Shown one piece after another: positions 1-62,492 of a stretch of DNA of 62,492 nucleotides. The position numbers were made by a program, and so were the translations under genes. Positions within the stretch are counted from its first letter, which is position 1, and each line of letters begins with the position of its first letter. Origin of the DNA: a bacterium (lineage in GTDB: Bacteria > Actinomycetota > Acidimicrobiia > Spongiisociales > Spongiisociaceae); the NCBI GenBank assembly GCA_028820935.1, contig JAPPHZ010000016.1:1-62492 (forward strand), in the 5' to 3' direction. Below the pieces are notes generated by a model, which was not told the origin of the DNA, did not search any database, and saw only the letters and a program-made list of their open reading frames with translations.

Positions 1-107
1 ACCTAAATCAAAGGACCGTCACCCCCCGTACACCACAAGAATGGACTCCACTCTGCGGCATCTCGGGAGACTTCGCGGAGCTCAGCCCGAGACGAACGGC
101 TGATGTG

Positions 108-122
108 TAGGAGACTCTATTG
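108..122 (+). promoter_or_regulatory. Ribosome binding site of the DISARM operon
   Basis: TAGGAG at 108-113 lies 6 nt before a TTG codon at 120. This Shine-Dalgarno match is what decides the non-ATG start of the first drmD segment. I see no convincing -10/-35 pair in bases 1-107, so the promoter may lie to the left of the window. Confidence 0.5.
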
Positions 123-569
123 ACGTCGTCAGAAACGCGGCAGGCACCTGCTGTACCCGAGCAGGGATGCCTCGTTCGTGTTCGTGACCGCTATTGGGTG
201 ATCAAGTTTGTGTTTGAGTCCTCACTTCCGAAGGATCCAGCTCTCTCGGACGATTTGACGAATCACCATTTGGTATCTCTCACTCCAATAGACGATAGAG
301 GTTCGTCTTCTACTTTAAGTGTGTTCTGGGAGACAGAGCCTGGAACTGAGATTCGCCCTCAGGCACAGCTACCTGACCCGGCGTCTGGTACGGACACGCC
401 GGAGACCTTCGCGGCGTTTCTTGACGCTGCCCGGTGGGGCGCAGTGGCCTCGGTGGATCCTTCGGGGTTTCAGTCTCCGTTTCAAGCGGGCATAGACATC
501 GAGGACTACCAGTTGCTTCCCCTGGTCAAGGCGCTACAGATGCCACGAGTGAGGTCTCTTGATAGCTGA
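120..569 (+). CDS. drmD: DrmD N-terminal segment (DISARM class 1 helicase, frameshifted)
   Basis: This 149-codon frame encodes the N-terminal domain that precedes the helicase core in DrmD, the SNF2-like helicase of class 1 DISARM. It ends with the family-typical stretch IEDYQL-PLVKALQMPRV, which in intact homologues runs straight on into the Walker A motif IADDVGLGKT. Here that continuation lies in another frame, starting at 559. Removing one base between about 550 and 560 would rejoin the two, so I read this as the front part of one broken gene and not as a separate protein. The TTG start follows a good Shine-Dalgarno at 108-113. If made alone, this piece would lack every helicase motif. 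Confidence 0.75.
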   Translation: MTSSETRQAPAVPEQGCLVRVRDRYWVIKFVFESSLPKDPALSDDLTNHHLVSLTPIDDRGSSSTLSVFWETEPGTEIRPQAQLPDPASGTDTPETFAAFLDAARWGAVASVDPSGFQSPFQAGIDIEDYQLLPLVKALQMPRVRSLDS

Positions 570-3327
570 TGACGTAGGTTTAGGTAAGACAGTTGAGGCA
601 GGACTGATCGCTCAGGAGTTGGTACTGCGTAACCAGGTCCAGAAGATCCTTGTTGTGTGCCCACCGAGTCTGTGCTTGAAGTGGAAGAGGGAGATGGCCG
701 AGCAGTTCGGGCTCCGCTTCGAGGTGGTGGACACTGAGTATGTCCGCCGGTTGAGGCGGGAACGGGGTGTCGGGATCAACCCGTTCCGGTCGCATCCGCG
801 CCTCATCGTGTCGATGGAGTGGGTCAAGTTCGAGTCTCAGATGCGCTGGTTTGACGAGTTCTTGCCACCGGATCCCAACACCTTCCCGCGAGCGTTCGAT
901 CTGCTGATCGTCGATGAGGCCCATCGGATCGCCCCTTCCGCGGTGGGCCGCTACGCCCGCGAGTCAATGCGTACGAAAGCCATCAAGCGCCTTACTCCGC
1001 ACTTCGAGCATCGGCTGTTTCTCACGGCCACACCGCACAATGGGTATAGGGAGTCTTTCCAAGCACTGCTTGAGATGCTTGACCCGAACCGGTTCACTAA
1101 AGGCGTTGCGCCAAAGCGATCGGAACGCGACGCCGTGATCGTCCGTCGGCTGAAGACGCACCTCCGGAGCTTGCTGCCTGATGGAAGCAAGCGATTCCCC
1201 GAACGGAGGATCCACTCGATCGACGTGGTCTTCCCCCGTCAGGAAAGAGAGCTGTTCGAACTGCTGGACAGCTACACCGCGTTGCGGATGGGATCAGCCG
1301 CTACTCGTGGCGAGCGGGCAGCGTCACGGTTCGTGACACTCCTCCTAAGGAAGCGTCTCCTGTCTTCGCCTGCGGCTTTCAAGCACACCCTTGAGCAGCA
1401 CATCCGGACTCTCGACGCTGCCGCGCACCGACGGACTACGAGTCGGGCCCTTGAGCAGGCGGTGGCAGCGTTGGAAGATAACCCGGACGATTCCGCCGAC
1501 GTGTCCGAGTACGAGAAAGAAGCTTTGGCGCTGGCCGGGGCGACTATTGCCAGAACTGTCGACCGGGGAGGCCTACTCCCGGGAACGGAGAAGCCGCACC
1601 CGGCGGCAAGTACCGATCAAGCCACCGCAATCCTCGCCCGAATGCGAGCACGCGCCGAAGCCACATGGCGGAGAGCTGACGCAAAGACCAAGAAGCTGCT
1701 CGACTGGATCGCCAAGACCTGTTTCCCTGACGGCCACTGGAACGACGAGCGGGTGGTGGTTTTCACGGAGTACCGCGCCACCCTCAACTATCTCGAGGAG
1801 ATCCTCACCGCTCGGCGTAGGCAATGGCCCGCTATGCGGGGGCGAATTGAGGTGTTCCATGGAGGTCTCGAAACCGAGGAGCGGGAGCGGATCATCCGGG
1901 AATTCAATTACAACCCCCGCAAGACGAGGGTTCGGGTTCTGCTCGCTACAGACGCGGCCGCAGAGGGGATTGATCTTCACCGGGCGTGTCATCGGCTGGT
2001 GCATATCGAAGTGCCGTTCAATCCGAACCGGATGGAGCAGAGAAACGGCCGGGTTGACCGGCACGGCCAGAAGTCTCCTACGGTCGACATATTCCATTTC
2101 GCCGCCTCAGGCGCCGTCGACGATGACCCCGTTGGCTACGACCACTCCTTTCTGCTGCGCCTGGCACAAAAGGTCAACGACATCCGCGATGACCTAGGCG
2201 TCGTCTCATCAGTGCTGGCTGAGCGCGTTGAGGCTCGCATGCTGCGCCTTGGTGACCACAAACTCGACGTCGATGATCTGATCGAACTAAAGCGCGACCA
2301 GGCGAGAGTCGACCTGGAACGCCTCAAACGGCAGTTCTCGGCTGAGATCGGCAACGTTCGTCGCCTGTACAGAGGGAGCGTGGCACAGCTAGATCTAGCC
2401 CCTGGCAACGTTCTGCGAGCCGTTCAGGTGGCCTTGCGTATCGAGAGTCAGCCTCCGCTGCGGGAGACGTCCTTGCAGAGAGCCGACGGCCCCGTACCGG
2501 TACTCGAGGTGGGCGATCTCAGTGGCACATGGGGTGAGACGCTGGTGGGCCTGCACAATGAGGTTGAGAACTTCAGGCTCCCGGTCACGTTCGACCCGGC
2601 TGTGGCATCCGGGCATGATGACGTCGCCTACCTTCATGTGGGTCACCCGTTCGTTGCTCGTTGCCTCCGCGTGTTGCGAGCCCAGGTGTGGGGAGCGGCG
2701 GTCGAGCGGAAGATCAACCGGGCCGCCGTGCGATTCGCAGAGATCGACGATCCGGTAGTCGTAGCACATGGCCGCGTTGTGGTGAATGGCGCTGATGGTT
2801 CCACTCTTGACGAGGTCATAGAGCCAGCAGCAGTCCGAGTAGGTGGCCGCCAACGGCGCCTAAATGTTGGACAGACTCGCGCAGCCTTGGCCTCAGCGAG
2901 TACACGATCGGTCCCGGACTACATTCGGGACCGGTATGTGGATCAGTGGCAACGGATCCGGCAGCCTCTTGAGCGGGCCTTACGGGTCCGGGCTGAGGAG
3001 ATCCGCGAGCAGCGGGGCCGGGCGATCGATGCCAAGCGCGAGGCTGAAGAGCGGCGTCTAAGGGGGACACTGGAGGATCTCAAATCGAGCATCCAGCGTC
3101 GTCTAGATGAGCTAGAGCGCTCGGACAGCACGGAGCAGTTGCGCCTGTTCGATACTGAAGAACGCAGGCAGTTCGACGCCGACGTCTGCGCTCTCCGGGA
3201 TCGTGTCGGCCGGATCGACACTGATATTGACACGGAGATTGGCACTCTGCGTCGCCGTTATGCCGTGCGGGATGTCAACTGGTTTCCGGTAGCGGTGGAG
3301 TTCTTAGTCCCGATGGGGAAGAACTAG
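559..3327 (+). CDS. drmD: DrmD helicase core, SNF2-like (DISARM class 1, frameshifted)
   Basis: The 922-codon frame carries the superfamily 2 helicase core of DrmD. Walker A DDVGLGKT is at residues 4-11, DEAH at 119-122, TATP at 156-159, and the motif VI region RNGRVDRHGQ with its arginine finger at 495-504. A long charged helical C-terminus (about 790-920) is probably coiled coil. In DISARM, DrmD acts with the methylase, DrmA, DrmB and DrmC to restrict phage DNA. The frame begins with TTG inside the end of the preceding drmD segment (11-nt overlap), almost immediately before Walker A. It is therefore most likely the rear of a frameshifted gene, although coupled reinitiation at the TTG would give a near-complete helicase core. 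The stop TAG overlaps the GTG start of drmMI by 1 nt. Confidence 0.88.
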   Translation: MIADDVGLGKTVEAGLIAQELVLRNQVQKILVVCPPSLCLKWKREMAEQFGLRFEVVDTEYVRRLRRERGVGINPFRSHPRLIVSMEWVKFESQMRWFDEFLPPDPNTFPRAFDLLIVDEAHRIAPSAVGRYARESMRTKAIKRLTPHFEHRLFLTATPHNGYRESFQALLEMLDPNRFTKGVAPKRSERDAVIVRRLKTHLRSLLPDGSKRFPERRIHSIDVVFPRQERELFELLDSYTALRMGSAATRGERAASRFVTLLLRKRLLSSPAAFKHTLEQHIRTLDAAAHRRTTSRALEQAVAALEDNPDDSADVSEYEKEALALAGATIARTVDRGGLLPGTEKPHPAASTDQATAILARMRARAEATWRRADAKTKKLLDWIAKTCFPDGHWNDERVVVFTEYRATLNYLEEILTARRRQWPAMRGRIEVFHGGLETEERERIIREFNYNPRKTRVRVLLATDAAAEGIDLHRACHRLVHIEVPFNPNRMEQRNGRVDRHGQKSPTVDIFHFAASGAVDDDPVGYDHSFLLRLAQKVNDIRDDLGVVSSVLAERVEARMLRLGDHKLDVDDLIELKRDQARVDLERLKRQFSAEIGNVRRLYRGSVAQLDLAPGNVLRAVQVALRIESQPPLRETSLQRADGPVPVLEVGDLSGTWGETLVGLHNEVENFRLPVTFDPAVASGHDDVAYLHVGHPFVARCLRVLRAQVWGAAVERKINRAAVRFAEIDDPVVVAHGRVVVNGADGSTLDEVIEPAAVRVGGRQRRLNVGQTRAALASASTRSVPDYIRDRYVDQWQRIRQPLERALRVRAEEIREQRGRAIDAKREAEERRLRGTLEDLKSSIQRRLDELERSDSTEQLRLFDTEERRQFDADVCALRDRVGRIDTDIDTEIGTLRRRYAVRDVNWFPVAVEFLVPMGKN

Positions 3328-6300
3328 TGTCGACCAGCCGCCGCGTTGTGCAACAGCACGAGGACTGGCTGAACCTTGCTGACGCGGAGGATCCGTGGTT
3401 CGCGCTGCCCGCCCTCAGGCGTGCATTCCCGAATGGTCTGGATCCCACGCCAACCGAAGTGCGCGCGGAGCACAAGGCCCGCTGGTACGGCGACGAAGAT
3501 GAGGAGTCGGCCCGACTTGCCGACGACCGCACGAACTACATCGAGTGGCTGCTGAAGGAGGTGCTCGACTGGGGGAACGACTACCTGTCAGGCTCGGCTT
3601 TGCCTGCCGCACTCGCGGACGGAGTCACACGATACGACGTGACCGTCGTCGCCTCCGGCGTCTACCAGCCGACGGTGGTACCTCCAGTAGGAATCTTGGG
3701 CGCCCCGACCGATGGCAACGGCCTCACACAGCGGCCGCGCGTGCTGGTCTTCTATCTGCCAGCCGGAACCGACCCGCGTGCGCGACCTGCGGGTGACAGC
3801 TGGTCCGCGACATGGGTGCAACGCGCGGCGCTCTCCTGCAGGGCTCACCGGGTGCCCCTGGCACTCGTAACCGACGGCGACCACCTCACTCTCGTCCACG
3901 CGCGGGAGAGAGAAGCCACCGGCTGGGGCACATGGAGGGCGTCAGAGTTCGCAACGGAGCCTGTGCATCTGAACTCGTTCCGCTCCATGCTGCACGAGAG
4001 GCGGTTTGTCGCCGTTCCGGACTCGGATACACCTGAATCACTCCTGGTGGAGTCAGCAGCTGCGCAGCACGAGGTCACCGACCAGCTTGGTTCCCAGGTG
4101 CGAAGGGCTACCGAATTGCTGGTCAACGCAGTGTCGCGGGCCAACCTAGAACGGAATGGCACACTTCTGGCCGGCGTCGAACCTCACGAGGTATACGAAG
4201 CCGCGGTGACCGTGATGATGCGCATCGTGTTTCTCCTCGTGGCCGAAGAAAACGGTCTGCTGCCCGTAGACAACCCTCACTATCAGAGTCTCTACTCGAT
4301 CCGAACTCTGCGTGAGACGTTGCAACAGGAACGGTTCGCCAACCCCGAGGCTCTTGAAACCCGCACGACGGCCTGGCACCGGCTGCTGGCCACCAGTCGG
4401 GCCACGCACGGCGGTGTCCACCACAACGAACTTACGGTGCCAGCCTACGGGGGAAGCCTTTTTGACCCCGACCGGTTCCCGTTCCTGGAAGGCCGCTCGG
4501 CTCGTAGTAGCTGGAAGGTGACCGCGGGCACACCGATCGGCGTCACCGATCTCGATGTGCTGGCCATGCTCGACGCTCTATTAGTGCTCCGTTTCAGAAC
4601 CGGTAGGGCTGGCACAGACACCCGCCGCCTGTCATACCGGAATGTCGACGTTGAACAGATAGGTCATATCTATGAACGTCTACTTGACCACGACGCGGTA
4701 CGAGCCAACCATGTTGTGCTCGGCCTCACAGGCAAACCAGGTGAAGAGCCCGAGATCGGGCTACCCGAACTCGATGCCAAGCTGATCGACGGCAAAGAGC
4801 CGTTAGTCGCGTGGATCAGTGGAACGCAAGCAGCCAAGGCTGGCCGAAAAGTTGGCACACCAAAGCAGGTAAGGAAACTTCTAGAGGCACCGATCGATCC
4901 ACGGCGTCGAGCGAGTCTGATCCAAGCCTGCCAAGGTGACGAGCAGTTGGCCAGACGACTACAGCCGTTCGCGAACCTACTACGACTCGACCTCCGGGAC
5001 CGACCCCTCGTTTTCCTACCTGGATCCGTATATGTGACCGAGACCGGCTCCCGACGCGATAGCGGGACGGCCTATACCACGAAGGAACTGGCGGACGAAC
5101 TCGTCGAGCACACCCTCGCTCCGCTGTGCTATTCGCCAGGTCCTCAAGACACATCCGACACGAGACACTGGCGGATCAGATCCTCGACGAACATCCTCGA
5201 CCTCAAGGTTTGCGACCCTGCGGTCGGGTCGGGAGCCATCCTCGTGGCCGCCTGCCGATATCTGGCCGACCGTCTCATCGAGGCCTGGAAGTCAGAGGGC
5301 GATCCTCGGGCTACTGACACCGTCACCGCAGCGGACGACCCGAACCGGCTTGATGTCGTGGTTGAAGCCCGCCGCCAGGTTGCGGAGCGCTGCTGCTACG
5401 GCGTCGACCGCAACCCCATGGCCGCAGAAATGACCAAACTATCGATGTGGCTCACCACCGTGGCCAAAGAGCGACCCTTTACGTTCTTGGACCACGCCAT
5501 CAAGTCCGGTGACAGCCTCTTGGGAATCTACGACCTCGACCAACTCCGCTACCTCCATTTCGACATCGGAGCCGGGAGAAGGCGGCCCACCCCGATTCCG
5601 GGCTTTTCGCCGGGAGGCGACGCCGTCCGAGCTGTTGACCGCCTCGTCGACAAAGCGTTAGACATGCGACAGGAAATGCACAGCATTGAAACGATCGGCC
5701 CAGCCGATGTTGAACGCAAACAGAAACTTCACTACGACAGCGAAGGCCGCCTGTCCACGTTGGTGGCCATAGCCGACGTGCTCACCGGTGCCGCTCTGAA
5801 CGCAGCAGGAGAAAACGATCCCAAGAAGGCAATGACCCGTCGGATAGAAGGCGACGCCGGAGTCATCGTGGAATTCGTTGGCGCTCTCGGTACCTCCGCG
5901 GAGAACCAGGCCCTGCGTCGTGTCCACGATCGAGCTCAGGCAAGTATGGAACACGGACGGCCCGACCGTGCTCCGGTCCGTAGCCCGTTCCACTGGCCGA
6001 TCGAGTTCCCCGAAGTCTTCAACAGACCCCCGTCTAGGACCTCCGGGTTTGACGCTATTGTCGGGAACCCACCATTCATGGGCGGTCAGAAGATCACGGG
6101 TACAGCCGGTGTCGACTACCGAAACCATCTCATCGCCTGGATCGCAGGCGGAACGAGAGGATCGGCTGACCTCGTTGCCTACTTCTTCCTGAACGCGACC
6201 CGAGTAGCCCGATCCTTCGGTCTGCTTGCCACCAACACCATCGGACAGGGCGACGCCAGCCAGGTAGGTCTTACGCGGATAGTCGATGCAGGATGGACCA

Positions 6301-7163
6301 TCCACCGAGCTGTCTCATCGGTAAGGTGGCCCGGCGACGCTACGTTGGAGATTGCCAAAGTTTGGGGGACCGTCCACCCTTGGGACAGCGAGCCGCTCCT
6401 GGACCAGCGGCCGGTCATCGGCATAGACGAGATGCTCTACCCTCATTCACGGTCGGGGTGGCGTAAACAGCGCCTCGCCGCCAACGCCGACAGATCTTTT
6501 ATTGGCTCCTATGTTCTCGGAATGGGATTCACCATGAGCCCCGAGAAGGCAGAAGCCCTCATCGACATGAATCCCCGCAACGCCGACGTGCTGGCACCTT
6601 ACCTAGGAGGCAAGGACCTCAACCAGTCGCCGAGTCATACGGCTCCGCGATGGATTATCAACTTCTTCGACTGGCCGGAATACCGAGCCCGCCGATACCC
6701 CGACTGCTTCTCGATCGTCGAAGACAAGGTCAAACCTGAGCGGCAGGAACGCAAGCCAAACGGCGAGTTCAAGAAGCGAAAGCCGTTACCTCAGCTCTAC
6801 TGGATCTATGCGGAGAAACGTCCGAAGCTCTACCGCACGATCAAGCCGCTCAACAGGGTCTTAGCCCTATGCCAAACAAGCAAGGTCCAGCTACCGGCGT
6901 TTGTACCGACAGGACAGGTGCTCGCGCATAAGTTGGTGGTCTTTAGCCTTGACGACTACTTTTGTTCGGCGTTCTTTCGTCGGGTCTTCACTGGCGATGG
7001 GTGCTCCGGCACGGGAGTTCGATGCGAAACGACCCCGTATATACCCCATCCGATGTGTTCGAGACGTTCCCACAGCCGCCGCATAGCGACAGAGTCACGT
7101 CTGCTGGCGATAGGTTGGATACGCATCGTTCCCGTCTCATGGTCGAGCACAACTTGGGGCTGA
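3327..7163 (+). CDS. drmMI: DrmMI adenine-specific DNA methyltransferase (DISARM class 1, frameshifted near its C-terminus)
   Basis: This is the N6-adenine methyltransferase of class 1 DISARM, which marks host DNA so that it is spared. The frame has 1278 codons. Methylase motif I DPAVGSG (S-adenosylmethionine binding) is at residues 630-636 and the catalytic NPPF motif IV is at 914-917, with target-recognition sequence after it. The last ~65 residues lose all family resemblance after VVFSLDDYF at about base 6960. The expected C-terminus (SSGLHWRWVLRHGSS, then YTPSDVFETFP) appears in the frame starting at 6962. One extra base in the run of four T at about 6960-6963 would restore it. The GTG start at 3327 overlaps the drmD stop. 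Confidence 0.88.
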   Translation: MSTSRRVVQQHEDWLNLADAEDPWFALPALRRAFPNGLDPTPTEVRAEHKARWYGDEDEESARLADDRTNYIEWLLKEVLDWGNDYLSGSALPAALADGVTRYDVTVVASGVYQPTVVPPVGILGAPTDGNGLTQRPRVLVFYLPAGTDPRARPAGDSWSATWVQRAALSCRAHRVPLALVTDGDHLTLVHAREREATGWGTWRASEFATEPVHLNSFRSMLHERRFVAVPDSDTPESLLVESAAAQHEVTDQLGSQVRRATELLVNAVSRANLERNGTLLAGVEPHEVYEAAVTVMMRIVFLLVAEENGLLPVDNPHYQSLYSIRTLRETLQQERFANPEALETRTTAWHRLLATSRATHGGVHHNELTVPAYGGSLFDPDRFPFLEGRSARSSWKVTAGTPIGVTDLDVLAMLDALLVLRFRTGRAGTDTRRLSYRNVDVEQIGHIYERLLDHDAVRANHVVLGLTGKPGEEPEIGLPELDAKLIDGKEPLVAWISGTQAAKAGRKVGTPKQVRKLLEAPIDPRRRASLIQACQGDEQLARRLQPFANLLRLDLRDRPLVFLPGSVYVTETGSRRDSGTAYTTKELADELVEHTLAPLCYSPGPQDTSDTRHWRIRSSTNILDLKVCDPAVGSGAILVAACRYLADRLIEAWKSEGDPRATDTVTAADDPNRLDVVVEARRQVAERCCYGVDRNPMAAEMTKLSMWLTTVAKERPFTFLDHAIKSGDSLLGIYDLDQLRYLHFDIGAGRRRPTPIPGFSPGGDAVRAVDRLVDKALDMRQEMHSIETIGPADVERKQKLHYDSEGRLSTLVAIADVLTGAALNAAGENDPKKAMTRRIEGDAGVIVEFVGALGTSAENQALRRVHDRAQASMEHGRPDRAPVRSPFHWPIEFPEVFNRPPSRTSGFDAIVGNPPFMGGQKITGTAGVDYRNHLIAWIAGGTRGSADLVAYFFLNATRVARSFGLLATNTIGQGDASQVGLTRIVDAGWTIHRAVSSVRWPGDATLEIAKVWGTVHPWDSEPLLDQRPVIGIDEMLYPHSRSGWRKQRLAANADRSFIGSYVLGMGFTMSPEKAEALIDMNPRNADVLAPYLGGKDLNQSPSHTAPRWIINFFDWPEYRARRYPDCFSIVEDKVKPERQERKPNGEFKKRKPLPQLYWIYAEKRPKLYRTIKPLNRVLALCQTSKVQLPAFVPTGQVLAHKLVVFSLDDYFCSAFFRRVFTGDGCSGTGVRCETTPYIPHPMCSRRSHSRRIATESRLLAIGWIRIVPVSWSSTTWG

Positions 7164-7501
7164 CCGACGTTTATAACCTGGTACATAACCGCTACGGACG
7201 CTCCGACGCTGCTATTCGACAGGTCCGGGACCTGCACGTGGAGTTGGATGTGGCGGTGCGCGACGCGTATGGGTGGTCGGATCTGGACCTGGGACATGGT
7301 TTCTATCAGGTGCGGGGACAGGGAGATCGGTTCACTTTCTCGCCGGAGGCTGGTGATGAAGTGCTGGACCGCTTGTTGGAGTTGAACAAGGTCCGGTACG
7401 AAGCGGAGGTTGCTGCCGGGTTGCATGAATCCGCTAAGGAGGTTTCGGTCACCACGACTCAGCTTGCGAATCAGGGTTCGTTGCTATGGGGTGGGCGGTG
7501 A
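6962..7501 (+). pseudogene. drmMI: DrmMI C-terminal segment in a shifted frame
   Basis: This segment holds the conserved C-terminus of the methyltransferase: the LHWRWVLRHGSS block and YTPSDVFETFPQP, which typifies this methylase family, followed by a helical tail of about 130 residues. It has no credible Shine-Dalgarno of its own, so I treat it as the displaced end of drmMI and not as an independent gene. It ends TGA at 7499-7501, overlapping the start of drmA. The overlap pattern of the operon is therefore preserved, which argues that the gene was intact recently or that the shift is a sequencing artefact. Confidence 0.75.
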
Positions 7502-10500
7502 CCGGCCAGGTTCAGGGCGCGGTGCCGACTCCTTGGGATCTGCGTACGGACCTGGTTGGGAGGGTCACAGCCGATCTGTTAGGCCCTCTCGACGGTGACA
7601 ACGAAGTCCTCCTGGGTTATCGGATGCGTAACGGACGCTGGTCGTCACCGGGACGGGTACGCGATCGGTACTTGGTTGGGATGCTGGCCCCGAAGGGAAC
7701 GGTCGCACTGGATCCCGAACGCGACGACGATGTTGGACCGGAGGACGGCGATGGCCCTGAGAGAAGTGTTCAGGATGGCCGTAGTCCAAGGCTGGTTCTG
7801 TCGCAGTCGTCAATGGGCTTATCCGTTGTAGTTGCCGACACGGTCGATGTGCTAGTGGCGCGGTGTCGCTGGGGTCATTATCTGCGGGAGTTCCACACTC
7901 AGGCGGATGGGTCCCGAGCTCCGGTGTGGGTTCGACATCCCAGAACGGTCGACGTGGTCGTGCCTTTGGCCGCTGGCGAGTTCGGACCGCTGGCTGTCAA
8001 CGGAGAAGGGATCGTACTGCGGGGCCGGATCACTGCTTCGGGGAACGGACCGTGGCTGGTGACGGTGTTCTTGTCGAACGAACAGACCCAGGTTGAGCGC
8101 AACAAGGACAGCCGCTGGATGTTCCAGGCTGGTTTCTCCCTGTCTGCCGCCGACGGTTCTGATGCCTTCCTGGGCCGCGACCAGGTTCTGACGGGTTCCG
8201 TGGCTGTTCCAGATTGGGAACGGGTCGAAGTTGCCCAGTTAGACATGCAGTATCGCGACGTCGTGGAGTTTGGCGTAGGGCACGGGGTTGGGATCGAGGT
8301 GGAGGTGTCTGCCACAGATCCGCGCCGTGCGGTTCGTGTCGGAACGGCCATCATTCCGAAGTATGAGGTATGGCGCACCGACGCCCCTCATACGGGTGCG
8401 GTTCCTCAACTGTCGGGTCTGGTCACAGACATGAAGTTGCTGTCTGAGCTCGGACCCAAGGAACTCCGGACAGCTCTTGCGCCCTTGACTGCCGGTTACA
8501 GAACTTGGCTCGACGAAGAGCTCGCCCGTGTTGGTGATCCCGCTACCAGGCTTGAGGGACACGAGGAGACTGCCCGCCTTACAGTCTCTGAAGCCAAACG
8601 GGTGGCCGATGCGGTAGCCGACGGGATCGACCTGGTGTGCACAGACCCGGATGCCTTGGACGCGTTCCGGTTCGCCAACCAATCCATGTGGCGCCAGCGT
8701 ATCCACACTGTTGCTATCGACGCTCGCCGCCACGACCCCGAACTGAGCCTGTACGAGGCGGTCACCGCATCTGACTGGCCTGCTAACCGATCATGGCGAC
8801 CGTTCCAACTGGCGTTTGTCCTGTTGTGTATCCCGTCGCTGACCGACCCCGCTCATCCGGAGCGAAACGACAGGGACGCCTTGGCTGATCTGCTGTTCTT
8901 TCCGACTGGCGGTGGCAAGACTGAGGCTTATCTCGGGCTGGTGGCATACACACTCGCCATCCGGCGGATGCAGGGTGTGGTAGGAGATGGCGAGGACGCC
9001 GTTGACGGCCGAGACGGTGTGGCCGTACTAATGCGTTACACCCTGCGGCTGCTGACCGCCCAGCAGTTCCAGCGGGCAGCGACTCTCATGTGCTCAGCGG
9101 AGTTGTGGCGCCAACATCGCGCCAAACGCGACGTGCGCTATGCGGGTGCGCCGTTCCGACTCGGTATGTGGGTTGGAGGTTCAGTTTCGCCCAACAAGGC
9201 CGCGGACGCGAAAAAGTTCGCCGAGGATGCCAAGCAAGGGGGCTTCGGTGGCGGTCAGGCGACACCAGTCCAGTTAACTGATTGTCCCTGGTGCGGACGG
9301 CAGATCGACCCCAAGACAGACAGCCGCTTCGACCCCGTACTTGAGCGATTCCTGCTGTTCTGCGGAGATAAGGAGTGCTCATTCACGGAGCGGAAGACCA
9401 ACGGCGAGGGCATCCCTGTTGTGACTGTGGACGAGGAGATTTATAGGCTTGTTCCGTCGTTCGTGATCGCCACAATTGACAAGTTTGCTCAGCTCCCCTG
9501 GAATGGAGCAACCTCAACGCTGTTCGGACGCGTGGTGTCCCGCTGTGAGCGCCACGGATACCGCAACCCGGACCTCGACCAGTCACATCAGTATCAGTGG
9601 AAAGAACGTGACTCCCATCAGCGGCGCCACTCGCATCCCCCTGCCAGCACCGTGCCTACTGTTCGGCTGCGGCCGCCTGATCTGATTATCCAAGACGAGA
9701 TGCATCTGGTCACCGGACCGTTGGGCACTATGGCAGGCCTCTACGAAACCGCGATAGACAGGCTTTCTTCCTGGACTTACAACGGACAGCTCGTCCGCCC
9801 GAAGGTTGTCGCGTCGACTGCTACGACCCGCAGGGCTCGCGAGCAGGCTTGGTCGGTGTTCTGGAGGAACCTCCGGATCTTCCCGCCGCCGGTCCTCGAC
9901 GTGGGCAGATCGTTCTTTGCTGAGCAGGTACTGCCGGGTCCCCAAACGCCGGGACGCCTCTATATGGGGATATGTGCCCACGGCGAGCGACTGAAGCAAG
10001 TGGAGTTGAGGGTGTTCGCATCTGTTATGGCTGCAGCTAAGGCGATCTGGGACGAACTCGGCTCCGAAGGTGTGAGGGCAGACCCGTGGATGACCACCGT
10101 GGGGTACTTCAACGCGGTGAGGGAACTCGCCGGCATGCGCCGTATGGCCGAAGATGAGCTTCGCACAAAGTTACGCAGAACCAGATTCACCGAGGGCCTC
10201 GCGAACCGCCCGTCCGTTGAACTCAAGGAGCTGACCTCACGGGTGTCCGCTGATGACATCAAGACAATCCTGCGCCAGCTGTTCGTAACCCACGAACCCG
10301 AACCATCGGAGCCCCAGACCGGCAAAGACAAGGACTCGGAACCGCGCGAACGACCGGTCGATCTGCTACTGGCGACCAACATGATCTCGGTCGGTGTGGA
10401 CGTTCCACGTCTCGCGTCGATGATCGTCGTCGGCCAACCCAAGGCCACAGCGGAGTACATCCAGGCTACATCGAGGGTCGGCCGCGATCCTAAAGGGCCG

Positions 10501-11142
10501 GGACTCGTAATCACCCTTTACAACTGGGCTCGGCCACGCGACCTATCACACTATGAGACATTCGTCCACTACCACGCCACCTTCTACCGACATGTCGAGC
10601 CTCTGTCGGTCACGCCGTTCTCCCAGCGGGCCCTCGATAAGGGCCTCACCGGTGTGTTGGTATCCGCGGTGCGCCACAGCCATGGCGACTGGAACCCGAA
10701 CCCTTCGGCTAGAGAACTCAGCCGGCCGGACCAGCGAATAGCCTCAGATGTCCAAGCGATCGCGGAACGTGCCAGTTCGGTCACTGGCGACCTATCGACC
10801 AAAGATCTGGTAACCGCGATGGCAAACAAACGTCTTGATGCATGGGATCGGGAGACCCAACTACGTCAACACCTGTCTTACGCCAAGCGCACGGCCACCG
10901 ACGTGGCCCTACTCTTGAAGCCGGAAACGGGCGACTGGGACATGTGGACCTGTCCGAACTCTCTGCGTGACACCGAAGTGCAAGCGAATCTGCAGATCAG
11001 CGAACACGACCCCTCGTACGAGTCCCTCAGCCAACCACCGATCATTCTCGGTCAACCTGCCAGCTTGTTGCGACCGGTCACCGCCGCCGATGACGACATC
11101 CGAGAAGCGGTCGAAGCGGACGAGGCCGCCACCACCACATGA
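7486..11142 (+). CDS. drmA: DrmA helicase (DISARM core)
   Basis: This is the large DISARM core helicase, 1218 codons from ATG 7486. A GTG at 7498, overlapping the upstream stop by 4 nt after a GGGGTGG stretch, is an equally good start. Walker A FFPTGGGKT is at residues 471-479. The Walker B-like segment IIQDEMHL is near 734-741. The motif VI segment ATSRVGRD lies around 995-1001 and is preceded by LLLATNMISVGVD. Cysteines 600, 603, 626 and 631 form a likely zinc ribbon between the helicase lobes. DrmA and DrmB form the core complex that loads on phage DNA. Reading frame and motifs are intact, unlike drmD and drmMI. The TGA overlaps the drmB ATG by 4 nt. Confidence 0.93.
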   Translation: MGWAVTGQVQGAVPTPWDLRTDLVGRVTADLLGPLDGDNEVLLGYRMRNGRWSSPGRVRDRYLVGMLAPKGTVALDPERDDDVGPEDGDGPERSVQDGRSPRLVLSQSSMGLSVVVADTVDVLVARCRWGHYLREFHTQADGSRAPVWVRHPRTVDVVVPLAAGEFGPLAVNGEGIVLRGRITASGNGPWLVTVFLSNEQTQVERNKDSRWMFQAGFSLSAADGSDAFLGRDQVLTGSVAVPDWERVEVAQLDMQYRDVVEFGVGHGVGIEVEVSATDPRRAVRVGTAIIPKYEVWRTDAPHTGAVPQLSGLVTDMKLLSELGPKELRTALAPLTAGYRTWLDEELARVGDPATRLEGHEETARLTVSEAKRVADAVADGIDLVCTDPDALDAFRFANQSMWRQRIHTVAIDARRHDPELSLYEAVTASDWPANRSWRPFQLAFVLLCIPSLTDPAHPERNDRDALADLLFFPTGGGKTEAYLGLVAYTLAIRRMQGVVGDGEDAVDGRDGVAVLMRYTLRLLTAQQFQRAATLMCSAELWRQHRAKRDVRYAGAPFRLGMWVGGSVSPNKAADAKKFAEDAKQGGFGGGQATPVQLTDCPWCGRQIDPKTDSRFDPVLERFLLFCGDKECSFTERKTNGEGIPVVTVDEEIYRLVPSFVIATIDKFAQLPWNGATSTLFGRVVSRCERHGYRNPDLDQSHQYQWKERDSHQRRHSHPPASTVPTVRLRPPDLIIQDEMHLVTGPLGTMAGLYETAIDRLSSWTYNGQLVRPKVVASTATTRRAREQAWSVFWRNLRIFPPPVLDVGRSFFAEQVLPGPQTPGRLYMGICAHGERLKQVELRVFASVMAAAKAIWDELGSEGVRADPWMTTVGYFNAVRELAGMRRMAEDELRTKLRRTRFTEGLANRPSVELKELTSRVSADDIKTILRQLFVTHEPEPSEPQTGKDKDSEPRERPVDLLLATNMISVGVDVPRLASMIVVGQPKATAEYIQATSRVGRDPKGPGLVITLYNWARPRDLSHYETFVHYHATFYRHVEPLSVTPFSQRALDKGLTGVLVSAVRHSHGDWNPNPSARELSRPDQRIASDVQAIAERASSVTGDLSTKDLVTAMANKRLDAWDRETQLRQHLSYAKRTATDVALLLKPETGDWDMWTCPNSLRDTEVQANLQISEHDPSYESLSQPPIILGQPASLLRPVTAADDDIREAVEADEAATTT

Positions 11143-12995
11143 GCCCCACTAGGTCAAGGAACACCTACAAGTCACGACGGGTCGGTGGCGTCCGCCCGTC
11201 ACAGATGATCCACACATACGGCCCCGGGGCGGTGATCGACCTGCCACGGCTGTCGGTCATCCTCGCTGGCACCGATACCTGGGACATCAATTTCACGGAG
11301 CGGATCCTCGAACCCCGACTGGTCAGGTCCGTAAAGACGATTCCCGGCTGTAACCAGGTTGCTGAGTTCCGTACTCCTCCGTGGGAGGAAGAAACCGCGA
11401 ACGCGTTCGACGATTGGGCCCGCATCGGCGTCCCGGTCTACCCATTCCCCCGATGGCTGCGCTGTACCCGCTGCGACCTGCTGTCGACGGTTGATAGTCG
11501 TCTCTTCGAACTCAACGTCCCCGTGTATCGACCTGACTGGGCCCGCTACTACCACGACAAGTGCTACGGCCGCCGTCCCACCGCGGTACCCGCCCGCTTC
11601 CTCATTGCTTGCCCGGCTGGCCACCTAGACGACTTTCCCTGGGAGGAGTATGCGCATGGTGGTAAGCCATGTCCGGACGGTCCAATCCTTGAACTCAAGG
11701 AGGTCGGGAAGGCCAGCCGAGCCACAGACGTGCGGGTCGTGTGTAAGACCTGCGATGCCACCCGGATTGCACAGGATGCGTTCGGCCTAGACGCCGACAA
11801 GCACCTCCCGCGTTGCCGGGGTCGGCACCCACACCTACATCGCTTCGATACCGCCTGTGAGGAACCCACCAGAGCGCTGCTACTCGGCGCGTCTAATGGC
11901 TGGTTCTCCGTCTACCGGTCCGCTCTATCGATCCCCACCGTGACGGGTGAGATCGAACAGAAAGTCGCAGAACACTGGGACCACCTCGAGGACATCGAAG
12001 AACGCGGCGAGTTGGCATTCATACTCAAGAGGCTCATGAAGGGTGCAGGAGAGAGACCGCTCCGATGGCTGCTTCGCTACGACCCAGATGATGTATGGAC
12101 AGCCATCGTCGACCGGCGCACCAGCGGCGAACCCGGTGCCGGACCCGAGGACCTGCGCGGTCCCGAATGGGCCGCATTCACTGCCGCGGTGCCTCCACAG
12201 TCCGACGACTTTGAGGTACAAACGCTCGATATCCCTGACGGGTTCAGGGTCACGCTCGACCATCCAGTTGCCGTCAGACGGCTCAGAGAAGTCCTAGCCC
12301 TGTGCGGGTTTACACGTATTGATGGACCCGATGCATCGCACCCACACCGGATCGCACCCATCTGGAAGGAGCCTCAGTCCTGGCTACCCGCCGCCGAAGT
12401 CCGAGGCGAAGGAATACTGATCCGGCTTCCGGAAACGCGAGTCGAACAGTGGGAGGCAAGCTATCGGACCACCGAGCGGTATGAGTACCTACGCCAAGCT
12501 GTCCGTAACTGGCGCACCCGCCGAGGACTCGACCCCGATGGAGGACTACCGCCCGCCCGGTTCATACTGCTACACACGCTGTCGCACATGCTGATTCACC
12601 AGGTCGCTCTCGAGTGCGGATACTCCACCGCATCGATAAGGGAGCGCCTATACAGCCGAGAATCAGGTAGCCCTACGGGCCCGCCAATGGCCGGCGTTCT
12701 CCTGTACACGGCCTCCCCCGACTCTGAAGGTACGCTCGGGGGCCTTGTCGCTCTTACAGCACCCAATCGGCTCGCCTCGGTACTGAGAGAAGCGAGAACC
12801 CGGGCCAGGCTGTGTTCTACTGATCCCATGTGCGCAGATCACCACGCCGGCGACCTAGGCGACACTCTCCACAACGCCGCTTGCCATGCCTGTCTCTTCG
12901 CTCCCGAGACGTCCTGTGAAGCCGGCAACCGCCACCTCGACCGAGCAGCCGTCGTCCCCATCCTCGGCCAGCAAACAGGCAGCTACTTCACATGA
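11139..12995 (+). CDS. drmB: DrmB, DUF1998-domain protein (DISARM core)
   Basis: This is a 618-residue protein with a C-terminal DUF1998 region: LHTLSHMLIHQ, then GVLLYTASPDSEGTLGGL, then a Cys/His cluster (C-DHH...CHAC...C). This arrangement is the hallmark of DrmB, the partner of DrmA. Further CxxC pairs near the N-terminus (CTRC, CKTC) and CPAGHLDDFPW suggest more metal binding. There are no ATPase motifs, as expected for DrmB. The ATG overlaps the drmA stop by 4 nt (ATGA), and the end overlaps drmC in the same way, so the three genes are translationally coupled. The frame is uninterrupted. Confidence 0.93.
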   Translation: MSPTRSRNTYKSRRVGGVRPSQMIHTYGPGAVIDLPRLSVILAGTDTWDINFTERILEPRLVRSVKTIPGCNQVAEFRTPPWEEETANAFDDWARIGVPVYPFPRWLRCTRCDLLSTVDSRLFELNVPVYRPDWARYYHDKCYGRRPTAVPARFLIACPAGHLDDFPWEEYAHGGKPCPDGPILELKEVGKASRATDVRVVCKTCDATRIAQDAFGLDADKHLPRCRGRHPHLHRFDTACEEPTRALLLGASNGWFSVYRSALSIPTVTGEIEQKVAEHWDHLEDIEERGELAFILKRLMKGAGERPLRWLLRYDPDDVWTAIVDRRTSGEPGAGPEDLRGPEWAAFTAAVPPQSDDFEVQTLDIPDGFRVTLDHPVAVRRLREVLALCGFTRIDGPDASHPHRIAPIWKEPQSWLPAAEVRGEGILIRLPETRVEQWEASYRTTERYEYLRQAVRNWRTRRGLDPDGGLPPARFILLHTLSHMLIHQVALECGYSTASIRERLYSRESGSPTGPPMAGVLLYTASPDSEGTLGGLVALTAPNRLASVLREARTRARLCSTDPMCADHHAGDLGDTLHNAACHACLFAPETSCEAGNRHLDRAAVVPILGQQTGSYFT

Positions 12996-13774
12996 CCGAT
13001 CAGCTGACCCGAGCGACGGTCCAAGCTGCTATTCACGTCCCCGCGGAGCTCCTGGCCGCCGGAGCTGTAGCAGTGGCCAACAGGCCCCGTTGGTCACCCA
13101 AATCACAGGATTTGTTAGTCACCGCGAACCCCGCCGCTAACTACCGTGAGCATGCCCGAGCCATCGGACATGCATGGTCACATACCCCGGATGTCTCCGG
13201 AGCCGCGGTCGCGGCTGCCATGCGGGCCGCAGCCAAGACTGCCAAGGCGGTAAGGACCGAGTACAGCACCAGCCTGGTCTGGACTGGACCCACTACCGAA
13301 GCCCTGGGCCTACGATCCACACGATCCGTTCTCAACGCACTCGTGGCCAACGCCACCGAAAGCCTCATACTGGTGTCCTTCGCCACCCACAACGTCGGTG
13401 ATCTGACAACGGACCTCTCCAACGCTGCAGCGAGGGGAGTCGAGGTGACCATCATTCTCGAGACGCCGGACGATCCCGGCGGTCCGCTCGATATCGGACC
13501 AACACACCCACTTGCGCCCCTCAGGGGCACCGCCACTTTCTACCGGTGGCCCGACGAAACCCGCCGAGCGCACTTCGCAACAACCGCCCGCCTCCACGCG
13601 AAGTGCGTCATCGCCGACCGTACATCCGCGCTCATCACCAGCGCGAATCTGACCAGCGCCGGGATTAACGACAACATCGAACTCGGCATCTTCATCGAAG
13701 CAGGGCCGCTTCCGGGGCAACTCGCCCATCACATCCGACTACTAATTGAGCAAGGAACTCTCGACGTTTCGTAG
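12992..13774 (+). CDS. drmC: DrmC, phospholipase D-fold protein (DISARM)
   Basis: This 260-residue protein has a single C-terminal HKD motif, LHAKCVIADRTSALITSANLT, which is the phospholipase D/nuclease superfamily active site. This is the structure of DrmC, the last gene of the DISARM operon and the one reported to be dispensable for defence. The N-terminal ~100 residues are Ala-rich and helical. One HKD per chain means the active site would form in a dimer. The start overlaps the drmB stop by 4 nt. Nothing terminator-like is obvious after the TAG. Confidence 0.9.
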   Translation: MTDQLTRATVQAAIHVPAELLAAGAVAVANRPRWSPKSQDLLVTANPAANYREHARAIGHAWSHTPDVSGAAVAAAMRAAAKTAKAVRTEYSTSLVWTGPTTEALGLRSTRSVLNALVANATESLILVSFATHNVGDLTTDLSNAAARGVEVTIILETPDDPGGPLDIGPTHPLAPLRGTATFYRWPDETRRAHFATTARLHAKCVIADRTSALITSANLTSAGINDNIELGIFIEAGPLPGQLAHHIRLLIEQGTLDVS

Positions 13775-13992
13775 AGATTCACATTCCTACCCGGACAGGC
13801 TGCAGCGCATGGTCAGTGCCAACAAGGCCCTGTCCACCCAGCCAGAGTCCACTCCGCCTCGCGTAAAGAAGTCTCCAGGCGATCGAATACCTGTGGCGGC
13901 GTCGTTGAAGCCCCAGGTAGTGTGACATCCATGGTGATCGAGTAATGGATCCGACGCTGACGGACGGCTATCCACATACCATCCGCACTGCG
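13775..13992. other. Junction between the DISARM operon and a convergent TIR gene
   Basis: These 218 bases separate the plus-strand DISARM operon from the minus-strand TIR gene. A 62-codon minus frame (13787-13975) is open, but I find no family resemblance or ribosome binding site. I see no strong hairpin followed by a T run. Confidence 0.4.
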
Positions 13993-15147
13993 TTACTTAC
14001 AGGAAGTATCGCTGTTGCTACCACCTGATAATAGTACTGCCGAAAGGTCGTCACGCCAAGTTATGAACTCATACTTACTAGGCTCTACCTTATGCAGAGC
14101 GTTGGACATACGTCTTAGAACAGGTCGTAGAGTACTACTCAGGCGATAGTTGTTGGCTAGAATCTCCCTGAGTCGCGCGATCTGATCTATTCCCGTTTCT
14201 CCATTCTTGGCTAACTCAACTAGGTTTTTGAGCAGGCCGTGAGCAGCTTCAATATTGTCCTCTGTCTTTGCATCACGAATTAGCTCTGTAAGTACATTGA
14301 TTCCGCTCCCGACGCGCGCGAGCTGATCTACATAATCGTCTGTTACGTTCTCCATTTCAGATATCGGTTTCTCTAGGCGCTTCGCAAGACGTCGAATAAC
14401 TAGAACCCGCGCCGCCCCTGGATTTGGTACCGTGCTCTTGGCCTGTAGCTCACTTGTGGCCATAGTTGTGACTTCGGCAGTTTCATGAAGAAGATCTGTG
14501 AGTGCACGTATTGCTGTATTGAATAGTGGGATAGCCTCTTCAGCTTCGGCAAGGAGCTCCATTAATCCTGGAGGGTCATCGGAGATGTCGTCAGCAGACA
14601 GATTGTCGAGCGGGGCCTCTGCTTCAGATGTGAGAACAGCCTTGAAAGCACTCACGATGTCTTCTGCTAACTTAGCAATCGCCTTCCGTACACTGTTAGA
14701 ATTCATGTCTTCAAAGCGCAGATCCCCCCATCTGAAGTATTGTCGTTTTGCAAGTTCCACGGCGACCTCGTCGTGAGGATTGTCAAGCCCTGGTGTCCGC
14801 ATATATAGGATAGGGATGATTAGGTCATTGCGGTCTAATGACTGCTCACCCTCTAGAAATACGAGAACCTCTTCTCGGCACAATTTGCTCTTTAGGAAGG
14901 AAGGTGTGATTATTGTTATAAGCAGCGTAGAACCGTCCAAGGATTCGCCAATTCGCGCTCGCCATTGCTGTCCATAAAAGATATCACGTCGGTCATGAAA
15001 GATCTTGAAGGGTACGCCCATTTGCATATGAACTTCTGCTTCTAGACGACGCCTTAACTCAGTGATCCGGCCGTCTTCGTAGTCATCGTCTTGTTGTGCG
15101 TAACTCAGAAACGCACCAAAGCGAGCATCTCGCCCATTTTGTGACAT
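13993..15147 (-). CDS. TIR-domain protein, probable defence effector
   Basis: The N-terminal ~150 residues form a TIR domain of the bacterial TIR_2 type. FLSYAQQDDD is at 13-22, followed by FHDRRDIFYGQQW and then ITPSFLKSKLCREE at about 80-93. The C-x-x-E spacing makes Glu93 the likely NAD-cleaving catalytic residue. The remaining ~230 residues are helical and unrecognised, possibly a sensor or oligomerisation part. Bacterial TIR proteins usually kill infected cells by depleting NAD or make a signalling nucleotide. The gene is markedly richer in A+T than DISARM, suggesting separate acquisition. ATG 15147 is preferred over an adjacent in-frame GTG (15150), because TAGACT sits exactly 6 nt upstream of the ATG, as in a leaderless mRNA. 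No partner gene directly adjoins it. Confidence 0.85.
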   Translation of the reverse strand: MSQNGRDARFGAFLSYAQQDDDYEDGRITELRRRLEAEVHMQMGVPFKIFHDRRDIFYGQQWRARIGESLDGSTLLITIITPSFLKSKLCREEVLVFLEGEQSLDRNDLIIPILYMRTPGLDNPHDEVAVELAKRQYFRWGDLRFEDMNSNSVRKAIAKLAEDIVSAFKAVLTSEAEAPLDNLSADDISDDPPGLMELLAEAEEAIPLFNTAIRALTDLLHETAEVTTMATSELQAKSTVPNPGAARVLVIRRLAKRLEKPISEMENVTDDYVDQLARVGSGINVLTELIRDAKTEDNIEAAHGLLKNLVELAKNGETGIDQIARLREILANNYRLSSTLRPVLRRMSNALHKVEPSKYEFITWRDDLSAVLLSGGSNSDTSCK

Positions 15148-15153
15148 CACATG

Positions 15154-15159
15154 AGTCTA
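15154..15159 (-). promoter_or_regulatory. Leaderless -10 element for the TIR gene
   Basis: TAGACT on the minus strand ends 6 nt before ATG 15147, placing the expected transcription start at the A of the start codon. The same hexamer and spacing occur before the CHAD gene (20465-20470) and its duplicate (19789-19794). Confidence 0.45.
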
Positions 15160-15364
15160 GTCGAAATCTTGGAAGTTCAGCCGGTAATGGCGTCTGGCGC
15201 AGTGGCAGAGGTGTGGCCGGCGTTAGGTCTGGGCCAGGGATCGTGGTCTCAAGCGGTGCCGAAGCGTTGGAAGCAGAAGGTCTTCCGCCGTCCATCTCTA
15301 TTCGCACCGTGTTCCTTCACACGGGAGCCCGTCAGTTTCCTACCGCCTCGGTGGAACCAGATGG

Positions 15365-15889
15365 TCAGTCCTCCGGGTAAGGCTGATACGCGAGGTCGAG
15401 GGCTGCGGCTACCTCAGCGGCTTCCAGCGGGGACGGCGGACCATAGGTTGGGTCGTACTGTCCACGGATGGCACCGCAGAGGATGGTGAGTACCTGATCA
15501 GCCGCCGTCCCTTCGTCGGGTTTGACATATGTAGGACGGAGTTGGTGTATCGGGATGTATTGCTCACGGAACTTTGCCGGATCGGCACACCAGTCGCTGC
15601 TGTCCCGGTTGATGTTCAGTAAGGCAGCTGAGAACACTTCGACCCGCAGTCCGTGGAACGGTATTGTCCTGTCACCGCTCACCAGGATAGGTTCGGGCCC
15701 GAAAGCCGCGTACGCTTTGGATAGGGCTTCAAAGCTGTCGATTGTGCCGGCAACGAAGGCCCGGAAGGCGTTCTGGTCAGCGAAGCGCAGAACAGTCATC
15801 GCCGCGAGTGACATCTCCCACACCGAGGGTGGGAGTGCGGGTGGTGCGGGGGCTGTTGATGCGGTGGCGTAGACGTGTACGGCTTGTTG
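15365..15889 (-). pseudogene. C-terminal part of the KAP NTPase beyond an in-frame amber codon
   Basis: This frame of 174 codons follows directly, with no frameshift, after the TAG at 15890-15892 that ends the KAP NTPase. It starts QQAVHVYATAS and includes the 152-codon stretch from GTG 15823 to 15365. The sequence immediately after the stop reads as a continuation of the NTPase helix, so this is probably the severed C-terminal domain. The residues are otherwise unrecognised. If translated alone it would begin at GTG 15823, which has no clear Shine-Dalgarno. Its survival as an open frame suggests a recent stop, readthrough, or a separate small protein. Confidence 0.6.
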
Positions 15890-17698
15890 CTAATCCCGCA
15901 GAGCGCAGGTCTCAAGGTCAACCACCAGACGCAAGATTTGAAGGCTGCGCGGGTCGGCAGGCTCGGTGAGTCCCGCTTCTCGCAGGGCGTTGGCGAAGAA
16001 GTCGGATGTGTCAATCTGGGTCGTAGCGGGAAGGGAGATGTGAATGTCCGCCAAGCGGCGCAGATAGCCGTCGGCTTTGAACTGGGGGCCGTAAACAGTC
16101 CGCACCACCTCACACAACTCCCCGCGGTTGACACCGACTATCACCACAACCCGTTCGACGGCAAAGAGGTGGTGGATGTCTGCCAAGGCTTCGAGGGCGT
16201 AGCTAGGGGGGCAGCGGTCTAGTTCGTCAATAATCAACACCAGTCGTCCGTGTCCGGCTGCTGCTGACTCCAAAGATTGGCGAATCGAGGTGGCAGCCCG
16301 CCGTTGTTCCCTCCATGAGTCGTAACGGGGATCTGGCACCGCGCCCCGCAGAGCGGTCGCCAGGCGGGTCCTCGCCGCGGCGAGGTGACCTGCGCCGGGG
16401 TCGGTGATACCTTCCGAAAGAGCGCCGAGCAGGTCGAGGGCCGGCCGCTGTGTGTGCTGCGCCGCCCAAGCGTCGAACTCGATGACGGTCTCTCCCCGGC
16501 TCCGCAGATCGGCTGCGCACATCCGCAAGAAGGCCGTCTTGCCAGACCCCCAGCCCCCATCGACCATCACGGTCGCCGGCCCAGCCAGTGTCACGACCCT
16601 GTCGGTGAGTCCTACGACGTGTGATCTACGGCCCAGCAGATCCTTGGCGAATGGGTCCGCGGGGTCCGGGTCAAACGCTGGTGGCCGGATGCTCCGACTC
16701 CCCATTGGTGCGGTGCCGTCTGACTGAGTCTCCGCTTCTTGATTTCCCCTTACGTAAACCTTGAGTAATACGTCAGGTATACCCTGACCTTGAGCATGGA
16801 CCACTGCCCCGCCCGCAGCTAACCCGAGAAACACCCGTGCGATCATGAACTCCAGAATGTGCGACGTCGTGAGCGTCCAGGAGAACACGGCAAGGTCGGC
16901 CCACGGGGTGAACACGAACGACATCGCCAAGGCCCGGAGCGCTACCTTCCAGCCCGCTGCTGGCTCACCGTTGGGAGCCGACACGACCCGACCCCAAGGG
17001 TGCCAAATCTCAAACGCGATAGCACCCACACAGAAGAGTGCAGCGAAGATCCGGAGGACAGCTACGACCGGCAGACCGACACCTGCAACGGCAACCGCCG
17101 CTTCGATGACCAGCAACCATCCGACACCCCAGAAGGCTGTGACCGCTACGGCCCGCCATCCAACGCGGCGGCTCAGACTCCGGAAGGGAACATCCGGGCC
17201 GAGTCTCCGCGGAGCGACCAAGGTGGTTAGCAGTTGAACGGATCCAACAAGCACCGCTCCCACCCCGGCAGCAAGGTACTTCGGGGTGCCCGAGTAGCTC
17301 AGGCGAAACGGATTCTGCCACCGGCCTACCCCCAGAATCTGCAAGTCGCACGTAACGAGACAAAGAGCTTGACCCTCTTCGACCGTCAGGTAAGCGAGAG
17401 TAAAGGCCACCGTTGCCAGGGCCACCAGAAAGAACAAGGCAACCACCAAGAACGTGCGCTCTTCGCGGTCAGGCCCGAACCGAGCAACCCGTCTCGGGAG
17501 GTCCGCCCCGTACCCGAACCCGAACACGATGACGAACCCAATAGGCACGAGAGCAGCGACCAACGCCTCCCGCGCTTCTGACGCAGGACGCCCATCGACG
17601 AAGACAAGAGCAATAAAGCCGCCCAGCACCGCCAAGCCATAAAGGCTCAGGAAGTTCTTGTACCCACGCAAGCCGAAAGTCGATGTGGGGCGTGCCAT
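15890..17698 (-). CDS. Membrane KAP-type P-loop NTPase (truncated by amber codon)
   Basis: The first ~310 of 602 residues carry about seven hydrophobic segments (for example near 15-36, 43-62, 82-103 and 140-165), so the protein sits in the membrane with a cytoplasmic NTPase. Walker A GGWGSGKT ends at Lys387/Thr388. Walker B LIIDELDR has Asp491-Arg495, followed by VERVVVIVGVNR, the arrangement of the KAP family (related to proteins that exclude phage or handle membrane complexes). KAP NTPases are common in defence islands. The frame ends LETCALRD-TAG, and the same frame continues open for 174 more codons, so the intact protein was probably about 777 residues. The ATG at 17698 has GGAG about 5 nt upstream. 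Confidence 0.8.
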   Translation of the reverse strand: MARPTSTFGLRGYKNFLSLYGLAVLGGFIALVFVDGRPASEAREALVAALVPIGFVIVFGFGYGADLPRRVARFGPDREERTFLVVALFFLVALATVAFTLAYLTVEEGQALCLVTCDLQILGVGRWQNPFRLSYSGTPKYLAAGVGAVLVGSVQLLTTLVAPRRLGPDVPFRSLSRRVGWRAVAVTAFWGVGWLLVIEAAVAVAGVGLPVVAVLRIFAALFCVGAIAFEIWHPWGRVVSAPNGEPAAGWKVALRALAMSFVFTPWADLAVFSWTLTTSHILEFMIARVFLGLAAGGAVVHAQGQGIPDVLLKVYVRGNQEAETQSDGTAPMGSRSIRPPAFDPDPADPFAKDLLGRRSHVVGLTDRVVTLAGPATVMVDGGWGSGKTAFLRMCAADLRSRGETVIEFDAWAAQHTQRPALDLLGALSEGITDPGAGHLAAARTRLATALRGAVPDPRYDSWREQRRAATSIRQSLESAAAGHGRLVLIIDELDRCPPSYALEALADIHHLFAVERVVVIVGVNRGELCEVVRTVYGPQFKADGYLRRLADIHISLPATTQIDTSDFFANALREAGLTEPADPRSLQILRLVVDLETCALRD

Positions 17699-17945
17699 GC
17701 TCCAAGGACGTTACCCGGGATGGCCGCCCACACTGATGCCCGCAGTCCAGGGCAGGTAATGGTCTCATGCTTGCCTACCGACGCCTTACCAAGCCCAAGC
17801 CGATACCCAGGAAACTCTGTCGGTGATCGTCGAGAGTTCCCCAGTCTCGATCAGAGAAACTCCCCACCCTGTCACCCCAAGCGGCCCTGCTGGCCGAGAG
17901 CGAGGCTCCGCCGCGTGCGTACAGCGTGACCTCTTTTGGTGGGTG

Positions 17946-18197
17946 CTACACCACTCGTTGGGTCATCAGTCCCACGATCGCGCCGAAGCCCATCTTGTAT
18001 GTCGTGGAACATACGTCGGCGGCAGCCCTGACCTGGTCCGAGTCGCCGCCGAACAGAGCCAACAGCACGTTCAAGGCCAGCGCCAGGAGCGTTAGGGCGA
18101 CGACCGTAGAGAAGACCAGCATGAAGCGTGGCGTCAGCTGGCCCCGCAGGGTCTCGTTCGCTCGCTCTCGATTCTGACTGGGTCCTCGACTGTTCAT
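17946..18197 (-). CDS. Small membrane protein next to the KAP NTPase
   Basis: This 83-residue protein has a charged, Arg-rich N-terminus of about 24 residues. One strong transmembrane segment lies at about 27-49 and a second, weaker hydrophobic stretch is at the C-terminus. I recognise no family. The ATG at 18197 is preceded on its strand by TATATC at a spacing fitting a leaderless transcript. The gene lies in the same direction as the KAP NTPase, 247 bp upstream of it, and only 19 bp from the divergent 463-residue protein. A role as a membrane partner of the NTPase is inference from position only. Confidence 0.6.
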   Translation of the reverse strand: MNSRGPSQNRERANETLRGQLTPRFMLVFSTVVALTLLALALNVLLALFGGDSDQVRAAADVCSTTYKMGFGAIVGLMTQRVV

Positions 18198-18216
18198 ACT
18201 TAGATATACTGCCCAA
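18198..18216. promoter_or_regulatory. Bidirectional leaderless promoter
   Basis: Only 19 bp separate two divergent ATGs. TATACT at 18205-18210 is 6 nt from the plus-strand ATG at 18217. On the minus strand TATATC, overlapping the same bases, is 5 nt from ATG 18197. The two -10 elements share an AT-rich core, so one site appears to drive both genes without 5' leaders. Confidence 0.5.
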
Positions 18217-19608
18217 ATGGGACATTGGTCCGAGAATCTTGTTGAGGAGTTCACTCGGCGCTTCGGGGGAAACTCTGATCGACGTCTGATCGTGGAGTTG
18301 CTTGCCCAGGCCGGAACAGAGATCGAAGTGTTGGCGGGTCGGAGCTTCCACCAGCCACGCCGAGCTACGGCGACCATCAACTCAGGTGGGTTGCCCCTGG
18401 TTGACGTACCAGACTTGCAGGTCGGGTCCATGGAGACTACGGCTGGGGTATGGGCGGTACCCGACCCCGTCAACCCCCAGATTGCAACAACCCTGCAAGT
18501 CGTGCCCATCGACTCTCCGGTTCGTAAAGCTATGTCCGCCGCCGACGCCCTCTGGGTTGCTGGCCAGCTCATCGCCGAGGCCTCACGGACCGGTGCGCTC
18601 AAAGGTGACCACGTCCTTCACTGGCTTGGCACGCTCTTCGACCCCGAGGAGCGCAAGGACCTGTTTCGCCTCGTGATGGATCCTGCGGTCCGGTTCTACG
18701 TCCCGATCCTCGGCACTCTGGCGGAGGGTTGGTGGTTTCAAATTGCCCGCCGCCTCATCTGGGTAACGAGCAAGACGTACGACGAGGGCCGGCTCCTGGA
18801 GCTGTTACTGGACGAGGAGACGACAAGCGATGAGGTCCTCCCGCTCGTGGCCACCGAGCCAATCTTGATCGCCGCCCCAATGACGCAACATCCCGTGGAG
18901 TGGGCCTTCACTGCTCGTATCTGGACTGACGAGGTCCAGCGTCCGAAGGATCGGCCGTGGAGCGTCCTGGCGGACGCGATACATGGTTACGGCGTGCCGA
19001 CCATTACTTTGGACCCGGCCTCGACGCCCCAGGAGATCGCCTGCCAAGTGGTCCTGAAAGGATATTGGCACGGCTACATCGGGGCGGATGAGCCAGCACT
19101 GGCAGGGGCCGTCGCGGCAGCGTACCCCCAATCGGTACAGCGCATTCAGCGTCATACCAATGCCCCGACCAGAGAGTCCGCAACTGCGATGCTGCTCGAG
19201 CAACTGATCCGCCCCGGATTCGACCCAGCGCAAGGCGCAGAGGCAACCCGTCGGTACGTGCGGCGAAAAGCAGGCATCTCCGTGATGGAACACAGGAAAC
19301 GCGAGGCACCCGACCGCTATCCATGGACGCACGTTGGGATCAGCGAGCGGCGCTTTTACAAACTCTTGCCGCTGTTCGCCGAGAAGATCAATGGCCGTTA
19401 CGACTACGACCACGGCGACGTCGTAGTTCAGATGAAGGCGCACCTGGACGAGCTGGAACGTAAGCGCGAAATCCGAACACTTACCCTCGATGTCCTCCGG
19501 TCGCGTGGCTTCAGCGAGGCTGCCGCGAGAAAGTGGATACAACGGCATGAACCGGAACAAGCGATCGATGCGTGGCCACGCGGTCAGCGACCAGTCGAGG
19601 ATTCTTGA
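18217..19608 (+). CDS. Unknown 463-residue protein with a C-terminal helix-turn-helix-like end
   Basis: I do not recognise the family. The first ~110 residues, with AGRSFHQPR and a following beta-rich stretch, vaguely resemble phage head-tail connector proteins, but this is weak. The middle is mixed helix and strand with no nucleotide-binding motif. The C-terminal ~120 residues are basic and contain two possible helix-turn-helix segments (WTHVGISERRFYKLL and LRSRGFSEAAARKWI), so DNA binding is plausible. It diverges from the small membrane gene and KAP NTPase through a shared 19-bp promoter, which suggests co-regulation. The absence of room for a 5' leader supports the chosen ATG. Either a regulator or a component of a defence module would fit. 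Confidence 0.65.
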   Translation: MGHWSENLVEEFTRRFGGNSDRRLIVELLAQAGTEIEVLAGRSFHQPRRATATINSGGLPLVDVPDLQVGSMETTAGVWAVPDPVNPQIATTLQVVPIDSPVRKAMSAADALWVAGQLIAEASRTGALKGDHVLHWLGTLFDPEERKDLFRLVMDPAVRFYVPILGTLAEGWWFQIARRLIWVTSKTYDEGRLLELLLDEETTSDEVLPLVATEPILIAAPMTQHPVEWAFTARIWTDEVQRPKDRPWSVLADAIHGYGVPTITLDPASTPQEIACQVVLKGYWHGYIGADEPALAGAVAAAYPQSVQRIQRHTNAPTRESATAMLLEQLIRPGFDPAQGAEATRRYVRRKAGISVMEHRKREAPDRYPWTHVGISERRFYKLLPLFAEKINGRYDYDHGDVVVQMKAHLDELERKREIRTLTLDVLRSRGFSEAAARKWIQRHEPEQAIDAWPRGQRPVEDS

Positions 19609-19999
19609 GCAGCTGACTGTCTAGCGAACAGCTGGCACACGGCGCCCCCTGGACCGTCGTCCAGCGCCTCAGGCATTTGGGTGGCGGCTTCGATGCTGGT
19701 CCAACACGCCAACCCAAGCTTCGCGGCCAGCCGTGCCCTTTGTTCAGCGTCGAGAACGCGACGAGATCAACCGAGGTGTCCCTCGCTTTAGACTCGGTGG
19801 GTGTCGGAACGGGAGACCGCACCACGGTCTCACGGCCGGGGTCGGTCCCGGAGCCGCCGGGAGAAAGCACGCCCTGGGAGGTCACTACCTCTCGGCTTGA
19901 GGCGGCCTGTCCGGAGGTCGCAGCGAAGTTCCTGATTCGAGGGCGGCGTGGCAAATGTCAGTGGTGGTTCCGCCCACGCCATAGGAGTGTTGATTGAAG
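19609..19999. other. Intergenic stretch containing a duplicated promoter and start
   Basis: No convincing gene lies here. It holds the first copy of a 29-bp repeat (19788-19816) that reproduces the promoter and first codons of the CHAD gene. The GTG at 19801 opens only a ~44-codon Arg-rich frame without resemblance to anything known, probably a relic. Confidence 0.4.
19788..19816 (+). repeat. Direct repeat copy A of the CHAD gene promoter/start
   Basis: The segment TTAGACTCGGTGGGTGTCGG and the next 9 bases match 20464-20492 at 27 of 29 positions. It contains the TAGACT -10 hexamer and, 6 nt later, GTG-TCG-GAA, the same start as the CHAD gene. The two copies lie 676 bp apart in direct orientation. 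Confidence 0.7.
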
Positions 20000-20350
20000 T
20001 TAGATGCTCGGAAACTCTAGTTCGACATTTCGGGAGAAGTTGTAACCTGATCGACAGTCTCTAAGCAAACGTGGACCAGTTTCTATCTGAAGACTTATTA
20101 CATCCTTGTCTAATCGATGGCTGAATTCATTGCTATCCAGAGTACCTGGGGGGCACCTCAGCCATATCAGGCCACCGTCCTCACGTCGAAGGAGGATATG
20201 GACTTGCTTGCCTATCTTTCTTACCGGTATCTCCAACCACCAGACTGGTACTGCCTTGTTTACATTAGCGAAGTGAGTGTTTTGATGATTAAGTAGCTGT
20301 TGTCCGAGATAGGAATTGACTCGTGCTATGGCCTCCCGTTTGCCTGACAC
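20000..20350 (-). CDS. Hypothetical protein of 116 residues, AT-rich
   Basis: This is an unrecognised small basic protein. It is notably richer in A+T than its surroundings, so it is probably of foreign origin. It begins with GTG at 20350; GAGGAGG about 12 nt upstream supports translation. Residues 33-60 (VPVWWLEIPVRK and following) and a central LRREDGGLIWLRCPPG look like a compact beta-rich fold, and WLEIP/IWLRCP resembles strand pairs of small nuclease-like or immunity proteins, but I cannot assign one. The gene lies exactly between two direct copies of the CHAD promoter/start repeat, so it may have arrived as a small inserted cassette. Confidence 0.5.
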   Translation of the reverse strand: MSGKREAIARVNSYLGQQLLNHQNTHFANVNKAVPVWWLEIPVRKIGKQVHILLRREDGGLIWLRCPPGTLDSNEFSHRLDKDVISLQIETGPRLLRDCRSGYNFSRNVELEFPSI

Positions 20351-20463
20351 CGTCTCGAAGCCCTCCTCAATGGCTCATCCGATCAAAGTAATCAGGCTGG
20401 CGGGACCGCGCAAGGGCAGTTAGCGGACTGGGCTTGTCAGGGGCTCTGGTGCCTCTCCGCCGC

Positions 20464-20492
20464 TTAGACTCGGTAGGTGTCGGAACAGGAGA
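20464..20492 (+). repeat. Direct repeat copy B: promoter and start of the CHAD gene
   Basis: TAGACT at 20465-20470 is followed after 6 nt by the GTG start of the CHAD gene (20477), consistent with leaderless transcription. The 29 bases match copy A at 19788-19816 with two substitutions. Confidence 0.65.
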
Positions 20493-21511
20493 ACCTGTCA
20501 CCCCCGCGGGCTTCTCGAGTGGTGTTGCCGGCGAGCACGCCGTTCGTGGAGATGTTGCGAGAACGGGCACCCGGCCCGGCCGATCCGGCCATCCATTTGG
20601 CTTATGGCCGCCTGCTCGAGCAGTTCGAGGAGATGATCGCCCAGGAACCCAGGGCCTGGGAGGGTCTGGATCCCGAAGGGGTACACAAGATGCGGGTGGC
20701 CACGCGCCGCCTCCGTTCCGCCCTTCGAGCCTTCAAGAAGGTGCTGCCCGCCTCGATCCGGTCGTTCAACGGCGAGTTCAAGTGGCTGGCGGCCGCTCTC
20801 GGTGGTGTGCGGGACCTCGACGTCGCCAGGGGGAACCTCCCCCACTTCCTGTCCGAGATACCTGAGGAGGATGCTGCGCACCTGGACGACTACCAGCAGT
20901 ATCTGGCCGATCGGTGGCGCGAGGAGCGAAGATATTTGCTGGCCGGCATGGCCAGCCGGCGGTACGGGCGTTTGAAGGAAGGCTTCGCGGAGCGGCTCGA
21001 ACGGGGTCCGTCTGCGCGCGCTATGGAGACCTTGGGCTCGATCACGGTCGGCGAGGCCGCCCAGCTGCTCATCGGCAAGCGTTACCGGGGGGTGCTGCGC
21101 CGTGGTCGTGAGATCACGTCCGCGTCCAGCGACGAGGCGCTGCATGAGCTGCGGATCCGATGCAAGCGGCTGCGCTACCTCCTCGAGTTCTTCCGTCCGA
21201 CCTATGGCGAGCTGCTCAAGGCGGAGACCACCCGGCTGAAGGAACTCCAGGATGTGCTGGGCGAGTTCCAGGACGCCTGCGTCGCCGGCCAGCTGCTTCG
21301 CCGCTACGCCGAAGGCCTACCCGTGCGCAGCGGCAACCGAGCCCAGCTCAACGCATTGGGCCAGCTGATCGCCAGCCAGGATCGCCGGGCTGCCACGCGC
21401 CGGGCCGACTTCGCCAACGCATGGGAACGGTTCGATTCCCCGGGTGGTCGAACAGGACTCCTCACTCGCCTGGCGGAGAGCCGGGCCTCGGTCACCCGGG
21501 AACACACCTGA
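20477..21511 (+). CDS. CHAD-domain protein
   Basis: The 344-residue protein contains a CHAD domain, a helical fold with conserved histidines and basic residues that binds polyphosphate. The two repeats of the fold are visible as GVHKMRVATRRLRSALRAF (about 75) and ALHELRIRCKRLRYLLEFF (about 220). There is no CYTH domain fused to it and none next door. CHAD proteins associate with polyphosphate granules or phosphate metabolism. The GTG start lies 6 nt after a TAGACT -10 element, so the mRNA is probably leaderless. The first ~30 residues are not part of the domain. The gene looks like ordinary host sequence at the edge of the island. Confidence 0.85.
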   Translation: MSEQENLSPPRASRVVLPASTPFVEMLRERAPGPADPAIHLAYGRLLEQFEEMIAQEPRAWEGLDPEGVHKMRVATRRLRSALRAFKKVLPASIRSFNGEFKWLAAALGGVRDLDVARGNLPHFLSEIPEEDAAHLDDYQQYLADRWREERRYLLAGMASRRYGRLKEGFAERLERGPSARAMETLGSITVGEAAQLLIGKRYRGVLRRGREITSASSDEALHELRIRCKRLRYLLEFFRPTYGELLKAETTRLKELQDVLGEFQDACVAGQLLRRYAEGLPVRSGNRAQLNALGQLIASQDRRAATRRADFANAWERFDSPGGRTGLLTRLAESRASVTREHT

Positions 21512-21894
21512 GGTCTGAGGAGCATCAGGACGCGGATCAAGGCGGACCATGCGAAGCCCGAGAGGTACGCTCGCGAGCATATTGATTGGTGCTCGAACCG
21601 GGTCGGTCCCCACTCGTCGGCTTCGCCGAGAGCACGCCCCGGCACGCATCGCACACCGGACCTCGGTGACCTCAGCATGACGACCACCACGAGGGACTAC
21701 ACCATGACTTTGCCGGCTCATCGGATTTCAGTGGGGAGTGACGGTGACGAGTAGGTCCCAGATGCTCCTATCTTTGTCAAGTCGGGGATGGGCCCGGGTT
21801 GAGTTTGGGAGCCAATTCTGGTAGTCGGTGGCGAGATGATGGTTGTGGCCTCGGCCGCGCTCAAGTGCAGAGAGGGGCCCGGGGGCGGGATCAG
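21512..21894. other. Gene-free stretch
   Basis: These 383 bases lie between the CHAD gene and a convergent membrane protein gene. I see short open frames without family resemblance and no clear terminator, tRNA or repeat. Confidence 0.4.
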
Positions 21895-22893
21895 CTACGA
21901 CTTCTTGCCGGTGCTCACGACCCTCGTTCCGCTAAGGATGTCTCGTAGGCCTCTACCCCGGATCGGCTTGAACCAGAGGGCTAGGAACAACCCCCCCGTC
22001 AGCAGCCCTGTAAACGCTTGCCAACCAAACCAAGCATAAAAAATGGCTGGTAGTGTAAATATACTAAGAAAGCATACCGTTCCGATAGCTCTGACGAGAG
22101 CCCTCATCAAACTGGGTGGTCGGTCCGGGACGGCACCAACGACCTTTGTTCGTGTCAGTGTGCGGCCAATACCGCCTCCCCACTTGGCAACCGTTAACCA
22201 TTCATAAAGAAGCATCAATATAATCGATACCCAAAGTCCTCGTTCGTCAATGAACCCTCCTAACAGAGCGCCAATGCCAGCATGCCAATCTCTTGTAATC
22301 TCTCGTGCTCTAATAATCAGCCAGCTGATTATTAGGAGATCGAACAGTGGTACCATCTGCCAGTTAGTGGCAGATGAATCCCCAGTGGTGGGCGGGGAAT
22401 CCGCAGCGGCAGATGAATCCGCAGCGGGGGTGCGGTATTTGTTCAGGATCCTTGTCCTCGTACTGCCGATAGCTAGCGCAGCGGTAACAATCACGACTGG
22501 ATATAGGAACCCCTTTGCGGTGTCGTTCGGGAGTGCCGTGAACATGAGTATCGCCACAACAGCAAATATCCCACTTAGCTGAGCCACCTTCTCGACTCGC
22601 TGTTGCCATGCTCTGTGGCTCGCACGTAGTTGCTCAGATACTGACGTCTCCCCATCCGATGGATGTGAGATCTGTTGGAAGCCCCAGATCACTGCCAACG
22701 GTGTAATCGCGAGATGGAATACGCGTTCCAGCGTCGTGATGTCAGTCCACCCAGCCCCGACCAGCGCAACCGCTGTCAAGAGAAAGCCGCCTCTACCGCC
22801 AAAGCGAAGATGGCGATTGTCTCTCCACTTTCTCGTCTCCTGCCAGATCCTGTCCGCTTCTCTGCTAACCCATTGCATCTCGTAAGCTCCCAT
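21895..22893 (-). CDS. RDD-family membrane protein
   Basis: This is a 332-residue integral membrane protein. An N-terminal half with two to three hydrophobic segments (about 40-145) is joined by a short Ala/Ser/Asp-Pro linker (about 155-180) to a C-terminal RDD-like domain. The RDD signature shows as YEWLTVAKWGGGIGRTLTRTKVV, where family members have a glycine-rich loop before a conserved Arg/Val stretch. The function of RDD proteins is mostly unknown; some act in ion transport or stress tolerance. The linker DNA (about 22,370-22,435) contains short near-repeats. Base composition is lower in GC than the later metabolic genes, fitting the accessory island. Confidence 0.7.
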   Translation of the reverse strand: MGAYEMQWVSREADRIWQETRKWRDNRHLRFGGRGGFLLTAVALVGAGWTDITTLERVFHLAITPLAVIWGFQQISHPSDGETSVSEQLRASHRAWQQRVEKVAQLSGIFAVVAILMFTALPNDTAKGFLYPVVIVTAALAIGSTRTRILNKYRTPAADSSAAADSPPTTGDSSATNWQMVPLFDLLIISWLIIRAREITRDWHAGIGALLGGFIDERGLWVSIILMLLYEWLTVAKWGGGIGRTLTRTKVVGAVPDRPPSLMRALVRAIGTVCFLSIFTLPAIFYAWFGWQAFTGLLTGGLFLALWFKPIRGRGLRDILSGTRVVSTGKKS

Positions 22894-22902
22894 TTATCAA
22901 GC

Positions 22903-23180
22903 GGCGGGTGTCCGGCAGAAACAGGCCCTCTGGAAGTGGTCGATCGCGCCGCCGAACTCGGCGTCGACGCTGTGGGCGATCTCCGATCTCTGGACCCAAG
23001 ATCAGATCGAGCAGACTACGCGGGCAGCCAGCCGCGACGCCCCCCCCCCCGGTGGTTGCCTGTCGGGACTGATCGGCGCCCGGGTCCCGCAAACCACCTC
23101 AAGAGAGAGCGACCCTCAACTCCACGAGCATATCGTGTTCGCCAACCTGACGCCCGGCGAGACAGCCTCCAGGCCTGCTG
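22903..23180 (+). pseudogene. MobF (TrwC-like) relaxase remnant
   Basis: Two pieces of the relaxase domain survive in different frames. WSIAPPNSASTLWAI (from about 22,935) corresponds to the FSAPKSVSLLWAL block. TSRESDPQLHEHIVFANL (about 23,096-23,150) corresponds to the SRAGDPQLHTHVVVAN block that holds the metal-binding histidines. Roughly 25 residues between them are missing, and a run of eleven C (23040-23050) lies at the join. No complete frame is possible. The remnant marks a lost mobilisable or conjugative element at the right end of the defence island. Confidence 0.6.
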
Positions 23181-23417
23181 ATGGGCAGAGGGCCCGCTCC
23201 TTCGAGCGTGCGGTCCGACGTCCACAACCGGATGGCGCGGCTGCATAGGCCGCGGAACCGCGTAGCTCACCACGAACCTATCCACAACCGCGACTTGGCC
23301 AGTGACTGGCAGGCCCTTGTCGCGATCGCCGGATGGATTTGCCCGGACACAAGGAAGTGGATCGTCGCCAGCAGCAGAACCATGAAGATACTCACCCAAC
23401 GCCGAGCGATTCTTTAG
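23181..23417 (+). pseudogene. C-terminal remnant of an Abi-like HEPN protein
   Basis: The 78-codon frame encodes the C-terminal signature of Abi-like (abortive infection, HEPN-fold) proteins. VHNRMARLHRPRNRVAHHEP contains the R-x4-H ribonuclease-type HEPN motif (RNRVAHH), followed by a GWICPDTRKWI segment. Intact family members are about 200-300 residues, so the N-terminal two thirds are gone. A start at 23181 is open but probably not meaningful. It is sandwiched between two other gene remnants. Confidence 0.55.
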
Positions 23418-23680
23418 TTGAGCCGCTTGGTGGACCCTTCCCTGGTCCCTGCAACCAGCGAGCATCGGGGTGTGGCGGTGGGCAACTCCGATGTCGGTGC
23501 TGTCGTCGGCACCTTGGGCGGTGGACCCAGCGTCGCAGAGTGGGGTGTTCAACATCGGCGTCGGATCGGACTACGACCGGACCGGCTCTCCGACCACGCC
23601 TGGGAGGTGGCGGCCGAGTTGGATCCAGGAGGCACCGGGGTGGCGATACTCACGGCGGTGGACCTGAGCCAGCGGCTAGA
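23418..23680 (+). pseudogene. Degenerate 5' half of a cbiZ copy
   Basis: These ~260 bases align with the first ~270 bases of the intact cbiZ gene at 34544-35179. Shared stretches include the CCCTGGTCCCTGC region, the ATGTCGGTGCT region and GGCGGTGGACCTGAGCC. Small deletions (about 12 bp after GAGCATCGGGG, and single bases) break the frame, and the 3' half is absent. Its end overlaps the last codons of the convergent phosphatase gene. It lies in the same orientation as the intact copy 11 kb away. Confidence 0.75.
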
Positions 23681-24797
23681 CGACTAGTAGGGGGATGAGT
23701 AGCTCTTGGGGGGTGATGCCGCCGTGGTGGCCTATGTAGGGGCTGGGGAGGTGTTGGGGGAAGATGACTGTTGCCGGTGGGGCTAGGAGGGCCGCGGTCG
23801 GGAGTTCGGTGAGGGCGGGGTGTGGGGGGCCTCCGCCTAGCCATTGGTGTAGTTGGTCGGTGCTGACGATCTGGGCATTGGTCCGGCGGGCGATCCGGTG
23901 TACGGGTTCGAGGGGTCCGGAGAAGAAGGAGACGCGGCCGTCGCCCCACCATGTCATGCCTTCGGTGAGGGTCTCGTCCAGGTAGATCTTGCCTTCGGGT
24001 GGGATGTCGCAGTGGCCGTGGTCGGCTGATCCGATGAGGGTCGTGTCGCTCGGGAAAGATCGTCTGAGGTGTTCCCACACCTGGCCTGTTTGGGAGAGGG
24101 CCGTGCTGTAGGCCTGGGATCGTTGGCCGTAGGCGTGGGCGGCTGTGTCCACGGGGGCTGTGTACACGACGGTCAGGCTGCGGTCGCCGTCACCGGAAAC
24201 GGTCGGCTGGCGGATGTCGAACGGGGATGTGTATCCGTGGCGTTCGGCGCCGCGGCAGACCATGTTGCTCACAGGGGTGTCCAGGAGCTCCGTGGGTTTG
24301 AAAATCACCGTTCTGACACCCGCCGCGCTGAGGCGTTCGGGCAGGTTGGGGGTGGGGTGGAAGCCGGCCGGGTCGAGGTCGACGGGCTGTCCGGTTGTGA
24401 AGTCCACCCACTCCAGCATGTCCACGACCGCGGGGAGGGTGGGCATCCACTGGGTGTATCCGATCACTCCGTGCTGCATGGGCGCCATTGCCGTGGCCAC
24501 CGCGGACAGCCCGACCGAGGTGGTGGTGGGGAACGGCGCAATCAGGGCGGCTCGGCGGTGGCGGCGTAGGGTGGCTGCGGCGGGGTGGGAGAGTTGGTGA
24601 TCGCCGAGGCCGTCGATGATGACGAGCACGTAGTTCCGGGTGTGGGGGATCAGCTCGGCCAGCTCGGGGCGCAGACCGCGGGCCGGGGACCGGCCGGTGA
24701 GGCGGATCTCCAGCTCGGCGGCGAGGTTCGCCAGGTTGACGCCGTCGTAGGAAGGTGTCGGGTGATCCATCTTCTGGTCCTTCGGGGTACTGCTCAT
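23676..24797 (-). CDS. Alkaline-phosphatase-superfamily (nucleotide pyrophosphatase-like) hydrolase
   Basis: This 373-residue protein has the metal ligands of the alkaline phosphatase superfamily in the order of nucleotide pyrophosphatase/phosphodiesterases. VIIDGLGD has Asp62, the nucleophile lies in PTTTS (about 91-94), and the later ligands are HAYG and SADHGH, with HHGG near the end. No signal peptide is visible, so it should act in the cytoplasm on a phosphomonoester or phosphodiester. The ATG at 24797 overlaps the stop of the upstream PfkB kinase gene by 4 nt, indicating coupling and a shared pathway. Its 3' end runs 5 bases into the cbiZ remnant on the other strand. Confidence 0.82.
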   Translation of the reverse strand: MSSTPKDQKMDHPTPSYDGVNLANLAAELEIRLTGRSPARGLRPELAELIPHTRNYVLVIIDGLGDHQLSHPAAATLRRHRRAALIAPFPTTTSVGLSAVATAMAPMQHGVIGYTQWMPTLPAVVDMLEWVDFTTGQPVDLDPAGFHPTPNLPERLSAAGVRTVIFKPTELLDTPVSNMVCRGAERHGYTSPFDIRQPTVSGDGDRSLTVVYTAPVDTAAHAYGQRSQAYSTALSQTGQVWEHLRRSFPSDTTLIGSADHGHCDIPPEGKIYLDETLTEGMTWWGDGRVSFFSGPLEPVHRIARRTNAQIVSTDQLHQWLGGGPPHPALTELPTAALLAPPATVIFPQHLPSPYIGHHGGITPQELLIPLLVV

Positions 24798-25675
24798 TGT
24801 CCTGAGCCGGGCTTTGACGGCAGCGCGTCGAGCGCCGCGACAGTGCCGGCGTGGCGGACCATGTGTGCTCCGGCTCGGACGGCCACTCGGGCCGCTTCCA
24901 CGGCGCTGCGGCCCTGGGCGACGGCTGCCGCGAACGCACCGCAGAACGCGTTGCCGGCGCCGGTCGTGTCCGTGGGTCGATGGACTGTCCGGGCCGGGAT
25001 GTGGGTCACGCCGGTAGCGGTGGCTACGACGCACCCTTCGGGGCCGAGCTTCACCGCGGCCATCCGGGCGCCGGCCGCGACGTAGTCCCGGGCCGCCTGC
25101 TCGTGGTCCGGCCCGGCTATGCGTTCGCTCTCCAGCGCGCTGGGCAGGAAGGCGGTGCATTCGGGTATGAGGTCGGTGTAGGCGTCCGGGTCGGCGGCGG
25201 CATCTTCTGTGTGCGGGTCGAGGATGATCATCGACCCGGCCTCGGAGGCGAATGCGATCCATGCGGCCTGGTAAGTCACGGGTATGGGCGCGATGTGCAC
25301 GCACTGGTCCGGCGCCAGATCCGACGTGAAGTCGCCCGGCCTCGGGCAGGTGCCCTGATAGTCACCCGAGCCGGGCTCCCACTCGTACACCGTCTCCCGG
25401 GTGGCCGACACGTAGACGCGCTCGTGGATGCTCGGGGCGGCCACCTGCTTCACCTCGAGCACCAGGCCCCGCCGCCCAAGCTGGGCGAGCGTATCCGGAT
25501 CGATGCCTGCACCGGCGCGGGCGACGAGCCCCGCCAGGGCTCCCGCGTAGGCGACACCGACGCATGCGTAGGCGGCCCCGCCGGCCAGCAGCCCCATGGC
25601 CCTCGGCTCGCCCTCCACGTAGAGATCGTCGACCATTATCAGCCCGACGGACCAGACGTCCGGCCAGGGTGTCAC
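24794..25675 (-). CDS. PfkB-family carbohydrate kinase with GAGN in place of GAGD
   Basis: This 293-residue sugar or nucleoside kinase of the PfkB/ribokinase family has a glycine-rich N-terminal region (LLAGGAAYACVG) and the C-terminal signature DTTGAGNAF at about 236-244. In ribokinases the last Asp of DTTGAGD is the catalytic base; here it is Asn242. A comparable GAGN/GGGN variant is known from MAK32-like members, so the protein may belong to a variant branch and need not be dead. The GTG start overlaps the upstream DUF3830 gene by 4 nt. Ribose or another sugar released by the nearby nucleoside hydrolase is a plausible substrate (inference). Confidence 0.83.
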   Translation of the reverse strand: MTPWPDVWSVGLIMVDDLYVEGEPRAMGLLAGGAAYACVGVAYAGALAGLVARAGAGIDPDTLAQLGRRGLVLEVKQVAAPSIHERVYVSATRETVYEWEPGSGDYQGTCPRPGDFTSDLAPDQCVHIAPIPVTYQAAWIAFASEAGSMIILDPHTEDAAADPDAYTDLIPECTAFLPSALESERIAGPDHEQAARDYVAAGARMAAVKLGPEGCVVATATGVTHIPARTVHRPTDTTGAGNAFCGAFAAAVAQGRSAVEAARVAVRAGAHMVRHAGTVAALDALPSKPGSGQ

Positions 25676-26175
25676 AGGGTGGGCTCCGGCTCGAGCCGGA
25701 TCGTCTTCGCTCCGTCCTTGAGCGTCCGCTTGGCCAGCGTCTCGAGGCGGTCGAGATCGTCCGGATCACGGATGTAGGCGAAGGCGTTGCTCGGCAGGTC
25801 GCCGACGTAGGAGCGGACCACGCACCGTCTCCCGTAGGCGATGATGCAGGCCTTGTCGGGAGTCAGGACAAAATCGCCCTGCGACAGGTACACGGTGAGG
25901 TTCTCGGGTTGGACGAGCCGGGGGCCGTGGACGACCACCCCGCCATCCGTCACCCCGTCGGACCCTGCCCTGCCCGGTCCCGTGTCGATCGCCAACTCCT
26001 CGTCGACGGGGAAGAAGACCCCTTCACCGGAACACGTGACATGCATGAGGGGCGCCTCCAGCGGGAGCACGTCCCTGATGGCGGATGCGGTCCGGCTCGC
26101 CACATCGAATCTCAACAGGGCCGTCGCCACGAACTCATCGTCGATGAACACCCGGAAGCCGCTACTCGATGTCAT
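25672..26175 (-). CDS. DUF3830-family protein (cyclophilin-like fold)
   Basis: The 167-residue protein matches DUF3830 proteins. It has a central HGPRL...ENLTVY--QGDF stretch and a C-terminal IIAYGRR...GDLPSNAFAYI pattern, with a final helical segment. The fold is cyclophilin-like but the function is not established; these genes commonly accompany amidohydrolase or sugar-processing operons. I chose ATG 26175 because the 22 codons upstream in this frame are Arg-rich and lack conservation. It overlaps the PfkB gene by 4 nt, so kinase, phosphatase and this protein form one transcriptional unit. Confidence 0.72.
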   Translation of the reverse strand: MTSSSGFRVFIDDEFVATALLRFDVASRTASAIRDVLPLEAPLMHVTCSGEGVFFPVDEELAIDTGPGRAGSDGVTDGGVVVHGPRLVQPENLTVYLSQGDFVLTPDKACIIAYGRRCVVRSYVGDLPSNAFAYIRDPDDLDRLETLAKRTLKDGAKTIRLEPEPTL

Positions 26176-26342
26176 GTCTCGACCTCCCGGTCCGGGCATG
26201 CGTGCGCGAGCCCTCCGGTCGGCTCGGACCTGCGGACGCACATGCGCGCACGCTCGCCCTTGCCTGCTCCACCGCCTATCCCCGCATGCCGTGGCAACTG
26301 GGTGCTGCCGGGCATGCGGGGATTCAGGCTATCGATGCTCTC

Positions 26343-27722
26343 CTATCCGCAGTATCGCGCCAGGATCGGGTCGAGTTCGGCCACGGCCCGGTCCATGGTC
26401 TCCTGCGGGTCGGCACCCAGGGCGATGTCTCCCAGAGCAGTGGTCACGATCTGCTCGTACTGGGTGAACGCCGGGGTCGGGGGCCGCGGTTGCCCGGCCA
26501 CGGCGAGCGACTCGGCGAAGATGCTCTGCGGGTACACCTCGAAGAACGTCTGCTGATCCAGGATGGACTGGCGGACCGGCAGCGACTGGTAGTTGTCGGA
26601 GTACTTCTTGGACTGCTCCGGATTGGTGGCGAACATCACGAACGCCGCCGCCTCGTCCGGATACTTCGTCTTGGCGCTGACGCCGACCGTGACGCTTCCC
26701 GTGTGGGTGAAGGGCGTGTTGAAGTAGGGCACCGGCGTGATCCCCCACTCGAAGTCGGCGTTGGCCTCCAGGACTCCCGCCACGAAGGGCGGCTCCAGGC
26801 CGAACGCTGCGGTCCCGTCGAGCAGGGCGTTCGGGATCCCGACCTTCGGGGTGATCTCCCACTCGTTGAACATCTTGGCGTAGAACTCCAAGCCTTCGAT
26901 CGCCTCAGGCGTATTCAGGTATCCGTCCACCGTGCATCCGTCACCGGACAGGGCCCAGAAGGTCTGGTACGCGGACGAGCCCATGGCAGCGTTGGGATCC
27001 CCCATCGACCTGGTCATGATCAGGTCCCGGTAGGCGAAACCGGGCGTGCCGTCGCCGAAGGCTGACGGGGCCAGGCCCCACTCCGCGATCCCCTCGTCCT
27101 GGATCTTCTGGAAGGCCGCCACTGCTTCCTCCCACGTCCAGGCATCCGCAATGTTCTGCGGCGGCTCGATGCCCGCGGCGTCGGTCATGTCCTTGTTGTA
27201 GAAGAGGGCCATCGCCGACTGCTCCAGCCCGGGCGAGTACAGCACGCCCTGGTAGCTGTGCTCGGAGCGGGTTGCCTCGAGGATGTCGTTCAGGTGCTCG
27301 TCGCTGATGTATTCATCGAGCGGCAACAGCATCCCGGCCTCCGCGTAGGACTGGGTGAAGGGCCCGTCGTAGAGGAGGATGTCGGGCGGATCATCCGATG
27401 TCGCCACGATGCTGATCTTCTCGTAGAGCTGGCCGAACGGCACTTCCTCGACCGCGATCTCCACGCAGGGTTCCGCTTCCATGTAGTCCGCGATGGCGAT
27501 GTCGAGCGTGTCGCCCTGCCACCGGAGCAGCCGGAGCGTGATGATCTCGGCACACCCCTCCGGCTCTGTGGCGGCCGCAGCAGCCGCGGTGGTGGCCGCG
27601 GCGGTGGCCGCAGTCTCCGCAGGTTCCTCGGGAGCGGCCTCCTCCTCCGCGCACGCCGACATGACCAGCATCAGCGCCAAAGCCGCAAACGTAGCGGCTC
27701 TCAGTTTCCTCTTGCTCCACAT
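26343..27722 (-). CDS. Sugar ABC transporter substrate-binding lipoprotein (family 1)
   Basis: This 459-residue extracellular binding protein has a lipoprotein signal peptide (lipobox MSAC, Cys at about 24) and an Ala/Thr/Glu-rich linker to about 50. The family-1 sugar-binding fold includes FGQLYEKIS, DDPPDILLYDG and LPLDEYIS typical of the MalE/UgpB group. It should deliver its ligand to the two permeases encoded divergently at 29192-30980. GAGGGGAGG just before ATG 27722 is a strong ribosome binding site. It heads the minus-strand arm (DUF3830, PfkB, phosphatase), 167 bp upstream of DUF3830. The ligand is unknown; the operon suggests a nucleoside- or aminosugar-like compound. Confidence 0.88.
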   Translation of the reverse strand: MWSKRKLRAATFAALALMLVMSACAEEEAAPEEPAETAATAAATTAAAAAATEPEGCAEIITLRLLRWQGDTLDIAIADYMEAEPCVEIAVEEVPFGQLYEKISIVATSDDPPDILLYDGPFTQSYAEAGMLLPLDEYISDEHLNDILEATRSEHSYQGVLYSPGLEQSAMALFYNKDMTDAAGIEPPQNIADAWTWEEAVAAFQKIQDEGIAEWGLAPSAFGDGTPGFAYRDLIMTRSMGDPNAAMGSSAYQTFWALSGDGCTVDGYLNTPEAIEGLEFYAKMFNEWEITPKVGIPNALLDGTAAFGLEPPFVAGVLEANADFEWGITPVPYFNTPFTHTGSVTVGVSAKTKYPDEAAAFVMFATNPEQSKKYSDNYQSLPVRQSILDQQTFFEVYPQSIFAESLAVAGQPRPPTPAFTQYEQIVTTALGDIALGADPQETMDRAVAELDPILARYCG

Positions 27723-28196
27723 GGCCCTGGGCCTCCCCTCAATCGTGCCCGTCCACCTGACGCGGACCGCACTTACCTGGCTATACCTCCCGTCGAGCGT
27801 GATAGCGGATCGAGGAGCCCGAGGAGAGTGTTGCGATCGGCTTCCGAGCGGTCCCGCGCGGGAGTACTCGGGGAACGCAGCAACCTGTCGGATCGGCTGA
27901 AATGCCTGCCATCATCTCTCGATCAAGGGATAGGTCAACCATAACCCTGTCCCGAGATCGGCGTCCATCGAATCTTAGAGTTTGCTAAAAAAAACAATCT
28001 AACGGGGTTCGCTGATCGGCAGGCCTCCCGGTGTCAGGGTCGTGGGCCGGCGAGCGAGCCCTCTTCGTCCGGGCTTTTCGGCGCTCTCCCGGCAACCGGA
28101 TTGCCCTCGGGACGGCATTCCCGGGGTGCTCCCAAGCCCTAGCCGGCGCCGGAAGTGATAGCCTCACACGGGAGAGTTTTCGGGGGTGGAGGGCGA
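27723..28196. promoter_or_regulatory. Divergent control region of the catabolic locus
   Basis: This 474-bp region separates the minus-strand binding-protein gene from the plus-strand nucleoside hydrolase, so it must hold both promoters. An AT-rich patch at about 27,974-28,001 (TTAGAGTTTGCTAAAAAAAA and following) stands out from the GC-rich background and is a candidate promoter or operator site. No local regulator gene is present to match it. The short frames here show no family resemblance. Confidence 0.45.
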
Positions 28197-29147
28197 GTGT
28201 CGGAAGATCTGATCATCGACTGCGACACGGGTTCTGACGATGCGATAGCGCTGCTCGTCGGCGCCCTCCATCGGGACCTGAACCTGATCGCTGTCACCAC
28301 TGTCGCCGGCAACTGTCCTGTGGATGTCACCACGCTGAACACCCTCAAGGTCCTCGAGAGCGCTGAGATTTCGGGAGTCCCCGTGTACCGGGGCGCCGAC
28401 GGTCCTCTCGTAGGTCGGATCGACCGCAGCGCCGGATGGCCCCAGGATCTGGACCTGCCGGAGCCGTCGAGGACGGCCGAGCCCATGCACGCGGTCGACT
28501 TCCTCGTCGAGACGCTGGCGAGCGCGGAGGCTCCCATCACCATCGCCGCGGTCGGCCCGCTGACCAACCTCGCCCTGGCGTTCCGGATGCATCCCGGGAT
28601 CGTCTCGAAGATCGGGCGGCTGGCGATCATGGGGGGCGGCATCGGCGTCACCAACATCTCGGCCAGCGCCGAGGCCAACATCTTCTGGGATCCCGAGGCC
28701 GCCGATGTCGTGTTCCGGGCGGGCGTGCCGATCGAATTGTTCCCGCTGGACGCCACCCACATGGCGCCCGTCACCTCCGACGACGTGGCCCGCTGGGCCG
28801 TGGCCGGGACTCCGGCGGCCCTGACCGCCGCCGCGTTCCTGCCGGAGCGGATCCACATGTACGAGTCGAAGATGCCCGTCGAGGGGGGTGGCGCTCCCGT
28901 CCACGATGCCCTGGCCGTGGGCGCGCTGGTCGACCCGGATCTCGTGCGGTTCGAGCGGGCCAACGTCGAGATCGAGCTGGATGGGACCCTCACCCGGGGC
29001 CGGACGGTCGTCGATCAGCGACCGCACCTCTTCCTCGCGTCGCAACCGAAGAATGCCCGGGTGGCGGTCTGGGCGGATCGCGAGCGTTTCCTCGACTTCC
29101 TCACCGAGATATTCCACGCACAGGAGTCCGCTGACAGCGACGGATGA
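28197..29147 (+). CDS. Inosine-uridine-preferring nucleoside hydrolase family protein
   Basis: The 316-residue enzyme has the calcium-binding N-terminal motif of nucleoside hydrolases, IIDCDTGSDDAIALL (Asp8, Asp10, Asp14, Asp15), VGPLTNLALAF and MGGG in the middle, and VHDALAV with Asp237 as the C-terminal metal ligand. It would cleave the N-glycosidic bond of a nucleoside or analogue, releasing base and sugar. The usual DTDPG is DCDTG here, so substrate preference may differ. GTG 28197 follows GGTGGAGGGCGA, a good ribosome binding site, and starts at the conserved N-terminus. It is the first gene of the plus-strand arm. Confidence 0.88.
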   Translation: MSEDLIIDCDTGSDDAIALLVGALHRDLNLIAVTTVAGNCPVDVTTLNTLKVLESAEISGVPVYRGADGPLVGRIDRSAGWPQDLDLPEPSRTAEPMHAVDFLVETLASAEAPITIAAVGPLTNLALAFRMHPGIVSKIGRLAIMGGGIGVTNISASAEANIFWDPEAADVVFRAGVPIELFPLDATHMAPVTSDDVARWAVAGTPAALTAAAFLPERIHMYESKMPVEGGGAPVHDALAVGALVDPDLVRFERANVEIELDGTLTRGRTVVDQRPHLFLASQPKNARVAVWADRERFLDFLTEIFHAQESADSDG

Positions 29148-29191
29148 GCTAGGCACAGCACGCAAACACCTCCACGCCCACTGGAGCCGAC

Positions 29192-30082
29192 ATGTCCAAG
29201 CCGAAAAAGAAGGCCCGGTACTCCCGCTTCATCACCGTGGCCGGCTTCCTGGGCCCGTTCCTGGTGTTGCTGGTGGTCTTCCGCCTCATACCGATCGCCG
29301 AGGTCGTACTGACCAGCCTCCAGCAGTTCAACCTGCTCCGCCCTGACGAGCGCACCTTCATCGGCGCGGACAACTTCGTCAGGCTGGCGTCCGACTACCG
29401 GTTCCTGAAGTCGATGCGGGTCAGCGCCACCTTCGTTATCGGCATGCTCGTCCTCCAGATCCCGCTGGCATTGGCGCTGGCGATGGCTTTGCGCGGTTCG
29501 CAGCGCGGGATCCGCCGCATCCGCACCATCGTGTTCTCCCCCGTCACGATGTCGATCGTGGTGGTGACGGCGATCTGGCGGCTGCTGCTGGACCCGGCCA
29601 ACGGCATATTCAACGGGGTGCTGGAACGTCTCGGATTCGAGGGTCTCGACTTCATCACCAGCACCTCGCAGGCGCTCCCGTCGCTGATGCTGATGATCAT
29701 CTGGTACCAGATCGGGTTCACGATGATCCTGTTCGTGGCCGGCCTGCAAGCCATCCCCACGGTCTATGCCGAGGCCGCCGCGGTGGACGGCGCCGGACCG
29801 TGGCAGCGGTTCCGGTTCGTGACCCTCCCGCTCCTGTCGAGAACCACCGTGTTCGTGGTGGTCATCATCACGATCTTCAGCTTCCAGCAGTTCGCCCCCG
29901 CCTACGTGATGACCCGCGGCGGGCCGAGCGACAGCACGTTGTTCATGGTGTACTACCTCTACCAGCAGGCTTTCAGCTTCCTGGACCCGGGCTACGCATC
30001 GGCGATTGCCGTGGTCTTCCTCGCCACGGTGCTGGTGGTGTCCCTCCTCCAGCGGCGGCTGCTGTCGAGGACGGGCGCCTGA
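29192..30082 (+). CDS. Sugar ABC transporter permease (MalF/UgpA type)
   Basis: This 296-residue permease has six transmembrane segments. The EAA loop signature (EAAAVDGAGPWQRFRFVTLPLL, about residues 192-212) contacts the ATPase. The N-terminus FLGPFLVLLVVFRLIPI is typical of the MalF/UgpA group. It pairs with the next permease and with the family-1 binding protein across the divergent promoter. GGAGCC lies just ahead of ATG 29192. The locus has no ABC ATPase gene, so the pump must borrow a multi-system MsmK/UgpC-type ATPase from elsewhere, a common arrangement in actinobacteria. Confidence 0.9.
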   Translation: MSKPKKKARYSRFITVAGFLGPFLVLLVVFRLIPIAEVVLTSLQQFNLLRPDERTFIGADNFVRLASDYRFLKSMRVSATFVIGMLVLQIPLALALAMALRGSQRGIRRIRTIVFSPVTMSIVVVTAIWRLLLDPANGIFNGVLERLGFEGLDFITSTSQALPSLMLMIIWYQIGFTMILFVAGLQAIPTVYAEAAAVDGAGPWQRFRFVTLPLLSRTTVFVVVIITIFSFQQFAPAYVMTRGGPSDSTLFMVYYLYQQAFSFLDPGYASAIAVVFLATVLVVSLLQRRLLSRTGA

Positions 30083-30083
30083 G

Positions 30084-30980
30084 ATGGCCGGGCTGAAACT
30101 GATGCGCCGGCGGCGGGAGGCGGAGCAGGCCCCGATGCGGCTGAGCGCTCCGGTGCCCGGATACCTCCGGGTGGCGCTCGGCATCGCCGTGGCATTGGTG
30201 TTCATCGCCCCGGTGTGGTGGGTGGTGGCGGCCTCGTTCAAGCCGCAGTTCGCCATCTTCCGTGACGCCGCGCCGGTCACGGCGGCCACCTTCCTCCCCT
30301 TCGACGCCACCCTCGACAACTACCGGGAGGTGTTCGGCCGCCTAGGTATGGGTCGCGCCCTGATCAACTCCACCATCGTGGCCGTGTCGCAGGTGATCCT
30401 GACGCTGGTCCTCTGCTCGACCGGCGCCTACGCCTTCTCCCGCCTGCGGTTCCCGGGACGGCGGGTGTTGTTCATCATCATCCTGGGAACGCTCCTGGTG
30501 CCCTTCGAGTCGATCCTCATCCCGATGTACCTCATGGCCAGCCGCCTCGGGCTCGGGGACATGCTGCCGGCGGTCTTCCTGCCGGAGATAGCCAGCGCCT
30601 TCGGCCTGTTCCTGCTGCGGCAGGCCTTCGACGACGTCCCCCGCGAGCTCGACGACGCCGCCCTGGTCGACGGGGCGTCCCACTTCCGGGTCTACTTCGA
30701 TGTCCTCCTCCCGAATATCAAGCCGGCCCTGGCGACGCTGGCCGTGATCACGTTCCTCTGGTCCTGGAACGGCTTCCTGTGGCCCCTCGTGATCATCCAG
30801 CGGCCCGAGCTGCAGCTGATCCAGGTGGCCCTGGCCCAGACGGTGGTCCCCGGCGAGTTGCCCAACTGGGGGGCGATCCTCGGCGGGGCGACCATCGCCA
30901 CCGTCCCCGTGCTGATCCTGTTCCTCCTCCTCCAGCGATACATCGTCCAGGGATTCGCCGAAAGCGCCATGAAAGGATGA
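30084..30980 (+). CDS. Sugar ABC transporter permease (MalG/UgpE type)
   Basis: The 298-residue second permease has the MalG-type N-terminus (VPGYLRVALGIAVALVFIAPVWWVV) and EAA loop (DDAALVDGASHFRVYFDVLLP). It starts at ATG 30084, one base after the stop of the partner permease, which favours this start over in-frame ones further upstream. The last residues run into the short spacer before the Rid gene (ATG 30984), so the three are co-transcribed. Confidence 0.9.
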   Translation: MAGLKLMRRRREAEQAPMRLSAPVPGYLRVALGIAVALVFIAPVWWVVAASFKPQFAIFRDAAPVTAATFLPFDATLDNYREVFGRLGMGRALINSTIVAVSQVILTLVLCSTGAYAFSRLRFPGRRVLFIIILGTLLVPFESILIPMYLMASRLGLGDMLPAVFLPEIASAFGLFLLRQAFDDVPRELDDAALVDGASHFRVYFDVLLPNIKPALATLAVITFLWSWNGFLWPLVIIQRPELQLIQVALAQTVVPGELPNWGAILGGATIATVPVLILFLLLQRYIVQGFAESAMKG

Positions 30981-30983
30981 CCG

Positions 30984-31391
30984 ATGAGCCGGACTGCCGT
31001 TGACCTTCCGCTCTATCCCGGGTTCGAGGGCCCGTACTCCCAGGGCGCCGCCGGCGGCGGCATCCTGTACACCTCCGGCCAGCTCCCGTTCGACCCCGAG
31101 GCCGGGAGCATCGTGGACGGCCCGGTGGAGGCCCAGGTGAAGATGTGCATGCAGAACATCGAGCGCATCGTGGTGGCCGGGGGTTCGGACATGGACTGCG
31201 TGATACGTTGCTGCGTGTTCGCCCGGCGTTACAGCGACTTCCAGGCGGTCAGCCGGGCCTATGCCGAGGCGTTCGACGAACCCTACCCGGCGCGGACGTT
31301 CATCACGGTGGCGGACCTGCCGGAGGGGGTGGACGTGATCATCGAGGCCGTGGCGTTCGTGCCGGAGTCCCTGGCCGCCCAGGATGATTGA
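30984..31391 (+). CDS. RidA-family reactive-intermediate deaminase
   Basis: This 135-residue Rid protein keeps the family pattern: YSQGAAGGGILYTSGQLPFDP at 18-38, Arg104 (PARTFITVADLP) and Glu121 at the active site. RidA proteins hydrolyse enamine/imine intermediates, protecting PLP enzymes or finishing amino-sugar and amino-acid breakdown. It begins 4 nt after the permease stop. Its presence with a SIS-domain isomerase hints that the imported compound carries an amino group (inference). Confidence 0.88.
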   Translation: MSRTAVDLPLYPGFEGPYSQGAAGGGILYTSGQLPFDPEAGSIVDGPVEAQVKMCMQNIERIVVAGGSDMDCVIRCCVFARRYSDFQAVSRAYAEAFDEPYPARTFITVADLPEGVDVIIEAVAFVPESLAAQDD

Positions 31392-32535
31392 GAGGATGAA
31401 AGTGGCTAACCCAGACCGGACGACGGATACCAGGCACACCGAGCTGCACATGTGGCGGGAGATCCGCCGCCAGCCCGAGGTGGCCACGCTGAACCTCGGC
31501 GACGAGGGTGGGCGGCTGGGTAGGGCGGCGGCGTGGATCGCCGATCAGGACCCCCGCCAGCTCCACTTCGCGGGATGCGGCGACTCGCGCTTCACCGGGA
31601 TGGTGGGTCGCTACGCGATGTCCCGGTGGGCAGGGATGCCGGCCGCCGTACACCAGTCGTTCGACGCGTCCGCCTACCTGCTGGAGGAGATCAGCGGAGG
31701 AATCCTGCTGGCGTATTCCAACTCCGGCGAGTCGCAGTCGACCGTGGACTGTGCCGAGGCGGCCGCTGCCCACGGTGTCCCGGTTCTCGCGGTCACCGGC
31801 CACGAAGGGTCGCGACTGGCGCGGCTGGCGGATCACGTGCTGGTCACCACGCTGCCCGAAGCACCGGTCGCGGCGTCGCACACCACGAGCCACACCGCCA
31901 TGATCGCATCGACCCTGGGGCTCGCTGCCCGCGTCGCCGCCATCCGGTCCGGGGACACCGCCTCGATCGACCGGGCGATAGCGAGCGCGCCCGCCGCGAT
32001 GCGTTACACGATCGAGATGGCGGGGCCGGCGGCTCAGGAGCTGGCGGCGCGGCATAGGTCCAGGGACCGCTGGGTGCTGCTCGGCGCCGGTCCCCATCAC
32101 GCCACCGCCCTCACCGGGGCGGCGAAGCTCTACGAGACGGGCTACGTACCGGCCATCTGCGAGGCGCTCGACGAGTACGCCCACGAGCAGATGTTCGTGC
32201 TCGAACCGGGGGATCCGGTCCTGGTGGTGACATCGCGAGGAGCGTCGCAGGGGAAGGCGGTGGAGATCGCCGGCGGCGTCTCCGACCTGGAGGGCGATCC
32301 GGTCATCGTGTCGGAACTCGAGCCCTCGGACCTCGGCGGTCATCGAGTGCTACCGGTCGCACCGCTGGCGGAACCCGTCGAGGAGGTGGCCGCGCTTACC
32401 CACCTCATGCCTCTCCAGCTCTACGCGCTCCACCTGGCGCTCGCCAGAGGACAGGACCCGGACCGCGTCAGGTACTTCGCGGTCAACATGCGCCTGATCG
32501 GCCAGGGCAAGACCACCCAGGACGCCGACCTGTAA
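31384..32535 (+). CDS. SIS-domain sugar isomerase/deaminase-like protein
   Basis: The 383-residue protein has two SIS (sugar isomerase) domains related to glucosamine-6-phosphate deaminase/AgaS proteins. The first is marked by HFAGCGDSRF (about 60) and AYSNSGESQST (about 115-125), the second by VLLGAGPHHATAL (about 236) and EYAHEQMF. It probably handles a phosphorylated keto- or amino-sugar from the imported substrate. ATG 31384 overlaps the Rid stop by 8 nt; an ATG at 31396 is an alternative. The last ~46 codons recur, partly diverged, at 33838-33976, on the far side of a toxin-antitoxin pair. Confidence 0.85.
   Translation: MIERMKVANPDRTTDTRHTELHMWREIRRQPEVATLNLGDEGGRLGRAAAWIADQDPRQLHFAGCGDSRFTGMVGRYAMSRWAGMPAAVHQSFDASAYLLEEISGGILLAYSNSGESQSTVDCAEAAAAHGVPVLAVTGHEGSRLARLADHVLVTTLPEAPVAASHTTSHTAMIASTLGLAARVAAIRSGDTASIDRAIASAPAAMRYTIEMAGPAAQELAARHRSRDRWVLLGAGPHHATALTGAAKLYETGYVPAICEALDEYAHEQMFVLEPGDPVLVVTSRGASQGKAVEIAGGVSDLEGDPVIVSELEPSDLGGHRVLPVAPLAEPVEEVAALTHLMPLQLYALHLALARGQDPDRVRYFAVNMRLIGQGKTTQDADL
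32398..32535 (+). repeat. 3' end of the SIS gene, copy 1 of a direct repeat
   Basis: This stretch matches 33838-33975 in the same orientation. The last ~58 bases, from TCGCGGTCAACATG to the stop, are identical, while the first ~80 bases differ at many positions that mostly keep the encoded residues. It is the genuine end of the intact SIS gene. Confidence 0.75.
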
Positions 32536-32647
32536 GCGCGTCTGGCAGACTCACCCTCGACAATCGAGCCGTAACGGTGAAAGGTCGGGCCTGGTGGCTA
32601 GCCTGGTAGTTGTCGCATCTGCATACAGGCAAGTCGATGGAGGGGAT

Positions 32648-33328
32648 GTGACCGGCTACCGCGTTGATCTAAACGGGCGTTTCCGGGCTGCTCTGGCCGG
32701 GTGTTACGACGCTCGCCGCGCAGCCGCGTTGTCGGGCGTGCCTGTATCGACGGTGTACTACTGGGCACGCAAAGACGTTGTGGTACCTACCGTGTCGCCC
32801 ACCAGACAGAAGCTGTGGTCTTACGCGGATCTGATGGCGCTCCGTATCGTTTACTGGCTTCGCCACCCCAAACCCCTCCGAGACTCTGTCGTGCCCGCAA
32901 GCCCTATGCCCCAGGTAAGGGAAGCGTTGGACGAACTCGAACGCTGCGGCCTCGACATCTGGGCTGAGGAACCGCATCAGTCGGGGACACCGTTGCTGGT
33001 GAACATTGACGGAAGGGTGTATCTAGGTGACGGTTGGGCGGCCGGTACCCATGGCCAGCTGTCCCTGGTGTCGATGCTCGATCTGTTAGGCCCGTTCGGG
33101 ATGGGAGGCCACGGTCCGGATCTGGTCCGGCCCCGACCCAGCATCCGTATCGTCCCCGGCAAGGTGTCGGGTGAACCACATCTCGTCGGCTCGCGCATCA
33201 CCACCAAGTCGGTGGCTGCCGTCTACAGACGCTTCGGGGATCTCAGGCGGGTGGAGGCGCTTTACCCCCACGCCACTCCCGAGACTATCGAACAGGCAAT
33301 CGACCTTGAGACCGCGCTTGCCGCGTGA
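32648..33328 (+). CDS. MerR-like/DUF433 antitoxin
   Basis: This 226-residue protein joins an N-terminal MerR-type helix-turn-helix (AAALSGVPVSTVYYWAR, then YADLMALRIVYWLR) to a C-terminal DUF433 domain (PHLVGSRITTKSVAAVYRRFG). DUF433 proteins act as antitoxins to PIN-like toxins of the DUF5615 type. GTG 32648 is chosen because GGAGGGG lies directly upstream; an earlier in-frame start at 32594 has no such site. The last codons overlap the toxin start by 4 nt. The N-terminal domain probably binds its own promoter. Confidence 0.75.
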   Translation: MTGYRVDLNGRFRAALAGCYDARRAAALSGVPVSTVYYWARKDVVVPTVSPTRQKLWSYADLMALRIVYWLRHPKPLRDSVVPASPMPQVREALDELERCGLDIWAEEPHQSGTPLLVNIDGRVYLGDGWAAGTHGQLSLVSMLDLLGPFGMGGHGPDLVRPRPSIRIVPGKVSGEPHLVGSRITTKSVAAVYRRFGDLRRVEALYPHATPETIEQAIDLETALAA

Positions 33329-33831
33329 CCCCGCTGCCGCTCGACCATAACTTTCCCCAACCGATCCTGGCAGCGCTCTCGGAATGGTTTGGTGATGTTG
33401 AGCTTCTCCCCATCGAGCGCATCGATCCCCGACTCACGAATCTTGGGGACCGGCAACTCGTGGTGGCTCTGTATCAGCTTGGATACAGGGGACTGGTGAC
33501 AAACAACTACAGGATGTTGCAGAACCCGGTCGAGCTAGCTGCGGTCATCAAGACCAAACTGTCGATATTCGCCATCGAGGGTGTGGGGGACGATCCCATC
33601 CGAGCCACGGGTGCTCTGCTTCTAGACCTCCCGTCAGTCATCAATGCCGTCGAGGCCGGCAGATCCGGAGTGTTCTGGCTACGTCCCCGCGTTCCACAGC
33701 CCAAAGATCCCTGGGACCTGCTCAAGGAGTTAGCGGACCGCCGACACGAGGACGTTGGTGCTCTCTACCGGCAAGTCGCGGTATCCGACGATGAACTGGC
33801 CACTCCGGTCTTGGGCTCCGCCGAGCAGTGA
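33325..33831 (+). CDS. PIN-like toxin (DUF5615/Mut7-C type)
   Basis: The 168-residue protein begins PLPLDHNFPQP, the DUF5615/Mut7-C version of the PIN nuclease N-terminus with an acidic metal ligand (Asp), and continues with LVTNNYRM at about 56-63, where these proteins keep a second catalytic position. It is the likely ribonuclease toxin of the pair with the preceding DUF433 protein, which it overlaps (GTGA). The C-terminal ~40 residues are charged and may contact the antitoxin. The module is bracketed by two copies of the SIS gene 3' end. Confidence 0.7.
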   Translation: MTPLPLDHNFPQPILAALSEWFGDVELLPIERIDPRLTNLGDRQLVVALYQLGYRGLVTNNYRMLQNPVELAAVIKTKLSIFAIEGVGDDPIRATGALLLDLPSVINAVEAGRSGVFWLRPRVPQPKDPWDLLKELADRRHEDVGALYRQVAVSDDELATPVLGSAEQ

Positions 33832-33837
33832 CCGGTG

Positions 33838-33976
33838 ACCCCATCTCATGCCCTTGCAGCTCTACGCGATCGGCATTGCGCTTGCCAGGGGTCAGGATCC
33901 GGAAGGCGTCAGGTACGTCGCGGTCAACATGCGCCTGATCGGCCAGGGCAAGACCACCCAGGACGCCGACCTGTAG
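33838..33976 (+). pseudogene. Partial SIS gene copy (3' end only)
   Basis: The sequence encodes HLMPLQLYAIGIALARGQDP and runs to the same terminal residues and stop as the intact SIS gene. Only the last ~46 codons are present. The 5' part has diverged at many third positions, while the final ~58 bases are identical to 32478-32535, which suggests an old paralogue homogenised by recombination. Confidence 0.75.
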
Positions 33977-34010
33977 GTGTTGGGTAAACCCGTCGATAGG
34001 ATCGGTTGCA

Positions 34011-34547
34011 ATGGTCGATCTCCCTCTAGACATCGATGGCTTCCGGAAATGGGCTGTGGGGAACCTCGTCGACAACACAACCAGGGGGTGGTTTGCGGAG
34101 TGGTTGGTCGGCCAAGCGCTCGGCATCATCGGCAACGGGGATACTCGAGTCGAGTGGGACTCGGTTGATCTACGGTATGGGAATCTCAAGATCGAGGTCA
34201 AGGCCTCGGGTCTCAGCCAGAGTTGGAATCCTGAGAACCGGTCGACACCGAACTTTCGGATCGCTCCCCGCAAGACGGCTTGGGACGCGGCTACCGACAC
34301 CTGGGAGAGTTTCGATCCGCCCAGGCGGGTTGCTGACGTGTACGTGTTCTGCCTCCATCAAGCAGTGCCGGCGACGAACGAGAACGTGGCCGATCCGGCT
34401 TGCTGGACCTTCTGGGTGATCCCGACAGGAAGGCTCGACGACCGTGTCGGCGCCCAGAAGACCGTACGGATGTCAACGCTCGACAGTCTCACCGCGCCGG
34501 CGGGTTGGTGTGAAGTGCGAGACGCCGTAGACCGTTGTGGCAGATGA
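34011..34547 (+). CDS. PD-(D/E)XK nuclease-like protein
   Basis: This 178-residue protein matches the layout of a small PD-(D/E)XK fold. Glu30 lies in an N-terminal helix (GWFAEWLVGQALG), an acidic residue is in VEWDSVDL (Asp50/Asp53), and IEVKAS gives Glu62-x-Lys64, followed by a Gln/Ser-rich loop (LSQSW). The rest (ADVYVFCLHQ, then CWTFWVIP) fits the closing strands. Related uncharacterised actinobacterial proteins are annotated as hypothetical or restriction-endonuclease-like. Its stop overlaps the ATG of cbiZ by 4 nt. No methyltransferase lies beside it. Confidence 0.6.
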   Translation: MVDLPLDIDGFRKWAVGNLVDNTTRGWFAEWLVGQALGIIGNGDTRVEWDSVDLRYGNLKIEVKASGLSQSWNPENRSTPNFRIAPRKTAWDAATDTWESFDPPRRVADVYVFCLHQAVPATNENVADPACWTFWVIPTGRLDDRVGAQKTVRMSTLDSLTAPAGWCEVRDAVDRCGR

Positions 34548-35179
34548 GCACTCTGGTCGAGCCCTTCCTGGTCCCTGCGACCGGCGAGCATCGGGGGGTG
34601 CTGGTGTGGCGGTGGGGGAATCCGATGTCGGTGCTTTCGTCGGCGCCCGTGGGCGGTGGACCGGGCGTGGCGGAGTGGGTGCTCAACATCGGCGTCGGGT
34701 CGGACTACGACCGCACCGACCTTTCCGACCACGCCGGTGAGGTGGCGGCCGAACTGGGTCTGCGGGGAGCCGGGGTGGCGATGTTCACGGCGGTGGACCT
34801 GAGCCGCCGGGAACGCTGCATTTCCGGAGGGGTGGCCGTGGATGCCACCGTGGGGATCAGCCATCCCACCTGGGCCGCCGGAACGCCTGCGACGAAGACG
34901 CCGGCGGTGGGAGGCACGATCAACCTCGTGGTGCAGCTTCCGGTCGGGCTGGATCCGGGGGCAGCAGTGAACGCGGTGATCACGGCCACAGAGGCCAAAG
35001 CCCAGGCATTGGCGGCCCGCGGGGTGGCGGGAACCGGGACCGCCACCGACGCGGTCACGATCGTGTGGCCGGCCGAGGCCGCAGCGGAACGGTTCGCCGG
35101 TCCGCGGTCACCGTGGGGCACCAGGATCGCCGACGCCGTCTACCAAGCCGTATGGACTGGAGCCGCACCAAGGGCCTGA
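34544..35179 (+). CDS. cbiZ: Adenosylcobinamide amidohydrolase CbiZ
   Basis: The 211-residue protein carries the CbiZ pattern: NIGVGSDYDR, EVAAELGL, GVAMFTAVDLSRR and VDATVGISHPTWAA. CbiZ removes the aminopropanol side chain from adenosylcobinamide or pseudocobalamin so that cobyric acid can be rebuilt into cobalamin. It usually sits with corrinoid uptake or cobamide genes, but none are here and no cobalamin riboswitch is visible. The ATG is coupled (4-nt overlap) to the nuclease-like gene. A broken, ~80% similar copy of its 5' half lies at 23418-23680. Confidence 0.85.
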   Translation: MSTLVEPFLVPATGEHRGVLVWRWGNPMSVLSSAPVGGGPGVAEWVLNIGVGSDYDRTDLSDHAGEVAAELGLRGAGVAMFTAVDLSRRERCISGGVAVDATVGISHPTWAAGTPATKTPAVGGTINLVVQLPVGLDPGAAVNAVITATEAKAQALAARGVAGTGTATDAVTIVWPAEAAAERFAGPRSPWGTRIADAVYQAVWTGAAPRA

Positions 35180-35573
35180 ATGCGGAGCCGGGGCGTGCCG
35201 GAACTCGACTCGTTCGCCGGCGAGGTGGTCTGTAGCCGAAAGCGGTGGCCGGCTATGCCCACAGGGTGGCGATGGGCGCCGCCAGTATGCCGGCACCCAG
35301 TTCGAAGGTCTCCCGGCCCGTGTGCAGCCCGACACGGCTCCGCGACGAACTCCTGCATCGTCTCGGCCGGCCACAAAAGGCGGATCGGAGTCATTCCTTG
35401 TTATACACGCGACCGATTCCCGTTTTCACACATACCAGGGCCGTATCCGCCAGCGATTCCAAACCCCTCCATCGAAAGGTTCCTGGTAGCCAGATCCGCC
35501 GCCGCACTGTGTCCAGACCTGTCCTGTACAATAGAGTATGAAATAATACAGCAGGCTTTCCGACGGAGATGTT
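35180..35573. other. Gene-free stretch upstream of vapBC
   Basis: The first ~200 bases show no credible gene. The right end drops in GC and holds the promoter and candidate operator of the VapBC module. Composition changes abruptly near 35,390, suggesting a junction of acquired DNA. Confidence 0.4.
35525..35550 (+). promoter_or_regulatory. Candidate vapBC promoter/operator
   Basis: A 26-bp imperfect palindrome runs from TGTACAAT to ATAATACA. TACAAT at 35527-35532 could be the -10 element; the ribosome binding site CGGAGAT precedes ATG 35574. AbrB-type antitoxins usually repress their own promoter through such sites. Confidence 0.45.
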
Positions 35574-35789
35574 ATGCGCATATCTGAAAGAGGCCAGATC
35601 ACGATTCCCAAGAGATTGCGGGAGCGATTCGGCCTGAATCACAACGTCGAGGTGGAACTGACTCCCACAGAGGGAGGACTCCTCATCCACAAGCGGAGCG
35701 CGGCCCGACATCCCGTCGAGCAGGTCTACGCCATCCTCGACAGCAGCCAGGACACCGACGACTACATAGAGGAGATCCGAGGACGGTGA
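35574..35789 (+). CDS. vapB: AbrB/MazE-fold antitoxin (VapB-like)
   Basis: The 71-residue protein is an AbrB swapped-hairpin DNA-binding domain (RISERGQITIPKRLRERFGL, 2-21) with an acidic tail (DTDDYIEEIRGR) that would block the toxin. CGGAG lies 8 nt upstream of the ATG. It overlaps the PIN toxin gene by 4 nt and lies just downstream of a palindromic, AT-rich control region. Confidence 0.85.
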   Translation: MRISERGQITIPKRLRERFGLNHNVEVELTPTEGGLLIHKRSAARHPVEQVYAILDSSQDTDDYIEEIRGR

Positions 35790-36181
35790 TCACCGCGGTC
35801 GATACCAACGTCCTGCTGGACATATTCCTCGGCGACCAGCGTCACGGCCACGAATCGCTGGAACGACTCAAGACGGCCTACGACACCGGCGCCGTAGTCA
35901 TATGCGACATCGTCTACGCAGAACTCGTTCCGGCGTTCGACGACCGGGCCGCCATGGATGACACGCTGCGACAGATCAACGCGACCCTGTCGCCGATCAC
36001 CACCGACATCGCCTACGAGGCGGGCCTGCGCTGGCAGCGGTACCGCCGAGCCGGCGGACCGCGTCAACGGATCATCACCGACTTCCTGATCGGAGCCCAC
36101 GCCCTCAGGACGGCCGACGCCTTCCTCACACGGGACCGTGGCTTCTACACCACCTACTTTCCGGAACTCGCCGCGGCCTGA
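35786..36181 (+). CDS. vapC: PIN-domain ribonuclease toxin (VapC-like)
   Basis: This 131-residue PIN domain keeps the four acidic residues: Asp6 in AVDTNVLLD, Glu46 in YAELV, Asp99 in ITDFLIGAHAL and Asp117 in LTRDRGF. VapC toxins cleave specific RNAs, often tRNA or rRNA, when released from the antitoxin. The GTG start overlaps vapB by 4 nt. All catalytic positions are present, so the module looks functional. Confidence 0.88.
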   Translation: MITAVDTNVLLDIFLGDQRHGHESLERLKTAYDTGAVVICDIVYAELVPAFDDRAAMDDTLRQINATLSPITTDIAYEAGLRWQRYRRAGGPRQRIITDFLIGAHALRTADAFLTRDRGFYTTYFPELAAA

Positions 36182-36275
36182 TCCTGGTCGACGAGCTGGG
36201 TGCCAGCTGTTATTCTGGCGTGACTCTTGTACAGTTCGGCTCATGCACTGACACACCAACCTCCGGAGGCTCTCG

Positions 36276-36512
36276 ATGACCCCCTTGACAGAGGCCCGCA
36301 ATCGTCTGAGCGAGATCGTGGACGACGTCGTAGCGACCGGATCCGACGTTGTGATAACGAGACACGGCCGCCCCTCCGCTGTCATCGTCGGCTACGACGA
36401 ATACGAGTCCCTGCTCGAGACCCTCAACATTCTCTCCGACCCTGAGACCATGGCCGGCCTCGCTCGCGCCGAGGCCGACGTCGCTGCCGGCAACCTCGTG
36501 GATCTTGATTGA
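36276..36512 (+). CDS. Phd/YefM-family antitoxin
   Basis: The 78-residue protein shows the Phd/YefM fold: LTEARNRLSEIVDDV at 4-18, VITRHGRPSAVIVGYDEYESL at 25-46, and an acidic C-terminal tail that would wrap the toxin. CTCCGGAGG about 7 nt ahead of the ATG is a strong ribosome binding site. It is followed at 26 bp by a RelE-type toxin gene. The promoter probably lies in 36182-36260, where TTATTCT and TTGTACAG occur. Confidence 0.85.
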   Translation: MTPLTEARNRLSEIVDDVVATGSDVVITRHGRPSAVIVGYDEYESLLETLNILSDPETMAGLARAEADVAAGNLVDLD

Positions 36513-36537
36513 GCATCGCATCGATTGAGCATCACAG

Positions 36538-36780
36538 ATGCCAAAGCTCACCCCGGGCGCCAAGAAGCAACTCGGCAAGCTACCTCCCCAACTCTCAGCC
36601 AAGGCGCACGAACTCATCCGACGCCTCGACCACGAGCCGCACATCGTTGGGAAGCTGGTAGGACCCCTGAAAGGGAAGCGCAGCGCGCGCTTGGGACGTT
36701 CTCATCGGATCATCTACGAGGTAACGGAAAGCTACGTCGTCGTCCTCACGGTTGGCCCGAGGAGAGATGTCTACCGCTGA
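36538..36780 (+). CDS. RelE/ParE-superfamily toxin
   Basis: This 80-residue toxin of the RelE superfamily begins PKLTPGAKKQLGKLP and ends with the typical GRSHRIIYEV...VGPRRDVYR strands carrying the conserved Arg residues. It would cleave ribosome-bound mRNA or, if ParE-like, poison gyrase; the sequence does not decide which, though RSHRIIYEV fits RelE. It is paired with the preceding Phd/YefM antitoxin. Confidence 0.85.
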   Translation: MPKLTPGAKKQLGKLPPQLSAKAHELIRRLDHEPHIVGKLVGPLKGKRSARLGRSHRIIYEVTESYVVVLTVGPRRDVYR

Positions 36781-37028
36781 TGGCCCTCTGACCTACAGAA
36801 ACACTCCATGTGCTGGAGAGCTTCCTGACACGACATCCGGGGCGGACGGCAGGCAAGGGCGTCGTGCCGCAGGGAGCACACTCGTCCCGCCCGCCCACCG
36901 GAAGCCGCCGCGACAATGGCGCCTCCGTCGCTCCGTTGTCGCCTCCCACGACCCCGACAACTCCTCTCCCGAGAGCTTCGGGGGGTAGGGTCTTGGAGGT
37001 TTGAAGCGACTGTTGGGGGTGCGGGTTG

Positions 37029-38045
37029 ATGGTTGGTCGGTGGCGGGTTCTGGTGGTGCTGTTGGTGTCCGCTGTCGTGGCGGCGGCTTGTGCGGGTGAG
37101 GAGGATTCCGAGCCGGTGACGCTCAGCTTTGGGTATCCGTTCGCGGCTGATCACCCGGTACGTGTCGGGGTCCTCGACCAGTGGGCGGAGGACGTATGGG
37201 AAGCAACGGGCAACACCGTGCGGGTGGAGTTCCACCCCGAACAGGCTCTCAGCACAGCGGCGGAGACATACGCGAACGTGGCCGCGGGCGGCCAGGACAT
37301 CGGATGGGCCCTGCAGGGGTACTCACCGGGGCGGTTCCCGGCTACCGACGTGGTGGAGATGCCCTTCGTGTTCGGCAGCGGTGCGCAAGCCACCCGGACG
37401 CTGTGGGCTTTGTATGAGGAGTTCGAGGCCGTGCGCGACGAGTACGCCGACGTGAAGGTGCTGGGTTTGTGGACAGGCGGCCCGGGCGACCTGTGGCTGG
37501 TGGACGGTACCGCATCTTCTGTGGCCGACATATCGGGGCTCACCCTGCGATCGCCGACCCCCGTACAGGCCGCGGTGATCACAGCCCTGGGTGCCATCCC
37601 CGTGAACATGGCCGCGCCCGACGTGCGGGCGGCTATCGACGCCGGGGAGATCGACGGCCTGTTGACGGTCGACACGGCTCTGGCCACCCACAACCTGACC
37701 GACGTGATCGCGAGCGGCACCGAGTGCAGATGCTACGTCCTCGCATCGTTCCTGGTGATGAACCTCGACACGTGGAACGGTCTGTCACCGGACCAGCAGG
37801 CAGCCATAGACGGTGTGTCCGCTCGGACCGTTTCCGATGCCGCAGCCGGCTTCTATGACCGGGCCAGCATTACCGCTGCCCAGGAAAACGCGGAGGCCGG
37901 GATCGTCAAGATCGTGCTCGACGACGACCAGCTGGAGGAGTGGAAACAAGCCACCCGCAGCGTGGTCGACGACTGGGTCGACGCCAACCCCGGCTTCGAC
38001 GCCCGGGCCATGTACGAACGCATGCTCGAACTAGCCGCCGGCTAA
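37029..38045 (+). CDS. TRAP transporter solute-binding protein, DctP family
   Basis: The ~338-residue lipoprotein has a signal peptide ending VVAAACAG (lipobox). The DctP fold follows, with SFGYPFAADHPV near the N-terminus and the LTLRSPTPVQAAVITALGAIPVNM region, where the conserved Arg binds the carboxylate of the ligand. TRAP receptors feed organic acids or related solutes to DctQM permeases, but no permease gene lies within the window. It may therefore serve a distant system. ATG 37029 is chosen over an upstream TTG at 37026. A dioxygenase gene follows after 18 bp. Confidence 0.85.
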   Translation: MVGRWRVLVVLLVSAVVAAACAGEEDSEPVTLSFGYPFAADHPVRVGVLDQWAEDVWEATGNTVRVEFHPEQALSTAAETYANVAAGGQDIGWALQGYSPGRFPATDVVEMPFVFGSGAQATRTLWALYEEFEAVRDEYADVKVLGLWTGGPGDLWLVDGTASSVADISGLTLRSPTPVQAAVITALGAIPVNMAAPDVRAAIDAGEIDGLLTVDTALATHNLTDVIASGTECRCYVLASFLVMNLDTWNGLSPDQQAAIDGVSARTVSDAAAGFYDRASITAAQENAEAGIVKIVLDDDQLEEWKQATRSVVDDWVDANPGFDARAMYERMLELAAG

Positions 38046-38063
38046 CACCGGAGCACATCGGTC

Positions 38064-38867
38064 ATGTCCGGCAGCAGCATCAGCGAGTCTTACCGTAGGG
38101 ACGGCTACTACTTCCCGATCCCCGTCCTTTCGGCCGATGAAGCCCGGGAGTGCCGCCGGCGCCTGAAGGCCTTCGAGGCCGAGCACCAGGGGTTGCCCGA
38201 GAAGTACCGCTTCAAGACCTATCTGGTGTGGACCTGGCTGGACAGGCTGATCCGGCATCCGCGGATCCTGGATGCCGTCGAAGCGGTCATCGGACCCGAC
38301 ATCCTGTGCTGGTCGACCGACTTATTCATCAAGGAACCGCACGATCCGGGGTTCGTGTCATGGCACCAGGACTCGACCTACTGGGGGCTGGAGCCTCCGG
38401 AGGTGGTCACGGCCTGGCTGGGACTAACCGACAGCACCGAGGAGAACGGGTGTGTCCGCGTCGTGGCGGGCAGCCACCGGTGGGGCCAGGTCGCGCATCA
38501 CGACACCTTTGGCGAGGACAACCTGCTGTCGCGAGGGCAGGAAGTGATGGTCGAAGTCGACGAGAGCGAGGGCGTGGATCTCAGGCTGTCCGCCGGGGAT
38601 ATCTCTCTCCACCATGTCCTGTTGGTCCACGGGTCCCGGCCGAACGCATCATCGGACCGGCGCATCGGGATCGCCTTCCGCTACCTGCCCACCCACGTGC
38701 GGCAGACGGTGGGGGTCCGGGAGTCGGCCATGCTGGTGCGGGGAGCCGACGAGTACGGGCACTTCGACCTCGAGCCCCGACCGCGGGCCGACTTCGATGA
38801 GGCGGCACTGGCGGCCCATGCCGATGCCACGGAGCGGTTCGAGAGATTCGGAGAGACACCGCCCTAG
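38064..38867 (+). CDS. Phytanoyl-CoA dioxygenase family (Fe(II)/2-oxoglutarate) hydroxylase
   Basis: This 267-residue oxygenase has the iron-binding pair His101 and Asp103 in SWHQDSTYW, the distal His189 in LVHGSRPN, and Arg200 to bind 2-oxoglutarate. It belongs to the PhyH superfamily. The Asp is present, so it should hydroxylate and not halogenate. The gene lies 18 bp after the TRAP receptor, so the imported solute may be its substrate (inference). It does not match the ectoine hydroxylase pattern. Confidence 0.85.
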   Translation: MSGSSISESYRRDGYYFPIPVLSADEARECRRRLKAFEAEHQGLPEKYRFKTYLVWTWLDRLIRHPRILDAVEAVIGPDILCWSTDLFIKEPHDPGFVSWHQDSTYWGLEPPEVVTAWLGLTDSTEENGCVRVVAGSHRWGQVAHHDTFGEDNLLSRGQEVMVEVDESEGVDLRLSAGDISLHHVLLVHGSRPNASSDRRIGIAFRYLPTHVRQTVGVRESAMLVRGADEYGHFDLEPRPRADFDEAALAAHADATERFERFGETPP

Positions 38868-38934
38868 GAACGTGGCGTGGAGCCATGCGTATGGGGAATG
38901 CATTCTCCTCGGCGACGGTCGGTGGGTTGCCGTC

Positions 38935-39852
38935 TCAGGCTGCGCCGCCTGAGTCGTACCAGCCGGCGCCGATGAGGGTGCCGTCCACGTCGATTACCCA
39001 GATGCGCATGGTCTCGGGGCCCCCGGCTCCGGCAGGGTTGTCCTCGGCGGTGATCCAGGTTCCCTCGGCGGTGGCGTTTCTCACCGCCGGCCCCAGCAGG
39101 TCCTCGATGTCGGTTCCGATTAGCAGGGGATCTATGTGGGTCAGGATCTCGCCGTCGGGGGCTGCGATGAAACCCGTGAAGTACCCGTCGAGTGTGCCGG
39201 TGGTGTTGTAGTACCCGGCGGTCGGGATCAGGCCCACGGAGATGCCCTGGGGATCGTTGTAGAACACCAGGATGGCTTCCAGCCCGCCGCTGCGGAAGTG
39301 CTCGGCCGACTCGGAGATGAGCTGCGGCACGAACTCCTCGGTGTTGATGTACCAGCCGGAGCCGAACAGCAGCCCATCATGGCGGATGACCCACGCGTTC
39401 TTCAGCTCGAACGCGCCTTCGTCGCCGAGGGTCCCCTCGGCTGGGTTCACGTACACGTAGGGCACCCAGCGGCCCGCCTCGCCGGCGGCGAGCATCTCGG
39501 GACCGAAGACGTAGCCGTTGATGTCGGTACCCACCCAGCCCTTGACGTCCAGCCCCCGCCGGTCGGGATCGTGATGGCCGATCACGATGTCGTTCCCGTC
39601 GATGATGAACACGTACCACTGATCATCGATGCTGGCCGGACTGTTGTAGTGGGCGAGCGTGGCGTCCAACCCCTCGGCCTCGTAGCGGGCGATGGCCTGG
39701 TCCACGACGAATCTCGTGTAGGCCGCGGGATCGGACTTCGACGGCGCCGAGACCTCATCGACAGCGTCGGTTTCGGCGCCGTCGCCACAGCCGGATCCGA
39801 GCAGCGCACCCGTGGCCAGGACGGCGGCGACCGCCCATGCGAGCTTTCTCAT
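38935..39852 (-). CDS. Lipoprotein with two Cache-like domains
   Basis: The 305-residue lipoprotein (lipobox GSGC near residue 22) has two similar halves. Each begins with a helix containing an ARYEAEGLDATLAHYN- or EHFRSGGLEAILVFYN-type segment, followed by a PAS/Cache-type beta sheet (WYVFIIDGNDIVIGHHDP; GEILTHIDPLLIG). Single Cache domains sense small ligands outside the cell, normally fused to receptors. Here there is no transmembrane or signalling output, so it may be a free ligand-binding lipoprotein. It converges with the dioxygenase gene and is followed upstream by a secreted protein. Confidence 0.7.
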   Translation of the reverse strand: MRKLAWAVAAVLATGALLGSGCGDGAETDAVDEVSAPSKSDPAAYTRFVVDQAIARYEAEGLDATLAHYNSPASIDDQWYVFIIDGNDIVIGHHDPDRRGLDVKGWVGTDINGYVFGPEMLAAGEAGRWVPYVYVNPAEGTLGDEGAFELKNAWVIRHDGLLFGSGWYINTEEFVPQLISESAEHFRSGGLEAILVFYNDPQGISVGLIPTAGYYNTTGTLDGYFTGFIAAPDGEILTHIDPLLIGTDIEDLLGPAVRNATAEGTWITAEDNPAGAGGPETMRIWVIDVDGTLIGAGWYDSGGAA

Positions 39853-39887
39853 CCTCGGATCAGCGCTCGCCTGCGGGTCGATCCGGC

Positions 39888-40976
39888 TTACAGGCCACCG
39901 ACCACCACCGCGCTCGTCGCGGCGCTGGTCACGCTCTCTTCGTTGCCGGCGTCATCGGTGAACGTCACGCGGACCCTGATCTCCTTGTCCGTATCGGACA
40001 CTTGCACCGTGTAGGTGGAGCTGGTGGCTCCTGCGATTGCGGCGTCGCGGCCCGACAGCCATTGGTAGCTGTAGGTCACATCGGTAAGGCCGTCGGCGTC
40101 GGCAATCCCGGACGTGTCGACCGTGAGCGTCTGGCCCACCTGCGCCGTTCCGCTGATCGTCGGCGCGCCCGTGGCCGGCGAGTTCGACGGCGTCGCGGTG
40201 GTCGTGGTGGTAGTGGCGGCCGTGGTGGTCGTGGTGGCCTGGAACGACGGGCCGGTCACCGTGCAGCTGATGCTGTTGAGTTGGCGCCGCGGGCCTTCGT
40301 TGAATGCCACGTACGCCGACAGGTTCCACGTGCCCTGAGCAAGCGAACCGAACTCGGTCCAGAAGTCGCCATTCGAGTCGCCGTAGGTCAATTGCCCTAA
40401 CCTCGGATACCCGGTGGAATGCCGCGCGAACACCTCAAGGTGGCGCGTTCCGTCCGCAGGATCCAACGTCACCCGGATTGAGGACGGACCCCCCGTGCAC
40501 GAAATGCTCCCGGCCCAGTCCGACGCCGGAGTGGTGGTCGTGGTAGTCGCGGCCGTGGTGGTAGTCGCGGCCGTGGTGGTAGTCGGGGCGGCCGTGGTAG
40601 TGGTTGTCTCGGTCACCGTGCAGCTCTGGTCCCCGAATCTGATCCACGAGCCGTCGACGGTTTGCTTGACCACCCACACGCTGTAGGTGCCGGCGGATAG
40701 TGAGGAGAACGTCACAGAGGCGGTCCCGGAAGCGCTCCTCCAAGCCAGTATCTTCGACGTCTGGGTCCCGGCTTTCGACAGGTACGCCTGGTACTGGAAC
40801 ACGTGGGTCTCGCCGCTCCACGACATCTGGATCGAGGACGGACCCGCCGTACACGTCACGCCGCCGGACGCCTGCGTGCCGGACGCCAGAAACAACCCGG
40901 ACACGAACACCAGGACAAGTGCGAAGGCTGCGGCAGCGCCCGCGACCGGCCGGGGTCTTGTTGCGACTCTGTCCAT
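39888..40976 (-). CDS. Secreted multidomain protein with Thr-rich linkers
   Basis: This 362-residue exported protein has an N-terminal signal sequence (AAAAFALVLVFVSGLFL). Two fibronectin/jelly-roll-like beta domains of about 85 residues, each starting with a C-TGGPSSI- or C-TAGPSSI-like segment, are separated by Thr/Ala-rich linkers (about 127-150, 235-255). A C-terminal Ig-like domain (PTISGTAQVGQTLTVD, YSYQWLSG) resembles bacterial surface repeats. Likely surface exposed or shed; its role is unknown. TATACT lies 9 nt before the ATG, giving an almost leaderless mRNA. The linker DNA (40,540-40,615) is a low-complexity GTGGT-type repeat. Confidence 0.7.
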   Translation of the reverse strand: MDRVATRPRPVAGAAAAFALVLVFVSGLFLASGTQASGGVTCTAGPSSIQMSWSGETHVFQYQAYLSKAGTQTSKILAWRSASGTASVTFSSLSAGTYSVWVVKQTVDGSWIRFGDQSCTVTETTTTTAAPTTTTAATTTTAATTTTTTPASDWAGSISCTGGPSSIRVTLDPADGTRHLEVFARHSTGYPRLGQLTYGDSNGDFWTEFGSLAQGTWNLSAYVAFNEGPRRQLNSISCTVTGPSFQATTTTTAATTTTTTATPSNSPATGAPTISGTAQVGQTLTVDTSGIADADGLTDVTYSYQWLSGRDAAIAGATSSTYTVQVSDTDKEIRVRVTFTDDAGNEESVTSAATSAVVVGGL

Positions 40977-40985
40977 CTCGACGAG

Positions 40986-40991
40986 AGTATA
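40986..40991 (-). promoter_or_regulatory. -10 element of the secreted-protein gene
   Basis: TATACT on the minus strand lies 9 nt before ATG 40976, which predicts a 5' leader of only two to three bases. Confidence 0.4.
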
Positions 40992-41135
40992 GAGAATATG
41001 TGGCGATAGGCCCTAACCGCTATGAAGGAAACGTGGACCCTGTGTCCGGTAGGTCGCCGCACGGGCTGTGAACCGATGCAAGTGGTGACCCCGATCCGGA
41101 CGAGGTCGATCGTCGGATCGCTCCGGTGAGGTCGG

Positions 41136-42785
41136 TCAGTGGTGGCGTCTGGCGTAGTCGGGGGAGATGTGGCCGTCGGCTAGGTCGTCCTGGACCGCTT
41201 GGGGGTCGCGGTCCAGGGGGTTGCCGTAGCCTCCTCCGCCGCCGGTGTAGCAGCGGACAACATCGCCTTCGCGAAGCGGCATGCGGTTGGTCTTGAGGCG
41301 GCGGGTCTCTCTCGGGGTTCCGGGGTTGATAACCACGTCGGGCGGTGCCCCGTCCTTGCCTCCGAACAGGCCCCAGGCGGGGTTGCCGGAACGCTCGAAC
41401 CAGAGGCTCATCTCGGTGTCGGTGGTCATCCGGTACTCGCGGATGATGCCGTTACCTCCCCGCCACTTGCCCGGGCCGGCGGAGTCCTGGCGGTAGCCGT
41501 ACTCGGTTATCAGGGCGGGGAACTTGGACTCGAACACCTCGATGGGCATGTCGTGGAAGTTTCCCGACAGGGTCCAGATCATCCCGTCCTCGCCGTCGCG
41601 GCCCTGCGACGCTCCCCATCCGCCCACGTGGGGCTCGTTGTCGAGGAACAGCTCGTCGGTGCGCGGGTTGATGCCGGTGAACTGGAACACCATCCCGTCG
41701 CCGTAGTGGGCGGCGGGGACGGTCTCGGCCAGGGCGGGCGAGAGGGCCGCGCAGATCAGGTCGATCATGAGTCCCAGGGGGGTGAAGTAGAACTGGCACG
41801 CGGCCGGGGACCGGGCATGGAGGATCGATCCGGGCCGGGTCTTGACCTCGAGGGGGCGGAAGGTGCCTCCGTTGACGGGGTGGTGGGAGTTGAACAGGTA
41901 CTTGAAGGCCAGGCGGCAGGCGGACAGGGTCTGCACGGCCCCGCAGTTGATGGGGCCCTGGCCGGGTCCGTCCGCCTCGGTGAGGTCGAAGAGCAGGCGC
42001 TCACCCTCCACGGTGATCTTGACCTTGATGCGGACCGGGTCGTCGCCCACCCCGTCGGAGTCCAGGAAGCCCTCGGCGGCGTACTCGCCGTCGGGGATGG
42101 CTCGGATGGCTTCCCGGTCGAGTTGCTCGCTCTGGCGGAAGATCTCCTCGGCGGCGGCTTCCACGGTGTCCCGCCCGTAGCGGTCGAAGAGGGCGCCCAG
42201 GCGGTGCTCGCCGATGGAGGCCACCGCGAACTGGGCGGTCATGTCGCCGATGGCGGAGCGGGGGAAGCGAACGTTGGCTTCGATGATGTCCCATATGTCC
42301 TGCACGGGCTCGCCGTTTCTCACCACCATGGTGGGGGGCAGGCGGACCCCCTCCTGGAAGATCTCGACCGAGTCCATCGGCACCCCCGGATCCTTGGCGC
42401 CTATGTCCAGCCAGTGGGCCCGGGAGGCGGCGAAGCCGGCCAGGTCGCCCCGGTAGAAGATGGGGGCGAAGACCGTGACGTCATGCATGTGGGTGCCGGT
42501 CAAATACGCGTCGTTCATGATCCAGATGTCGCCCTGGCCCCATACGGACCGCCCGAACATCTCCTCGGTGGCGAGGGTGCAGGCCTCCAGATTGCCGAGG
42601 AACAGCGGCACCCCCGAGGACTGGCCCAGCACCCGGTGCTTGCTGTCGATGAGCGCCACCGCGCAGTCCTTCGACTCGTAGATCACCGGCGTGTAGGCCG
42701 AACGGATCAACGCCGCGTTCATCTCCTCCGCCGCCATGATGAAGGCGTTCCGGAGGATCTCGATCGTGATCGGGTCGGGTCTCAT
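41136..42785 (-). CDS. hyuB: Hydantoinase B / oxoprolinase beta-type subunit
   Basis: The 549-residue protein matches the HyuB family. PITIEILRNAFIMAAEEMNAAL at the N-terminus, NDAYLTGTHMHDV (about 112) and a Gly-rich C-terminus (CYTGGGGGYGNPLDRDP) are characteristic. With HyuA it forms an ATP-dependent ring-opening enzyme for hydantoins, 5-oxoproline or related amides. CGGAG lies about 10 nt before ATG 42785; an upstream in-frame TTG at 42812 is weaker. Unusually, it is separated from hyuA by 1.2 kb containing hicBA and a small coiled-coil gene. The opposite strand is open for 552 codons, but this is a composition artefact. Confidence 0.9.
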   Translation of the reverse strand: MRPDPITIEILRNAFIMAAEEMNAALIRSAYTPVIYESKDCAVALIDSKHRVLGQSSGVPLFLGNLEACTLATEEMFGRSVWGQGDIWIMNDAYLTGTHMHDVTVFAPIFYRGDLAGFAASRAHWLDIGAKDPGVPMDSVEIFQEGVRLPPTMVVRNGEPVQDIWDIIEANVRFPRSAIGDMTAQFAVASIGEHRLGALFDRYGRDTVEAAAEEIFRQSEQLDREAIRAIPDGEYAAEGFLDSDGVGDDPVRIKVKITVEGERLLFDLTEADGPGQGPINCGAVQTLSACRLAFKYLFNSHHPVNGGTFRPLEVKTRPGSILHARSPAACQFYFTPLGLMIDLICAALSPALAETVPAAHYGDGMVFQFTGINPRTDELFLDNEPHVGGWGASQGRDGEDGMIWTLSGNFHDMPIEVFESKFPALITEYGYRQDSAGPGKWRGGNGIIREYRMTTDTEMSLWFERSGNPAWGLFGGKDGAPPDVVINPGTPRETRRLKTNRMPLREGDVVRCYTGGGGGYGNPLDRDPQAVQDDLADGHISPDYARRHH

Positions 42786-42828
42786 AGCGGTAGAACTCCG
42801 ATCATCAGGCAACCGTTCGCTGCCCGGC

Positions 42829-43170
42829 CTAGTCGGCGAGGTCAGCCGATCGATTGATGTAGTCCACGGTGGCCTCTATCTCTTCCTGGATGGCGATCAA
42901 CTGGGCGCGAAGTTCTGTCGTCGCCTTGGAATAGTCGTCAGGGCTGCGGAAATGGGACGTCTTGGTCAGCTCGGTTGCAAGGTCGTTGAGCCTCTTGGCA
43001 AGCGTCTCGTACTTGAGACGTACGTTCTGGATCTCGTCCGCGAGGTTCAGCATGCGAGTCACCGTACCCTGAGTGTAGATCGTTAGGAAAGCAGCGCGAC
43101 GGGGTGGTGGCATCGTACCCAGCTGTTGGGCGAGCGGTGTCGCTTGTAACGATCGATAAATCCCTTCCAT
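42829..43170 (-). CDS. Small helical/coiled-coil protein
   Basis: This 113-residue protein is almost entirely predicted helix (EIQNVRLKYETLAKRLNDL; LRAQLIAIQEEIEATVDYI) and is probably a coiled coil. I recognise no family. It lies between hicA and hyuB, 43 bp upstream of hyuB. Position suggests it came with the toxin-antitoxin insertion, but that is unproven. Confidence 0.5.
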   Translation of the reverse strand: MEGIYRSLQATPLAQQLGTMPPPRRAAFLTIYTQGTVTRMLNLADEIQNVRLKYETLAKRLNDLATELTKTSHFRSPDDYSKATTELRAQLIAIQEEIEATVDYINRSADLAD

Positions 43171-43328
43171 GCATCCCCAGTTGAAGCCAATTGTGAGATT
43201 TGCGCCTTCGAAACTAGGCGATTCGCGCTCATGATCGGCCCGAATCGGTGGGCACTTAGCGGTGAATCTACATAGTGGTCGGGGCAGGCTTCCGTACTGG
43301 AGCCTGGGTCACTCGGCGGGTCGTGCTC

Positions 43329-43559
43329 TCATCCGTCCAGCCACTCGTCTCGCGAGATCCCGGCCTGGCGTAGGATCTGCCGGAGCAGGGGTACGCTCAC
43401 TTCCTGACCGGAATGCGGGTTCGGGATGGTCACCGGATATTCTCGCCCCGGTTGCACCATATGAGAATGCTTCGATCCTCGTATCGGTCCTTCCCAGCCA
43501 AAGCTGCGGAGCTTCCTCAGGAGATCGCGGTGGCTAACGGGGGTTAGCCGTCGGCTCAT
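43329..43559 (-). CDS. hicA: HicA-family mRNA interferase toxin
   Basis: This 76-residue HicA protein has a dsRBD-like fold: LTPVSHRDLLRKLRSFGWE, the GSKHSHM loop with the catalytic His (about 31), VTIPNPHSGQEVSVPLLRQILRQAG, and ISRDEWLDG at the end. It degrades mRNA when not bound by HicB. Its ATG overlaps the hicB stop by one base (TGATG). The order is antitoxin first, the reverse of the classical hicAB order. Confidence 0.88.
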   Translation of the reverse strand: MSRRLTPVSHRDLLRKLRSFGWEGPIRGSKHSHMVQPGREYPVTIPNPHSGQEVSVPLLRQILRQAGISRDEWLDG

Positions 43560-43867
43560 CAGCCGAGGCTGATGCCGCCCATGGCAGGTAGCGGTGGCTG
43601 GTTCCCGGTTCGCAAGTGAACCTCGGCCCAATCAGCCAGAACATCTTCGAGCTCACGGATGGCCGCCTCAGGAGTAGACCCGCTAGCCCACGCACCCTTG
43701 CAGGCCGGAACGGTAGCGAAGTAACCGGCCGGATCGCTCATGGCCTCTACCTCGGCCTGAGCGATTGCAGCCTTAGCCCATCGAGCGATTGCGGTGGTGT
43801 CATTTGCGGTTATTGCGACGGCGGTGTCAGTCGCGGCCATCGGTGGCTCCTTCTTGTGCTTCGTCAC
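43559..43867 (-). CDS. hicB: HicB-family antitoxin
   Basis: The 102-residue protein has the HicB/UPF0150 core: YFATVPACKGAWASGSTPEAAIRELEDVLADW. The N-terminal ~45 residues are an Ala/Thr-rich helical extension; no separate helix-turn-helix is visible at the C-terminus, so autoregulation would need another DNA-binding surface. It lies upstream of hicA and is followed, on its 5' side, by an AT-richer 110-bp gap (TACAGTATACC, CAGTGTA) that probably contains the module promoter. It separates hyuA from hyuB. Confidence 0.82.
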   Translation of the reverse strand: MTKHKKEPPMAATDTAVAITANDTTAIARWAKAAIAQAEVEAMSDPAGYFATVPACKGAWASGSTPEAAIRELEDVLADWAEVHLRTGNQPPLPAMGGISLG

Positions 43868-43978
43868 TACAGTATACCGAGTAGCAGTGTAAAACGTACC
43901 CCAACGTCGAGGAGGTCGTGCTCCATATGGTCGTCTACGAACCTGTGCGGTGCCAGCGAGCTGTGGTTGAGCAGCATG

Positions 43979-46018
43979 CTACAGCGGCGGGGCTTTGATG
44001 ATCAGGCAGCCGTACTCGTCGATGGTGGCGGAGCCTTCGGGGGGGATGACGGTGGTGGCGGTGGCCTCCTCGACGATGGCGGGGCCGGCGATGGCGCATC
44101 CGGGCATCAGGTACTCGCGGTGGAACCGGGCGGTGGGATAGGAGCCGGTGGCGAACAGCACCGGGGTAGTCTTGGACGGCGCGTCGGAGGGGTGGTCGGG
44201 GCGGTAGTTGGGCTGGAGGAGGGGGCGTCCCACGTCGCCCAGGGCGGTGAGCCTCAGGTTGACGGTCTCGAGCGAGGCATCGGGGTTGGAGTGGCCGTAG
44301 CGGGCGCGGTAGGTGTCCTCGAAGCGTCTGTGCAGGCCGGCGAGATGGCCGTCCGCGGACGGGGAGGCGCCGTTTGGGAGCGTGACGGTCAGGGTGTGTT
44401 CCTGGCCCTGGTAGCGCATGTCGAGGCGCTGTACGAGGGAGATTGCATCGTGGCCCACGCCCTCTCCGAGCAGGCTGCCGACGGCCGTCTCTCCCAGTCT
44501 GGCGAAGCGGGTCTCCACGTCAGCCGTGTCCAGGTCGGCGAAGTCGCGGAAGAAGGCCTCGCTGAAGTCCTGGCGCACCGCCGACTGCAGCATGCCCCAG
44601 GCCGAGAAGCCGCCCGGGTCGGGGGGGACTATCACTTCGGCGATGCCCATCTCCTGGGCGAGCGCCACGGCGTGCATGGGACCGGCGCCGCCGAAGGCCA
44701 CCAGGCTGAACTCCCGGGGTTCGATGCCCCGTTCCACGGTGAGGGTGCGTATGGCCTGGGACATCTTGGCGTTGATCACCTCGATGATCCCGAGCGCCAG
44801 TTTCTCCCCGTCCAGTTCCAGCCTGGCCCCTAGATCCTCGAGGGCCTGCCGGGCCGCATCGACGTCGAGGGTGAGGTTGCCGCCCAGGAAGTAGGTGGGG
44901 TCGATCCTGCCCAGGTACAGGTTGGCGTCGGTGACGGTGGGGCGGGACCCTCCCCTTCCGTAGCAGGCGGGGCCGGGATGGGCGCCGGCGCTCTCGGGCC
45001 CCACCCGCAGGCCTCCGGCCTGCTGGTAGGCGAGCGACCCGCCGCCAGCCCCGATGGTGTGGATGTCCACCACGGGCATGAGCACGGGCAGGCCCTCCAG
45101 CAGGGCGGAGGGGGAGCTGTCGGCATGGCCGGCGGTGATCAGGCTCACGTCGAAGCTGGTGCCTCCCAGGTCGATACAGATCAGGTTGGGCCGGTCCAGG
45201 ACCTCGGCGAGCGCCACACCTCCGGCCGCGCCCCCCACCGGGCCGGACAGGAGGGTCTGGAGCGGACGTTCGGAGGCGGAGCGAGCGGAGATGACTCCCC
45301 CGTTGGACTGCATCACCCGCAGCGGGGCCTCCATCCCCCGGCCGGTGAGGCGGGTGGAGAGGTCGGCCATGTACCGGGAGACGGAGGGGGCGATGTAGGC
45401 GTCCATGACCGCCGACGCGGTCCGCTCGTACTCCCGCCACTCGGCCGCCACCTGGTGGGAGAGGGAGACGGACACCCCGGGCAGCAGCTCCGCCAGAATC
45501 TCGCCCGCGGCCAGCTCGTGGGAGGGGTCTACGTAGGAGAACAGGAAGGCCACGGCCACGGAGCGGACATTCTCGGAGCGGATGCGCTCGGCCGCCCGGC
45601 GGAGGTCGTCATGGTCGAGGGGGGCCAGCTCGTTGCCGTCGCTGTCCAGCCGTCCCCCGACGGGGATGATGTCGCGGCGGGGGATGAGGGGGACGGGCTT
45701 GCGGTAGCGGATGTTGAACATGTCGAGGCGGTTGCCCCGGGCGACGTGGTAGATGTCGCTGGCGCCCCTTGTGGCCATGAGGATGACCCGCTCGCCACGA
45801 CGTTGCAGGAAGGCGTTGAGGCCCACCGTGGAGCCGTGCACGAAGGACTCGACTCCCGACGGGTCGTCGACCACCAGAGCGAGGGCGTCCATGACCCCTC
45901 CTGCCAGGTCATCACTGCGGCTGGGAGCCTTGGCGGTGGTGTACCTGCCGAGGTCCGGGTCGTACGCCACCACGTCGGTGAAGGTGCCGCCGATGTCGGT
46001 TGCTACCCGGAGCTTCAA
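43979..46018 (-). CDS. hyuA: Hydantoinase A / oxoprolinase alpha-type subunit
   Basis: This 679-residue ATPase-fold subunit has RVATDIGGTFTDVV at residues 4-17 (phosphate-binding loop of the ASKHA fold), VHGSTVGLNAFLQRRG, CIDLGGTSFDVSLI and GAGGGSLA. It pairs with HyuB for ATP-dependent cleavage of a cyclic amide. I chose TTG 46018 because it forms a 4-nt overlap (TTGA) with the stop of the upstream ABC ATPase and starts exactly at the conserved N-terminus. The coupling to a dipeptide-type transporter suggests the operon imports its own substrate. Confidence 0.9.
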   Translation of the reverse strand: MKLRVATDIGGTFTDVVAYDPDLGRYTTAKAPSRSDDLAGGVMDALALVVDDPSGVESFVHGSTVGLNAFLQRRGERVILMATRGASDIYHVARGNRLDMFNIRYRKPVPLIPRRDIIPVGGRLDSDGNELAPLDHDDLRRAAERIRSENVRSVAVAFLFSYVDPSHELAAGEILAELLPGVSVSLSHQVAAEWREYERTASAVMDAYIAPSVSRYMADLSTRLTGRGMEAPLRVMQSNGGVISARSASERPLQTLLSGPVGGAAGGVALAEVLDRPNLICIDLGGTSFDVSLITAGHADSSPSALLEGLPVLMPVVDIHTIGAGGGSLAYQQAGGLRVGPESAGAHPGPACYGRGGSRPTVTDANLYLGRIDPTYFLGGNLTLDVDAARQALEDLGARLELDGEKLALGIIEVINAKMSQAIRTLTVERGIEPREFSLVAFGGAGPMHAVALAQEMGIAEVIVPPDPGGFSAWGMLQSAVRQDFSEAFFRDFADLDTADVETRFARLGETAVGSLLGEGVGHDAISLVQRLDMRYQGQEHTLTVTLPNGASPSADGHLAGLHRRFEDTYRARYGHSNPDASLETVNLRLTALGDVGRPLLQPNYRPDHPSDAPSKTTPVLFATGSYPTARFHREYLMPGCAIAGPAIVEEATATTVIPPEGSATIDEYGCLIIKAPPL

Positions 46019-46983
46019 ATCCGCTTCCAGCAGGCGACGCGGTGCTGGGCGCCGATGTCCACCAGCTCCTGGGGCGTGTCGGCGCAGACGTCCTCGGAGA
46101 TCGGGCACCTCCCGTACAGGGGGCAGCCCGGGGCCCGGTCCAGGGCGGAGGGCTGCTCGCCGACCAGGTAGACGTGGTCGGTCTTGTGGGAGGGGTCGGG
46201 ACGGGGGGCGGCCCGCAGCAGCGCCTCGGTGTAGGGGTGGCGGGGCGAGGCGAATATCTCGGCGGCCGGGCCGGACTCGACCACCTTGCCCAGGTACATG
46301 ACGGCCAGGTCGTGGGCGATGTAGCGGACCACCGACAGGTCGTGGGAGATGAACAGGTAGGAGATGTCCATCTCCTCCTGCAGGGACTGGAGCAGGAGCA
46401 GAATCTGGGACTGGACCGACATGTCCAGCGATGAGGTGGGCTCGTCCAGCACCACCAGGGCGGGCTCGGTGATCATCGCCCGGGCGATGCCCACCCGCTG
46501 GGCCTGGCCCCCGGAGAGTTCGTGGGGGTAGCGGCGGGCGTGCTCGGGGCTGAGGCCCACCCGCTCCAGCATGTCGGCCACCCGCCCGGCGGCCTGCTTC
46601 ATGGTGAGGCCGTCGTGCAGCAGCAGCGGCTCGGCCACGGTCCGGCCCACCGTCTGCCAGGGGGAGAGCGAGTCGTAGGGGTCCTGGAAGACGATCTGCA
46701 TCCGGCCCCGCACGTCCTCCAGTTCGGCCCCTTCCATGGCGGTTATGTCGGTGTCCTCGAGGAGCACCGTCCCCTCGGTGGGCTCCAGCAGGCGGAGGAT
46801 GAGGCGGGCCAGAGTGGTCTTGCCCGAGCCGGACTCGCCGACCACGGCCAGGGTCCTGCCCGGAGCGATGGACAGGGTGACGTCGTCGACCGCCTTGAGG
46901 TCGGCGTGGCGGAAGCCGCGGGTCCTGATCCGGAAGATCTTGGTGAGGTCCCTGAGGGCCAGGGTGTCGCCGGCGGCCGTCAT
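46015..46983 (-). CDS. Dipeptide-type ABC transporter ATPase (DppF/OppF)
   Basis: The 322-residue ATP-binding subunit has Walker A GESGSGKTT (about 51-59), the signature LSGGQAQR, Walker B LVVLDEPTSSLD, and the C-terminal oligopeptide-transporter extension with its cysteines (CPLYGRCPISEDVC), which in this family can hold an iron-sulfur cluster. It works with the DppD-type ATPase, whose gene it overlaps by 4 nt. Its stop overlaps the TTG of hyuA. Confidence 0.92.
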   Translation of the reverse strand: MTAAGDTLALRDLTKIFRIRTRGFRHADLKAVDDVTLSIAPGRTLAVVGESGSGKTTLARLILRLLEPTEGTVLLEDTDITAMEGAELEDVRGRMQIVFQDPYDSLSPWQTVGRTVAEPLLLHDGLTMKQAAGRVADMLERVGLSPEHARRYPHELSGGQAQRVGIARAMITEPALVVLDEPTSSLDMSVQSQILLLLQSLQEEMDISYLFISHDLSVVRYIAHDLAVMYLGKVVESGPAAEIFASPRHPYTEALLRAAPRPDPSHKTDHVYLVGEQPSALDRAPGCPLYGRCPISEDVCADTPQELVDIGAQHRVACWKRI

Positions 46984-47939
46984 CGCGGGACCTCCCCGGC
47001 GTTGACCGGATGGTGGCAGAAGGCGATCTGCCCGGCCCGGTCGATCAGGGGCGGCTCCTCGTCGAAGCATCCGGGCCCGGCCCTGAAGCAGCGGGGGGCG
47101 AAGGCACAGGCGGCCAGGTGGTCGCCCGGGTTGGGGACCCGCCCGGGGATCTCGCGGGGGGTGCCGCCCGAGTCGAGCGAGGTGGCGATGGATACCAGCC
47201 GGTTGGCGTAGGGATGGAGGGCCTCGCGGTAGATCTCGGCGGTGGTGCCCAGGTTCACCACCCGCCCGGCGTACATGACCGCCACCCGGTCGCACACGTC
47301 GGCCACCACCCCCAGGTCGTGGGTGATCAGCATCCCGGCCGCGTGGCGCTCTGTGATCAGGTCGCCCAGCAGCCGGAGTATCTCGGCCTGGATGGTGACA
47401 TCTAGGCCGGTGGTGGGCTCGTCGGCGATGATCAGGTCGGGCTCCCCGGCCAGGGCGATGGCTATGCAGACCCGCTGGCACATGCCTCCCGACAGCTCGT
47501 GGGGGAACGACCGGTACACCCGCTCGGGGTCGGTGATCCGCACCGCGCGGAGGAGGTCGAGGGCCTCGTCCTTCGCCTCCCTCCTTCCCATGCCCCTGAG
47601 GCGCCGTAGCGTGGCGGACAGCTGGTTACCGACCCGGAACACCGGGTTGAGGCTGCCGCGGGGCCGCTGGGGAACGAAGCCGATCCGGTGGCCGCGGGCC
47701 TCCTGGCGGGCCTTGGGAGGGATGAAGTCCTGCCCGGCGAAGGTGCAGGACGCGAAGTCGACCGTGGCGGCGGCGGGGAGCAGGTCGAGGACGGAGCGGG
47801 CGGTCATGGACTTGCCGGCCCCGGTCTCGCCCACCACGCCGAGTATCTCCCCCGGCCTGACTTCCATGTCCACCCCGCGGAGGATGGGGAGACCACTGAT
47901 CCCCACCTCCAGGCCCCGGACTTCGAGGAGGGCGCTCAT
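46980..47939 (-). CDS. Dipeptide-type ABC transporter ATPase (DppD/OppD)
   Basis: The 319-residue first ATPase has GETGAGKSMT as Walker A, LSGGMCQR as signature and LIIADEPTTGLD as Walker B, plus the C-terminal Cys cluster (CAFAPRCFRAGPGC). Start ATG 47939 overlaps the permease stop by 4 nt. It forms a heterodimer with the following DppF-type subunit under the two permeases. Confidence 0.92.
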   Translation of the reverse strand: MSALLEVRGLEVGISGLPILRGVDMEVRPGEILGVVGETGAGKSMTARSVLDLLPAAATVDFASCTFAGQDFIPPKARQEARGHRIGFVPQRPRGSLNPVFRVGNQLSATLRRLRGMGRREAKDEALDLLRAVRITDPERVYRSFPHELSGGMCQRVCIAIALAGEPDLIIADEPTTGLDVTIQAEILRLLGDLITERHAAGMLITHDLGVVADVCDRVAVMYAGRVVNLGTTAEIYREALHPYANRLVSIATSLDSGGTPREIPGRVPNPGDHLAACAFAPRCFRAGPGCFDEEPPLIDRAGQIAFCHHPVNAGEVPR

Positions 47940-48766
47940 CGTGACTTCCTCCGGGTGGGCTCCACGAGGTCGGCCACCGACTCGCCGATGAGACTCAGGG
48001 AGAAGACGGTTGTGGCGATGGCGATTCCCGGGAAGACCGGTATCCACCAGCTGCCTCCCCTTCTCATCTCGGGAATACCCTCCGCGATCATCGCCCCCCA
48101 CTCGGGCTCGGGAAGCGGTACGCCCAGGCCGATGAAGCCCAGGGCGGCGGCGAGCAGGATCGCCCAGCCGCAGCTGACCGCCGCCTGGGTGACCACCGTG
48201 CCGACGGTCCCCGGGGCGATGTAACGCACCAGGATCTTGGACCGGGAGTTGCCCACCGCCCGGCCCGCCTCCACGTAGGCGTGCTCCCGGAGCGAGCGGA
48301 CCTCGGCCCGCACCAGGCGGACGAAGGTGGGCACGCCCACGATCCCGATCACGAGGATCAGGTTGCGGACTCCCTGACCCAGGGCGGCCAGCACGCCGAT
48401 CGCCAGCACGAGGGCCGGGAAGGCCTGGATCACGTCGAGAAAGCGCATCGTCACCGAGTCGCCCCACCCGCCCACGTAGCCGACCAGCAACCCGATCGGG
48501 TGACCGATGGCGATGGAGAGGGCCACTGCGGAGACCGCGATCAGCAGGTCGTGGCGGGCGGCATAGACGACCCGGGCGAAGACGTCGAAACCGAGGCTGG
48601 CCGTTCCAAACCAGTGATCCGCCGACGGCGGCACGAACTGGTTGGTCAGGTCGATCGCCAGCGGATCGTTACGGGCGATGAGCGGGGCGAAGACGGCCAC
48701 GGCCACCATGAACCCGAACATGGTCAGCCCGATGACCAGCCGCGCGTCGTACTTGCGGGCGCTCAC
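47936..48766 (-). CDS. Dipeptide-type ABC transporter permease (DppC)
   Basis: This 276-residue permease has an N-terminal transmembrane segment followed by PSADHWFGTASLGFDVFARVVYAARHDLLIA, typical of DppC/OppC, and the EAA loop EAGRAVGNSRSKILVRYIAP. GTG 48766 is chosen because it overlaps the stop of the DppB gene by 4 nt (GTGA) and fits family length; the frame is open further upstream but without conservation. Confidence 0.9.
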   Translation of the reverse strand: MSARKYDARLVIGLTMFGFMVAVAVFAPLIARNDPLAIDLTNQFVPPSADHWFGTASLGFDVFARVVYAARHDLLIAVSAVALSIAIGHPIGLLVGYVGGWGDSVTMRFLDVIQAFPALVLAIGVLAALGQGVRNLILVIGIVGVPTFVRLVRAEVRSLREHAYVEAGRAVGNSRSKILVRYIAPGTVGTVVTQAAVSCGWAILLAAALGFIGLGVPLPEPEWGAMIAEGIPEMRRGGSWWIPVFPGIAIATTVFSLSLIGESVADLVEPTRRKSR

Positions 48767-49806
48767 TTCAGCCTCACCCTCGGGTCGATCAACGACTGCA
48801 CCAGGTCGACGATCAGGAACGCGACCGTGTAGGTGACGGCGGACAGCAGGACGTACGCCTGGATGGCCGGGTAGTCGGTGTTGACCAGGGAGTTGTAGCC
48901 GTACAGACCCACCCCCGGCCAGGAGAACACCCGCTCCACCAGCACCGCCCCGCCGATCATGTATCCGGCGATCAGCCCGGTCATGGTCACCGCGCCCGGC
49001 AGCGCGTTGCGGAGCACGTACTTCAGGTAGAGCGGCGCCCCCCGCAGGCCGGCGGCCCGGCCGAAGGCGATGTAGTCGGAGTTGAGCACCGAGAGGGTGG
49101 CGTTGCGGGTGAGCCGCAGGATGGGGGCGACGGCCGGGAAGCCGATCGCCACCATGGGCAGGAGCAGGTGCTTGAGCGCCGTCCGGAACGTCTCCCAATC
49201 GCCGGCCACCAGTGAGTCGACGAGGTACAGGCCGGTGGGGCCGTCGGGGAGCTCCGCGCCGATCGGCAGCCGTCCCACCGGTCCCGGCAGCCATTGGAGG
49301 ACTATGAAGAAGACCAGCAGGAGGATCATGGCCAGCCAGAAGTCGGGGACCGCTACCCCCAGGGTCGAGATGAAACGGCAGAACTTGTCCAGCAGCTTGC
49401 CCTTTCGCACGGCCGCCCATACCCCGAGAGGCAGGGCCACCGCCAGGGCGAACAGCATCCCGGCGGCCACCATCTCGAGGGTCGCCGGCAGCCTGGCGCC
49501 GACGTCCTCGGCGACCGAGAACCCGGTGCGGATCGAATCACCGAGGTCGCCACGTATCAACCCGCCCTTCCCGGATCCCCCCAGACATGTGTCGCCGATC
49601 ATGTAGACGCAGTACTGCTGGGGCAGGGAACGGTCCAGTCCCAGACGTGCCCGGATGGCCTCCACCTGGGCTTCGGAGGCGTTGATGCCCGCGTACTGGC
49701 GGGCCGGATCCCCGGGCAGGGCATGGGAGACGATGAAGGCGAGCAGGGTGACCCCGATCAGGATCGGGATGAGGGCTGCCAGCCTCCGGATCACGTAAGA
49801 GAGCAT
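48763..49806 (-). CDS. Dipeptide-type ABC transporter permease (DppB)
   Basis: The 347-residue DppB/OppB permease begins MLSYVIRRLAALIPILIGVTLL and SHALPGDPARQ. The EAA loop region (AFGRAAGLRGAPLYLKYVLRNALP) is near 235-255. A short soluble loop with two Cys (about 84 and 91) is inserted early. It follows the binding-protein gene after a 121-bp gap that contains a strong terminator, so transcription of the permeases may be attenuated relative to the binding protein. Confidence 0.9.
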   Translation of the reverse strand: MLSYVIRRLAALIPILIGVTLLAFIVSHALPGDPARQYAGINASEAQVEAIRARLGLDRSLPQQYCVYMIGDTCLGGSGKGGLIRGDLGDSIRTGFSVAEDVGARLPATLEMVAAGMLFALAVALPLGVWAAVRKGKLLDKFCRFISTLGVAVPDFWLAMILLLVFFIVLQWLPGPVGRLPIGAELPDGPTGLYLVDSLVAGDWETFRTALKHLLLPMVAIGFPAVAPILRLTRNATLSVLNSDYIAFGRAAGLRGAPLYLKYVLRNALPGAVTMTGLIAGYMIGGAVLVERVFSWPGVGLYGYNSLVNTDYPAIQAYVLLSAVTYTVAFLIVDLVQSLIDPRVRLK

Positions 49807-49851
49807 CTTCTCCTAGCCCGCGACTTCTCCTGGTATTACAGCACCGGTCCC

Positions 49852-49896
49852 CAAAAAGGGGAAAGCCGCCGGGCCAGCGTACCGGCCCGGCGGCTT
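49852..49896 (-). terminator. Hairpin terminator after the binding-protein gene
   Basis: AAGCCGCCGGGCC at 49863-49875 pairs perfectly with GGCCCGGCGGCTT at 49884-49896 across an 8-nt loop. Read on the minus strand the stem is followed by CCCCTTTTT (49852-49860). It lies between the binding-protein gene and dppB, a usual place for partial termination that keeps binding protein in excess over the transporter. Confidence 0.8.
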
Positions 49897-49927
49897 GTCC
49901 GTTGTTCTTCGGGTTACTACCGGGTGA

Positions 49928-51778
49928 TCAGGCCGACTTGGTCACGTAGTAGTAACGGTTGATCTGATCGGGGCGCCAGATGAATCCCTGGACGTCCTGG
50001 CTGGACGCCACGATGTGATGCGGCTCGGCCAGCCACACCGCGGGGGCGTCGGCCAGCATCAGCGCCTGCACGTCGTGGTAGAGCTGGGCCCTCGCCGGAT
50101 CGGCCGGGCTCAGGAACTTGGCGGCGATCAGCTTCTCCGTGACCTCCGGGTTCTCGTAGTTGCTCCGCATGGCGAAGGCGTTGGGCTCCCAGAACAGCTC
50201 CATGTGGTACTGGGGCTCGTTCACCCACGAACCGGACCCGAAGTAGAACAGGAAGAACTCCATCGGGTTGATCCGTACGTCGCCGTCCTGGGCGAACACG
50301 TTGTCGCGGAACTGACCGGAGTCGAGCCTCACGATGTTCACGTCCACCCCGATCTGGGCCAGGGAGGCCTGGACCACGATCGCCAACTCGGGCGCGAAGG
50401 CCAGCGTTCCGTCTATGTAGAGGTCCAGAGTCCGGCCGTCGTATGACGAGGCGGCCAGCAGCTCGCGGGCCTTGTCCAGGTCCTGGCTGTAGAACGGAGC
50501 GTCCGGGTTGTACGAGGGAGTGGTCGAGGGGATCGGTCCACCACCTCGGCTCGCTGCACCGAAGTAGACGCCTTCCAGCACGTCATCGTACGGGTAGGCG
50601 TAGGAGATCGCCTGCCGGAAGTTCACGTCGTCGAACGGTTCCTTGGTGGGGTTCATGTACATGACGGCCTGGTTGTTACCGCCGACCGTGGTGACCTTCA
50701 CGCCCTGGTCGCGGAGGTCGGGGATGGCGGTGACCGGCACTGCCTCGGCGAAGTCGATCTCACCGGCGGTCAGCAGGGCTGCCTGCTGGGCGGCGTCGGG
50801 GATCACCCGCAGGATGATCCGCTCCGCCTGGGCCGGGCCGAGGTAGTAGTCGTCATTGCGCTTGAGCACGATCTCGACGCCCGGTTCCAGCTTCTCCAGG
50901 TAGAAGGGGCCGGTTCCGACGTCGTTGGTCTTCAGGTACTCGTGTGCCCACGGGTCGTCGTCGGTCGCGTGGGCCATCAACACCTCGGAGTCGTAGACGG
51001 TGACTCCGGCGTTGGACAGCACGTGCAACGGGAACGGGGTGGGCTTGTTGAAGTCGAAACGGATGTGGTAGTCGTCGATGACCGTGATGGCGGTCTCGAT
51101 GTCGGACTCCGAACCGAAGTCGTAGAGGCCGATCACCGCATGGTCGAACCAGCCGCCCCCGTCCAGGTAGGCCGCCCGCAGGAAGCTCCACCGGACGTCC
51201 TCGGCGGTCATCTCGTTACCCGTGTGGTGGAACTTCACACCCTGGCGAAGGGTGAAGATCACCGAGGTGCAGTCCTCGTTGAAGTCCCAGCTCTCGGCCA
51301 GCAGACCCTGGGGTCGGGTGGAGTCGGCCACCAGCACGCCGTCGGCGTTCGGCACCAGATGGAAGGTGGTGAGCTGGTCGTACATGTTGGCGACCATCTC
51401 AGAGGCGCGAGCCTCGAAGTTACGCCGCGGGTCGATGGTGGAGACATCACCGCTGATGGCCCGGACGATGGTCATGCCGTCAACCGGAGCGACACCTCTG
51501 GGCGGAGCTGCCTCGGGCTCGGGGGCACAACTGCCCTCGCCGCCGGCCAGCTCGATTCCCGTCAGCTGGGTGGTGGTCGTCACCTCTGCGGCCGTGGTGG
51601 TGGTCTCCTCCACCATGGCGGCAGTCGTGGTCGTTTCCTCCGCCATGGCAGCTGTAGTGGCAGTTGTGGCGGCTGCGGTGGTCGGGGCGGCCGCGGGTTC
51701 GGGGTCGTCCCCTCCGCAGGCGGCCGCTACTAGCGCCATCGCCAGAAGGGCTGCTACCCACACACGAGATCTGATCAT
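49928..51778 (-). CDS. Dipeptide/oligopeptide-type substrate-binding lipoprotein (family 5)
   Basis: The 616-residue SBP_bac_5 protein has a lipobox (VAAACGG), a Thr/Ala-rich linker repeating TTTTAAM-EE units (about 35-75), and the family-5 core. Recognisable parts are TIDPRRNFEARA, LLAESWDFNEDC, LRQGVKFHHTGNEMTAEDV, NDVGTGPFYLEKL and NFRQAISYAYPYD. It binds a peptide- or hydantoin-like solute for the following ABC system. ATG 51778 begins a typical signal peptide; codons further upstream lack it. Confidence 0.92.
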   Translation of the reverse strand: MIRSRVWVAALLAMALVAAACGGDDPEPAAAPTTAAATTATTAAMAEETTTTAAMVEETTTTAAEVTTTTQLTGIELAGGEGSCAPEPEAAPPRGVAPVDGMTIVRAISGDVSTIDPRRNFEARASEMVANMYDQLTTFHLVPNADGVLVADSTRPQGLLAESWDFNEDCTSVIFTLRQGVKFHHTGNEMTAEDVRWSFLRAAYLDGGGWFDHAVIGLYDFGSESDIETAITVIDDYHIRFDFNKPTPFPLHVLSNAGVTVYDSEVLMAHATDDDPWAHEYLKTNDVGTGPFYLEKLEPGVEIVLKRNDDYYLGPAQAERIILRVIPDAAQQAALLTAGEIDFAEAVPVTAIPDLRDQGVKVTTVGGNNQAVMYMNPTKEPFDDVNFRQAISYAYPYDDVLEGVYFGAASRGGGPIPSTTPSYNPDAPFYSQDLDKARELLAASSYDGRTLDLYIDGTLAFAPELAIVVQASLAQIGVDVNIVRLDSGQFRDNVFAQDGDVRINPMEFFLFYFGSGSWVNEPQYHMELFWEPNAFAMRSNYENPEVTEKLIAAKFLSPADPARAQLYHDVQALMLADAPAVWLAEPHHIVASSQDVQGFIWRPDQINRYYYVTKSA

Positions 51779-52069
51779 GTTTCCATCCTTGCTTTCGCTC
51801 GCTTTTCGGTCTCGGCAGGTGGTCGCGTCCGCGGTCGGGTCACCTGCGCACAGAGCGCCGTTAACCATAGCGAAGGGGCGCGAAAACGGCATATGCTGGG
51901 GCGCGATAGGAAGGCAAGATCCGCCGGGCTATGAAAGTGTCGGTGTTGGTACCCCTGCGAGACGGCTCGGCGTAGGACCTTGAGAAGGATTTTGATCCCT
52001 TGCGGTGGTCTGCCGGAGACCCGTCTGCATTGAGTTGACCCACTCGGGCGGACACTACCGACCGGACGT
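51779..52069 (-). promoter_or_regulatory. Probable promoter region of the dpp-hyu operon
   Basis: No gene is evident in these 291 bases. AAGGAT-TTTG-ATCCCTT at 51985-52001 is a small near-palindrome that could be an operator. The open frame here (51861-52055) has no family resemblance. Confidence 0.35.
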
Positions 52070-53137
52070 CTACGGCTCTAAGCCGGCAACCACGAACACG
52101 CGCACCCGCTGCACCCAGTTGGCTTCGTAGTTGCGCGCAGGCAGCGCCTCCATGGGCTGTGCGCGACCCGCGGAATCGACGGCCCTGACCATAAAGTCCA
52201 GCGGACCCACTTCATCCGCCTTGTGTGTCAGGCTCCATGCCCTCCAACTGTATGGCCGCACCTCATCGCCGAGTTCGGTGGGTTGCCAGCTCTGGCCACC
52301 GTCAAAGCTGATATCCACGCTGGTCACGTCACGTTGACCCGCCCATGCAAACCCCGAGATGGGTATGTCCCCGAGGAGGATCCGCTGACCATTCGAAGGG
52401 GACAGGACCAACGACTTCACTCCCATCTCGCGTACCCGCCGTCCGGCTTGCAAGCCCGCATCCGTCCACTGGGCCCTGTACTTGTGATCGTCGTAGAAAT
52501 GGCCGAGCGGTGTGGTTCTTGCCTCGATAGACCTGAGCCACTTCACGGAATCCATGCCGTACCAACCCGGCACTATCAGCCGGACCGGGAACCCATGCTC
52601 TCGAGGTAGGGGCTCACCGTTCATCTCGTAGACGAGCAGCGTATCGCCGTCAAGAACCTTGGCTCTGGGAATGCTCCTTGTGTAGCAGTCGATCGGGACC
52701 GGCTCGTCGGGATCCTCACCGCCGTCATAGCCTCGAAAGACGAACTCCGTGACCTCCGGTGGGATCTCGTCCTCGAACAAGGCCGCGACCGGAACGCCTC
52801 GCCAGACTGCCGTCCCCACCATGGTCCTCATATGGTGTTGCTGCCGGTCGGCACCCCTGCCGTAGCCGCCATTGCCAGCACACTCCAGCGTCACGGTCAG
52901 GGACTTTGATGGGAGGCTTCCGAGGTCGGCGAGCGAGACGGCCGTGTCCCGGACACCGACTCCTGTCAGATGCAGACGCCACTCATCCGCAGGTATAACG
53001 GGCCGGTCTACGAAGTGGTCCCGCACGAAGAACCGACGGTTCGGAGTGATGAACTCGCCCAGTTGTGACACCCGCGGCTGGCTGAGCTCTGCCCTTACTC
53101 GAGAGACCATCAAGCCGTCGCTGGAGCTAGTAGACAT
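52070..53137 (-). CDS. Sulfite-oxidase-fold molybdopterin oxidoreductase
   Basis: The 355-residue protein contains the sulfite oxidase molybdenum domain, with Cys86 in LECAGNGG as the Mo ligand, FPVRLIVPGWYGMDSVKWL, and the C-terminal dimerisation domain (GFAWAGQRDVTSVDISFDGGQSW, YSWRAWS). There is no Tat signal, haem domain or cytoplasmic partner in view. It may oxidise sulfite or a sulfoxide-type substrate, or act on another anion. ATG 53137 has a perfect GGAGG (53146-53150) 8 nt upstream; an ATG at 53152 is less well placed. It overlaps the end of the SDR gene, so the two are coupled. Confidence 0.85.
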   Translation of the reverse strand: MSTSSSDGLMVSRVRAELSQPRVSQLGEFITPNRRFFVRDHFVDRPVIPADEWRLHLTGVGVRDTAVSLADLGSLPSKSLTVTLECAGNGGYGRGADRQQHHMRTMVGTAVWRGVPVAALFEDEIPPEVTEFVFRGYDGGEDPDEPVPIDCYTRSIPRAKVLDGDTLLVYEMNGEPLPREHGFPVRLIVPGWYGMDSVKWLRSIEARTTPLGHFYDDHKYRAQWTDAGLQAGRRVREMGVKSLVLSPSNGQRILLGDIPISGFAWAGQRDVTSVDISFDGGQSWQPTELGDEVRPYSWRAWSLTHKADEVGPLDFMVRAVDSAGRAQPMEALPARNYEANWVQRVRVFVVAGLEP

Positions 53138-53825
53138 CCAGAGAGCCTCCATGCATGGCGATCATGCCATGCCGGATGGTCCACAGGGCCAGTTCTGCGA
53201 TCCCGCCGGCTGATATAGAACGAGCCCGACGATGCCGGTACTCCTCACGCTCTTCGGCGGTCAGCATCGGAGTGGCGAAGTCGGTGTCCACGAGACCGGG
53301 ACTTATCGCCACGATCCGGAAGGAGTCGCCCTTGAAGTCCTTGGCTACCTGCTTGCACAGCCCCAACAGGCCGGCCTTCGCAACACTGTAAGCGAACCGA
53401 TCCGCAGCGCCGAGAGCGCCGGCTCCGGACGCAATGTGGATGATCCCGGCCCATGAACAAGCTCCGGACTGGAGCAGGCGAACTAGTCCCTGGGTGATGA
53501 GGTAGGCCGATCGGAGGTTGATGTTGATGACCCGATCGAACTCCTCGGGCGCCACGTCCGCAACCGTGCCCCGACTCGGCACCCCCACAGCGTTCACAAC
53601 CGCCACGCTTCCCCCGTTTGCGTACCGGAGCGCGCCCGCGAGCCCCTCCTGTACTTCAACCGGATCGCATGCGTCCAGTTCGAGGACTTCGAACTCGCCG
53701 TCCGCCCGGGGGGCCTTGTCGTAGCCGACGACCCGGAACGACTGGTTCCGAGCCAGATCGGTAACCGCCCTGCCCATACCGCCTGCCGCGCCGAACACGA
53801 CGATGAGGTCGGGGGTCACAACCAT
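53127..53825 (-). CDS. Short-chain dehydrogenase/reductase
   Basis: This 232-residue SDR has the nucleotide-binding glycine motif VFGAAGGMGRAV (10-21), VNAVG as the stabilising NAG-like segment, catalytic Ser133, Tyr146 and Lys150 (YSVAK), and ISPGLVDTDF. The substrate cannot be told. GGAGTTGAG precedes ATG 53825. Its 3' end overlaps the molybdopterin enzyme gene by 11 nt, an arrangement that suggests consecutive oxidation steps in the peptide/amide-catabolic operon. Confidence 0.88.
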   Translation of the reverse strand: MVVTPDLIVVFGAAGGMGRAVTDLARNQSFRVVGYDKAPRADGEFEVLELDACDPVEVQEGLAGALRYANGGSVAVVNAVGVPSRGTVADVAPEEFDRVININLRSAYLITQGLVRLLQSGACSWAGIIHIASGAGALGAADRFAYSVAKAGLLGLCKQVAKDFKGDSFRIVAISPGLVDTDFATPMLTAEEREEYRHRRARSISAGGIAELALWTIRHGMIAMHGGSLDVY

Positions 53826-53853
53826 CTCAACTCCTCGAGGCCGGAGTCCGCGT

Positions 53854-54720
53854 TCAGATGAGGGAGCCCGAGCCGGCGCGATTGCGGAGGACGGTCAGGA
53901 CTTCGCTGTCGATCGAGTCGCCGTGAAAGCGTCCGGACAGGTACTCGTCGATGGCCCACGCTTCCAACGCTGCAACGACCGCGTCGTCGGCAGAGGTCTT
54001 CGGCGGATATCCGATCCGGTCCAGCAACACCGCTATCTCACCCAGCACCTCTCCCTCGAGTGGAATCGCGCCGGGCCCATCACTCTGGACCAGGTGAACC
54101 GCTCGGATATCGGAAAGGCGTATCAACTCTAGGACCGGATCGTGGTGGTCATCGACCCTGAGGTTCGTGTACTCGTCGCTGGCGCCTTCTTCGTAGGCGC
54201 CCTCTTCGGTAACGATCAGGATCGCAGAACTCTGGCGCCCTCTCCTGTCGCCACCGGCGCGATCACCGGCCAGCAGCGCCGCAAGCATCCGGCGCTCGAG
54301 TTCCTCCGATTCGTCGGTTGCCAGCCAAGCCCTTTCCATCGCGGCGATCACACCCGGACCGGAAAGGAAGTTCCCTTGAATGGCGTAGCCATCACCCACT
54401 GCATGGCCGGCCCAACCGTTGCAGTCCTCTCCGGTATGGCTGCTGGCGCCCCCCATCGCGTCCACAACCCCCAGCTGCCGGTACTGTTGCTGGTCGTCGT
54501 CTTTCACAAGATCCCTCACGACTTCCTCTGCTGAGGCCCCGGAACTAAGAAGGGCGAGTCCGCGTTCCCGGTACGTGAGATTACATTTTGCCTGGGTAGC
54601 GATCGCACCTACGTTCACTTTGGCGGCAGGTACGGCTCGTCCGACGGCAAGACATCTCGACGCCACCGCAGACCCCCACCACGCACCATCTGCGCTGCGA
54701 GCAACTATGGAAAACGTCAC
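53854..54720 (-). CDS. DUF1028-family protein
   Basis: This 288-residue protein matches DUF1028. TFSIVARSADGAWWGSAVASRCLAVGRAVP at the N-terminus, GAIATQA, and a middle segment HTGEDCNGWAGHAVGDGYAIQGNFL are all diagnostic. The family has an Ntn-hydrolase-like character and is often found with amidohydrolases and peptide transporters, as here; its reaction is not established. I chose GTG 54720 because homologues begin at TFSIVAR; the 20 codons upstream are unconserved. It ends 28 bp before the SDR gene. Confidence 0.82.
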   Translation of the reverse strand: MTFSIVARSADGAWWGSAVASRCLAVGRAVPAAKVNVGAIATQAKCNLTYRERGLALLSSGASAEEVVRDLVKDDDQQQYRQLGVVDAMGGASSHTGEDCNGWAGHAVGDGYAIQGNFLSGPGVIAAMERAWLATDESEELERRMLAALLAGDRAGGDRRGRQSSAILIVTEEGAYEEGASDEYTNLRVDDHHDPVLELIRLSDIRAVHLVQSDGPGAIPLEGEVLGEIAVLLDRIGYPPKTSADDAVVAALEAWAIDEYLSGRFHGDSIDSEVLTVLRNRAGSGSLI

Positions 54721-54790
54721 CGCTTCGACGCTAGCACGGCTGGACGTTGCCAGCTTTGCCCAGACGAGATACTTGCTCACGTGTCACGGC

Positions 54791-54894
54791 TAGGAGGGTG
54801 CTGAAAAAGACGGGGATTGGTTGGCACGCGGTGTTTTGAACTGGGGTTTTGTTCCGGCAATCGGACCAACTGGACCTTTTTCAGTACCCTCCTA
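54791..54894. mobile_element. MITE-like element with 19-bp terminal inverted repeats
   Basis: TAGGAGGGTGCTGAAAAAG at 54791-54809 is repeated inverted at 54876-54894 (one mismatch in 19). The 104-bp interior has no coding capacity. The ends resemble those of IS families with GGAGGGTACTGAAAAAG-type termini. The right end contributes the TAG stop codon of the DUF885 gene. Confidence 0.7.
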
Positions 54895-56547
54895 CGTTCC
54901 GGGTCTCTGATCTCTGTCTCCCGTTAACTCTTCCGCCAGGAAGGAAAGCGGGACAGAGCCGTACGACAGCAGTCGATCATGGAAACTCCTCAACGAGGTG
55001 CCGGTACCGCACCGTGCTCGCAGATCATGTATGGCGGTCCGACCCATGAGGTAGGACGAAGGGTACGTCGGATTGTTATACCTGATGTATCTGGTGATCT
55101 CGCCTTCAGCCATATGCCGATCAAGAGCGACCTCTTCCTCCAAGAGCCTGGTCGCTTCAGCCAGGCTCATATTCCTCGTATGGAGGCCTGTATCGATGAC
55201 CACGCGAACGGAACGCCAGAGGGCATTACGCAGCTTGAAGATCTTGACCGCCGGGTCGTCGAACAGGCCGGTCTCGTCCAACAGATCCTCCGTGTAGAGG
55301 CCCCAACCCTCGGTAAAGAGTGGAGACACGAAGTACGTACGAATCGGCGACGCCTTCGTCGCCAACTTGTGATGGACTCGCTGGAGATGGTGTCCGGGAT
55401 AAGTCTCGTGGCCTGCGATCGATTCGCAGAACGCATAGCAGTTATCTCGCATGTGCTGGGACCGGCGGTGGGAAGGCGCGTCCGGATCGATGGGCGTGAT
55501 CAGCCATTCGCTGACCAGACCGGGTTCGAAGTTAGGGCTTGGTGACATGACAGCAATCGGCAAGCCGACCCGCAAGTAGTCGGGCAGCCATCGGACGTGA
55601 CACACCTCGTCGTCGGGTATCGAGATCAGATCCTTGTCCACGCAGTGAACACGAGCTCGCTCCATCTCGTTTGCGTAGGCATCGGCAAACCCCTCCGGGC
55701 GGGGATGGCGCTCCTTGACCCGGCTCACCTGTTCGGTCCAGTGAGTGTCCGGGTCCAGGGCTCCGGCGTAGTCCTCCAATCGAGCACGATCCCCCTCCAC
55801 TTGGTCCCTCCCCCACTCGAACAGCTCGGAGTGGTCGAGCGGGACGCCGTGATACGTGCGGAGGAGGAAGTCGAAGTACGCCGTACCTGCCCGGAAGCTC
55901 CCGCCAGCTGTGCCTCGGATCTCACTCATTGATCCGGAGAACGCTGCCACGGCGTCTGCCGCTCTCCGGGCAGCAGCCGAAAGCTGAGACGCTATGCAGC
56001 CTTCCAGCTGACTCGCGAACACCGGGACCGATGTCCCGAAGAACGTCTGGAGGCCGTCGGCCACCCTGATGGTCATATCGACGTACGGCTCGGGAAAGTC
56101 CGATGGCACGATGAGGCGCTGTACCGATGCCAGATACGCAGGGATTGCCTCGAGCCTCGTGAGAAGGGATTCGGCCCGCTCCTGGACGGCCGCGAACGGC
56201 CGCTGCATGAGCACGGAGGCCCCGGTGCCGAGTCGTTCCAGATGCCAGTACGGCGCCCGCTCCCAGAACCGTGTCTCTACCAGTTGGCGTGCCTTCACTT
56301 TGGCATCGACGATGGCGACGGACGCATCTAGTTGGCTGGAGAAGGGCAAGGAGGAAAGGTCGACGCTCTCCAGACGAGCGACGAATCCATGCAGATCTCT
56401 CAGGTAGTCATCAGCGACCTCGGGTCCGAACATGCCGAGTTCCGAGTCCCACGTGTGTACGCCCAACTGCGTGGCCGCCACCGGATCGGCTCGGAGCACC
56501 GTCTGCACATAGTCGGCAATGACCTGATCTAGCGTTTCCGTCAACAA
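54892..56547 (-). CDS. DUF885-family peptidase-like protein
   Basis: The 551-residue protein is a DUF885 member, a family of predicted zinc-dependent peptidases of helical structure. The active-site region HETYPGHHLQ has His380, Glu381 and His386, and EGWGLYTE (413-420) provides the further conserved Glu. Earlier segments such as YHGVPLDHSELFEWG and VCHVRWLPDYLR are typical. It would hydrolyse a peptide or amide in the cytoplasm (no signal peptide). The stop codon (54892-54894) is the outermost TAG of the adjacent MITE-like element, so the original C-terminus may have been slightly different. Confidence 0.85.
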   Translation of the reverse strand: MLTETLDQVIADYVQTVLRADPVAATQLGVHTWDSELGMFGPEVADDYLRDLHGFVARLESVDLSSLPFSSQLDASVAIVDAKVKARQLVETRFWERAPYWHLERLGTGASVLMQRPFAAVQERAESLLTRLEAIPAYLASVQRLIVPSDFPEPYVDMTIRVADGLQTFFGTSVPVFASQLEGCIASQLSAAARRAADAVAAFSGSMSEIRGTAGGSFRAGTAYFDFLLRTYHGVPLDHSELFEWGRDQVEGDRARLEDYAGALDPDTHWTEQVSRVKERHPRPEGFADAYANEMERARVHCVDKDLISIPDDEVCHVRWLPDYLRVGLPIAVMSPSPNFEPGLVSEWLITPIDPDAPSHRRSQHMRDNCYAFCESIAGHETYPGHHLQRVHHKLATKASPIRTYFVSPLFTEGWGLYTEDLLDETGLFDDPAVKIFKLRNALWRSVRVVIDTGLHTRNMSLAEATRLLEEEVALDRHMAEGEITRYIRYNNPTYPSSYLMGRTAIHDLRARCGTGTSLRSFHDRLLSYGSVPLSFLAEELTGDRDQRPGT

Positions 56548-56595
56548 GACCTCACAGTTGGAGACCGCGAGCCGCGGCCGGATCTTCGTGCCTAG

Positions 56596-57453
56596 CTAGA
56601 GGCCGAGAATCCGTGCGGCGTTCTCTCCCAGAGCCCGATTGAGTATCTCGTCCGAGTCGAATGGCAGCGCTCGGAACTGCTCGACACTCTGCCCGAAGGG
56701 CCTCACCGGGTAGCTGCTACCGAACAGCAGGTTGTAGCTCATGAAGTAGTTCGCCGATCTCACGTACTCGTGAGCGCCGGGAGTGTTGGGCATGTTCAGA
56801 TAGAAGTCCGGTATCAGGTGGACGTTGTTGGTCTGGAAGACCACGCTGCAGGCCAGTGTGGTCCAGGGCCAATTGGCATGTGGTACCACGATTGTCAGGT
56901 CTCGGAAAGCGAGCGCCACACGCTGGACGTGGATAGGGTGGCAGTACGACATGTCCGGACCCAGGAAGATGCTGCTGGTGAGGGACACGATGAGGCCGAG
57001 ATCACTGCATAACTGGTACAGCGGCATCAATTGCGGGTCATCGTTATGCAATGGCGGATCAGAGAACCCGTTGTCGAAGGAAATGCCCCGGAGTCCTAGA
57101 CTGTGGCACTTCTCGATCTCTTCCAGAGCTTCCTCGCCTCGGGAGCCATCCACACCCCCGAAGCCGACGAACCGCCCGGGATACTCCTCGACTATCGCTG
57201 CGACCGTCTCGCTGCTGACGCTGCCAAAGGGTGGTGGTGACTGCCGGCCGTGGACGACGCCTACGTCGATACCCCCCTCATCCATTTCTGAAATGAGATG
57301 GGTCATGGATAGCTCAGAACGCGACTTGTATTCCGGCAAGTCGAGCGAGAGGCCGTGCTGCGTGACAGGATCCGGGTTGGGGTCGCGAGGGCTGAAGATG
57401 TGCAGATCCTTGAAGCCCCTGTAGGGGGGTCGTATCCTAAAGTCGACAATCAT
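56596..57453 (-). CDS. Amidohydrolase-2-family metal-dependent hydrolase
   Basis: The 285-residue protein belongs to the amidohydrolase-2 (ACMSD-like) TIM-barrel family: IVDFRIRPP at the N-terminus, LISEMDEGGIDVGVVHGRQ, GRFVGFGGVDG, GISFDNGF, and LLFGSSYPVRPF with the late metal-site region. The usual first HxH metal motif is replaced by FRIRPP, so metal binding may be altered or absent, as in some decarboxylase/hydratase relatives. ATG 57453 is preferred because conserved sequence begins there. It is probably co-transcribed with the neighbouring amidohydrolase and DUF885 genes. Confidence 0.8.
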   Translation of the reverse strand: MIVDFRIRPPYRGFKDLHIFSPRDPNPDPVTQHGLSLDLPEYKSRSELSMTHLISEMDEGGIDVGVVHGRQSPPPFGSVSSETVAAIVEEYPGRFVGFGGVDGSRGEEALEEIEKCHSLGLRGISFDNGFSDPPLHNDDPQLMPLYQLCSDLGLIVSLTSSIFLGPDMSYCHPIHVQRVALAFRDLTIVVPHANWPWTTLACSVVFQTNNVHLIPDFYLNMPNTPGAHEYVRSANYFMSYNLLFGSSYPVRPFGQSVEQFRALPFDSDEILNRALGENAARILGL

Positions 57454-57636
57454 TAGAGATCCTTCCTGCGCCGGCAAGGCCGTACGAATCTGGCTGTGCA
57501 GCCCCAACCGTTGTTTGGTGTGAGGCTACCAGGATGCTCGGTGCTGAGGCCCTGCGTGCGGCCCGTTTCTCACCACGGAAAACCCCTGACGAAAGAGGGT
57601 TGTCGTCTGTTGTGGTGGTTGCCGGACAGGGAACCC

Positions 57637-58857
57637 TCAACGCTTCCAGGACGGCGCCCAGTGATCGCTGCCCTCTCCCCTGAGAACACGGCCGAACGCC
57701 ATAACCAGAACCGGATCACGCAGTACCTTCGGATCATCGAGAGGGGACCCTTCGGTAAGAACGAGGTCGGCGGCGGCACCGGGCTCCGGCAGGCTTTGCG
57801 ACCCGAGACCATTGAGTTCACGACCGCCGATCGTGGCAGCGTGCAGCACGGTCAGCCTGTCGACGCCCACTTCCTCCAGGAGTTCCATCTCCCGGTGCAG
57901 GCGAGGCCCGACCGGGTTCAGGTCCGCGCCGACGGCGATCCGCACGCCGGCTTCCAGGCAGGCCCGGAGGCCCTCCCGGTGCTTCCGGATAGAGGCCGCC
58001 GCCCGATTTGCAGCGTGTGACGGCCACCCGTCTTCAGCTATGAAGGAGGAGTCGTGAGTCACCCCGATCGTAGGCACAAGCCAGGTTGACGATTCCGCCA
58101 TCACAGCAGCTGCCTTCTCGTCCAACGCATAGCCGTGCTCGACCGAACGCCCTCCCAACCTGGAGAATCGCACCGCTTGATCACTCCCACCACAATGGGC
58201 GGCCACGGGAATACCGCGCTGGTTCGCCGTCGCCATCAACGCCTCCAGTTCCTCGTCAGAGAACTGGCCCCCGTCCACGGTCTCGTGCTCGCTGTAGAGG
58301 CCCCCGGTCAGCGACGCCTTGATCCAATGGGCACCACGTGAGATCTGGCGGCGAACAGCCCGTGCCACCTCGGCCGGACCATCCACTGTCAAGAATCCCT
58401 TCATGCGAACGTACTCACGGGGATACGCCACCCCATGGCCACCGGTGGTCTTGAGGGAGCAGCCGGCGCCGCGGAGTCGGAGGCCCGGCGGAACACCCGC
58501 CTCGTAGGCGCGGCTCAGTGCCAGATCGATGTCGTCACACTCCCCGAGCGCTCGCACACCCGTGATGCCCATCCGGGCCGCTTGTGCGAGGTTCACACCC
58601 GCCCGGATGGTACGGGCGGCCGGCGCCTCGAAGTAACCCTGGGCGTCCGGGTCGTACATCAAGCCGCCGACGTGGGCGTGGCAGTCCCACAGGCCGTACA
58701 TTCCCGTCAACCCGGATGCGTCAATTGTCAGGTCTGCTGCTTCGCTCGAGGGCTCCGCTATAACGCCACCACGGACAAGGAGATCCCTCGTGCTGTACTC
58801 GCCCGACGACGTGTCCAGCCAGCTAAGCCCCCTGATCCTTACCGACGATGTCTCCAT
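57637..58857 (-). CDS. Imidazolonepropionase-like amidohydrolase
   Basis: This 406-residue amidohydrolase of the imidazolonepropionase/Xaa-Pro dipeptidase group has the first metal pair in WDCHAHVG, a carboxylated-Lys candidate in HWIKASLTGG, AAHCGG and VEHGYAL for the second metal-site histidines, and the final Asp in VGADLNPVG. It would cleave a cyclic or linear amide, for example a dipeptide. A 183-bp gap separates it from the next hydrolase gene. It is the first catalytic gene after the transporter and split-barrel genes. Confidence 0.88.
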   Translation of the reverse strand: METSSVRIRGLSWLDTSSGEYSTRDLLVRGGVIAEPSSEAADLTIDASGLTGMYGLWDCHAHVGGLMYDPDAQGYFEAPAARTIRAGVNLAQAARMGITGVRALGECDDIDLALSRAYEAGVPPGLRLRGAGCSLKTTGGHGVAYPREYVRMKGFLTVDGPAEVARAVRRQISRGAHWIKASLTGGLYSEHETVDGGQFSDEELEALMATANQRGIPVAAHCGGSDQAVRFSRLGGRSVEHGYALDEKAAAVMAESSTWLVPTIGVTHDSSFIAEDGWPSHAANRAAASIRKHREGLRACLEAGVRIAVGADLNPVGPRLHREMELLEEVGVDRLTVLHAATIGGRELNGLGSQSLPEPGAAADLVLTEGSPLDDPKVLRDPVLVMAFGRVLRGEGSDHWAPSWKR

Positions 58858-58902
58858 CTCTCCACCACCCTCCTTTCCTCGCCCAGCCGGCTACGTCCTA
58901 TA

Positions 58903-59298
58903 TCAGCCGCCGGGCCCCGAAGGAGTCGACAAGGGGCGGATCCGGAGGATGACGCGCTCGCTCTCGATGATGCTGCTGTCGTACAGCCGACCGAAGTACT
59001 TGAAGGCGAGCTTGTCGATGTGTTGCCTGGCCCGGCTTCCCCCAATCGTCTCGATCACTCTTCCCCTGACCTCGACATACTCGTACGGATCGTCGTGCTT
59101 CCAGATCGTCACCGTCACCCGCGGGTCTCTCTGTATGTTCTTGAACTTCTGACGGTGTGTCTCCGTATTGATGAGCAGCACCTCATCATCACAATCGACC
59201 CACATGACCTGAGTGGCCGGATGGCCTCCCGGCAGCATGGTCGTGAGGACCGCGAAATTCGGACCCTCTGCGAACTCCTTCGCCTTCTCGCTAAGCAC
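58903..59298 (-). CDS. PPOX/F420-type split-barrel protein
   Basis: The 131-residue protein has the pyridoxamine-phosphate-oxidase-like split barrel of the short F420- or FMN-binding class: NFAVLTTMLPGGHPATQVMWVD, VLLINTETHRQKFKNIQRDPRVTVTIW and a DIRG-like EVRGRVIE. In actinobacteria such proteins often use F420 to reduce small molecules. It sits between the permease genes and the amidohydrolase, so it may act on the imported compound. Confidence 0.85.
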   Translation of the reverse strand: MLSEKAKEFAEGPNFAVLTTMLPGGHPATQVMWVDCDDEVLLINTETHRQKFKNIQRDPRVTVTIWKHDDPYEYVEVRGRVIETIGGSRARQHIDKLAFKYFGRLYDSSIIESERVILRIRPLSTPSGPGG

Positions 59299-59361
59299 CG
59301 GAGCCGTCTCCCGCTCGAGTAGCCCTGCCCCGCAGAGCCGGCCCCACCTCGCGCTCCATGC

Positions 59362-60261
59362 TCACACCGCCTTGGCAGATCTGCTGTCGAAGGCGTCGCG
59401 CAGGCCGTCACCGACGAAGTTGAAGGCCATCACCGTGAGGAAGATCGCCAGACCCGGGAAGACCGTCAACCACCATGAGATCTGCAGGTATTGCCTCCCG
59501 TCGGCGAGCATCCCGCCCCAACTCGGAGTCGGCGGCTGTGCTCCCAGGCCCAGGTAGCTCAGAGCCGTCTCGAGCAGGATGACGAAGGAGATCGAGAGCG
59601 TGGCGATCACGATCAGCCCGTCGGAGATGTTGGGGATGATATGGCGCACGAATATCCGGACATCGGACGCGCCAGAAGCCAGAGCGGCCTTCACATAGTC
59701 CCTATGTTTGAGCGACAAGACCTGGCCTCTCACGTACCGGGCGGTGGTCCGCCAGTAACTCAGGGCTATGAACAGCACCGTGTGTCCCGTTCCGGCGCCG
59801 AACAGGGCCACGAGCATGATCAGGAGGAAGAGCGGAGGCATCGCCATCAGGAGGTCGACTATCCGCATCAAAGGACCATCGAGCAGGCGGTAGTAGGCCG
59901 CGAGGATGCCGACGGTGGTACCTATGAGGATGATCAGTGCCACCGTGGCGAAGGCGACAAGGAGCGACACCCGTGCGCCGTAGATCATCCGGCTGAAGCT
60001 GTCTCGGCCGAAGGCGTCGGTCCCCAACAAGAACTCACTGCTCGGGGGCTCCAAGCGCCTCGGCAGGTCCTGGACCACAGGATCGTACGGCGCTGCCAGG
60101 GGCGCGAGTATCGCAACGATGATGAGAACGGTGAGAAAGGCCATCGCCACGACCGCGGGACGGTTCCGGCTGTACCGCCATGCGATCCTCCTGAACCGGC
60201 TCCCGGAACGTACCTGACCGTGAGTGGCAGCTGCTGGACTGGCCAAGCGCTCGCTAGACAT
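59362..60261 (-). CDS. Dipeptide-type ABC transporter permease (DppC)
   Basis: This 299-residue DppC-type permease has a long basic N-terminus (to about 30), a transmembrane segment VVAMAFLTVLIIVAILAPL, LLGTDAFGRDSFSRMIYGARVSL and the EAA loop KAALASGASDVRIFVRHIIP. It overlaps the partner permease by 8 nt and is followed at 63 bp by the split-barrel gene. Confidence 0.9.
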   Translation of the reverse strand: MSSERLASPAAATHGQVRSGSRFRRIAWRYSRNRPAVVAMAFLTVLIIVAILAPLAAPYDPVVQDLPRRLEPPSSEFLLGTDAFGRDSFSRMIYGARVSLLVAFATVALIILIGTTVGILAAYYRLLDGPLMRIVDLLMAMPPLFLLIMLVALFGAGTGHTVLFIALSYWRTTARYVRGQVLSLKHRDYVKAALASGASDVRIFVRHIIPNISDGLIVIATLSISFVILLETALSYLGLGAQPPTPSWGGMLADGRQYLQISWWLTVFPGLAIFLTVMAFNFVGDGLRDAFDSRSAKAV

Positions 60262-61192
60262 AACGAATCCTCGGATCGATGTACGTGTACAGGATGTCGA
60301 CGATCAAGCTGAAGATCATCACGAACGCCGCCGTGAAGATGGTCAGGCCCAGGATGACGGGGTAGTCCTGGCGGATCACAGCCTCCCACGCCAGTTGGCC
60401 CAACCCCGGCCAGACGAAGATCGTCTCCACCACGATCACGCCCGAGAGCACTCGAGCCATGGACAAGCCGATGACGGTGACCAAGGGGAGAATGGCTATG
60501 CGCAGAGCATGATGGATCGTGATCCGACTCGGCGTCAATCCCTTGGCCGCGGCGGTCAGGATGTAGTCCTCCGCCAGGGAATCCAGCATGGACGATCGCA
60601 CGACCCGGGCATACCAGGGCACCGCTGAGAGCCCTAGGACGGCCACCGGCATAACAAGGTTGAGGGGGGCCGCGAAGAGGCCTTCGCTTCCGGTCCCGAA
60701 AGCGGGTAGCCATCCCAGGTGTACGGAGAACGTCAGCATGAGCAACAGTGCGAACCAGAAGTCAGGCATCGACAGACCGAACAGGGTGGCGGTCGTTATC
60801 GAATGATCGAGTCTCGAGTTCCGTCTGAGCGCGGAGACCACGCCGGCCGGCACGGCTATCACCACCGAAACGGTCAGCGCGAGCAGCTGCAACTGCAGGG
60901 TGGGCCACAGCCGAGAGAGAATCACCTCTGTGACGCTGACCCCGTATGAGAACGTCTGTCCGAAGTCGCCACGTATCGCGGCCCCCAGCCAGGTGAGGTA
61001 CTGCCTGACCGGAGGTTCGTTCAGCCCGAGCTTCTCGCGAACTGCTTCGGCCTGCTCTTCGGTGTAGTGGTCGGTGAGATAGAAGCTCTCGGGACTGCCG
61101 GGCGCCAGGTGCATCATCGTGAAGATGAAGACGCTCAGCAGGACGAGCAACGGGATGATCTGCGCTATGCGATTGACGATGAAGCGGGTCAT
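60254..61192 (-). CDS. Dipeptide-type ABC transporter permease (DppB)
   Basis: The 312-residue DppB-type permease begins TRFIVNRIAQIIPLLVLLSVFIF, with HLAPGSPESFY and EAA loop sequence TAAAKGLTPSRITIHHALR. ATG 61192 overlaps the ATPase stop by 4 nt, which supports it over longer frames. It forms the channel with the following DppC-type permease. Confidence 0.9.
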   Translation of the reverse strand: MTRFIVNRIAQIIPLLVLLSVFIFTMMHLAPGSPESFYLTDHYTEEQAEAVREKLGLNEPPVRQYLTWLGAAIRGDFGQTFSYGVSVTEVILSRLWPTLQLQLLALTVSVVIAVPAGVVSALRRNSRLDHSITTATLFGLSMPDFWFALLLMLTFSVHLGWLPAFGTGSEGLFAAPLNLVMPVAVLGLSAVPWYARVVRSSMLDSLAEDYILTAAAKGLTPSRITIHHALRIAILPLVTVIGLSMARVLSGVIVVETIFVWPGLGQLAWEAVIRQDYPVILGLTIFTAAFVMIFSLIVDILYTYIDPRIRYV

Positions 61193-62250
61193 CGGTGGGC
61201 TCCGCTCGCCTGTAGTTCCGGGAAGTGGCAGGCGCTCGGGTGCCCGACACCGAGGGTGTCCACCAGTTCCGGAGAAACCTCTGCACAGGTCGGCTCCGCC
61301 TTCCAGCAGCGAGTACGGAATCGGCATCCCGAGGGCGGGTCGGCGGGGTCGGGTATCTCCCCGGTGAGGATGATCCTCTCATCGCGGTCGTCGGCCTTGG
61401 TCGGGTCCGCACTCGGTATCGCGCTCAGCAGGGCCTGGGTGTAGGGGTGGGTTGGCTGGCTGAAGACCTGGTCCACGGTGCCATACTCGACGATCCTGCC
61501 CAGGTACATCACCGCGATCCAATCGGAAACATGATGCACGACCGCGAGATCGTGGGCGATGAACAGATAGGCCAGCCCCATGGCCTCCTGGAGGTCCCCG
61601 AGCAGATTCGTGACCTGGGCCTGAACCGAGACATCCAGAGCACTGACGGGTTCATCAAGCACCAGGAGCCTTGGCTCGAGTGCCAAAGCCCGGGCGATAC
61701 TGATGCGCTGCCTCTGCCCTCCGGAGAACTCGTGGGGGAACCTGGCCGCGTCGGCGGCGTTCATCCCCACCTTCTCCAGTAACTCGTGGACCCTTCTCTC
61801 GCCCTGGCCTCTACGACCGTAGGAGCCATATACCCGCAGGGGCTCGGCGATGATCTCCTTCACCGTCATCCTGGGGTCCAGGGACGAGTACGGATCCTGG
61901 AAGACGATCTGCATGTTCCGACGGATGGGCCGCATGCTGCGCCGGGACAGATCGGCCAACTCCTGGCCGTCAAACACGATGCTGCCGGACGTGACGTCCA
62001 GCAGCCGGGTGACGCACAGCGCCGTGGTGGACTTACCGCTACCGGACTCGCCGACCAGCCCGAGCGTCTGCCCGGGATAGATCGAAAAGCTCACGTCGGT
62101 AACCGCCTGGATCATCGCCTCCGGGCGCCCGAAAAGGCCCTTACGCACTGGAAACGTCTTCGTCAGGTCGCTTACAGTCAGGAGCGGGGAGCCCGAGCGC
62201 GGACCGGCCTCTCCGTTGACTGCTTCAGCGCGATACGAGCGACGTTCCAT
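61189..62250 (-). CDS. Oligopeptide-type ABC transporter ATPase (OppF/DppF)
   Basis: The 353-residue ATPase has Walker A GESGSGKST, signature FSGGQRQR, Walker B LLVLDEPVSALD, the H-loop IAHDLAVV, and the C-terminal oligopeptide extension with Cys residues (CRFRTRCWKAEPTC). ATG 62250 is chosen because the upstream codons fall within the repeat element at the window edge. Only this one ATPase is visible; the matching DppD-type subunit and the binding protein would be expected upstream, beyond the repeats. Confidence 0.9.
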   Translation of the reverse strand: MERRSYRAEAVNGEAGPRSGSPLLTVSDLTKTFPVRKGLFGRPEAMIQAVTDVSFSIYPGQTLGLVGESGSGKSTTALCVTRLLDVTSGSIVFDGQELADLSRRSMRPIRRNMQIVFQDPYSSLDPRMTVKEIIAEPLRVYGSYGRRGQGERRVHELLEKVGMNAADAARFPHEFSGGQRQRISIARALALEPRLLVLDEPVSALDVSVQAQVTNLLGDLQEAMGLAYLFIAHDLAVVHHVSDWIAVMYLGRIVEYGTVDQVFSQPTHPYTQALLSAIPSADPTKADDRDERIILTGEIPDPADPPSGCRFRTRCWKAEPTCAEVSPELVDTLGVGHPSACHFPELQASGAHR

Positions 62251-62265
62251 CGGCACTTGCTTCCT

Positions 62266-62432
62266 AGTGGTCTGTCTGTGGAATGGCGGTGTGGTATGGC
62301 GTCGGCAGCGGTGTTCCTCGCAAGGCCCGCTGACGAAGGCGTACCCGCAGCGGTACGTCAAGGAAGCGGAACACAGCGACGGGACACCGATGACCGCCAG
62401 AACACACCAAGCTGTTTCGCAGACAGACCACT
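62266..62432. mobile_element. MITE-like element with 13-bp terminal inverted repeats
   Basis: AGTGGTCTGTCTG at 62266-62278 is repeated inverted at 62420-62432. The 167-bp element carries no credible gene. It lies directly upstream of the ABC ATPase gene and is immediately followed by the start of a second copy. Confidence 0.6.
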
Positions 62433-62437
62433 TTCGC

Positions 62438-62492
62438 GTCTGTCTGTGGAATGGCGGTGTGGTATGGCGTCGGCAGCGGTGTTCCTCGCAAG
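62438..62492. repeat. Start of a second tandem copy of the 168-bp unit
   Basis: These 55 bases are identical to 62270-62324 and run to the end of the window, so the unit repeats with a period of 168 bp. The left terminal AGT of the second copy is replaced by other bases. Confidence 0.75.

What the first reader, a model, noticed from the sequence alone, without database searches (positions are those of the whole stretch)
541..575. drmD is split by a frameshift a few codons before its Walker A motif
The N-terminal frame ends QMPRVRSLDS-stop, while the family continuation I-ADDVGLGKT is in the frame starting at 559. One extra base around 550-560 explains it. The result separates the N-terminal domain from a complete helicase core that has its own TTG start overlapping the stop. 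It could be decay, a sequencing error, recoding, or deliberate two-polypeptide expression.
Basis: partly seen in the sequence, partly recalled or inferred. Interest (0 to 1): 0.6.

Follow-up and report, generated by a model that had tools for sequence, protein, structure and literature searches.

The report
Frameshifted drmD in a DISARM operon
A known anti-phage defence gene (drmD of a class 1 DISARM operon) is cut in two by one surplus base that no relative shares, and the neighbouring methylase gene is broken too, so this is most likely a defence operon that recently lost function (or a local assembly error), not a new kind of gene arrangement.

Summary
drmD's N-terminal frame (120-569) stops at TGA 567-569 and its continuation (559-3327) lies in another frame. 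The pieces match adjacent stretches of one DrmD profile (4-140 and 142-1035). All 14 relatives found in public genomes (38-76% identity) and 12 further full-length DrmD genes from the phylum read through this point in one frame, so the split is private to this genome.

A second private frame break, not mentioned in the finding, lies 6.4 kb downstream in drmMI (about 6950-6965). drmA, drmB and drmC are open. Four relatives carry different lesions in drmD or drmMI. Elsewhere in this genome, 984 kb of sampled DNA gave no confirmed frame break, so a generally poor assembly is unlikely. Conserved residues are kept in both broken genes, so the lesions are very recent or artefactual.

Nothing supports recoding: no conserved site, repeat tract or unusual RNA fold. 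Two-polypeptide expression is unlikely because the cut falls inside the first RecA-like fold, between motif Q and Walker A. Without reads, a local assembly error cannot be excluded; the contig begins 120 bases upstream of drmD. Ordinary finding, low interest.

The parts
120..569 (+). drmD, N-terminal piece (149 aa, TTG start), including the motif-Q-like segment (DIEDYQLLPLVKAL); ends at TGA 567-569
551..558 (+). interval that holds one base more than all relatives (site of the frame break)
551..561 (+). GAGG (551-554), 4-nt spacer, TTG (559-561): possible weak re-initiation site
   Evidence: read from the sequence; relatives
559..3327 (+). drmD, C-terminal piece (922 aa) with Walker A, DEAH, TATPH and the C-terminal helicase motifs intact
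3327..7163 (+). drmMI, N-terminal piece; family match ends at about residue 1212 (base 6962), followed by out-of-frame residues to the stop
6950..6965 (+). second frame break, in drmMI: one base fewer than relatives
6962..7501 (+). drmMI, C-terminal continuation in another frame (profile 1170-1330 of 1347)
7486..11142 (+). drmA, open
11139..12995 (+). drmB (DUF1998/MZB), open
12992..13774 (+). drmC (PLD domain), open

Best explanation
This is a class 1 DISARM operon (drmD-drmMI-drmA-drmB-drmC) that has recently begun to decay. A private surplus base in drmD stops translation just before the Walker A motif. A private one-base deficit in drmMI cuts off its last 175 or so residues, after the methylase core. 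Shown: both breaks, their absence from relatives, open drmABC, no sign of relaxed selection, and independent lesions in drmD or drmMI of relatives. Inferred: that the bases are real and not assembly errors; that the operon no longer gives full protection; that losing drmD helped the cell tolerate a damaged methylase (host methylation is reported to hold DISARM down), or that the two were lost in the reverse order.
For: All 14 relatives read through the junction in one frame, as do 12 other full-length DrmD genes in a draw of 396 phylum genomes. A second private break lies in drmMI. Independent lesions exist in relatives: L044 drmD frameshift plus a drmMI-drmA deletion, L040 drmD frameshift, L032 drmMI frameshift, L038 drmMI deletion of about 230 codons on a 3.27-Mb contig. 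DrmA is broken only by the L044 deletion among 25 distinct genomes with a match. A frame-break detector with 66% recall (74/112) gave 31 candidates in 984 kb of this genome; of the 15 strongest, 11 are clearly two different genes, 4 undecided and none shown to be a broken gene. drmD core and drmMI of the window are no more changed at conserved sites than those of sister lineages: 22/481 and 25/562 against 3-23 and 12-35, so the breaks are recent.
Against: No reads, so each break rests on one consensus. drmD lies at the very start of its contig, where assembly stopped at a dispersed repeat. Absence of relaxed selection is equally what a sequencing error would give. The detector missed both breaks here, so its near-zero count elsewhere is only a bound.
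Confidence: 0.6

Rival explanations
1. Local assembly or sequencing error: the real gene is intact and the consensus is wrong at one base (and perhaps also in drmMI).
For: The break is 550 bases from a contig end, beside a dispersed repeat; coding constraint is retained on both sides; the drmMI break lies beside a run of four T.
Against: No confirmed frame break among the 15 strongest candidates of 984 kb of the same assembly; two errors within 6.4 kb would be unusual in such an assembly; the drmD site has no homopolymer longer than two.
Confidence: 0.3
2. Two-polypeptide expression: the ribosome stops at 567-569 and re-starts at the overlapping TTG 559, so the N-terminal and helicase pieces are made separately and reassemble.
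For: TTG 559 overlaps the stop region by 11 nt, with GAGG 4 nt upstream; the 922-aa frame keeps all helicase motifs from Walker A onward.
Against: No relative is split here. The cut lies inside the first RecA-like domain: homology to a solved SNF2 protein begins at residue 119 of the intact protein, before the cut at about 146 (1z63), and the strand just before Walker A spans the cut in a low-confidence model. Motif Q would be on the other chain.
Confidence: 0.06
3. Programmed +1 frameshifting or phase variation at the site restores full-length DrmD in part of the products or of the cells.
For: A +1 shift anywhere from the break to the TGA would give a product of the family's length (read from the sequence); L040 has its own drmD break in a run of nine C, which could be slippage-prone.
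Against: Relatives have no break here, so no conserved recoding site exists; no repeat tract at the window's site; the RNA around it folds no better than shuffles (z 0.65).
Confidence: 0.04

Closest known systems
Class 1 DISARM (drmD, drmMI, drmA, drmB, drmC)
   Same: All five genes in the usual order, each matching its PADLOC family
   Different: drmD and drmMI are each split by a one-base frame break
DrmD of Acidimicrobiaceae/Acidimicrobiia metagenome bins (L032, L034-L037, L042, L044)
   Same: 71-74% identical helicase core, drmMI next where the contig allows
   Different: These read through the site in one frame; L044 is broken at a different place
RapA / SNF2 family helicases
   Same: Same helicase motifs (RapA E=2.8e-30)
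   Different: RapA is an RNA polymerase recycling factor; only the engine is shared

Membership tests
Class 1 DISARM | drmA helicase, drmB DUF1998 protein, drmC PLD nuclease in one operon | tested here: met
   open frames 7486-11142, 11139-12995, 12992-13774 with DrmA, DrmB, DrmC matches
Class 1 DISARM | drmMI adenine methylase and SNF2-like drmD | tested here: met
   both present by homology, each in two frames
Class 1 DISARM | drmD and drmMI intact (expected of a working system) | tested here: not met
Class 1 DISARM | protects against phage | not testable with these tools
   needs an experiment
Programmed frameshift gene | shift site conserved among relatives | tested here: not met
   none of 26 relatives has it
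Programmed frameshift gene | stimulatory structure or slippery/repeat tract | tested here: not met
Split (two-subunit) gene | separate genes in relatives, cut at a domain boundary | tested here: not met
   single genes; cut inside RecA1 (structure model of low confidence)

The most novel reading that the evidence does not exclude
DISARM in this clade of actinobacteria is repeatedly switched off by mutation in drmD and drmMI while drmA and drmB stay intact (5 of 15 close loci damaged, against 0 of 13 distant ones), so that these two genes act as an evolutionary off-switch; in this window the drmD piece starting at TTG 559 may still be made.
Probability: 0.1. Interest if true: 0.4.

Novelty: new member of a known kind. 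Interest (0 to 1): 0.13.

Why it matters
Mostly as a caution: profile matches would still count this locus as DISARM although two of its five genes are broken in the consensus. If the lesions are real, it is one more case of a defence system being lost piecemeal; the repeated damage to drmD and drmMI, but hardly to drmA or drmB, would be worth a proper count.

Tried and rejected
Viral contigs held no relative of drmD, and no second copy of drmD exists in the genome. Nine other genomes of the genus hold no close drmD and do not match this DNA beyond the first 57 bases, so no same-species allele could be compared. The coding-potential detector does not see the two breaks themselves (drmD's N-terminal piece has weak codon signal; recall there 0 of 20), so it serves only as a genome-wide bound. 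RNA fold, repeat and promoter scans at the site gave nothing. The AlphaFold model of an intact relative is of low confidence (mean pLDDT 59) and is used only for the order of strands and helices. The idea that L032 shares the window's drmMI break (suggested) was rejected: its break is about 40 codons upstream.

Full report
Observation. ORF 120-569 ends QMPRVRSLDS-TGA (stop 567-569). ORF 559-3327 begins TTG-ATA-GCT-GAT-GAC and reads IADDVGLGKT. The two match one DrmD profile at positions 4-140 and 142-1035, so they are the two halves of one gene. Compared with relatives, the window has one base more within about 551-558.

Surroundings. The window is the whole of contig C16 of a 3.3-Mb, 51-contig assembly. 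The genes are a class 1 DISARM operon: drmD, drmMI, drmA, drmB, drmC. Close homologues come mainly from metagenome bins of Acidimicrobiaceae and related groups. A second frame break splits drmMI: family similarity runs in one frame to base 6962 and continues in another frame from 6965 to about 7486, with one base fewer than relatives. drmA, drmB and drmC are open.

Is the break shared? No. All 14 relatives from the genome collection read through the drmD junction in a single frame. In a draw of 396 genomes of the phylum, the strict full-length DrmD genes are single open frames of 1052-1186 codons, except the window's own and one (G453) that falls on two contigs. One of them, G411, is the same genome as that of L032 (identical places) and is not counted twice, which leaves 12. 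Hence the split is private, which speaks against both recoding and a conserved two-gene arrangement.

Is it noise of the whole assembly? A simple Viterbi gene finder that allows frame changes was trained on 984 kb of this genome. On simulated one-base indels it recovered 74 of 112. It proposed 31 candidates. Of the 15 strongest, Pfam shows 11 to be two different genes and leaves 4 undecided; none was shown to be a broken gene. The detector misses both breaks in the DISARM operon, so this is a bound and not a clean rate; still, two homology-proven breaks within 6.4 kb stand out. Against this, drmD starts 120 bases from the contig end, and the first 53 or so bases are a dispersed repeat of the genus, where assemblies are least reliable.

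How old? At sites conserved in the other lineages the window differs in 22 of 481 (drmD core) and 25 of 562 (drmMI), within the range of sister lineages (3-23 and 12-35); drmA and drmB behave alike. The N-terminal piece is slightly more diverged: 4 of 73 conserved sites changed, against 0-3. There is no sign of long drift, so the breaks are very recent or artefacts.

Relatives also lose these genes. L044 has a frame break in drmD and a deletion joining drmMI to drmA; L040 has a drmD break in a run of nine C; L032 has a drmMI break at a different place; L038 lacks about 230 codons of drmMI on a 3.27-Mb contig. DrmA is broken only by the L044 deletion, and drmB shows no break in the loci held. 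Damage to drmD or drmMI in 5 of 15 loci (the window and the 14 relatives) against 0 of 13 more distant ones has a one-sided exact probability of 0.03 by my own arithmetic. This is a small sample, chosen afterwards and mostly of metagenome quality; some loci are cut by contig ends.

Could the pieces work? TTG 559 with GAGG four bases upstream could allow re-initiation (inference). But the cut lies within the first RecA-like domain. In the intact protein, similarity to the Sulfolobus SNF2 enzyme (1z63) begins at residue 119 and continues through Walker A. The low-confidence model of an intact relative puts the strand just before Walker A at 146-149, on the cut. The restart product would lack motif Q and part of that strand, so a working helicase is unlikely. 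The RNA around the site folds no better than shuffles, and there is no repeat tract.

Mechanism, shown and inferred. Shown: two breaks, private, recent, in drmD and drmMI, with drmA and drmB open. Inferred: loss of DrmD and truncation of DrmMI disable or weaken the system. The structural study of DrmAB reports that unmethylated DNA stimulates its ATPase and that methylation reduces it, and leaves DrmD's role for future work (PMC9142583). A cell with a damaged methylase but an active DISARM would risk self-targeting, so loss of drmD first, or together, is a reasonable order; this is not tested.

Verdict. A correct observation with an ordinary cause: a recently broken gene in a known defence operon (0.6) or a local assembly error (0.3). 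Recoding or deliberate splitting together get about 0.1.

Noticed in passing
window 6950-6965: Second private frame break, in drmMI (one base fewer than relatives), separating the last 175 or so residues.
   Followed up: yes
window 1-53: Dispersed repeat of this genus (core CACCACAAGAATGGACTCCACT; copies in G007, G004, G006, G008, G002 and own contig C22:5984-6006; an inverted pair in L165). Looks like the end of a small mobile element about 65 bases upstream of the drmD start, and probably why the contig ends here.
   Followed up: partly
L040 about 12343-12353: drmD of a relative is broken at a run of nine C near its 3' end; could be slippage, phase variation or an assembly error.
   Followed up: no
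L044 14755: Deletion joins the 5' part of drmMI to the 3' part of drmA in a relative whose drmD is also frameshifted: a clearly decaying DISARM.
   Followed up: partly
L038 14125: drmMI of a relative on a 3.27-Mb contig lacks about 230 codons and changes frame at the junction.
   Followed up: partly
window 13993-15150 and 15890-17698 (-): A TIR-domain protein and a KAP-family NTPase on the opposite strand beside DISARM; possibly a further defence module.
   Followed up: no

Follow-up and report, generated by a model that had tools for sequence, protein, structure and literature searches.

A TA-duplicating MITE restored the stop codon of a DUF885 gene in a genome of the Acidimicrobiia

In a genome of the Spongiisociaceae (Acidimicrobiia; GenBank assembly GCA_028820935.1), the stop codon of a DUF885 gene lies in the end of a short non-coding element, which raises the question whether the insertion gave the protein a new end or fell into a stop codon that was already there. 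The window, i.e. the whole stretch of 62,492 nucleotides that was analysed (contig JAPPHZ010000016.1), carries the element at 54791-54894. A preliminary description had reported a MITE-like element of 104 bp with 19-bp inverted ends and one mismatch, the terminal TAG of which is the DUF885 stop. Coordinates and near-perfect inverted ends were verified, the 104 bp are non-coding as judged against the accepted coding frames, and the minus-strand frame of the gene indeed stops at 54894-54892. When up to 3 mismatches are allowed, the end TAGGAGGGTGCTGAAAAAG matches the window just twice, at 54791-54809 and, inverted and with one mismatch, at 54876-54894; 100 shuffles gave no match. The 19 bp, while correct as a sequence match, are really composed of a 2-bp target duplication, TA, and a 17-bp inverted repeat, GGAGGGTGCTGAAAAAG, and the complete arrangement is TA + GGAGGGTGCTGAAAAAG ... 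CTTTTTCAGTACCCTCC + TA (Table 1). The neighbouring DUF1028 gene differs in its first codons in the congeners G001 and G003 by a frameshift or a stop, according to our reading of the alignment.

Table 1. Features of the element and its neighbours in the window, followed by related loci elsewhere
Feature	Position	Strand	Basis or remark
Target duplication TA, left copy	54791..54792		identical flanking dinucleotide in 28/58 copies, not always TA; single TA at the G003 empty site
Left terminal inverted repeat GGAGGGTGCTGAAAAAG, 17 bp	54793..54809	+	conserved among copies
Non-coding interior with imperfect inner inverted repeat (TTGGCACGCG ... ATCGGACCAA)	54810..54875	+	sequence, fold and copy consensus; inner pairs without covariation
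Right terminal inverted repeat, GGAGGGTACTGAAAAAG on the minus strand	54876..54892	-	left/right G/A difference recurs in most copies
Target duplication TA, right copy	54893..54894		sequence
DUF885 stop codon TAG (TA = duplicated target, G = element)	54892..54894	-	same codon TAG at the G003 empty site
DUF885 gene (PF05960), 551 aa	54892..56547	-	PF05960 E 3.9e-78; length unaltered by the insertion
DUF1028 gene (PF06267) with C-terminal PG_binding_2 domain, next gene on the same strand	53854..54780	-	start uncertain: GTG at 54780 or further in
Loci of the 19-bp end outside the clade	L105 1251-1385, L123 724-835, L122 3395-3557, L110, L120, L093, L098, L103		
Examples of the sister MITE in G013	L335 1501-1601; L340 1501-1601		

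The element is real and repeated, and it is a MITE (miniature inverted-repeat transposable element): it is short (104 bp including the duplication), non-coding and bounded by terminal inverted repeats of 17 bp, it has a 2-bp TA duplication with natural empty sites at orthologous positions, and it occurs in many dispersed copies. The further copies that the preliminary description implied do exist. A DNA search of the own genome (G000; 3.30 Mb, 51 contigs) gave at least 40 element matches of 76-100% identity, the end pattern gave 101 matches when as many as 2 mismatches were tolerated, as opposed to 0 for the reversed control, and a profile of the first 30 copies served to locate 58 in the stretches examined. 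Immediately behind one of them (G000:C35:143768-143870; about 2500-2625 of L183), next to a tRNA-like sequence near the contig end, there is another element-like end (CTCC-TGGAGGGTGCCGGAGAAGG), which may reflect nesting or insertion in tandem. Of 58 relatives examined along with the own genome, all nine congeners have relatives of the element, as does one of five further genomes from the family, but none of the 44 that belong to the order at large. The exact 19-bp end was found in 37 stretches across 84,980 species genomes (genome_contigs), of which 25 are labelled as Acidimicrobiia, 4 are unlabelled MAGs, and 8 belong to other groups, two Acidobacteria MAGs with element-like end pairs being among these 8. 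Single or paired around short stretches, the 19-bp end is seen in records of Acidobacteria, Chloroflexi/Anaerolineae, Bacillus, Epulopiscium and Stahlbacteria, and this type of end is thus spread across phyla. The end pattern had 0 matches in viral contigs and none in plasmids, and a search of the element against Rfam matched no family.

Identical dinucleotides flank 28 of the 58 copies (TA/TA in 23, GA/GA in 3, TC/TC and CG/CG in one each), and as the duplicated dinucleotide varies between copies, these bases derive from the target. The 23 copies with TA on both sides are preceded by C in 12 cases and followed by G in 14, and in the sister family of G013, a genome of another genus of the same family, C precedes TA in 35 of 42 cases and G follows it in 36 of 42. 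The target is TA in a CTAG-like context. A duplication of 4 bp was considered and rejected, since the empty DUF885 site has GTAG but the far flank, as we read it, CTAG.

Read on the minus strand, the last codons of DUF885 are ...GGA ACG TAG, and here the T and A of the stop (54894, 54893) are the outer dinucleotide, which is the duplicated target, whereas the G (54892) is the first base of the element. Orthologues of 87-95% identity are found in four congeners (G001, G002, G003, G007), and in G001 the element sits at the same position. The preliminary description held that the insertion trimmed or re-ended the protein, and it can be said in favour of a newly made stop and a shortened DUF885 that the last base of the stop belongs to the element, and that the proteins of two relatives with empty sites, G007 and the more diverged G002, run on for two and five codons, respectively. 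Nevertheless, this reading is hardly credible, as the element-free G003 has AGA ACG TAG CCG, with its TAG in the very codon that is the stop here, and as the flanks of the window itself, when joined to a reconstructed empty site, give ACG TAG CCG; an insertion into the TA of ACG-TAG-CCG reproduces the arrangement in the window exactly. The additional codons of G007, the DUF885 of which is 95% identical and reads ACG CAG CCG TGA, are due to a C in place of T in the former stop. The element thus restored the stop codon it landed in, and the DUF885 protein was not shortened. That a MITE-like element supplies the stop codon holds true insofar as the end of the element is part of it, but the stop existed before the insertion. 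The readthrough of CAG to TGA in G007 and the more diverged end in G002 show that the end of the DUF885 gene is not constant.

This is not the only stop codon that carries the element. When the flanks are joined, 18 of the 58 copies have their TA exactly in the TAG or TAA with which a predicted gene already stopped, with the reservation that for one of the 18 (C29:87540) the reconstruction gives TGA, one flank reading CA. Altogether 21 genes end in the end of an element, and 18 of them stop at the same codon in the reconstructed empty site, whereas the other three would be longer without the element, by 7, 10 and 325 codons. In these three cases ends or flanks are decayed, or the base on the far side is C, and a later decay of the far flank is a possible explanation. 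At the locus with the 325 codons (L137 1637-1743; G000:C33:1636-1745), the copy lies between two frames, presumably glmU and prs, that would be fused in frame without it, and the TAG of the element may now be the sole stop of the first gene. Two other copies (G000:C35:70902 and C35:75172; L134, L151) have the ends AGAGGG...CCCTCT and a gene-side stop TGA instead of TAG; the stop may have been kept despite the changed end, or there may be a subfamily that restores TGA.

Orthologues could be compared for 12 of the 18 stop-site loci in the nine congeners, where 11 sites are occupied, 75 are empty, and one is at a contig end. Of the empty orthologues, 64 of 75 end at the same codon when counted from the C-terminal alignment. 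A strict count without gaps gives 51 of 75; at L152 and L170 this difference looks like internal indels, as the C-termini align at the same codon. TAG or TAA is used by 66 of the 75, as compared with 117 of 304 predicted background genes in the own genome. Same-codon ends are missed at DUF885, where one of three empty orthologues has it, at L163, where five of seven lack it (2/7), and at L182, where all four are one codon longer (0/4), and all of these were counted as misses. At L169, G000 and G007 carry the element in the same stop codon as G002 and G005 but in the opposite orientation, which indicates independent insertions, two in the simplest reading. Beyond the gene ends at L162 and L170, several congeners without the element (L215, L219, L277) have short tandem repeats, for instance GGTCAGTGGTCAGTGG and CAGTGGCCAGTGGCC, behind some of the same stops.

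Position and structure of the element could also suggest a function in the ending of transcripts, and the preliminary description had proposed that the long stem next to the gene end may act as a terminator. The stem is certainly there, the strand of the element folds better than most shuffles (z -2.5, with 2 of 200 shuffles equally good), and many copies lie just downstream of stop codons, but such a folding is expected of any element with long inverted ends, and a scan of 54500-55200 for GC-rich hairpins with a T run directly behind them found 0 sites. The nine inner stem pairs show no covariation in 57 copies, their pairing being no better than shuffled (305 of 500 one-side shuffles do as well or better). 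The outer ends of these 57 copies have 15 double changes as opposed to at most 12 in any of 500 shuffles, and these fit end subfamilies, as would be expected if recognition by a transposase involves both ends in each subfamily. The presence of the element is patchy, as it is absent from most orthologous gene ends and missing in three of the four other congeners with a DUF885 orthologue, and both orientations occur at one site, L169. A domestication of the element as a transcription terminator of DUF885, or as a hairpin at the end of its mRNA, is therefore very improbable.

A different question is whether, over and above its preference for CTAG or TA, the transposase actively seeks out stop codons or the ends of transcripts. 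In a background of 352 kb of the own genome, comprising non-coding and stop sites outside gene interiors, stops make up 29 of 133 CTAG sites (22%), 46 of 254 YTAR sites (18%) and 96 of 1082 TA sites (9%), whereas the copies of the own genome, with 5 intragenic ones left out, are at stops in 18 of 53 cases (34%; p 0.028 against CTAG and p 0.004 against YTAR). This excess and the single stop codon struck in both orientations at L169 speak for such a preference, but stops account for 5 of 26 copies in the congeners, 8 of 25 in public contigs, and 5 of 40 in G013 against an expected 14.5%, and the figure for the own genome is inflated, as selection keeps TA at stops and purges other sites. Also the gene caller has to be taken into account, which is a simple home-made codon-usage script that misses some starts and thereby adds "non-coding" sites to the background. 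In the subset with TA on both sides, 12 of 21 copies are at stops (p 0.0005), but this is one of several subsets tried, and it is not relied on because selection preserves TA at stops. An active preference thus appears unlikely: the excess in the own genome is modest and does not clearly recur in the other data sets, and the CTAG target, the loss of intragenic insertions and the neutrality at stops account for most of the stop hits.

The preliminary description had envisaged a parent IS that shares the ends of the element, but no such IS was found in the own genome or its relatives, the assemblies of which are fragmented. The IS630-type transposase domain DDE_3 (PF13358) has 0 matches in the own genome, where an IS630 parent was accordingly rejected, and 0 in the nine congeners; its 6 matches in three other genomes of the family are not associated with the ends of the element. 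These ends are also absent around the transposases at PF01609 and PF13586 loci, and the three PF01609 loci of the own genome were accordingly rejected as parents, while PF05598 has a single match, in G013, and the other two loci of that contig, L324 and L333, are without such ends. The genome G010 contains IS5-like elements of about 830-880 bp (L306, L309, L311) that are flanked by TA and have the ends GGGCGTGTTCACG. They are probably autonomous elements that likewise duplicate TA and whose ends begin with G, but because of their end sequence they were rejected as the parent. As for the assignment to an IS family, the TA target duplication is a feature of IS630/Tc1-mariner elements, but no same-ended DDE_3 transposase was found in the genomes searched, and the ends resemble, by eye, those of MITEPsy1 as printed in PMC3189936, but no same-ended IS5-type transposase was found in them either. 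The element is best regarded as a MITE with IS5-like ends that is not assigned to the IS5 family.

The nearest described element, as far as the passages of PMC3189936 tell, is MITEPsy1 of Pseudomonas syringae, which is about 100 bp long, has no coding region, targets CTAG or YTAA, and has the ends GGAAGGTCTGAAAAAGCC that are very similar to GGAGGGTGCTGAAAAAG. MITEPsy1 has been shown to transpose in vivo, and its presumed parent is ISPsy2 of the IS5 family. It differs in its duplication of 4 nt instead of 2 nt (TA), in its 6 copies as opposed to 58, and in having a proposed parent where none was found here, and stop codons as targets are undiscussed in those passages (PMC3189936). Other bacterial MITEs that duplicate TA are RUP of pneumococcus, related to IS630-Spn1, and the Correia elements, which, according to the part of PMC2229807 considered, resemble the element in being about 100-150 bp long, in having inverted ends with TA, and in their high number of repeats. 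No IS630-type (DDE_3) transposase was found in the own genome and the nine congeners. We take the end sequences of RUP and Correia elements to be unrelated to those of the element. A sister MITE exists in G013, with about 270 copies in a 4.9-Mb genome (272 forward and 272 reverse end matches). It shares the end tip GGAGGGTGCTGA and the core length (mostly 101 bp) and likewise duplicates TA, within a sharp CTAG target, but its ends continue with [AG]CAAT and its interior looks unrelated. A search of paper texts had no match for the 15- and 16-letter ends and only three unrelated papers for the 13-letter end, and no description of a MITE that regenerates a stop codon was found in titles, abstract openings and passages of PMC3189936, PMC3119063, PMC6382973 and PMC2229807, which is not a proof of absence.

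It is thus very likely that the element as a whole is to be explained as a non-autonomous MITE of about 100 bp that is moved in trans, duplicates TA, restores stops and then decays. A transposase acting in trans would recognise GGAGGGTGCTGAAAAAG-type ends and cut at TA, preferably in CTAG, and TA is duplicated on insertion, as the ends, the duplications and the empty sites show. As both ends of the element start with G beside the duplicated TA, TA-G is read when entering from either side, and an insertion into the TA of TAG or TAA therefore rebuilds the stop at the same codon and leaves the product unchanged, as is shown at DUF885 and at most of the 11 further loci. The distribution of the copies suggests that intragenic insertions are purged, whereas intergenic ones and those in stop codons are tolerated, and copies would afterwards decay at the local rate. 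Between G000 and G001, the identity is 94.0% in the element, 93.9% on the DUF885 side and 91.2% on the other side, and the DUF885 copy, which has diverged to the same degree as its flanks, fits one old insertion that has been inherited or exchanged together with its surroundings. On the tree (3,948 aligned bases, deeper nodes with 43-84% support), each of six loci requires 2-3 changes to account for where the element is present, and because several nodes are weak, recombination, repeated insertion and loss are not distinguishable. These changes, the inconstant end of the DUF885 gene, the three genes that would be longer without the element, and the failure to find a transposase with matching ends in the own genome or its relatives speak against the explanation.

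For the annotation of genomes this means that a transposon-derived stop codon need not indicate a truncated protein: because TA is duplicated and G supplied, a transposon can lie in a gene's final codon and leave the protein as it was. The MITE families, with 58 located copies and about 270 in the sister family, would be useful markers for strain comparisons in a poorly known group. G-first ends beside the duplicated TA, together with the CTAG target, may even make stops harmless landing sites, and it is conceivable, although still rather doubtful, that the lineage has been kept or favoured for being "stop-safe" in this way, with stop codons as a safe harbour across this family of uncultured Acidimicrobiia. 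If stop codons are indeed a real safe harbour, this would provide a testable rule for TA-targeting elements generally.
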